A DNA stretch of 26,453 nt from a virus: positions 1-26,453 of the IMG/VR virus record IMGVR_UViG_3300046002_001336. One strand, given 5' to 3'. A program made the translations under genes and the position numbers. Below are positions 1-26,453 of the stretch, one piece after another. The stretch's first letter is position 1; every line of letters starts with the position of its first letter. The notes below the pieces were generated by a model. That model saw only the letters and a list, made by a program, of their open reading frames with translations, had not been told where the DNA came from and did no database searches.

Positions 1-49
1 GGAGACCCGAGCCCCTGAGCTTCTGTGTATAACCGCGAAACTAAAAGTT

Positions 50-67
50 TTTTAGTATGCTGTAAAA
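50..67 (+). promoter_or_regulatory. Probable promoter (-10 TATGCT) for leaderless start of the modification operon
   Basis: TATGCT at 56-61 lies exactly at -12 to -7 if transcription starts on the A of the ATG at 68, which is the geometry of leaderless actinobacterial genes. No Shine-Dalgarno sequence precedes the ATG. The 12-mer TTTTAGTATGCT (50-61) recurs exactly at 26292-26303, and TTTTAGTAT recurs near 11058. No convincing -35 box is seen. The assignment is inference from position and recurrence. Confidence 0.5.
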
Positions 68-550
68 ATGAAACTAGAAAACCTACGGATTCAAAATTTA
101 ATCCTTGACCCCGAAAATGCCCGGCAACATAATGAGCAAAACATTAAAGCGATTATGGGAAGCCTCGAGGAGTTCGGACAACGCAAACCAATAGTCATAA
201 CTGCTGGTGGCGTAATTGTGGCTGGCAACGGAACAGTCGAAGCCGCAAAGAGATTGGGCTGGCTAGAGATTCAAGCTGTCCGAATTCCCGATGACTGGAC
301 ACCCGAACAGACCAAGGCTTTTGCTCTTGCTGATAATCGGACCGCCGAGCTTGCCTCTTGGAATTCGATAAAACTATCTGAGCAACTTATCGAGCTAGAG
401 GAAGCTGATTTTAAAATCGAGGAATTCGGTTTTGCTAAGGAACAAATAGCTGAGGATACTAAGCCCGAAGAATTTCCTACCTTTGATGATGTAGAAGAAA
501 CCACACATCGGTGTCCTAAATGTCATTATGAGTGGAACGGAAAATCATAA
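68..550 (+). CDS. ParB-like N-terminal domain protein with C-terminal zinc-knuckle tail
   Basis: A 160-residue protein with a ParB/Srx-type fold at residues 1-100: the stretch around PENAR (15-19), SLEEFGQRKPIV (32-43), GNGTVEAAKRLG (53-64) and ALADNRTAELASWN (86-99) is the pattern found in phage ParB-methylase proteins. Those proteins often continue into a DNA methylase domain; this one stops, and the methylating functions are separate downstream genes. The tail has CPKC (149-152) next to His147 and His153, possibly half of a zinc ribbon. The Arg usually found in the GN-x-R box is Thr56 here, so nuclease or nucleotide-binding activity may be altered. It overlaps the next gene by one base (TAATG), implying translational coupling and a shared role in DNA modification. 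Its precise function is unknown. Confidence 0.8.
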   Translation: MKLENLRIQNLILDPENARQHNEQNIKAIMGSLEEFGQRKPIVITAGGVIVAGNGTVEAAKRLGWLEIQAVRIPDDWTPEQTKAFALADNRTAELASWNSIKLSEQLIELEEADFKIEEFGFAKEQIAEDTKPEEFPTFDDVEETTHRCPKCHYEWNGKS

Positions 551-1242
551 TGAAAGATTCTGTTATGCCTAAAGGTAAATGGGAATTCGACCAAGCAGTT
601 ACCGAGGTTTTTGATGACATGCTTTCCCGGTCTATTCCGGACTATAAAGGCATGAGGGAACTAACTACTAACCTAGCTATTAAATTTGCTAAGCCTAATA
701 CCGACATAGTTGACCTTGGCTGTTCTCGAGGAGCTGCTTTAAAGCCAATCTATGAGGAGCTAAAAGACTCGGTTAAATACTTAGGCATTGAAGTTTCTAA
801 ACCTATGAGAGAAGCGGCAAAAAAAGAAATACCTTTTGCCGAAATACTTGACCTTGATTTAAGGAAGTCCTACCCTCGAGCGAGAGCCTCAGTTACCTTA
901 TCGGTCCTGACCCTTCAATTTATTCCTATTGAATACAGGCAAGAGATTATCCAAAATGTCTATGAGAATACCAACCAAGGTGGTGCTTTTCTTTTTGTAG
1001 AAAAGGTACTCGGTTCTGATGCTTACGCTAACAAACTTTTGATTGAAACTTTTCTAAAGACCAAGGAATCACAGGGATACTCTAAAGAGCAAATTGAAAG
1101 AAAAAAGGAAAGCCTTGAAGGTGTCCTTGTCCCGGTCACTTCAGATTGGAATGTCGAACTACTTAGAGAAGCCGGATTTAAACACATCGAGTGCTATTGG
1201 AGACACCTAAACTTTGCCGCTTGGGTAGCGATTAAAGAATGA
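550..1242 (+). CDS. cmoA-like: CmoA-like carboxy-S-adenosyl-L-methionine synthase
   Basis: A 230-residue class I SAM-dependent enzyme. It aligns almost end to end with E. coli CmoA as I recall that sequence: WEFDQAVTEVFDDM (11-24) against WTFDERVAEVFPDM; DLGCSRGA (55-62) against DLGCSLGA; TLQF (121-124); NQGGAFLFVEK (142-152) against NPGGALVLSEK; QGYSKEQIERKKESLE (175-190) against NGYSELEISQKRSMLE; and AGF followed by NFAAWVAIK at the end. CmoA converts SAM and prephenate to carboxy-SAM. The E. coli Arg199 that holds the new carboxylate corresponds to Lys186, a conservative change; Tyr32 of the PDY motif is kept. The ATG at 550 overlaps the preceding stop (TAATG) and is preferred over an upstream in-frame start at 532. 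No CmoB is present. The gene overlaps the cytosine methyltransferase gene by ATGA, so its product is probably made for DNA rather than tRNA modification. Confidence 0.88.
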   Translation: MKDSVMPKGKWEFDQAVTEVFDDMLSRSIPDYKGMRELTTNLAIKFAKPNTDIVDLGCSRGAALKPIYEELKDSVKYLGIEVSKPMREAAKKEIPFAEILDLDLRKSYPRARASVTLSVLTLQFIPIEYRQEIIQNVYENTNQGGAFLFVEKVLGSDAYANKLLIETFLKTKESQGYSKEQIERKKESLEGVLVPVTSDWNVELLREAGFKHIECYWRHLNFAAWVAIKE

Positions 1243-2318
1243 AACCAGATTATTCGATACCTCTAATGGATGAGGTTCGAGCTAAAAAGGGAACTAACGG
1301 ATTCACTATGGTTTCTACTTTTTCCGGCTGCGGTGGTTCATGCCTCGGATTCGAGATGGCTGGCTATGACTTGCGTTGGGCAAACGAGTTTATCCCGGAA
1401 GCAAGAGAGACATACCGGGCAAATCACGATGGAGTTATCCTTGATGACCGGGACATTCGAGATGTAAAAGGCTCAGAGATACTCGAGGCAATCGGGCTAG
1501 AGAAGGGCGAACTTGACCTGCTTGAAGGTTCACCTCCTTGCTCATCTTTTTCTATGGCCGGCTCTAGAGAAAAAGCTTGGGGTAAAGTTAAGTCTTATTC
1601 GGATTCTGAGCAAAGGTCTGATGACTTATTCTTTGAATACTCTCGACTCATAAAAGAGATACAACCAAAAACTTTCATAGCCGAGAATGTTTCCGGGCTA
1701 GTTAGAGGTACTGCCATTGGTTACTTTAGAGAAATACTCCGTGACCTCCGTTCTAATGGTTATTTAGTCGAGGCAAAACTTCTAGATGCTAGTTGGCTAG
1801 GAGTTCCACAAGCTAGAAAAAGAATCATCTTTGTCGGAGTTCGCAACGACTTAGTTGAAAAGTATAAGGTTGCCCCGGCGTTTCCCTCACCCTTTAGTTA
1901 CCGGTATTCCCTAAGCGAAGCACTTAAAGACACGACACCTTTAGAAAAATACCTTGACCAAGAAACAGGAATGGACATAAGTCTTGACAGATACGCTATT
2001 GGCGCAGAGTGGGACAAGACTCAAATCGGCAAATCTTCTGAAAAGTATTTTCAGCTAGTAAGACCTAACCCAGCTAAACCGGTCCCAACTATTACAGCTA
2101 CTGTTGGAAATGTAGGAGCAGCTTCTGTTGTACACCCGACTGAGAAAAGAAACTTTACCCTCGAGGAGTTAAGACTTTTATCGAGCTTTCCAAAAGACTT
2201 TGAACTAACCGGAACATACACGCAAAGGTGCGAGCGAATAGGCAGAAGCGTTCCACCCTTGATGGCTAAGGCAATAGGTGAGGCTATAGCCGAAAAGATA
2301 CTTTCAAAAATTCTCTAA
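1239..2318 (+). CDS. DNA (cytosine-C5) methyltransferase with Arg in motif X; candidate carboxymethyltransferase
   Basis: A 359-residue C5-cytosine methyltransferase with the canonical motif order: motif I TFSGCGG (27-33), motif II Glu50, motif IV GSPPCSSFS (97-105) with catalytic Cys101, motif VI ENV (149-151), motif VIII QARKR (191-195), a variable target-recognition stretch at about 210-300, motif IX RNFTLEELRLLSSFP (304-318) and motif X IGRSVPPLMAKAIGEAI (334-350). The conserved motif X Asn (GN-S/A-V) is Arg336, codon AGA at 2244-2246. In the engineered CpG enzyme M.MpeI, a basic residue at the corresponding Asn (N374K) allows use of carboxy-SAM, so this protein may transfer carboxymethyl rather than methyl groups. 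The start ATG overlaps the CmoA-like stop (ATGA). Family assignment is firm; the altered cofactor is inference. No cognate restriction endonuclease is visible. Confidence 0.93.
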   Translation: MKPDYSIPLMDEVRAKKGTNGFTMVSTFSGCGGSCLGFEMAGYDLRWANEFIPEARETYRANHDGVILDDRDIRDVKGSEILEAIGLEKGELDLLEGSPPCSSFSMAGSREKAWGKVKSYSDSEQRSDDLFFEYSRLIKEIQPKTFIAENVSGLVRGTAIGYFREILRDLRSNGYLVEAKLLDASWLGVPQARKRIIFVGVRNDLVEKYKVAPAFPSPFSYRYSLSEALKDTTPLEKYLDQETGMDISLDRYAIGAEWDKTQIGKSSEKYFQLVRPNPAKPVPTITATVGNVGAASVVHPTEKRNFTLEELRLLSSFPKDFELTGTYTQRCERIGRSVPPLMAKAIGEAIAEKILSKIL

Positions 2319-2366
2319 GGCACTAAGTAACACCTACAACTTTTTAACTTCGCAGATGGGTAAGTA

Positions 2367-2819
2367 ATGGCACAGGTTGGTAGACCCCCGAAACCGATAG
2401 AGCTTAAAAGGCTAACTGGTAATCCGGGAAAGAGAGCGTTACCCGAGCAGGGAACTGTAATGCTTATACCTCAAGCCCTATCTACGCCTGAGCCAGCTAG
2501 ACCTTTGCTCAAGTACGGTAAGGAACTTTGGGACAGAGTTTGGGAATCGGGCATCGCTTGGATAAGTCCCAACAGCGATATTGAAATTCTTTTAATGACT
2601 TGTGAGATGGTTGATGAGCGTTGGAACTTGAGAGTAAAAGTTATGACAGATAATAATTCTAAAGACCGGAGAGGCTTGCGAGAGCTAGAAAAATCTATTT
2701 ACTCAAACCTGTCTCTATTAGGTTTCACACCGACTGATAGAAGCAGACTCGGCGTTGCTGAGGTAAAAAAGATGAGCCGACTAGAAGAATTAATGACCAA
2801 GAAAGCAAACCGTGAATAG
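2367..2819 (+). CDS. terS: Terminase small subunit, P27 family
   Basis: A 150-residue protein with the typical P27-family opening (GRPPKPIELKRLTGNPGKR, residues 5-23) and the conserved end LLGFTPTDRSRLGV (116-129). Small terminases bind the packaging site on concatemeric DNA and load the large subunit. The start ATG follows GGGTAAGTA, a weak ribosome-binding sequence. The stop overlaps the GTG start of the large subunit by eight bases, consistent with coupled translation. A 48-base gap separates it from the methyltransferase gene; no promoter is obvious there. Confidence 0.9.
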   Translation: MAQVGRPPKPIELKRLTGNPGKRALPEQGTVMLIPQALSTPEPARPLLKYGKELWDRVWESGIAWISPNSDIEILLMTCEMVDERWNLRVKVMTDNNSKDRRGLRELEKSIYSNLSLLGFTPTDRSRLGVAEVKKMSRLEELMTKKANRE

Positions 2820-4332
2820 TTGGCCACCTGCCTATCTCACCCCTGTATCCCCGGAAGCAATAAAGCGTGGTGACGGTGAGTATGCTATCGAGTTCACCGA
2901 GGCCTTTGGTTCAATCGGTAAAGACGGTATTGCCGGCCTAGCAGGTGAAGCACTTACCTTGCGAGATTGGCAAAAAGAACTTATTCGCCATGTCTACGCC
3001 AGAGATGAAGATGGCGGTCTACAATTCAGAACTGCCCTAATCGGGATGCCAAGAAAAAATGGCAAGTCTGCCCTATCATCCGCAGCGTTTGGTCTCTACT
3101 CACTTATAGCTGAGGGTATTCAAGGTGGAGAGGTTTATTCGGTAGCTGCTGAAAAAGAACAGGCTCGAATCGTATTTGGCGAAGCAAAGAGAATGGTTGA
3201 AACCTCGGAGCTTTCAGAGCTCTGCACCTTGTATCGAGATGCCATCTTTGTACCCTCGACAAATAGCGTTTACCGAGTCGTGTCTGCTGAGAGCTATAGC
3301 AAGGAAGGGTTGAACCCTACTCGAATTATTTTTGATGAGGCTCACGCACATAAAGATAGGACTTTGTTTGATGTGTTCTCGCTCGCTATGGGAAACCGAG
3401 GCAAGCTCGGTCAGCTAATCGCTATCACTACAGCCGGGCAAAAGACAGACATGACCGGACAGGACTCTATCGCTTACAGTCTTTACCAATACGGCAAGAG
3501 AGTTGCCAGCGGTGAAATAGAAGACCCTAGTTTATTTATGGCTTGGTGGGCAGCCCCAGATGAGGCAGACCATCGTGATGTAGAAGTGTGGAGGAGAGCG
3601 AACCCCGGCTTTGATGACCTAGTTTCTAAAGATGATTTTGAATCAGCGGTTAGGCGAACCCCAGAACCGGAGTTTAGAACAAAGCGATTAAATCAATGGG
3701 TTAGCTCTATGAACGCTTGGCTACCAAACGGAGCTTGGCAACCACTTATTCAAGAGCGTGAGTTACTACCCGATGATGACATAATTATTGGATTTGACGG
3801 CTCATTTAACGGAGACTGTACAAGCCTTGTCGGTTGTACGATTCCGAAAGAGGATGAGAAGCCCTATTTGTTTATGATTAAGACTTGGGAGAAGCAACCC
3901 GAAGATACCGATGATTGGCGTGTAAACACTCAAGAGGTTGAGGACATGATTATTCAATTCTGCTCGACCCATAATGTTAAAGAGATAGCCTGTGACCCTT
4001 ATCGCTGGCAAAGGTCTATGGATGCTATGGCAGAGATGGGTTTACCTGTTATTGAGTTTCCGTCAACTAGCCCAAGCCGGATGGTTTCTGCCTGTGCTAA
4101 GTTTTATACCTCGGTTACAGAGCAAACAATGATTCACGATGGTAATCCATTACTTGAGCGACACTTAACCAACGCAGTAGTCAAGACCGACAGAATTGGG
4201 CCTAGAATTGTAAAAGACAACCGAGGCTCACCACGAAAGATTGATGCTGCTGTAGCGGCAGTCATAGCCTTCGATAGGGCAACTGTTGGTAGAGTGGAGG
4301 ATGAGCAACTTGTCCCACAATTCTTTATCTAA
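2812..4332 (+). CDS. terL: Terminase large subunit (packaging ATPase and nuclease)
   Basis: A 506-residue terminase that pumps DNA into the prohead and cuts concatemers. The ATPase half has a Walker A-type GMPRKNGKS (78-86) and Walker B RIIFDEAH (171-178). The C-terminal RNase H-like nuclease carries three acidic positions in the expected order: Asp329 in GFDGS, Asp395 in CDPYRW and Asp478 in KIDAAVA. The start is GTG, overlapping the small-subunit gene by eight bases. Length and motif order fit the HK97-like terminases of actinobacteriophages. Confidence 0.95.
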   Translation: MNSWPPAYLTPVSPEAIKRGDGEYAIEFTEAFGSIGKDGIAGLAGEALTLRDWQKELIRHVYARDEDGGLQFRTALIGMPRKNGKSALSSAAFGLYSLIAEGIQGGEVYSVAAEKEQARIVFGEAKRMVETSELSELCTLYRDAIFVPSTNSVYRVVSAESYSKEGLNPTRIIFDEAHAHKDRTLFDVFSLAMGNRGKLGQLIAITTAGQKTDMTGQDSIAYSLYQYGKRVASGEIEDPSLFMAWWAAPDEADHRDVEVWRRANPGFDDLVSKDDFESAVRRTPEPEFRTKRLNQWVSSMNAWLPNGAWQPLIQERELLPDDDIIIGFDGSFNGDCTSLVGCTIPKEDEKPYLFMIKTWEKQPEDTDDWRVNTQEVEDMIIQFCSTHNVKEIACDPYRWQRSMDAMAEMGLPVIEFPSTSPSRMVSACAKFYTSVTEQTMIHDGNPLLERHLTNAVVKTDRIGPRIVKDNRGSPRKIDAAVAAVIAFDRATVGRVEDEQLVPQFFI

Positions 4333-4339
4333 GGCGGAT

Positions 4340-4471
4340 ATGGCAACGACACTTCAAATCATCGGAGCTTCAGCAATAAGTATTGGCGCAGGTCTTATCT
4401 TTATCCCGGCAGGTTTAATTATCGCCGGTATCTTTGCACTTTTATTTGGCTTGGCTGCCGAAAGGAAATAA
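4340..4471 (+). CDS. Small hydrophobic membrane protein between terminase and portal
   Basis: A 43-residue, almost wholly hydrophobic protein: residues 5-38 could form two short membrane passes separated by a Pro-Gly turn (PAG, 21-23), ending in AERK. The ATG at 4340 is preferred because AAGGCGGAT precedes it at proper spacing and it begins just after the terminase stop; an in-frame extension back to 4286 would overlap terL by 47 bases. A role is not known. A holin-like or membrane-anchoring role is possible but unsupported by homology I can see. Confidence 0.6.
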   Translation: MATTLQIIGASAISIGAGLIFIPAGLIIAGIFALLFGLAAERK

Positions 4472-4475
4472 CTAA

Positions 4476-5825
4476 ATGCTCAACAATCTTTTTGAACAGC
4501 GAGCAATAAGCTTCCAGACAATTTGGGGTACTGGCGGTGACATCGAGGTTCTAAATCAATCGGGAACGGTAATCAACCCTGAAACAGTCTTCAGAGTAAA
4601 CGCAATCTTTTCAGCGGTCAGCCTTATCTCTGACACTATCTCTACCCTGCCACTTGACTCATACATCCGCAGAGATGGCGCACGCTTCGCTTTTAGACCA
4701 AGACCAGCTTGGGTACAACAGCCAGACATTGATACAAGCAAGGAAGCTTTTTATGGTTCATTGATTGTTTCTATGTTGCTTGATGGTAACGGCTTTGTCC
4801 GAGTCTTTAGAGATAGCTCTGGCCGAGTAGTTAACATGACGGTTCTAAATCCAACTAAGGTTGAAATCCGAAAAGACAAAGTTGGTGGAGTTACTTTTAT
4901 TTATGAAGGTGAGAACAAGCCACTAAACAAGAATGAAATCTTACACATTCCAGATGTCGTTCGACCCGGCGAGACTCGAGGCATCTCAAGAGTTACAGCA
5001 CTCAAGGATAACTTCGGACTTGCTCTTGCTCTAGAATCTTATGCTGCTCGATTCTTCGGTCAAGGCGCAAGCACTAACGGTATCATCGAGTTTCCCGGCA
5101 ACCTAACACCGGAGCAAGCCAAGCAACTAGTTGAGGGCTTTGATGCGAGACACAAGGGATTCCGCAAGTCACATAAGACAGGTGTTCTTTCCGGTGGGGC
5201 AAAGTTTGTACAGACCACAGTAGCGAACGACCAAGCACAGTTTATTGATTCACGCAGAATGGCTGTCGAAGATGTAGCTAGAGCCTTTAACATTCCTCCG
5301 CACCTTCTAGGATTACCCGGCACAAACACCTATTCAAGCGTTGAGCAAAATAACATTGCGTTTGTAACTCACACACTTCGCCCAATAGTTCAAAAGCTAG
5401 AATCAGCCTTTACATCACTAATGGTCAACGAGCCCGGTGGCTCAACAGCTTTCATTAAGTTCACGCTTGACGGATTATTGCGAGGCGATGCTAACTCACG
5501 ATTCTCGGCTTACAGCGTTGGTCTACAGGCCGGATACCTAACCATCAACGACATCCGCAGACTCGAAGACTTGCCACCAGTTGACGGTGGAGAGATTATT
5601 CGAGTGCCACTAGCCAGCGTAAACATTGACGCAGCTGAACTTGTAGCTACTGACAAGCGAGTAAACATGGCTCAAAAACTTGTCAACTCAGGATTCGACC
5701 CTGCCGAGGTAATGGCTGCTATGGGCTTGCCAGAGATTGCTCACACCGGATTGCCAACTGTCCAGCTACAGGGTATTGCTCAGGTAAACCCAGAGGACCC
5801 AACTGCGGCTTATGAGGTTGAGTAA
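4476..5825 (+). CDS. Portal protein, HK97 family
   Basis: A 449-residue portal, the dodecameric ring at the unique vertex through which DNA enters and leaves. Recognisable portal features include the early helix NAIFSAVSLISDTISTLPL (about 42-60), the GNGFVRVFRD strand pair, the stem-region segment ending in NIPPHLLGLP, and the late GYLTINDIRRLEDLPPV motif typical of HK97-type portals. AAAGGA lies upstream of the ATG at moderate spacing. The stop overlaps the next ATG by one base (TAATG). The order terminase-portal-protease-capsid is the standard HK97-like head module. Confidence 0.94.
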   Translation: MLNNLFEQRAISFQTIWGTGGDIEVLNQSGTVINPETVFRVNAIFSAVSLISDTISTLPLDSYIRRDGARFAFRPRPAWVQQPDIDTSKEAFYGSLIVSMLLDGNGFVRVFRDSSGRVVNMTVLNPTKVEIRKDKVGGVTFIYEGENKPLNKNEILHIPDVVRPGETRGISRVTALKDNFGLALALESYAARFFGQGASTNGIIEFPGNLTPEQAKQLVEGFDARHKGFRKSHKTGVLSGGAKFVQTTVANDQAQFIDSRRMAVEDVARAFNIPPHLLGLPGTNTYSSVEQNNIAFVTHTLRPIVQKLESAFTSLMVNEPGGSTAFIKFTLDGLLRGDANSRFSAYSVGLQAGYLTINDIRRLEDLPPVDGGEIIRVPLASVNIDAAELVATDKRVNMAQKLVNSGFDPAEVMAAMGLPEIAHTGLPTVQLQGIAQVNPEDPTAAYEVE

Positions 5826-6085
5826 TGCCGATTACTACAGGACAGATACTTGCCGGCACAGCGAGAGTTGCGATTGACGGAAGTTCAGTCAGCGACTGGA
5901 GATTACACATTCATAATATGGATAATACAACTGCTGTTTATATCGGCAATGAAACTGTTACAACTTCAAATGGATTTAGCCTTTTCAAAGAGGACTCACT
6001 AGAGCTTCAATGCTATCCAAATGAGCATGTCTATGTTGTTTCAAGTAAAGGTAATCACCCCATCTCATTCTTGAAGCAGGTATAG
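5825..6085 (+). CDS. Small beta-rich head-associated protein
   Basis: An 86-residue protein beginning on the ATG that overlaps the portal stop. The sequence alternates hydrophobic strands with short polar turns (RVAIDG, VYIGNETV, NGFSLFKEDSLELQCY, HVYVVSSKGN), suggesting a small beta sandwich without a signal peptide or membrane segment. Similar short beta proteins with a 'VYIGNxxVTTSNGF' pattern occur near portal and capsid genes of other phages, so a structural or decoration role is likely. No precise family name can be given from sequence alone. Confidence 0.7.
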   Translation: MPITTGQILAGTARVAIDGSSVSDWRLHIHNMDNTTAVYIGNETVTTSNGFSLFKEDSLELQCYPNEHVYVVSSKGNHPISFLKQV

Positions 6086-6087
6086 AA

Positions 6088-7656
6088 ATGCCCTATTACA
6101 TTACACAGACAAATCCTGACTGCCCTAACTGGGGAGTTGAGAAGGAAGATGGCGAACTAATCGGTTGCCACGACTCAAAGGAATCTGCTATTGACCAAGC
6201 TGTCGCTATCAGTATTGATGAGGATACCGAGTTTGTTGGCGAAAGAGCCGCAGTTGGTTCTCTAGAGGTCGGTGACTTTGTTTCTTGGTCACCACTAGAC
6301 CCAAGAGTTGCAGCTCAGGTTGAGATGGTTGAGAGTCAGTTTGCTATCGTTCGACTATTTGAATTTGAAGACGGCATCTTTGAGCCAACCGACAAGATGA
6401 TGGTTATTAATGTATTTCAGTTAGAAAAGATACCAACCCCAAAGATGATTGCTGTCGAGGTTGAGGAGATTGAGGAAGAAATGCCTGAAAGCATTGATGA
6501 GACTATTGAAGACAGCCCTGAGGATGAACTAGATAACATAAGGGCTATAAACCAAGAAGCTCCTGCCTACATGAGAGCAGCAGCCCGGAGAGGCCTTGAG
6601 TATTACGAGGAAGGCCTTGCTGGTGACGGCGTTACTCCCGGCACGATTCGAGAGGCTAGAGAAATGGCTCAGGGTCGAGTCAGCGATGATAAGTGGATAA
6701 GAATTGCCGCTTGGATTGCTAGACATCTAGTTGACCTTGATGCCCCAGATGCAAACCCAGATTCAGATAATTACCCATCAGCAGGTGTAGTGGCTCACTT
6801 ACTTTGGGGTTCAGGACCAAGCAAGCGAGCAGCGCAACGCACTAAAGACTACGCTGATTCAATAGTTGCTAGAATCAGAGCAGAGGAAACTAACAGCATG
6901 GATAACAAAGACAAGTGGCTAAAGGTCGCTAGAGCAATCGCACTAAAGATTGACGGCCCACAGACTAAAGAGCCAGAGGTACGCACTAACAGCGTTGACT
7001 TCGAGGTTAGAGCTGAGGGTGACGGTATGACCTTTACCGGCTATGCCTCTGTATTCAATAGCCCATCCGAGGACCTTGGTGGCTTTATCGAGTATGTTGC
7101 CCCGGGTGCTTTCAAGCGTTCCCTACAATCTCGCAACGAGGTCAAGCTACTTTGGAATCACGACTCAGGTGAGCCACTAGCTTCCCTTAGAGGTGGCACT
7201 ATGCAACTTGTCGAGGATAACCGAGGCCTAAAGGTTACTGCTCAGCTTCCGAATACCACCCGAGGTAGAGATGTCGCTGAGTTGCTTCGCACTAATGTAA
7301 TCAACACCATGTCTTTTGGATTCAATGTCATTAGAGATTCTTGGTCAAGCGATGGTAAGACACGCACCCTAGAGTCAGTTAGATTATTTGAAGTCAGCGT
7401 GGTTAGTTTTGCCGCCTATCCAGACACGACTGCTCAGGTTCGCTCTGGCAACCAAACCATTAATCCTGACCAGTTAGCCGATGCCTTGCTAAAGCTAGAG
7501 TCAGGCGAAGAATTAGATGAGGCTAATGCCAACCTGATTACCGATGTGGTTAACAAGCTAAAGGCACAGCCAGAGATTGATGAAGTAATTGACAACGGCC
7601 TTGACCTACTAGACCTAAAGAAAAAGCAGTTTGACCTACTACTGAAAAGAATCTAA
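6088..7656 (+). CDS. Prohead protease (HK97/S78-type) with large N-terminal extension
   Basis: A 522-residue protein whose C-terminal half is a prohead protease of the herpes/HK97 fold: FTGYASVFN (316-324), APGAF (338-342), LLWNHDS (354-360) with likely catalytic His358, NTMSFGF (406-412) with Ser409, and VRLFEVSVVSFAAYP (431-445). It should cleave the capsid scaffold domain. The N-terminal half holds a segment around residues 1-45 with Cys12 and Cys27, a barrel-like segment (55-115), an acidic linker (122-150), and a helical domain (155-266) containing AREMAQGRVSDDKWIRIAAWIARH and SAGVVAHLLWG. This extension is shared with many phage protease fusions; its task is unclear. An internal ATG at 6898 (Met271) could yield the protease domain alone. 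Confidence 0.88.
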   Translation: MPYYITQTNPDCPNWGVEKEDGELIGCHDSKESAIDQAVAISIDEDTEFVGERAAVGSLEVGDFVSWSPLDPRVAAQVEMVESQFAIVRLFEFEDGIFEPTDKMMVINVFQLEKIPTPKMIAVEVEEIEEEMPESIDETIEDSPEDELDNIRAINQEAPAYMRAAARRGLEYYEEGLAGDGVTPGTIREAREMAQGRVSDDKWIRIAAWIARHLVDLDAPDANPDSDNYPSAGVVAHLLWGSGPSKRAAQRTKDYADSIVARIRAEETNSMDNKDKWLKVARAIALKIDGPQTKEPEVRTNSVDFEVRAEGDGMTFTGYASVFNSPSEDLGGFIEYVAPGAFKRSLQSRNEVKLLWNHDSGEPLASLRGGTMQLVEDNRGLKVTAQLPNTTRGRDVAELLRTNVINTMSFGFNVIRDSWSSDGKTRTLESVRLFEVSVVSFAAYPDTTAQVRSGNQTINPDQLADALLKLESGEELDEANANLITDVVNKLKAQPEIDEVIDNGLDLLDLKKKQFDLLLKRI

Positions 7657-7658
7657 AC

Positions 7659-7835
7659 ATGGCAAGCAAAGATGACATTAAGAGAGCTATCCTAAAAGCT
7701 GCTGGCAACCCATCAGTTGGCGTAATCGCTGACCTAGCTGATGACCTAGCTAAAGCAGTATGGGAACTAGACAATACAAACTCATACAACCCAGCCAAAG
7801 AAGCAAGGGTTGTTGAAAGTAAAGAAACCCGGTAG
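7659..7835 (+). CDS. Small conserved head-module protein
   Basis: A 58-residue protein starting two bases after the protease stop, reading MASKDDIKRAILKAAGNPSV to a polar tail ending in KETR. The first 38 residues are predicted to be two helices; no membrane segment or cysteine is present. Short proteins of this form directly after the prohead protease are common in actinophages, so the reading frame is probably real, though its function is unknown. It ends just before a strong terminator hairpin. Confidence 0.7.
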   Translation: MASKDDIKRAILKAAGNPSVGVIADLADDLAKAVWELDNTNSYNPAKEARVVESKETR

Positions 7836-7847
7836 AGTTTTCTTTAG

Positions 7848-7886
7848 CCCTAGCTCAACCCCCTTTCTGAGCTAGGGTTTTCTTTT
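7848..7886 (+). terminator. Rho-independent terminator between protease operon and capsid gene
   Basis: A perfect 10-bp stem, CCCTAGCTCA (7848-7857) with TGAGCTAGGG (7868-7877), a 10-nt loop, then TTTTCTTTT. It would end or attenuate transcription before the capsid gene, which must then have its own promoter. Confidence 0.9.
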
Positions 7887-7908
7887 GCCTATAAAATTAT
7901 GACTAACA

Positions 7909-7951
7909 GTTGAGTGTAAGCACCGCTGTCTCTGTTGAGTGTCAGCACCGC
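7909..7951 (+). repeat. Two 18-bp direct repeats in the capsid gene leader
   Basis: GTTGAGTGTAAGCACCGC (7909-7926) and GTTGAGTGTCAGCACCGC (7934-7951) differ at one base and are separated by TGTCTCT, giving a 25-bp period. They lie between the terminator and the capsid ribosome-binding site. They may be regulator-binding sites or repeated RNA elements; the role is unknown. Confidence 0.85.
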
Positions 7952-7975
7952 AGGAAACCCACAATTCAATCTATT

Positions 7976-7990
7976 TAGGAGATACACATG
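7976..7990 (+). promoter_or_regulatory. Strong ribosome-binding site of the major capsid gene
   Basis: TTTAGGAGATACACATG is one of the strongest Shine-Dalgarno arrangements in the window and fits the high expression expected for the capsid. It fixes the start at 7988. Confidence 0.8.
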
Positions 7991-9139
7991 TCTGACTTTA
8001 TTAAGTCACAGATGGATGCTCGCAACAACCTCATCGCACAGGCTAGAGAAGTTCTAGACATTGCACAGGCTGAAAAGCGTGGACTATCCGCTGAAGAAAA
8101 CCAAAAGATTGCTCGCATCGAAGCTGACATTGACTCAGCCGATACAGCTATCAACACAGCTCGCAGCCTAGCAGAGCGTGAAGCTCGCGCTTCTGAGGCA
8201 GCAGCTTCATTCGCACCATCAGCACCATCAGCTTCAAACTCTGATGCTGACATTCTTCGCTCAATCGCTTCTGGCGAAATGCGTGGATACGACTTTGCTC
8301 GTGAAGCTCGTACTCTAGTACCATCCAGCAATACCGTTGGTCAGTCTTTCTTCGACCAAGTGTTTGAAATCGCTCAGCTAGTCGGTCCTATGCTAACCGT
8401 GTCTGAGGTATTCAACACCACCTCTGGTGAGAACCTAGTAATCCCGACAGTAACCGCTACCTCATCCGCAGGTTCAGTAGCAGCTGCTGGAACTATCTCC
8501 GAGAGCAACCCAACATTCTCATCCATCACCCTTGGTGCTGAGAAATACGGCGCACTTGTACAGGTAGCTCAGGAACTAGTAACTGATGCCGGATTCAACA
8601 TCACTAGCTACATCGCACAGCAGCTTGGAACCTCTTTGGGTCTACAGGCTAACTCTGTTCTAACCACAAAGCTATCTGCTGCCGCAGGCTCAGTAGTAAC
8701 TGGTGGAACTGGTGTTGCTGGTGCTGCTTCATACGAAAACCTAATTGACTTGGTTTACGGAATCGCCGATGGCGCTCGCGTACTTCCAGGCCTAGGCTTC
8801 CAGATGAGCAAGTCAGGTATCGCAGCAGCTCGCAAGCTAAAGGATGGCGCAGGAAACTATATCTGGACCAACTCAGCAGTACCAGGACAGCCAGCAACCT
8901 TGCTTGGCTACCCAGTATTTGAGAACCCAAATGTTGCCGCAGTTGGCACCGGAACAAAGAGCGTGCTCTTTGGACACTTGCCTTCCTTCAAGGTTCGTGT
9001 TGCTGGTGGAATCCGTGTTGACCAGAGCGCAGACTTTGCGTTCAACACAGACACCGTCACTTACAGAGGTCTAATCAGACTTGATGGTGGACTAACACAC
9101 GCTACCCACATTGGGTACTTCAAGGGTGGAGCAAGCTAA
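7988..9139 (+). CDS. Major capsid protein, HK97 fold
   Basis: A 383-residue HK97-type capsid precursor. Residues 1-65 form a charged, coiled-coil-like delta/scaffold domain (Ala-, Glu-, Arg-rich), followed by an Ala/Ser/Pro linker (66-85) where the protease probably cuts. The shell-forming part begins near residue 100 and contains VIPTVTATSSAG, the E-loop and spine region SSITLGAEKYGALVQVAQELV, and the P-domain segment LLGYPVFENPNV; it ends in strands around VDQSADFAFNTDTVTYRGLIRLDG. The gene sits between two terminators with its own strong ribosome-binding site. Leu codons are mostly CTA (16 of 29 by hand count, none CTG), an unusual bias for an actinobacterial virus. Confidence 0.95.
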   Translation: MSDFIKSQMDARNNLIAQAREVLDIAQAEKRGLSAEENQKIARIEADIDSADTAINTARSLAEREARASEAAASFAPSAPSASNSDADILRSIASGEMRGYDFAREARTLVPSSNTVGQSFFDQVFEIAQLVGPMLTVSEVFNTTSGENLVIPTVTATSSAGSVAAAGTISESNPTFSSITLGAEKYGALVQVAQELVTDAGFNITSYIAQQLGTSLGLQANSVLTTKLSAAAGSVVTGGTGVAGAASYENLIDLVYGIADGARVLPGLGFQMSKSGIAAARKLKDGAGNYIWTNSAVPGQPATLLGYPVFENPNVAAVGTGTKSVLFGHLPSFKVRVAGGIRVDQSADFAFNTDTVTYRGLIRLDGGLTHATHIGYFKGGAS

Positions 9140-9163
9140 ACCCTAGCTCTCCAGTAAAAAGCT

Positions 9164-9207
9164 GGCAGGGGTCGCAGAGCGTAGGACTGCGGCCCCTGCC
9201 TTTTTTT
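9164..9207 (+). terminator. Rho-independent terminator after the capsid gene
   Basis: A 14-bp stem with one G-U pair: GGCAGGGGTCGCAG (9164-9177) with CTGCGGCCCCTGCC (9187-9200), a 9-nt loop, followed by seven T residues. With the terminator at 7848 it isolates the capsid gene as its own transcription unit. Confidence 0.95.
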
Positions 9208-9209
9208 GC

Positions 9210-9221
9210 TATTGTTTATGT
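9210..9221 (+). promoter_or_regulatory. Probable -10 box for leaderless glycosyltransferase transcript
   Basis: TATTGT at 9210-9215 stands at -12 to -7 relative to the ATG at 9222, directly after the capsid terminator. There is no Shine-Dalgarno sequence, so the mRNA is probably leaderless. No clear -35 box. Confidence 0.5.
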
Positions 9222-10412
9222 ATGCCTACAAATAAAGAGAAACTGACTGGAGCTGTAAGCCTTTGGTCTAACAGCTACAACGCACCAACCGGATACGGAC
9301 AACAAGCGACTATGTTGCTTGACCGACTCAAACGCTCTGGCCTTGATGTCGCAATGCTTTCTAACTATGGGCTTGAGGGAATCCCCGGGACAATCTCAAC
9401 CCCTTATGGAAAAGTTCCACACTACCCAAGAGGCCTTGACCTTTACTCAAATGATTCGGGTCCGGTTGACCACAAGACCTTTATCTCACAGCACGACAAA
9501 CCAAATCTTTTTATAAGTCTTTACGATGTCTGGGTTATGAAGTCAAAGCTTTACGATGATTTTCCAATCGCAGCTTGGACACCGCTTGACCATGTAACCT
9601 TACCGCCGGGAGTTGAAAAGTTTTTACGCAAAGAGAATGTCACCCCAATAGCGATGTCACCACACGGAGTAAGACAGCTAACCGAAAAGGGTATTGCTTG
9701 TGAGTACGCACCTCACGCAATAGATACCAAGGTTTACAAGCCAACAAGCAAAATAGGTAAACACGAGATAAACGCTTATATGGGACTAGAGCCAGACCAG
9801 TTCCTAGTCGGAGTTGTTGCGGCTAACAAGGCATCAGGCCTAGTACACCGGAAAGCTTTCGGCGAACTTATCCTTGCCTTTAGTATCTTTGCTAAGAAAC
9901 ACTCTGATGCTGTTTTGTATCTACACACAGATGGTATGGGTCAAGCCGGTGGTTGGAACTTACTAAACATCCTGAACTCGGTTGGTATACCTAAAGAGCA
10001 GGTCATCTTTCCTAACCCTAATGATTACAGGTTCGGACTAGCTCAAGCTGACCTTGCTGCTCTTTATAGTCGAATGGATGTCTTGCTTGCGCCTAGCTTT
10101 GGTGAAGGCTTTGGCGTTCCTAGCGTTGAGGCTCAGGCTTGTGGCACTAGGGTAATCGGTTCTAACTGGGCAGCTACCCCGGACCTAGTAAGCCCTGACT
10201 CTTGGCTAACCGATGGACAGCTAAGTTGGGATGCTGGACAAGATGCTTGGTGGATGACCCCCAATGTATCTAGCTTAGTAAATGCGCTTGAAGAGTCTTA
10301 CAAAGCGGAGCGTGGACCATCACAGGTAGCCATAGACTTTGCGAGTCAGTTCGATGTTGAAAAGGTATGGGAGAATAACTGGATGCCAATTCTAAGAAAG
10401 TTACTTAAATGA
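9222..10412 (+). CDS. Glycosyltransferase, GT4/GT-B type
   Basis: A 396-residue GT-B fold enzyme. The C-terminal donor-binding half begins near LVGVVAANKASG (195-206) and carries the EX7E signature EGFGVPSVE (Glu295 and Glu303) within APSFGEGFGVPSVEAQACG, followed by VIGSNWAATPDLV. The N-terminal half has an opening segment with GYGQQATMLLDRL. Such enzymes transfer sugar from a nucleotide sugar; the acceptor cannot be read from sequence. Placement between capsid and connector genes points to virion glycosylation, as described for some mycobacteriophages; glycosylation of modified DNA bases is a less likely alternative. No signal peptide or membrane helix. The stop overlaps the next start (ATGA), so the two glycosyltransferases are probably co-translated. 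Confidence 0.88.
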   Translation: MPTNKEKLTGAVSLWSNSYNAPTGYGQQATMLLDRLKRSGLDVAMLSNYGLEGIPGTISTPYGKVPHYPRGLDLYSNDSGPVDHKTFISQHDKPNLFISLYDVWVMKSKLYDDFPIAAWTPLDHVTLPPGVEKFLRKENVTPIAMSPHGVRQLTEKGIACEYAPHAIDTKVYKPTSKIGKHEINAYMGLEPDQFLVGVVAANKASGLVHRKAFGELILAFSIFAKKHSDAVLYLHTDGMGQAGGWNLLNILNSVGIPKEQVIFPNPNDYRFGLAQADLAALYSRMDVLLAPSFGEGFGVPSVEAQACGTRVIGSNWAATPDLVSPDSWLTDGQLSWDAGQDAWWMTPNVSSLVNALEESYKAERGPSQVAIDFASQFDVEKVWENNWMPILRKLLK

Positions 10413-11056
10413 TTCCGGTCTTAGCTTTCCCAACTTACGCTAGGCACGACCTAGCCCAAAGAATGATTGACTCTATTGACTACCCAGTTGAGCATCTTGT
10501 AATTGTTGACAATTCTGGCAAGCGGGAGTTTAAGCCTATAAAGCCAGACACAGTAAAGAATCTTTGGCTTATACAAGTTCCTTTTGGTTTAGGGCCAACA
10601 GCAGCGATGAACTTTGTTATTAAATCAACCCCTCACTCTAAGTATTGGGTCTTTGCCAGCGAAGATACTTATTGTGCCCCCGGTGCTTTAGAAAAGATAC
10701 ACAACGAGGTAGATACTGAGGCTTTAAACTTTACGGACGCTGTTCCCGATTGGGCCTTTATTGCTATCGGTGAGGGTGTAGTTCTAAAGGCTGGATTATG
10801 TAGTGAGTTGTTTCATCCACTTTACTTTGATGACAATGACTATGAAAGAATTATTGATGCACATGGAATACCTAAAAAGCGTATCCACGCCACAATTCAC
10901 CATAACAACAGCTCCACTATTGCCGCTGGCTATGGTCCTAAAAATGCTCACACCTTTTCAATCAACCAAAGACTTTACGAGCAAAGGCGAGCTGAAAATA
11001 ACCTTAGAAGTGGCGAGTGGTCACTAAAGATACGCCGAGAGAATAGCTGGGACTAG
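10409..11056 (+). CDS. Glycosyltransferase-like protein, GT-A/GT2 type
   Basis: A 215-residue protein with a nucleotide-diphospho-sugar transferase start: PVLAFPTYARHDLAQRMIDSI (residues 3-23), VIVDNSG (31-37), GLGPTAAMNF (60-69) and VFASEDTY (81-88). The ED pair at 85-86 stands where GT2 enzymes have their metal-binding acidic motif, though a textbook DXD is missing. It is short for the family and lacks membrane helices. It is coupled by ATGA overlap to the GT4 gene and so probably adds a sugar in the same pathway, most plausibly on capsid or tail protein. Confidence 0.75.
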   Translation: MIPVLAFPTYARHDLAQRMIDSIDYPVEHLVIVDNSGKREFKPIKPDTVKNLWLIQVPFGLGPTAAMNFVIKSTPHSKYWVFASEDTYCAPGALEKIHNEVDTEALNFTDAVPDWAFIAIGEGVVLKAGLCSELFHPLYFDDNDYERIIDAHGIPKKRIHATIHHNNSSTIAAGYGPKNAHTFSINQRLYEQRRAENNLRSGEWSLKIRRENSWD

Positions 11057-11096
11057 TTTTTTAGTATCTTTTTATTTAGATAGAATAGAGAACATT
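11056..11096 (+). promoter_or_regulatory. AT-rich promoter region before the connector operon
   Basis: The 40 bases between the GT2 stop and the next ATG include TTTTTTAGTATCTT, sharing TTTTAGTAT with the motif at 50 and 26292, and TAGAAT (11081-11086), a good -10 box about 11 bases before the ATG at 11097. The transcript would have almost no leader; AGAG (11087-11090) is the only Shine-Dalgarno-like sequence. Confidence 0.45.
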
Positions 11097-11696
11097 ATGG
11101 CAATTACTCAAGGCTATGCCTCACTAACTCAAGTCAAGGCAGCACTTAGAATCACAGACACCGTAGATGACACTTTGCTCGAGATGGCTATAGAGTCAGG
11201 CTCAAGAGCTATTGACGGATATACTAACCGCAGCTTCTCATCACTTGGCACAGCAACTAGAATCTTTACTCCTAACGATTATCTAATCACAGAGATTGAT
11301 GACCTAATTAGCCTGACCGAACTAAAAACTAAATCAGATGATGACGGAAGCTTTGACCAAACTTGGACCGCTAATGATTACCAGCTTGAACCTCTAAACG
11401 GCAGAGTTGACGGATTACCGACTTCATACACTCACATACGAGCTGTTGGTGATTACTTATTTACTCAATGGGAGGGTGAAGCAACTGTACAAGTTACCGG
11501 CACTTGGGGATGGTCGGCAGTTCCAATCGCTATAACCCAAGCTTGTGTTATTCAGTCGAGCCGAATTTACAAGCGACTAGATAGCCCACTCGGTGTGGCA
11601 GGTATCTCCGACATCGGAATTATGCGAGTAAGTAACCAGCTTGACCCGGATGTCGCTCAGCTAGTTAGTCCCTACCGCAGAATTAGGTTCGCATAG
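11097..11696 (+). CDS. Head-tail connector (adaptor) protein, gp6/gp15-like
   Basis: A 199-residue protein with the helical pattern of phage head-tail adaptors: YASLTQVKAALRI (7-19), DTLLEMAIESGSRAIDGYTNRSF (25-47) and later IAITQACVIQSSRIYKRLDSP. These form a ring under the portal. The internal region with EPLNGRVDGLP and VQVTGTWGW is usual for actinophage versions. The stop TAG overlaps the following GTG start by one base (TAGTG). Confidence 0.85.
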   Translation: MAITQGYASLTQVKAALRITDTVDDTLLEMAIESGSRAIDGYTNRSFSSLGTATRIFTPNDYLITEIDDLISLTELKTKSDDDGSFDQTWTANDYQLEPLNGRVDGLPTSYTHIRAVGDYLFTQWEGEATVQVTGTWGWSAVPIAITQACVIQSSRIYKRLDSPLGVAGISDIGIMRVSNQLDPDVAQLVSPYRRIRFA

Positions 11697-12103
11697 TGGC
11701 ACTCATTAGCGAGCTTAGAACAGCTCTAGCTACCAACCTTGGAACTATTTCGGGATTACGCACGAGCGCAGAAATGCCTGATAACCCGAACCCACCGATT
11801 GCCTTGGTTAGACCTACAACTGTGGACTATAACCAAGCCTTCAATAAAGGTCTTACGCTTTACCGATTTTCCGTTGTGGTCGTTGTCGGCAGGGCAGCGG
11901 AAAAGTATGCGCAAAGGTCGCTTGATGCCTTCTGCTCTAGCACAGGAACCTCAAGTATCAAGAACGCAGTAGAATCAGATAAGACACTTGGTGGCAAAGC
12001 CTATGACTGCCGAGTGACTGAAATGACAAATTACACACCCATCCAAATGAATGATGGCACTTACTTAGCGGCAGAGTTTGCTGTTGATGTATTTGCCGAT
12101 TAG
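11696..12103 (+). CDS. Tail terminator-like protein
   Basis: A 135-residue protein starting at GTG, coupled to the connector gene. It begins with LISELRTALATNLGTISGLRTS, a typical opening of actinophage tail terminator proteins, and continues with strands ending in DCRVTEMTNYTPIQ and LAAEFAVDVFAD. Tail terminators cap the finished tail tube and dock it to the head connector. Position immediately upstream of the major tail protein supports the call. Confidence 0.75.
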   Translation: MALISELRTALATNLGTISGLRTSAEMPDNPNPPIALVRPTTVDYNQAFNKGLTLYRFSVVVVVGRAAEKYAQRSLDAFCSSTGTSSIKNAVESDKTLGGKAYDCRVTEMTNYTPIQMNDGTYLAAEFAVDVFAD

Positions 12104-12115
12104 GAGAAACATAAA

Positions 12116-12523
12116 TTGGCAAAATTCGTAGCAACTGACTATAAAGTCACCATCAACGGAACTAACCTAAGCACCTCGCTTGCTTCGGTTGAGCTTCCAA
12201 TAGAAATTGATGAGCAGGAGACAACAGCCTTCGGGTCTGAGTGGCGTACTAGGATTGCGGGCCTAAAATCTGGCTCAATCACCCTAGAGTTCCATCAGGA
12301 CTTCGCAGCTGGCGCACTTGACTCAATTCTTTGGCCACTACTCGGAACTAACGCAACTGTTACTGTTGTCCCAACTTCAGGAACTGTAAACTCAAGCAAC
12401 CCTAGCTACTCGGGTTCATTTTTGGTTACACAATATACTCCCTACGCTTCCACGGTGGGAGACCTCGCAACTGTGAGTCTGTCGTGGCCGCTAAGTGGAG
12501 CACTAACCCGAGCAACAGCGTAG
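12116..12523 (+). CDS. Major tail (tube) protein
   Basis: A 135-residue beta-rich protein beginning at TTG with TAGGAGAAAC as ribosome-binding site. Key stretches are KVTINGTNLSTSLASVELPI (residues 9-28), ETTAFGSEWRTRIAGLKSGSI (35-55) and LEFHQDFAAGALDSILWPLL, the pattern of short tail-tube proteins that stack as hexameric rings. It lies where the tube gene is expected, between tail terminator and the frameshifting chaperone pair. The TTG start is surprising for an abundant structural protein. Confidence 0.82.
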   Translation: MAKFVATDYKVTINGTNLSTSLASVELPIEIDEQETTAFGSEWRTRIAGLKSGSITLEFHQDFAAGALDSILWPLLGTNATVTVVPTSGTVNSSNPSYSGSFLVTQYTPYASTVGDLATVSLSWPLSGALTRATA

Positions 12524-12527
12524 AACC

Positions 12528-12788
12528 ATGCAAATCCCTTTCAAAGTTGAGTTTGTAGATGGTTCTAAAGAATCAGTTATTTGCGCTACACCGGACTTCA
12601 TCGCCTTCGAGGATAAGTTCAACCTAGCTGTAACAACGATTCAAAAAGACCCACGCCTTACTTACCTTGCTTACATTGTTTGGAACGCCCTACGCCGGAG
12701 AAAGCAAACTGACAAGAGCTTTGAGGAATTTGTCGACACTCTTGAGAACATCGAGGGTGACGACACAAACCCAAAAGTAAAGGAATAA
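12528..12788 (+). CDS. Tail assembly chaperone, short (G-like) product
   Basis: An 86-residue protein starting four bases after the tail tube stop. It has the usual helix pattern of G-type chaperones, PDFIAFEDKFNLAV (22-35) and RLTYLAYIVWNALRRRKQTDKSFEEFVDTL (43-72), and an acidic C-terminus. G-type proteins bind the tape measure before tube polymerisation. Near its end lies the slippery heptamer CCCAAAA (12770-12776), and an open -1 frame continues downstream as the T-like extension. Confidence 0.85.
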   Translation: MQIPFKVEFVDGSKESVICATPDFIAFEDKFNLAVTTIQKDPRLTYLAYIVWNALRRRKQTDKSFEEFVDTLENIEGDDTNPKVKE

Positions 12789-12946
12789 AGGGGCTGGGCG
12801 ATAAAAGTGCCCACCTTTTTATTGCAGCCTTAGCTTGTGAAACCGGGATTGCGCCATCGGTGCTAATGAATGAATCCGAACGGATGCTGTTTACCATGCA
12901 GATGTATCTGAAGGGTAAATCAGAAGCCATGAACAAGCGTAGGTAA
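12528..12946 (+). CDS. Tail assembly chaperone, -1 frameshift (G-T) product
   Basis: Predicted fusion: ribosomes read 12528-12776, slip back one base on C-CCA-AAA, and continue AGT-AAA-GGA to the TAA at 12944-12946. The extension reads SKGIKGLGDKSAHLFIAALA at first and then contains CETGIAPSVLMNESERML and a C-terminal GKSEAMNKRR, typical of T domains in actinophage G-T chaperones. The whole -1 frame is free of stops from the slip to 12944, and the next gene starts at 12950. Frameshifted tail chaperones are a conserved feature of siphoviruses; the slip itself is inferred. Confidence 0.85.
12770..12776 (+). other. Slippery heptamer CCCAAAA for -1 frameshift
   Basis: Read in the chaperone frame as C CCA AAA, matching X XXY YYZ. 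After a -1 slip both tRNAs can re-pair (CCA to CCC, AAA to AAA). The zero-frame stop follows ten bases later (12786-12788). No strong downstream hairpin was identified. Confidence 0.8.
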
Positions 12947-12949
12947 AAA

Positions 12950-13510
12950 ATGAAGATGCAACACTCAGTTGAGGTGTACGGCGTGAGGGAAACCCTTGCC
13001 GAAATCCGCAAGGTTGACCAAGACTTATTTTTTGCTATTCGTGGGCACATGAAGCGCACCGGTGACATTCTAGGTAATCGAGTAATTATGAGCTCACCTA
13101 TGACCGCACCAATTTCAGGGTTTAGAAACCACCGAGGCAGGACAGCTTGGAAGCCCGGCAGTTTTAAGACTGAGGTTTCAGGTCGTAATGCTCGCAGAGG
13201 AGCAACCGGGTCAACCCCTTTGCTATCTGTTAAGTTTGGTGGTGCTGCTTTTAACATCGCCGATATGGCAGGCAAAAAGAACCAAGTAAGAAAGCCAGTA
13301 ACAGAAATCTATGACTGGCGTGGGACTCGAAGACAGCACACAGTTACTACTCAAGGCAAGTCGATGGTTAGCGCACTAGGTCGTAGACCATCCCGGTATA
13401 TTTGGTCAGAGGCTGAAGGTCAGTTGCCAATGATTCAGCAAAGCGTTCTCTCTGGAGTTCAGGAATACATGGATACCGTAAACCGCAACATCGTGCAGGT
13501 GACTAAATAA
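12950..13510 (+). CDS. Putative HK97 gp10-like / minor tail protein
   Basis: A 186-residue basic protein: VEVYGVRETLAEIRKVDQDLF (residues 7-27) followed by an alpha helix, SSPMTAPISGFRNHRG (48-63), and repeated Gly/Arg-rich segments. The opening helix and the 'S-PM--P--G' stretch resemble HK97 gp10-type tail completion proteins, which usually sit upstream of the tail tube gene; here the gene lies between the chaperones and the tape measure. It is coupled to the tape measure by a TAATG overlap. The family call is tentative. Confidence 0.5.
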   Translation: MKMQHSVEVYGVRETLAEIRKVDQDLFFAIRGHMKRTGDILGNRVIMSSPMTAPISGFRNHRGRTAWKPGSFKTEVSGRNARRGATGSTPLLSVKFGGAAFNIADMAGKKNQVRKPVTEIYDWRGTRRQHTVTTQGKSMVSALGRRPSRYIWSEAEGQLPMIQQSVLSGVQEYMDTVNRNIVQVTK

Positions 13511-15000
13511 TGTCAATCAATATTAATATCCTTAGCAATTTTAATGGCACAGGATTTGACAAGCTAACTAGAGAGCTTGACCGGCTAAATACACCGATGG
13601 AAAAAATTGGTGCTGTTTCTCGTACGCTTGCGCCTGCCGCCATAATCGGACTAACAGCCCTGTCAGGTATGGCTGTCGGAGCTGTAAGGGCAGCTGAGGA
13701 AGCTCAGATTGCCAACAACAGACTTGATAGCGTTGCCGATTCAATGGGCTTATTTGGTACTAACACTAAGACTGTTACTGACCGACTAAAAGCTTTTGCC
13801 GATGAAACAAGTAAAAAGATTGCTGTTGACGATGAGCTAATTCTTTCAACTCAAGCACAGTTGATGAGCTTTAAGGATTTAGCAATTACTGCCGGAACAA
13901 CCGGAGGAGCTTTTGACAGGGCAACAGTAGCAGCCTTTGACATGGCAGCAGTATTTGGTGGAACTGGCGAGGACAACGCTATCAAACTTGGTAAGGCGTT
14001 AGGTAATCCAGTAGAGGGTGTAACTGCCCTAACCCGAGTTGGTATTTTGTTCACAGAAGAACAGAAAAAGATGATTGAAACTCTAGTTGCTTCTGGCGAT
14101 GTGCTTGGGGCGCAAGAGCTTATTCTAAAAGAAGTTGAAACACAGAGTGGTGGTGCCGCTGAGGCTACAGCTACCGACTCAGCAAAGATGTCTATTGCCT
14201 TTGGTGAAATGGCTGAGGCAATCGGTACTGGTTTGCTTCCGATACTTGAATTTGTCACACCTTTGATTATTGATTTCTTTGATTATATTGCGGCTAACTC
14301 CGGAGTAATAACAGTTCTTGCTGGTATCTTCGGTGCTCTTGCTGTAGCAATTTTGCTCGTAAACTTTGCCCTTAACGCTAACCCGATTGTAAAGGTTATA
14401 ACCCTTATTGCTTTCTTAGTTGCCGGAGTGGTTTTGCTGATTGACTGGCTCGTTGGTTTATACGGTGGCTGGGATAAGTTATTTGAAGACCTTGGTAAAT
14501 GGATTAAGGGATTCTCTATTGCTTTTGAGAAAGCCTTGTTTGAAATAGGTCAATTCTTTGGTGAGCTTTTCGGAGCTATCGGTGCAATTGCCAAGGGAGC
14601 ACTTAACGGAATACTTGGATTTGTCGAGGGATATATAAACTTTATTATTTCCGGCATCAATGGTCTTATAGACCTAATCAACACGGTCCTAGGTGCTGGC
14701 AAGGCTATCGGAATTAACTTACAAATAGGCAAGATACCAACAGTCACTATCCCAAGACTTGCTGAGGGTGGAATTGTAATGCCTAGACCCGGCGGAGTCC
14801 TTGCCAACATCGCTGAGGGTGGTCAGGCTGAAGCTGTTATTCCTCTTAATAGACTCGGTGACTTTACCGGCAAAGCAGGAAACACTTATAACATAACTGT
14901 CAATGGTGGAGTTGGCTCAGGCGCAACCATCGGCAAGTCAATCGTTGACGCAATTAAAGCCTATGAGCGAAGCTCTGGGGCTGTCTGGCAAGGTGCCTAA
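13510..15000 (+). CDS. Tape measure protein
   Basis: A 496-residue protein with coiled-coil and Ala-rich N-terminus, two strongly hydrophobic helices at about 266-289 and 293-318, amphipathic Gly/Phe-rich repeats (340-395), and the classic C-terminal tape-measure segment LAEGGIVMPRPGGVLANIAE (417-436) followed by QAEAVIPLNRL. Tape measures set tail length and insert into the host membrane during DNA ejection. At 496 residues it is short for the family and predicts a short siphovirus tail. It starts on TAATG from the preceding gene and ends on TAATG into the next. Confidence 0.92.
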   Translation: MSININILSNFNGTGFDKLTRELDRLNTPMEKIGAVSRTLAPAAIIGLTALSGMAVGAVRAAEEAQIANNRLDSVADSMGLFGTNTKTVTDRLKAFADETSKKIAVDDELILSTQAQLMSFKDLAITAGTTGGAFDRATVAAFDMAAVFGGTGEDNAIKLGKALGNPVEGVTALTRVGILFTEEQKKMIETLVASGDVLGAQELILKEVETQSGGAAEATATDSAKMSIAFGEMAEAIGTGLLPILEFVTPLIIDFFDYIAANSGVITVLAGIFGALAVAILLVNFALNANPIVKVITLIAFLVAGVVLLIDWLVGLYGGWDKLFEDLGKWIKGFSIAFEKALFEIGQFFGELFGAIGAIAKGALNGILGFVEGYINFIISGINGLIDLINTVLGAGKAIGINLQIGKIPTVTIPRLAEGGIVMPRPGGVLANIAEGGQAEAVIPLNRLGDFTGKAGNTYNITVNGGVGSGATIGKSIVDAIKAYERSSGAVWQGA

Positions 15001-16244
15001 TGGCAGCACCAGCAGTAAAGGTTGAGCTTGGTCTAAACCTTGGGGCAAGAGACCCAAACAGTTTTCTACTAAATGACTCAGTCCGAGGTGTTCTAGATAA
15101 CACCGAATACACCTTGAGTGGTGACAGATTCTTTGACATTACCGATAGGTTAATGTCTGCCTCAACAACAAGGGGTAAGTCTCAAGCACTAGACCGCATT
15201 GATGCTGGAACTATTGATTTTGTTGTCGATAACTCCGACAGAGTATTCGACCCACTTTATTCTGCTGGTCCATATTTTGGTCAGCTAATACCGGGCCGAG
15301 AAGTTAGAGTTAGCTGTAATGGCTATCCGGTTATCTATGGCTTTATTGATGACCTTGACATTGCCTACCAGCCAAACAACCGGTCCATTGTAAGCATACA
15401 AAGCACAGATGCTCTAAAAACAATTACAACAAACAACCTGCCGGCAACTAGCGTTTCATCAGAACTATCGGGTTCTAGAGTCACTCGCATCCTTGACCTG
15501 CCAGAGGTCGCTTGGCCTAGTGATAAGAGAAGTATTGACATCGGTGATACAACACTCAGTAATGTCGCTATAACCGAGGGAACTCAAGCTGTTAGCTACC
15601 TTCAGCTAATTGGTACTAGCGAAGCAGGTGAGGTATTTATTTCTAAGGATGGCAAGTTTGTATTTAAGGAAAGAAACGCTGCCCCCGGAGCTGTCGATAT
15701 TATCTTTACCGATGAAAGCTCTGTGCCGGGATTCACGGTGATACCGTTTGCTGACCTAAGCGTTGTTTATGGTTCCGAGCAACTATATAACCGTATTGTC
15801 CTAAGTAATAATAAAGTTGTACCCGATGAAGCTATTGCTGAGGACTTAGCCTCACAAGAGGTTTACGGAGCGAGGTCTTACAGCGTTACAGGGCTGCTAA
15901 CTGACTCAGCGACTGACCTGCAATCACTAGCTAACTTTTTACTATCTAGATTCAAACAACCTCAGTATCGCTTTGATAGCTTATCTGTAGTGCTTGATGT
16001 GCTTACAGAGTCACAGCAAAATGAAGTATTAGACCTAGAAATTGGCGACATTGTTCAGGTCAGGTTTACACCCTCAGGTTTGCCACCTGCCATTGACCAG
16101 TATGTCCGGGTAATTGGAATTAATCATGATTGGTCTAACAATGAGAAGCGCATAAACTTATCCCTTGAAAGACTAGACTTTGGTTTGTTTGTCCTTGATG
16201 ACCCTGTATTTGGTGTCCTTGATGATGACCGACTAACTTACTAA
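15000..16244 (+). CDS. Minor tail protein (tail-tip / hub component)
   Basis: A 414-residue protein with beta-rich halves: FDITDRLMSASTTRGKSQALDRIDAG (about 45-70), FVVDNSDRVFDPLYSAGPYFGQLIPGRE in two parts near residue 74-101, then VSIQSTDALKTI; and a C-terminal segment with LEIGDIVQVRFTP and INHDWSNNEKRINLSLERLDFG, ending in a repeated DPVFGVLDDDRLTY form. This arrangement is common in actinophage minor tail proteins directly after the tape measure, where distal tail and hub proteins sit. Exact assignment to distal tail or hub is uncertain. Confidence 0.8.
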   Translation: MAAPAVKVELGLNLGARDPNSFLLNDSVRGVLDNTEYTLSGDRFFDITDRLMSASTTRGKSQALDRIDAGTIDFVVDNSDRVFDPLYSAGPYFGQLIPGREVRVSCNGYPVIYGFIDDLDIAYQPNNRSIVSIQSTDALKTITTNNLPATSVSSELSGSRVTRILDLPEVAWPSDKRSIDIGDTTLSNVAITEGTQAVSYLQLIGTSEAGEVFISKDGKFVFKERNAAPGAVDIIFTDESSVPGFTVIPFADLSVVYGSEQLYNRIVLSNNKVVPDEAIAEDLASQEVYGARSYSVTGLLTDSATDLQSLANFLLSRFKQPQYRFDSLSVVLDVLTESQQNEVLDLEIGDIVQVRFTPSGLPPAIDQYVRVIGINHDWSNNEKRINLSLERLDFGLFVLDDPVFGVLDDDRLTY

Positions 16245-16279
16245 CTGCTAAACTCTAAACAACACAACTAAGGAAAACA

Positions 16280-16666
16280 ATGCCAAGAAAAGTATTTACT
16301 GCCGGTGAGGTCCTAGCGGCTGCCGATGTCAACCTTTATCTATCTAATGAAGTAGTCTTTGCGAGCTCAACTGCATCCGGAACTGTTGCCGTAACAGACC
16401 GTTACGAAACCTTACTTGTAAACTCAGCCGGTTCAGTCACTATTACCTTTGGAACGGCTACGGCTTTTCAAGCTGGCGAGCGCATGGACATCATTCGAGA
16501 TGGTGCTGGAACAGTCACAATTACTCGTGACGGCACAGCAGTAACTTTAGCTGGTAGAGGCACAGCAGCAGCGTCTTATCAGATTGCTCAGCAGTACGAT
16601 GCTGTATCTGTTGTCTGTGTCGGTACAAACTCCTACCGAGTTATCGGTAACGCTACGGCGGTCTAA
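16280..16666 (+). CDS. Small tail-associated structural protein
   Basis: A 128-residue protein preceded by AAGGAAAACA. The opening KVFTAGEVLAAADVNLYLSN (residues 4-23) is a frequent start of tail fibre or tail-tip proteins in actinophages; the rest is a beta-strand repeat rich in Thr, Val and Gly (VTITFGTATAFQAGERMDII, then TVTITRDGTAVTLAGRG). Likely part of the host-recognition apparatus with the glycine-rich protein downstream. Confidence 0.7.
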   Translation: MPRKVFTAGEVLAAADVNLYLSNEVVFASSTASGTVAVTDRYETLLVNSAGSVTITFGTATAFQAGERMDIIRDGAGTVTITRDGTAVTLAGRGTAAASYQIAQQYDAVSVVCVGTNSYRVIGNATAV

Positions 16667-16668
16667 CT

Positions 16669-18318
16669 ATGTTGATTCCTTTTGGGATTCTTTCAGCAGC
16701 AGGGTCAGCTTTTCAAACTCTAGTAGTTAACTTTTTAGTTCTAGCTGGTGGTGGTGCTGGTTCTGAAGGTGGTGGTGGAGCCGGTGGTTACAGATTATCT
16801 GTTACTGGCGAGTCATCTGGTGCTAATTCTGCAGCCGAAACTCCCCTGTCGCTAAATTCTTCTACAAACTATGTTGTCACTGTTGGAGCAGGTGGAGCCC
16901 TTGGTGGAACGCAAGGTGCATCTGGTTCAAATTCTCAAGTTGCTACTATTACATCTTTGGGTGGTGGTGGTGGTGGAGCTGGTAACAACACCACATTTGG
17001 TGCAGGATTAACTGGTGGCTCTGGTGGTGGTGGTGGTAACAATACTGGTGGTGGTGGTGCCTCTGGTGGTTCTGGAACTGCGTTACAAGGTTTAGGTGGT
17101 GGTAGTGGAGCTTATGTTGTTGGCGTTAGTCAATCTGGTGGAGGTGGTGGTGGTGCTGGTGGTGCTGGTGGCAACAGTTCTGGTAACACTCCTGGTGCTG
17201 CTGGAACAGGTTTAGCCTCATCTATAACTGGCTCTAGCGTTACACGAGCAGTTGGTGGTGCTGGTGCTGGTGACACAGGAACTCTTAGAACTGACCCAGC
17301 TGCTAATACAGGCTCTGGTGGTTTTGGAAGATATTTCCGTTCCCCAACTTCATACAACCCGGCAGCAGGTGCTTCTGGTCTTGTAGTTTTACGCTACCCA
17401 AATACCTTTTCTATTACTCTTGGAGCTGGCTTAACTGGTACAAAATCTCTAGTTGGGTCTGACGAAATAGCTACAATCACCGCTGGAACTGGAAATGTGA
17501 GTTGGTTAGCAGCACAGCGAATGATTGCGGAATACTTGGTTATCGCTGGCGGTGGTGGTGGTGGTGATTCCGCTTCTGGTGGTGGTGGTGCAGGTGGATA
17601 CCTAACAGCATCTAATGTCACCTTAACTTTGACTGAATCTTATACTGTCACTGTTGGAGCTGGTGGTGCTGGTGGTTCTGGGAACAGCTCCAATGGTACT
17701 TCTGGGTCTAACAGCGTTTTTTCATCCATAACTGCTACTGGTGGTGGAGGTGGCGGTGGAGCCGGTCTAAACGCCCTAAATGGCGGCTCTGGCGGTGGTG
17801 CTCCTTATGATGGAGCTTCTGGTTCAGCATCTCCATCTGGTCAAGGTAGTAATGGTGGAGCTGGAAACTTTGTTGCTACTAATGAAGGTTTTGCTGGTGG
17901 TGGCGGTGGTGGTGCTGGTGGTGCTGGAATTTCTGGAGCCTCTGGGTCTACTGGAGGAGCAGGTTTAGCTTCTAGCATTACTGGAACATCTGTTACTAGA
18001 GCTGGTGGAGGTGGCGGTGCGAGAGGTTCTTCATTAGCGGTTGCTTCTGGTGGTACTGGTGGAGGTGGTCAAGGAGCTAAACGAAACACTTCTGGTCCAA
18101 CTGCTGGTAGTACAAATACTGGTTCTGGTGGTGGTGGTGGTGACAGTTTCTCTGGCAGAGGTCCTGCTGGTGCTGGTGGTTCTGGAGTTGTAATTTTCAA
18201 ATACCCTGCTGCTAATACAATTACAATAGGAGCTGGGTTAACTGCTTCTACAACAACTGTTGGAAGTGATAAAGTGACCACGATTACCGCTGGAACTGGA
18301 AATGTGAGTTGGACATAA
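16669..18318 (+). CDS. Glycine-rich tail fibre protein with internal duplication
   Basis: A 549-residue protein dominated by Gly runs (many GGT codons). Two related copies are visible: each starts with a strand such as NFLVLAGGGAGS or EYLVIAGGGGGG, continues through AGGY and 'YVVTVGAGGALG/YTVTVGAGGAGG', and ends with SGxVVxRYP/VVIFKYP and ITAGTGNVSW. Glycine-rich modules like these can pack as polyglycine-II helices in phage receptor-binding tips. It probably binds the host surface. Start by ATG two bases after the previous stop; no good Shine-Dalgarno. Long minus-strand frames here are artefacts of the GGT repeats. Confidence 0.8.
   Translation: MLIPFGILSAAGSAFQTLVVNFLVLAGGGAGSEGGGGAGGYRLSVTGESSGANSAAETPLSLNSSTNYVVTVGAGGALGGTQGASGSNSQVATITSLGGGGGGAGNNTTFGAGLTGGSGGGGGNNTGGGGASGGSGTALQGLGGGSGAYVVGVSQSGGGGGGAGGAGGNSSGNTPGAAGTGLASSITGSSVTRAVGGAGAGDTGTLRTDPAANTGSGGFGRYFRSPTSYNPAAGASGLVVLRYPNTFSITLGAGLTGTKSLVGSDEIATITAGTGNVSWLAAQRMIAEYLVIAGGGGGGDSASGGGGAGGYLTASNVTLTLTESYTVTVGAGGAGGSGNSSNGTSGSNSVFSSITATGGGGGGGAGLNALNGGSGGGAPYDGASGSASPSGQGSNGGAGNFVATNEGFAGGGGGGAGGAGISGASGSTGGAGLASSITGTSVTRAGGGGGARGSSLAVASGGTGGGGQGAKRNTSGPTAGSTNTGSGGGGGDSFSGRGPAGAGGSGVVIFKYPAANTITIGAGLTASTTTVGSDKVTTITAGTGNVSWT
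17479..17505 (+). repeat. First copy of 27-bp exact repeat in fibre gene
   Basis: Encodes TAGTGNVSW at the end of the first glycine-rich module; identical at the DNA level to 18286-18312. Exact identity including synonymous positions indicates recent duplication or gene conversion within the fibre. Confidence 0.85.
18286..18312 (+). repeat. Second copy of 27-bp exact repeat in fibre gene
   Basis: Identical to 17479-17505 and placed at the C-terminus of the second module, immediately before the stop of the fibre gene. Confidence 0.85.
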
Positions 18319-18680
18319 TGGCGCATTACGCTTTTTTAGATAGTGACAACATTGTCACAGAGGTCATTACTGGTATTGATGAAAGCCAGCTGATTGAGGG
18401 CCTTGACCCTGAAACTTGGTACGGCAACTTTAGAGGCCAGACCTGTAAAAGAACAAGCTACAACAACAACATTAGAAAAAACTACGCCGGCATTGGTTTT
18501 ACCTACGATGCTGAGCGCGATGCCTTTATCTCTCCTAAGCCTTTTGACTCTTGGACACTTAATGAGCAAACTTGCCAATGGGAAGCACCTGTGCCTTACC
18601 CAACTGACGGCTTTACATACACTTGGAATGAAGAAGAACTAAATTGGGAGCTTCGGGACTTTTCTGAAGAAGCAGAGTAA
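18318..18680 (+). CDS. Conserved tail-region protein (Trp/Asn-rich)
   Basis: A 120-residue protein starting on the ATG that overlaps the fibre stop (TAATG); an in-frame TTG at 18309 lies inside the fibre gene and is not preferred. The sequence MAHYAFLDSDNIVTEVITGI, RTSYNNNIRKNYAGIGFTYD, and KPFDSWTLNEQTCQWEAPVP with YTWNEEELNW is a widespread small phage protein seen near tail fibres in many aquatic phages. It may be a tail accessory protein or a fibre chaperone; the function is not established. Confidence 0.75.
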   Translation: MAHYAFLDSDNIVTEVITGIDESQLIEGLDPETWYGNFRGQTCKRTSYNNNIRKNYAGIGFTYDAERDAFISPKPFDSWTLNEQTCQWEAPVPYPTDGFTYTWNEEELNWELRDFSEEAE

Positions 18681-18925
18681 TGGCTGAGGAAACGACCTCA
18701 GTTCGCATTACACAAGCTGACATTTACAAAAAGCAACTTGAGCATGGCGAGATTCTTGTCAAGGTTTTACAGAAACTTGACCATCTTGATGATGTGCCAG
18801 ACCGAATTAGAGAGGTTGAACTTACCCTTGCTAGACTTGCTTGGATTGAGCGTATTGCTTACACAGGCCTAACATCATCAGCAATCGCCATAATCGGATT
18901 AATAATCACAACAGTAGGAAAGTAA
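18680..18925 (+). CDS. Holin-like protein with coiled coil and C-terminal membrane helix
   Basis: An 81-residue protein: a polar helical region (1-55, with KQLEHGEILVKVLQKLDHL) followed by one hydrophobic helix, TGLTSSAIAIIGLIITTV (62-79). This is the arrangement of XhlA-type haemolysin/holin-associated proteins. It is coupled to the endolysin gene by TAATG, so a part in lysis is likely. Confidence 0.65.
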   Translation: MAEETTSVRITQADIYKKQLEHGEILVKVLQKLDHLDDVPDRIREVELTLARLAWIERIAYTGLTSSAIAIIGLIITTVGK

Positions 18926-19584
18926 TGACAACTTGGATTAGACCGGTAGATGGTGGAAGTATTTCTGACAGCTTTAATGGACATAAAAACAGAGCAAAGC
19001 CTTCAGTAAACCCCGGGACAGACTACGCAGTAGCGACAGGTACACCTATTAAGGCACTAGCAGACGGAATAATTACCGGCATAGTTCCAACCTTTGCTGG
19101 TGCTGGTGGTCGCATGATTTTCCAAAGCTTTCCCTCGGGTCACAACGCAGACTATCTACACCTATCACGCATTGATGTCGTTGCTGGCCAGCAAGTAAAG
19201 CAAGGGCAAGTCATCGGGCTTGTCGGTGGCTCAGGTCTAGGTAAAGAAAATGGCTATGGCGCACACCTTCACCTATCCTTCCGAGTCGGAGGCAAGCCAA
19301 CTATGGGAACTGGCAACATTGATTATGAAGCTTTCAGGGGAGCACCTACAGGTGTTACACCTCCGAAGCCTGCTCAAGCCGGGTCAAGAGCTTACCGAGG
19401 CAAAGAGCTAAAGCGTGGAGAGCCAGCAAGTCCGGATGTTACATACCTACAAAACAAACTAGGCGTAAATCCAACTGGTCCCTTCGGCCCACTAACTCAC
19501 AAAGCTGTAGTTGCCTTCCAAAAGAAGCACGGCCTACTAGCAGACGGCATTGTTGGTCCCCTAACTTGGTCGAAACTAGGCTAA
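18925..19584 (+). CDS. Endolysin: M23-type peptidase with peptidoglycan-binding domain
   Basis: A 219-residue lysin. Residues 8-140 are an M23 (LytM-like) peptidase: NPGTDYAVATGTPIKALADG (29-48), YLHL (77-80) and GAHLHLSF (112-119). Zinc ligands would be Asp33, His114 and/or His116, with His79 catalytic; the usual first His of the H-x3-D pair is Asn29. A Pro-rich linker (141-152) joins to a PG_binding_1 domain (about 165-219) with VTYLQNKLGVNPTGPFGPLT and KAVVAFQKKHGLLADGIVGP. It should cut cross-links in host peptidoglycan. There is no signal peptide, so export needs a holin. Confidence 0.9.
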   Translation: MTTWIRPVDGGSISDSFNGHKNRAKPSVNPGTDYAVATGTPIKALADGIITGIVPTFAGAGGRMIFQSFPSGHNADYLHLSRIDVVAGQQVKQGQVIGLVGGSGLGKENGYGAHLHLSFRVGGKPTMGTGNIDYEAFRGAPTGVTPPKPAQAGSRAYRGKELKRGEPASPDVTYLQNKLGVNPTGPFGPLTHKAVVAFQKKHGLLADGIVGPLTWSKLG

Positions 19585-19613
19585 ACAGCCCTATAAGGCT
19601 CATAGAGGGGTTT

Positions 19614-19690
19614 ACACCCTAAACAGGGGAATGACTACCCGGACAGCATTTCAAGGCTTGTACAAGCCTTCTAGGGTGTCAATTTTTATA
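19614..19690 (+). terminator. Compound inverted repeat after the endolysin, probable terminator
   Basis: Outer arms ACACCCTA (19614-19621) and TAGGGTGT (19672-19679) enclose a perfect 18-bp palindrome, AAGGCTTGTACAAGCCTT (19653-19670). The run CAATTTTTATA follows. It may end the lysis transcript. The palindrome is also a possible protein-binding site. The surrounding 19585-19761 contains no gene. Confidence 0.55.
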
Positions 19691-19725
19691 TCAACCAGCG
19701 TAATTGCTAGGCAGTAAACTTTAAA

Positions 19726-19758
19726 TATCCTACGCTCAAACTTTGACGGAAGGCACAA
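19726..19758 (+). promoter_or_regulatory. Possible promoter and ribosome-binding site for the small membrane protein
   Basis: TATCCT (19726-19731) is a TANNNT -10 candidate preceded by TTTAAA. GACGGAAGG (19745-19753) lies eight bases before the ATG at 19762. Confidence 0.4.
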
Positions 19759-19761
19759 CCT

Positions 19762-20007
19762 ATGTGGTTAGATATCGCTCGCAGAACCCTAGCGGTCATA
19801 ATTCTAAAAGTAACCGGCATCTTTGTCGGTGGAGCTGTTATCGGCCTTGAGGTTATTCAGGCTGTTGCGATGGCTGCCTTTGCCGGAATTATTGATGTAG
19901 CTCAAGAGCTATCGAGGGCATACCTAGCAGATGGAAAGATTGACCCGGATGAGCTCAACAAGAGCTTCGGGAAGATTGCGGATAAAACCCCTAACTCAAA
20001 AGGCTAG
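19762..20007 (+). CDS. Small membrane protein, holin candidate
   Basis: An 81-residue protein with a long hydrophobic region (residues 8-47: TLAVIILKVTGIFVGGAVIG, then LEVIQAVAMAAFAGIIDVAQ), probably two membrane helices, followed by an acidic/polar tail with DGKIDPDELNKSFGKI (57-72). Its position beside the endolysin suggests a holin or a lysis regulator. The tail loosely resembles an EF-hand loop, but no binding can be claimed. Its stop TAG overlaps the stop of the convergent whiB gene (CTAG at 20004-20007). Confidence 0.65.
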   Translation: MWLDIARRTLAVIILKVTGIFVGGAVIGLEVIQAVAMAAFAGIIDVAQELSRAYLADGKIDPDELNKSFGKIADKTPNSKG

Positions 20008-20273
20008 TCTTTATATTTTTGCCTTTCAAAGTAAGTAGTGCCTCCCCAGATACCCTGCATATTAGCGGCTCTAGCGTAATCTTCGCACAACCTTCTGATA
20101 GGGCAATCTGCGCAAACAGCCTTGGCTATCTTTACTGTTGCTCGATACTCGGCTGAGCCGGTATCCCCTTCGGGAAAGAAAACATCCGGGAGCTGGGAGC
20201 ACTCGACCCCATCATTTTCCCTTATAGCTTCCTGTAATTCGATATATTTCCGTTCAATCTGGCGTAATGTCAT
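20004..20273 (-). CDS. whiB-like: WhiB-family iron-sulfur transcriptional regulator
   Basis: An 89-residue protein with the WhiB cluster ligands Cys25, Cys54, Cys57 and Cys63 (AKAVCADCPIRRLC) and the GIWGG turn (74-78), followed by a basic end (ERQKYK) for DNA contact. WhiB proteins hold a [4Fe-4S] cluster and act on the principal sigma factor; they are restricted to actinobacteria and their phages, making this the strongest host clue. It is the only minus-strand gene identified. The ATG appears leaderless: on the minus strand TAGGGT lies at -12 to -7. The gene converges with the upstream membrane gene and diverges from the recombination operon, so it may regulate either lysis or early genes. 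Confidence 0.92.
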   Translation of the reverse strand: MTLRQIERKYIELQEAIRENDGVECSQLPDVFFPEGDTGSAEYRATVKIAKAVCADCPIRRLCEDYARAANMQGIWGGTTYFERQKYKD

Positions 20274-20276
20274 AGG

Positions 20277-20289
20277 TACACCCTAGAGT
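20277..20289. promoter_or_regulatory. Face-to-face divergent -10 boxes between whiB and recombination operon
   Basis: On the minus strand TAGGGT (plus 20280-20285) is a -10 box for leaderless whiB. On the plus strand TAGAGT (20284-20289) is a -10 candidate for the exonuclease operon. They overlap by two bases, so the two transcripts could exclude each other. TACACCCTAG here (20277-20286) resembles TACACCCTA at 19613 and the inverted copy at 19671. Confidence 0.4.
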
Positions 20290-20309
20290 GAAACCATCGG
20301 AAATAGCAA

Positions 20310-20337
20310 AACCACGCCGACAAAAGTGAGCGTGGTT
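20310..20337 (+). other. Leader hairpin upstream of the exonuclease
   Basis: AACCACGC (20310-20317) pairs perfectly with GCGTGGTT (20330-20337) around a 12-nt loop. The possible GTG start at 20326 falls inside it, supporting the later TTG start at 20365. Confidence 0.6.
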
Positions 20338-20364
20338 CTGCGACAAGGAAAAGAGAGGGAAACC

Positions 20365-21255
20365 TTGCCAGTAAATAAACTACCAGCAGAAATAAATCAG
20401 TTGCTCGATGCGGTCCTACTAGGGGACTTTGCTAACGGCAGTCAAGAGTGGCACGATTTGCGGAATGAGCCGGGCGCAGTCGGTGGTTCGGACATCGCAG
20501 CGATTACCGGACTAAGCACTTGGGAATCCGCAATAACCAAGTGGGCTAAAAAAACCGGGCAGATACCCGATGAAGTCCCACTAAATATGAGCATGAAGCT
20601 AGGGACAATTCTCGAGTCACCAATCCTGAATCTTTTTGCTAACGAGCATCCTGAGTTAGAAATCTTTGAAACAGGAACTTGGGCAAACAAAGAAAACCCT
20701 TGGGCTAGGTCTAACCCGGATGGGCTTTATAAAGATGCTGACGGCAACTGGGGAATTATCGAGGTGAAGTTTTCGAGAGATTACTGGAGTGGAGTCCCAC
20801 AAGCTTACAGAGCGCAGGTGCTTTGGTACATGAGAATTTTTGGTATCAAGCAAGCTAAGTTGGTTGCGCTCGCCGGTTCGAGTTATATGGAGTTCGATAT
20901 CGAGTGGGATGAGTTCGAGGCCCAGACACTTTGGGATTCCGCTATAAGGTTCAGAGAAGCTTGTCTTGAAATGAAAATGCCTTACTGGGATGGAAGCAAC
21001 TCGACCCTAGAAACAATTAGGGCCTTATCTCCGGGCATCTCGGATACCGAAGTTGACCTTGATGACCTCGGGATGCACTACATAAATTCGGTTACGGAGT
21101 TCGAGAAGGCTAACGCTAAAATGACGGACCTAAAAGCTAGAGTTATAAAAGCAATGAATGGAGCAAAGCGAGGTTTGATTTACGGCGAGCACATGCTTAG
21201 CCTTAGGTCAAGAGCTGGTGGCGCACCGTACCTACACAACGAGAAAGGGAAATAA
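20365..21255 (+). CDS. YqaJ-like viral exonuclease / recombinase
   Basis: A 296-residue protein from the TTG start at 20365, chosen because AGAGAGGGA precedes it; a GTG at 20326 would add 13 residues but is buried in a hairpin. YqaJ (PD-(D/E)XK) features in order: EWHDLRNEPGAVGGSDIAAI (about 28-47), GTILESP with Glu84, NPDGLY with Asp119, and GIIEVK with Glu133 and Lys135, then AYRAQVLWYM. Such exonucleases resect double-strand ends and work with a single-strand annealing protein, for which the next gene is the natural candidate. A C-terminal helical region (about 210-296) extends beyond the nuclease core. Confidence 0.9.
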   Translation: MPVNKLPAEINQLLDAVLLGDFANGSQEWHDLRNEPGAVGGSDIAAITGLSTWESAITKWAKKTGQIPDEVPLNMSMKLGTILESPILNLFANEHPELEIFETGTWANKENPWARSNPDGLYKDADGNWGIIEVKFSRDYWSGVPQAYRAQVLWYMRIFGIKQAKLVALAGSSYMEFDIEWDEFEAQTLWDSAIRFREACLEMKMPYWDGSNSTLETIRALSPGISDTEVDLDDLGMHYINSVTEFEKANAKMTDLKARVIKAMNGAKRGLIYGEHMLSLRSRAGGAPYLHNEKGK

Positions 21256-21257
21256 AA

Positions 21258-21797
21258 ATGGCACAATTTAATCTCAACGATTATGAAACAGTAGAGCAAC
21301 GCATAAAAAGGCTATACAAAGATTGGCCCGATGCGAGAATAATCACCGATAACATTACGACAGTTCAAGACCGACAGGTTGGAACTTGGGTGACTAAGAG
21401 TTACATCTACCTAACTGCGGCAGACCAAGAGCTTTGTCTACCGAAGGCAACCGGTCTAGCGTTCGAGGTTGACTCAGCTAAAGGTCCACAAGCAACATCG
21501 GCACTCGAGGTATGTGAGACAAGTAGCATCGGCAGAGCCTTAGCAAATGCTAATTACTCCGGGAACAAAAGAGCAAGCAGGGAAGAAATGGAAAAGGTTG
21601 CGAGGGATAACAGACCAAAAGCTACAGCGCAAGATTGGCTTGGGATGACCGAGGCATTAGGGAATGACATCGAGGGTTTACGATTGTTATACAGCCAAGC
21701 AAAAACTGCTGGCGCAACCGATGACACTCTTGACAAAATAAAGGCAATAGCTAATGGACTCACAAGCAAAGAGGATTCTTCTAGCCTCAATTCTTGA
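21258..21797 (+). CDS. Probable single-strand DNA annealing / recombination protein
   Basis: A 179-residue protein beginning two bases after the exonuclease stop, with AAAGGGAAATAAAA before the ATG. Its NDYETVEQRIKRLYKDWPDARI opening, a central beta region (GTWVTKSYIYLTAADQ), and ALEVCETSSIGRALANANYS (about 82-101) match the pattern of ERF/Sak-like recombinases, where 'E--ETSAIGRALA' is typical. The C-terminal 60 residues are helical and may bind partners. Pairing with a YqaJ nuclease strengthens the idea, but the family assignment is from pattern only. Confidence 0.7.
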   Translation: MAQFNLNDYETVEQRIKRLYKDWPDARIITDNITTVQDRQVGTWVTKSYIYLTAADQELCLPKATGLAFEVDSAKGPQATSALEVCETSSIGRALANANYSGNKRASREEMEKVARDNRPKATAQDWLGMTEALGNDIEGLRLLYSQAKTAGATDDTLDKIKAIANGLTSKEDSSSLNS

Positions 21798-21969
21798 AAC
21801 GCAAGAATGTCTAAAGGAACAGTTTGAGTTAGGCAACCTCGATTCAGTAAGTGTTATTTGGAAAGTACAAAGAGAAAGAGCAGAGAGGCTAAAGCATGGA
21901 GATTATTACACCGAGCCACATAGTGGAGGAGTTACAAAGGATAACAAAGGAGATGGACAAGGGAGCTAG
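21754..21969 (+). CDS. Small overlapping hypothetical protein
   Basis: A 71-residue frame whose ATG lies 44 bases inside the end of the recombination gene and whose end overlaps the next gene by 74 bases. Residues 5-50 form an amphipathic helix pair (ILLASILETQECLKEQFE, VIWKVQRERAERLKHGD), which is protein-like; the tail is Gly/Lys-rich. It fills an otherwise empty 98-base gap, but two sizeable overlaps make it less certain. Confidence 0.45.
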   Translation: MDSQAKRILLASILETQECLKEQFELGNLDSVSVIWKVQRERAERLKHGDYYTEPHSGGVTKDNKGDGQGS

Positions 21970-22234
21970 TGCGCTCTATGACTCTGAATGTAAATTAGCC
22001 GATGCTGATTCGGCCTATGACAGAGCTGTCTCCCTAGCCTTCCTAAACAACTCTGGGACAGTAGCAGACCGGCAAGCTGTGGCTAAATTACAAGCGATTG
22101 AGGAAAAGCTAAAGGCTGACCTTGCCCGGGCTGAATACAACAGGATAAAGACCAAGATGAAAACCCTGTCAGACCAAGCAACCATGATGGCTGTAATGAG
22201 TAAGAATGTCGAACTCCAATGGCGACACGCCTAG
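21896..22234 (+). CDS. Coiled-coil protein of the recombination module
   Basis: A 112-residue, almost wholly helical protein: IVEELQRITKEMDKGASALY (9-28), ADADSAYDRAVSLAFLNNSG (35-54), KLQAIEEKLKADLARAEYNRIKTKMKTL in two parts near 64-91, and a short end. Small proteins with this 'D-A-YAYDRA-A-AFL' helix followed by a long coiled coil are common in phage early regions and are thought to accompany recombination or replication proteins. No catalytic motif. The frame is supported by composition and its clean position between neighbours. Confidence 0.7.
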   Translation: MEIITPSHIVEELQRITKEMDKGASALYDSECKLADADSAYDRAVSLAFLNNSGTVADRQAVAKLQAIEEKLKADLARAEYNRIKTKMKTLSDQATMMAVMSKNVELQWRHA

Positions 22235-22250
22235 CTGGTAGCCTTATCGG

Positions 22251-22475
22251 GTGATAGCCGAATCCTGCTCTTGTGGTGCCAAAATTAGGACTGATGATGC
22301 TCAGGCAATCAAGCTTGTCCGAGAGTGGAGGCGTAAGCACACTTGTCTAACCGACAATACCGACAACACCGACATAATCGAAGCGGTTAATGGCGGAATG
22401 GCAGACACTACAATCGCAATAGGGTTTCAACCCGGAGAAATACCGGCAAAAGAATACGACCCTTGGGATGACTAA
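22251..22475 (+). CDS. Small zinc-binding protein
   Basis: A 74-residue protein starting at GTG. Cys6, Cys8, His30 and Cys32 (CSCGAK and RRKHTC) form a plausible zinc site with the EWRRKHTC pattern seen in many small actinophage proteins. The rest is acidic and probably flexible, containing a TDNTDNTD repeat (34-41). It overlaps the HNH-like gene by eight bases. Function unknown; a DNA- or RNA-binding accessory role is plausible. Confidence 0.65.
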   Translation: MIAESCSCGAKIRTDDAQAIKLVREWRRKHTCLTDNTDNTDIIEAVNGGMADTTIAIGFQPGEIPAKEYDPWDD

Positions 22476-22809
22476 AAAAGAGTTTGATAAATACCTACAG
22501 CGTGACTTAGGTTGCTGGCATTGCGGCTCACAAGGCGATGACCTAATTCCTCACCACCGACTGAATCGAGGTATGGGAAGTAAGAATCAAGTTGCTAATC
22601 AACCGAGCAACATAATCGCCTTATGCTCCGAGGCGAACGGATTACTAGAGTCAAATGCCGATTTTGCCGAGCTAGGCCGAAAGCTAGGGTGGAAGCTAGG
22701 TAGCTATGAGAGCCCGACTGAGGTGCCTATCTTCGGGCATGGGGGCTGGTGGCTGCTAAATAATGATTTTACGAAAGACCTGCTTGAATCCGGGCCGGGG
22801 ATGAATTAG
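22468..22809 (+). CDS. HNH endonuclease-like protein
   Basis: A 113-residue protein with CWHCG (16-20), LIPHHRLNRGMG (26-37), then PSNIIALCSEANGLLES (46-62) and a helical GRKLGWKLG (70-78). The CxxC, HHR and later N/C residues match small HNH-like nucleases in actinophages. Whether both metal ligands are complete is uncertain, since the second CxxC-like pair is reduced to one Cys (CSEAN). The gene overlaps its upstream neighbour by eight bases. It lies far from the terminase, so a recombination or nicking role is more likely than packaging. Confidence 0.7.
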   Translation: MTKKEFDKYLQRDLGCWHCGSQGDDLIPHHRLNRGMGSKNQVANQPSNIIALCSEANGLLESNADFAELGRKLGWKLGSYESPTEVPIFGHGGWWLLNNDFTKDLLESGPGMN

Positions 22810-22813
22810 GTGC

Positions 22814-22936
22814 TAGGGTAAAAAAATAACTAAATAAAAAGCCCCCTAGATTTTCAAGGTCTAGGAGGCGAACACCAACAATCAGACTGTTGGCATCAAG
22901 ACAATCTTAGTGCCGACTTTAAAAAAAGGAAGGCAC
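22814..22936 (+). ncRNA. Structured leader with alternative hairpins before the 22940 gene
   Basis: TAGGGT (22814-22819) is a possible -10. Four hairpins can be drawn: H1 22841-22869 (10 bp, one mismatch); H2 CCAACA/TGTTGG (22875-22893); H2' TTGGCA with TGCCGA enclosing AAGA/TCTT (22890-22916); and H3 GTGCC (22910-22914) with GGCAC (22932-22936), which would cover the ribosome-binding site AAAGGAAGG. H2' excludes H2 and H3, so this may act as an RNA switch. Read on the minus strand, H1 is followed by a T run like a terminator. No gene is seen in 22810-22939. Confidence 0.4.
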
Positions 22937-22939
22937 ATT

Positions 22940-23137
22940 ATGGATAACTGGGACAATAAAACTCTCGCAGAGATTCTGCCGCACTACGCAGATAACATAT
23001 TTATGGCTGAGATGGATTACAAGGCTATGGGCCTTGATGCCGGACAATGGGCGATGCTAGTCAAGGAAGCGTTCGAGTCTAGAGTGGTCAACGCAACTGT
23101 ATTAATGGTAATGCTCGATAGAGCAAGCGTGGCATGA
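22940..23137 (+). CDS. Small hypothetical protein of the replication operon
   Basis: A 65-residue acidic, helical protein beginning MDNWDNKTLAEILPHYADNI. ATG at 22940 is chosen because AAAGGAAGG sits six bases before it; an in-frame TTG at 22910 lies within the leader structure. Contains AMGLDAGQWAMLVKEAFES, which may be a small helical bundle. It is coupled to the replication initiator gene by ATGA. I do not recognise a family; regulation of the following initiator is a possibility. Confidence 0.6.
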   Translation: MDNWDNKTLAEILPHYADNIFMAEMDYKAMGLDAGQWAMLVKEAFESRVVNATVLMVMLDRASVA

Positions 23138-23808
23138 AGGTTCAACCGGGTATTTTTAGAGGCAAGCTAGAGTTTGAAAACCAATTCACGCAGATACATA
23201 ATGCGTGGGTTCGAGATTCTAAGTTGAGCTACAAAGCTAAAGGCTTACTGACCTATTTGCTTAGTCATGAAATTGGCTACACAATTACAATCGGTCAAAT
23301 AATCCGAGAGAGTAACGATGGCAAACAAGCGGTTCGCTCGGCACTTGGGGAGCTAATCGAAGCTGGCTACCTAGAAACAAAGAGAACTACTGACCAAAGG
23401 GGATACAACGCCGGGCTTGCCTACTTCATAAAAGACCCCGGAAACCCAAAGTCCGAAAATCCAACTTTGGAAAATCCAACTTTGGATAATCGGACTGCTA
23501 TAGAAAACAACTTAATTAAGAATAAAAAGAAAGAAGATAAAGAAACAACGAATAAGTTTGAAACCTTTTGGAATCTTTACCCCCGGAAGATTGGCAAGGC
23601 CGATGCCCTAAAGGCTTGGGCTAAAGTAACTAAGACCGAAGACCCGGATGAGCTAATAAAATTAACTAAGGCCTACGCCGAGGGAAGGCTACCGGAAGCA
23701 ACTTATATTCCTTACCCGGCCTCTTGGCTTAACAAGGGACTTTATGAAAGTATTGAGATAGCAGAGGCCCAACCTTTGCCTAAGTTATTTGTGGGGAGGA
23801 TTAAATGA
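23134..23808 (+). CDS. Winged-helix replication initiator / helicase loader
   Basis: A 224-residue protein with an N-terminal winged helix (about 18-96): WVRDSKLSYKAKGLLTYLLS, IGQIIRESNDGKQAVRSALG and LIEAGYLETKR, as in phage replication initiators and replisome organisers. A repetitive polar linker (NPTLENPTLDN, about 109-119) and a Lys/Asn-rich stretch follow. The C-terminal domain starts with FWNLYPRKIGKADALKAWAK (about 144-163), common in proteins acting with DnaB-type helicases. The gene directly overlaps the helicase gene (ATGA). The linker-coding DNA contains a symmetrical repeat array and an AT-rich stretch that could be the origin. Confidence 0.82.
   Translation: MKVQPGIFRGKLEFENQFTQIHNAWVRDSKLSYKAKGLLTYLLSHEIGYTITIGQIIRESNDGKQAVRSALGELIEAGYLETKRTTDQRGYNAGLAYFIKDPGNPKSENPTLENPTLDNRTAIENNLIKNKKKEDKETTNKFETFWNLYPRKIGKADALKAWAKVTKTEDPDELIKLTKAYAEGRLPEATYIPYPASWLNKGLYESIEIAEAQPLPKLFVGRIK
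23450..23560 (+). other. Candidate replication origin inside the initiator gene
   Basis: Outer arms AGTCCGA (23450-23456) and TCGGACT (23490-23496) flank two copies of the hyphenated palindrome TCCAACTTTGGA (23460-23471 and 23475-23486, period 15). The array is symmetric about 23473. It is followed by an AT-rich stretch (about 23497-23560), the same general order as lambda's iterons inside gene O. Inference. Confidence 0.5.
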
Positions 23809-25034
23809 CACAGTTCGAGCAATCAGTAATCGGTTCGATTCTTTTAACAAACGGAAAAGCACTTGAAGAATTAACCCTGACCCCATCAGATTTTGATGAC
23901 CTACAGAATGAACGCATTTACAAAACCCTCTTAGAAATGAAATCGGCCCGGCAACCGATTGATGTGATTACAGTAGGTGCGGCACTACCGAAGCTTGCTA
24001 ACTATCTTCACGACATAATTACAGCGACCCCAACTGCCGCATCGGTTAAGTTCTACGCCGGCAAAGTAATCGAGGAAGCGACCCGGCGCAGGTTAGCTAT
24101 CGCCGGAACAATGATTCATAGCAAGGCCCAGCACGAGGATTTAGCAACAGTCTTCGATACGGCGAAAAAAGAAATTGATAACCTGATAGACCGCAATCTT
24201 GCTATCAAACCAAGTTATGTTTCAGATGAACTCTTGCCTTACATGGATGAGATAGATAAACCAAAAGACTATCCACAGAGTCCTTGGCCATTACTTAATG
24301 AAACGATTAGCGGATTTAGACCGGGTGCGCTTTACATAATCGGAGCTAGGCCCGGAGTCGGAAAAACTATTGTTGGCCTACAGATTGCGTGGGAGCTATC
24401 GAAGCAAGGCCCTGTATCTTTCCATAGCCTTGAGATGGGTAAGAGCGAACTTTATAACCGAATTATTGCGAGCGAGGCCGAAGTCCCATTGAGTGCTATC
24501 GAAAAGGGAAAGCTTCAGGAGTGGATGTGGGAAAGGATTCTAAAGGCCCGGACAGAAATTCAATCTCACAAATTAGCTATTCACGATAAGTCCGGTCAAA
24601 ACCTTTTACAGATACGAGCATCTGCGAATAGCGTGAAGGGTAATGGAAGCCTGAAGGCTATAGTTGTTGATTACCTTGGTTTAATTCAAGATACCGAAAA
24701 GGGCCGGAAGCGTTACGAAATGATTACCGACATAAGCATTGGCCTTAAGAATCTAGCTAGAGATTTAAATGTCCCGGTTATTGCGTTAGCTCAATTAAAC
24801 CGAGGTCCGGAGCAACGAAAAGATTCAGAACCGGACATGGCTGACCTAAGAGATTCAGGTGGTATCGAACAAGATGCCGATGTAGTTATCCTGCTACACC
24901 GTAAGCAAGTTGATGAGGATGAATTTGATTGGCAAAAGAGCCAGATGATTATCAAGGTCGCTAAGAATCGGCACGGGGGACTCGGAGAAGTTGCGCTTAG
25001 GTTCGAGGGCCACCTTGCGAGAGTAGTTGGCTAA
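23805..25034 (+). CDS. dnaB-like: Replicative DNA helicase, DnaB-like
   Basis: A 409-residue helicase. The N-terminal DnaB domain (1-130) opens with FEQSVIGSILLTNGKALEEL; the RecA-like core has Walker A GARPGVGKT (180-188), HSLEM (207-211), Walker B IVVDYLGLI (286-294), AQLNRGPE (329-336) and DLRDSGGIEQDADVVILL (347-364). It unwinds DNA at the replication fork, loaded by the upstream initiator. It is slightly shorter than bacterial DnaB, which is typical for phages. It starts on ATGA from the initiator gene. No phage DNA polymerase is seen here, so replication probably relies on the host enzyme or one outside the window. Confidence 0.94.
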   Translation: MTQFEQSVIGSILLTNGKALEELTLTPSDFDDLQNERIYKTLLEMKSARQPIDVITVGAALPKLANYLHDIITATPTAASVKFYAGKVIEEATRRRLAIAGTMIHSKAQHEDLATVFDTAKKEIDNLIDRNLAIKPSYVSDELLPYMDEIDKPKDYPQSPWPLLNETISGFRPGALYIIGARPGVGKTIVGLQIAWELSKQGPVSFHSLEMGKSELYNRIIASEAEVPLSAIEKGKLQEWMWERILKARTEIQSHKLAIHDKSGQNLLQIRASANSVKGNGSLKAIVVDYLGLIQDTEKGRKRYEMITDISIGLKNLARDLNVPVIALAQLNRGPEQRKDSEPDMADLRDSGGIEQDADVVILLHRKQVDEDEFDWQKSQMIIKVAKNRHGGLGEVALRFEGHLARVVG

Positions 25035-25043
25035 GATTATGGG

Positions 25044-25319
25044 ATGGATGACAATGTGGCCTTATGCTGCCGATGCGGAGCGACTTGGAAAGTCAACACG
25101 CAGAAGCGGAAGCGAAAAGACCTCAAGTGCCAATCCTGCCGGATGCACAGAGCCTTGGTTATCAAGTATGGGTCCGAGAAGTGTATCCCTTGGCAGGGAG
25201 ATTTCGACAAGGCTACCCTTACAATTCCAATCTTTGACGGCAAGCCGGTTCTCCCCGGCGTTAGGTCTTGTGGGCATACCGACTGCACGAATCCCAATCA
25301 TGTCGTTGGTAACCACTAG
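25044..25319 (+). CDS. Zinc-binding HNH-like protein
   Basis: A 91-residue protein with cysteine pairs CCRCG (8-12) and CQSC (29-32), followed by KCIPWQGDFD (46-55) and PGVRSCGHTDCTNPNHV (71-87). The last stretch resembles the Cys/His/Asn end of HNH-like proteins common in actinophages. It could bind zinc and DNA; nuclease activity is uncertain. An overlapping frame at 25027-25371 has no protein-like features and is rejected. Confidence 0.65.
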   Translation: MDDNVALCCRCGATWKVNTQKRKRKDLKCQSCRMHRALVIKYGSEKCIPWQGDFDKATLTIPIFDGKPVLPGVRSCGHTDCTNPNHVVGNH

Positions 25320-25352
25320 AGTAAAAAAACAAAACCGAAAGGAAAAAAAGAG

Positions 25353-25685
25353 ATGGCAATCATCAAAGTAAAGGGCAGTATCAGTCGAGTCTTCTATGAA
25401 GGCAAAGGCATCGAGGTAGTCGAGGCTTACGAAACTAAGACCGGAGACACGATTCAAAAGCGTTACACAGTTTGGCTAAAGCAGCCAACCACCCTAGAAG
25501 CTGGGGACACAGTTCAGGTTGAAGGTCTCTACTCATCAGAGATTGATAACTGGACTAACAAGGAAGGCGAAGCAAAGCAGTCAATCAAGGTAAGCATTAA
25601 CAACCCCTTGGTTGTACCAGCAGAGCCTCTACAAGTAATCAAGGGAATCTTTGAGCCGACTCACTCGGAGCCAAGTCCCTTTTGA
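25353..25685 (+). CDS. ssb-like: Single-stranded DNA-binding-like OB-fold protein
   Basis: A 110-residue protein preceded by AAAGGAAAAAAAGAG. It has OB-fold features: IIKVKGSISRVFYEGKGIEV (3-22), KRYTVWL (36-42), LEAGDTVQVEGLYSSEIDNW (48-67), TNKEGEAKQSIKVSINNPLV (68-87), then an acidic/proline tail ending in EPSPF, resembling the partner-binding tip of SSB proteins. It probably coats single-stranded DNA during replication and recombination. The stop overlaps the TTG start of the next small gene (TTGA). Confidence 0.75.
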   Translation: MAIIKVKGSISRVFYEGKGIEVVEAYETKTGDTIQKRYTVWLKQPTTLEAGDTVQVEGLYSSEIDNWTNKEGEAKQSIKVSINNPLVVPAEPLQVIKGIFEPTHSEPSPF

Positions 25686-25849
25686 AAAATCTCCGTTGGC
25701 TAGTCCCTGCCATTACCGCCGGCATACTGTTGAACCTATCGCTTCAAGATAAAAGCGTTCTTGATGGTGTGGGGCTAGTCTTCGGTATTCTCTACCTCTG
25801 GGCTGCCATACTTGGAGCATGGAATCTTTATGGCAGAGGTAAGCTTTAG
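25682..25849 (+). CDS. Small two-helix membrane protein
   Basis: A 55-residue protein starting at TTG, overlapping the SSB-like stop as TTGA. It reads MKNLRWLVPAITAGILLNLS with a first hydrophobic helix at 5-20, a charged turn (DKSVLDG), and a second helix, VGLVFGILYLWAAILGAW (30-47), ending in YGRGKL. The hydrophobic pattern over the whole frame and the coupled start support a real gene. It overlaps the RusA gene by 20 bases. Role unknown. Confidence 0.55.
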   Translation: MKNLRWLVPAITAGILLNLSLQDKSVLDGVGLVFGILYLWAAILGAWNLYGRGKL

Positions 25850-26228
25850 TGTTACTGGCACCCCGGTAAGCCAAGGCTCACACGCCATAATGCGTGGCCG
25901 AATAGTTCAAGTCAATAGCTCTAAGCACAAGGCTTGGCGCAAAGCTATAGCTGAGGAAGCGTTAGCAACATTACCTAGCGACTGGCAACCGATAGATGAG
26001 CCCTGCGAACTTATAGTCAACTTCTATTTACCTAAACCGAAGACAGTCAACCGGGAGCTACCGAGCGTGTCCCCGGACTTAGACAAGCTCATCAGAGCTG
26101 TCGGTGATTCCCTTACCGATTCCGGGGTAGTGGCCGATGATAGCCGGATTGTCCGAATTTCGGCCCGGAAGCTCTACGCCTTAGGAATACCGGCCGGGGC
26201 TCAAATCACCGTAAAAACCCTGTTTTAG
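25830..26228 (+). CDS. rusA-like: RusA-like Holliday junction resolvase
   Basis: A 132-residue protein from the ATG at 25830; an in-frame TTG at 25812 would add six residues. RusA features: VTGTPVSQGSHAIMRGRIV (8-26), a strand VNFYLPKPK (63-71), PDLDKLIRAVGDSL (82-95) with Asp83, Asp85 and Asp93, and GVVADDSRIV (99-108) with Asp103/104 for metal binding. RusA dimers cut four-way junctions, useful in recombination or in clearing branched DNA before packaging. Length matches the family. Confidence 0.9.
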   Translation: MAEVSFSVTGTPVSQGSHAIMRGRIVQVNSSKHKAWRKAIAEEALATLPSDWQPIDEPCELIVNFYLPKPKTVNRELPSVSPDLDKLIRAVGDSLTDSGVVADDSRIVRISARKLYALGIPAGAQITVKTLF

Positions 26229-26250
26229 GCCTTTGTAACGGTTTTATAAC

Positions 26251-26290
26251 ATTTCCCGAAATTTACCGAAATTCCCCGAAATTCACCGAA
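26251..26290 (+). repeat. Four tandem 10-bp repeats (consensus ATTYMCCGAA)
   Basis: ATTTCCCGAA, ATTTACCGAA, ATTCCCCGAA and ATTCACCGAA follow each other without gaps from 26251 to 26290; the next ten bases (26291-26300) begin ATTTTAGTAT and hold the promoter. Spacing near one helical turn puts all copies on one face of DNA, as in operator or iteron arrays. Confidence 0.9.
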
Positions 26291-26291
26291 A

Positions 26292-26303
26292 TTTTAGTAT
26301 GCT
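26292..26303 (+). promoter_or_regulatory. Promoter motif TTTTAGTATGCT, directly behind the repeat array
   Basis: Exact copy of the 12-mer at 50-61. With TATGCT (26298-26303) as -10, transcription would begin near 26310, leaving a 34-base leader with a good ribosome-binding site (AGGAG, 26333-26337). Confidence 0.55.
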
Positions 26304-26343
26304 CGATACAAGGCCCAAGGGGGGTCGAAGATAGGAGCACCAA

Positions 26344-26453
26344 ATGTTACTAACCGCAGAAGACACAAAAACTCTTAAGGCTGAGGTTGCCGCAAGGCTT
26401 CGCTGGGCCGGATTTACTAGCGCAACAATTTCTAACATGAATAACACCGCAGT
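26344..26453 (+). CDS. Partial gene running off the window (first about 36 codons)
   Basis: An ATG at 26344 follows ATAGGAGCACCAA, a clear Shine-Dalgarno sequence. The readable part begins MLLTAEDTKTLKAEVAARLR and continues WAGFTSATISNMNN; the helix with AAxLRWAGF may be DNA-binding but no family is recognised. Being first behind a new promoter and repeat array, it may be an early gene. Confidence 0.6.
   Translation, partial: MLLTAEDTKTLKAEVAARLRWAGFTSATISNMNNTA

Follow-up and report, generated by a model that had tools for sequence, protein, structure and literature searches.

A candidate replication origin in the linker-coding part of a phage initiator gene and the 15-bp-phased sites of its homologues

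A symmetric repeat array followed by AT-rich DNA lies inside the replication initiator gene of an uncultured phage, and the question is whether this stretch is the origin of replication, as in the lambda O gene, or whether it is an operator, a hairpin or simply the trace of a repeat in the protein. The window, by which we mean the whole stretch of DNA that was analyzed, is a virus record of 26,453 bp, in which the genes form one long rightward run.

The initiator gene and its product

The initiator gene (23134..23808, plus strand) encodes 224 amino acids, and its end is overlapped by the gene of a DnaB-type replicative helicase (23805..25034, plus strand; Pfam DnaB_C, E 3.5e-75; DnaB N, E 6.2e-16). 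Residues 12–207 of the initiator, which span the N- and C-domains, matched the replication initiation family PHROG_270 (E 4.9e-32). Its predicted layout is a winged-helix N-domain (about residues 1–103), a disordered linker and a C-terminal domain (about 142–207). In the AlphaFold model, which was of moderate quality (pLDDT 66), the N-domain showed pLDDT values of 71–88, while residues 104–115 and 129–138 were below 50. The linker is probably disordered as judged from this model, and this fits a linker sequence dictated by the needs of the DNA. The array falls in the DNA coding for this linker, as proposed in the earlier note.

A fold search against the PDB gave weak matches to the N-domains of DnaD, RctB and Geobacillus DnaB (best E 0.019), which are consistent with a winged helix but are not proof of it, and a sequence search of solved structures with the initiator found nothing convincing. 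Pfam HTH_36 (PF13730) was matched weakly (E 0.006; 16.7 bits against a curated cut-off of 25), while this cut-off was passed by relatives of N-domain types B, D and E, described below, and by Microbacterium phage Kozie. RepA_N (PF06970) was not matched at E values up to 1, and the PHROG families named replication initiation O-like gave only distant matches (E 6e-6 to 0.02). By analogy, the initiator may work like lambda O, and membership of the O family is not claimed. Bacterial genome contigs yielded no relative when queried with the entire protein and, in another scan, one or two doubtful matches; the sequences of a mixed N-domain alignment differed too much for it to serve as a search query.

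The phage is small and probably actinobacterial. A reading frame that is WhiB-like as judged from its sequence (20004–20273, minus strand), the sole clear minus-strand gene of the window, points to an actinobacterial host, and a WhiB gene is also close to the initiator gene in Pontimonas phage phiPsal1.

The array, the adjoining DNA and the linker codons

The 47-bp array (23450..23496) consists of two arms of 22 nt (23450–23471 and 23475–23496), which are 82% complementary around a centre of 3 nt. Among the inverted repeats of the window it scores best, and it alone reaches a score of at least 12, a level that no inverted repeat attained in 10 first-order shuffles of the window. In synonymous codon shuffles that preserve the protein, the inverted-repeat score of the array was reached in 1 of 2000 and its 15-bp direct-repeat score in 6 of 2000.

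A better description of the array is a row of four 12-bp sites with a 15-bp pitch, starting at 23445, 23460, 23475 and 23490. Exact copies of TCCAACTTTGGA, a near-perfect palindrome, were found at 23460..23471 and, 15 bp further, at 23475..23486 only, from direct reading and codon conservation. They are flanked by two degenerate sites seen by direct reading. The first is inverted (23445..23459, minus strand; TCGGACTTTGGG plus a 3-bp spacer), and shares 9 of 12 letters with TCCAACTTTGGA while keeping to the 15-bp register. The fourth (23490..23501, plus strand) reads TCGGACTGCTAT, and its position reads TCRGACTGCATT in most relatives of type A. The outer arms lose their complementarity in relatives, where TCGGACT is replaced by TCAGACT, TCAGCCT or TCAACCT. 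The two-fold symmetric array of the earlier note is thus present as the top inverted repeat of the window, but its symmetry is lost in the outer arms of the relatives. As judged from the sequences compared, what is conserved is a CC-N5/6-GG site recurring every 15 bp rather than the overall two-fold symmetry.

An inverted repeat inside a gene could also act as an RNA (or cruciform) hairpin that controls translation or messenger stability. The linkers of the window, Kozie and phiPsal1 indeed gave RNA-fold z values of −6.3, −6.1 and −5.4, respectively. However, a 15-bp-phased palindromic array folds trivially, the outer-arm pairs are broken without compensation in the type A relatives, and the type D and E linkers, which keep their direct repeats, have no special fold at the same place (z 0.57 and 0.18). 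An RNA hairpin was rejected as a conserved feature on these grounds, and control by a hairpin is very improbable. Since the relatives lose the two-fold symmetry and types D and E lack the hairpin, it is unlikely that either of these is the functional feature.

The DNA adjoining the array (23499..23558) was found in the stability scan to be the least stable 60-mer in the whole record, with 80% AT, and is a candidate DNA unwinding element. The AT-rich DNA reported earlier is therefore more pronounced than had been claimed.

To compare the codons, the window gene was aligned with four IMG/VR relatives sharing its N-domain, and synonymous differences were counted among the window, L005, L006 and L008, with L004, which is 99% identical to the window, omitted. 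Synonymous differences numbered 7 of 130 within the linker, as compared with 418 of 799 in the remainder of the gene, and a relative keeping the NPTL repeat with other codons, which by the earlier note would refute its reading, was not found. The valley of synonymous substitution extends from about 23443 to 23545, and covers the array and the AT-rich tail. The Fisher p of 2e-27 pools six non-independent pairwise comparisons of four sequences, and each single pair of the window and a relative gave p values from 4e-4 to 6e-6. In addition, two genes were found by scanning for the array: L067 has an N-domain 56% identical to that of the window, a different C-domain and three units of the same iteron at 15 bp (TCCAACTTTGGAAAA), and L073 has the same N-domain and array as the window with another C-domain. 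The frozen codons, together with the arrays of L067 and L073, indicate that the conservation acts on the DNA and not on the protein repeat.

The simplest alternative is a mere NPTLE pentapeptide repeat, whose codons were kept by chance, by codon bias or by recent transfer. A protein repeat alone can yield part of the direct repeat, as seen in the 6 codon shuffles mentioned above. Conversely, the codons are frozen over about 100 bp only and diverge normally to either side, the linker is predicted to be disordered, and the same DNA site occurs in different frames, both across and within genes, as described in the next section. An explanation by the protein repeat only appears already contradicted by these comparisons, and is hardly credible.

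N-domain types and phased sites in the homologues

Five kinds of N-domain occur among the relatives with a C-domain of the window type. CC-N5/6-GG sites with a 15-bp pitch are present in the linkers of types A, B and C (33/33 loci); type D linkers contain AGGGGTGAC four times, at 21, 22 and 23 bp (24/24 loci), and type E linkers contain AGRGGTGAC five times, at 21 bp (12/12 loci). The N-domain type matched the iteron class, either 15-bp or 21–23-bp GGGGTGACA, in 69 of 69 loci, many of which are closely related, so that they should be counted as five types and not as 69 independent events. Between types, the C-domains reach 98% identity, while N-domain identity in these pairs does not exceed 42%, apart from D and E with 59%. 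The Walker-A motif of the helicase lies at a roughly constant distance downstream in the relatives of all five types. The common C-domain and the type-matched N-domain and array indicate that the reader domain and the site array were swapped as one block. A similar exchange is described in a review for the plasmid pPR9 Rep, in which the N-domain and the origin were exchanged as a block and the new one has a pfam13730 HTH (PMC5703833). A single crossover in the linker could thus exchange the reader and its site while the presumed helicase-recruiting part stays, which offers a route to a new origin specificity.

The CAGGGGTGACA iteron was seen four times at 21, 22 and 23 bp in the initiator linkers of L029–L040, L049 and L053–L064. 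Because of the uneven spacing in type D, one copy falls into a different reading frame: the third of the four encodes SRGDS instead of SGVTD. Read from the sequence, this frame-shifted iteron is a natural demonstration of DNA overriding protein.

A set of 30 non-redundant homologous genes with less than 70% N-domain identity was surveyed, most of them chosen independently of the array. Pairs of CC-N5/6-GG at +15 bp were observed 27 times, whereas 500 codon shuffles gave 5.9 on average and 16 at most, and the spacing histogram of these homologues peaked at 15 and 30 bp. The motif had been picked by eye after inspection of part of the survey set, and therefore, the clean test is that of held-out plasmids only. 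For six plasmid genes retrieved once the rule had been set, some of them related pairs, the summed chain length was 24, whereas 1000 shuffles averaged 8.7 and never exceeded 15. On the other hand, 16 of 34 non-redundant homologues have no pair at exactly 15 bp in the linker, which means that the rule is not universal or that the motif is too strict.

Homologues with phased sites at the same position of the gene include those of TP901-1, of actinobacteriophages and of plasmids from Enterococcus and Streptomyces. In Kozie the sites are arranged as in the window (ACGTCGGATTATCCAACGTTGGGTAGCCCTACGTTGGGTAATCCGACGT), the phiPsal1 linker has four units, and the rep gene of Lactococcus phage TP901-1 has TTTTCCAGATGTGG twice, 15 bp apart. 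In the genes with at least two phased units, the first C of the site is at codon position 1 in 12 of 18 and at position 2 in 6 of 18. The use of two codon phases for the 15-bp unit indicates that the DNA, and not the protein, is under selection. The frozen linker codons and these two phases agree with the earlier expectation that the DNA rather than the protein repeat would be conserved.

From these results we lean, with some reserve, towards a portable origin code, in which one winged-helix family of phages and plasmids of Actinomycetota and Bacillota would read CC-N5/6-GG sites in its own linker at a 15-bp (five-codon) pitch. The domain and the array would move as a self-contained module, and the position and the type of the origin would be predictable from the sequence. 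Such a simple rule points to candidate origins in numerous annotated actinobacteriophages, Bacillota phages and plasmids with unmapped origins. No statement of the 15-bp rule or of the reading in two frames was found in the open-access literature. The family-wide rule may therefore be new, while in-gene origins are already known.

In two loci from Enterococcus and Clostridia plasmids with DUF6017 Reps (L145 and L149), six phased CC-N6-GG units with letters near those of the window were noted within rep, and these units are likely to be the plasmid origin.

The proposed origin and known systems

The array and the AT-rich stretch are very probably a replication origin in the stretch of the initiator gene encoding the disordered linker, and a candidate origin of this phage is thereby located to about 100 bp. 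By analogy with lambda and TP901-1, the winged-helix N-domain would bind, probably as dimers, to the near-palindromic CC-N5/6-GG sites phased at 15 bp, the DNA next to the array (23499–23558) would melt, and the conserved C-domain would recruit or load the DnaB helicase encoded directly downstream. We infer that replication starts at the array. The lambda-O-like origin suggested from the window alone is supported by the frozen linker codons, by repeats at the same place in homologues in two codon phases, and by the homology to TP901-1.

The closest known counterparts are the replisome organisers of TP901-1 (ORF13/Rep) and Tuc2009 (Rep2009), which bind repeats within their own genes and have winged-helix N-domains homologous to that of the window. 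TP901-1 Rep, a tblastn homologue of the window initiator (E 1e-8), is the closest one that has been studied, and the repeats within its gene are reported to be the origin (PMC8965321). The place of the repeats, the 15-bp pitch and the CC-N6-GG core are the same as in the window. However, the C-terminal domain of TP901-1 is DnaB_2/DnaD-like, whereas the window has another domain, and the phage DnaB helicase gene is directly next to the initiator gene in the window, unlike in TP901-1 and Tuc2009.

In lambda, the ori within gene O also consists of a near-palindromic array of initiator sites followed by AT-rich DNA (PMC5043065). The lambda iterons are 19 bp, as compared with the 12-bp sites at a 15-bp pitch in the window, and lambda O and P use the host DnaB, whereas the window phage encodes its own. 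In RepA_N plasmids (pSK41), as in the chimeric Rep of pPR9, the Rep boxes are in the middle of rep between the DNA-binding and C-domains (PMC5703833), which resembles the position of the array in the window; pSK41 uses a RepA_N domain, in contrast to the HTH_36-type domain of the window, which has no RepA_N match. The DUF6017 Reps of Enterococcus and Clostridia plasmids have an N-domain related to that of the window and six 15-bp units, e.g., CCAACATTGGAAAAT or CCGACATCGGATAAT, but they are plasmid initiators with a different C-domain.

The same sites could instead be an operator, at which the initiator binds its own gene and blocks or paces the transcription of initiator and helicase, with the origin elsewhere. 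They are located within the initiator-helicase operon and resemble sites that a winged-helix protein would bind as a dimer, and the putative binding could serve both jobs. Operators, however, are usually at promoters, while the array is some 320 bp into the gene, in a region with no more promoter-like matches than expected by chance. Moreover, no DNA in the window is less stable than the adjoining stretch, and the in-gene repeats of the homologue TP901-1 are reported to serve as an origin (PMC8965321). An operator with the origin elsewhere is thus improbable, and an origin within the initiator gene is preferred.

The cumulative GC skew showed a plateau at the position of the array, without a switch. 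A non-coding gap (22809–22940) is located 5' of the replication genes, and contains the inverted repeat CCCCCTAG...CTAGGAGG. A 10-bp tandem repeat in an intergenic region (26251–26290; ATTTCCCGAA ATTTACCGAA ATTCCCCGAA ATTCACCGAA, then TTTTAGTATGCT) was considered as a rival origin and rejected, as it was found in near-identical relatives only. The terminal TTTTAGTATGCT is similar to TTTTTTAGTATGCT upstream of the gene at 68, and the tandem repeat is perhaps an operator of a regulatory promoter.
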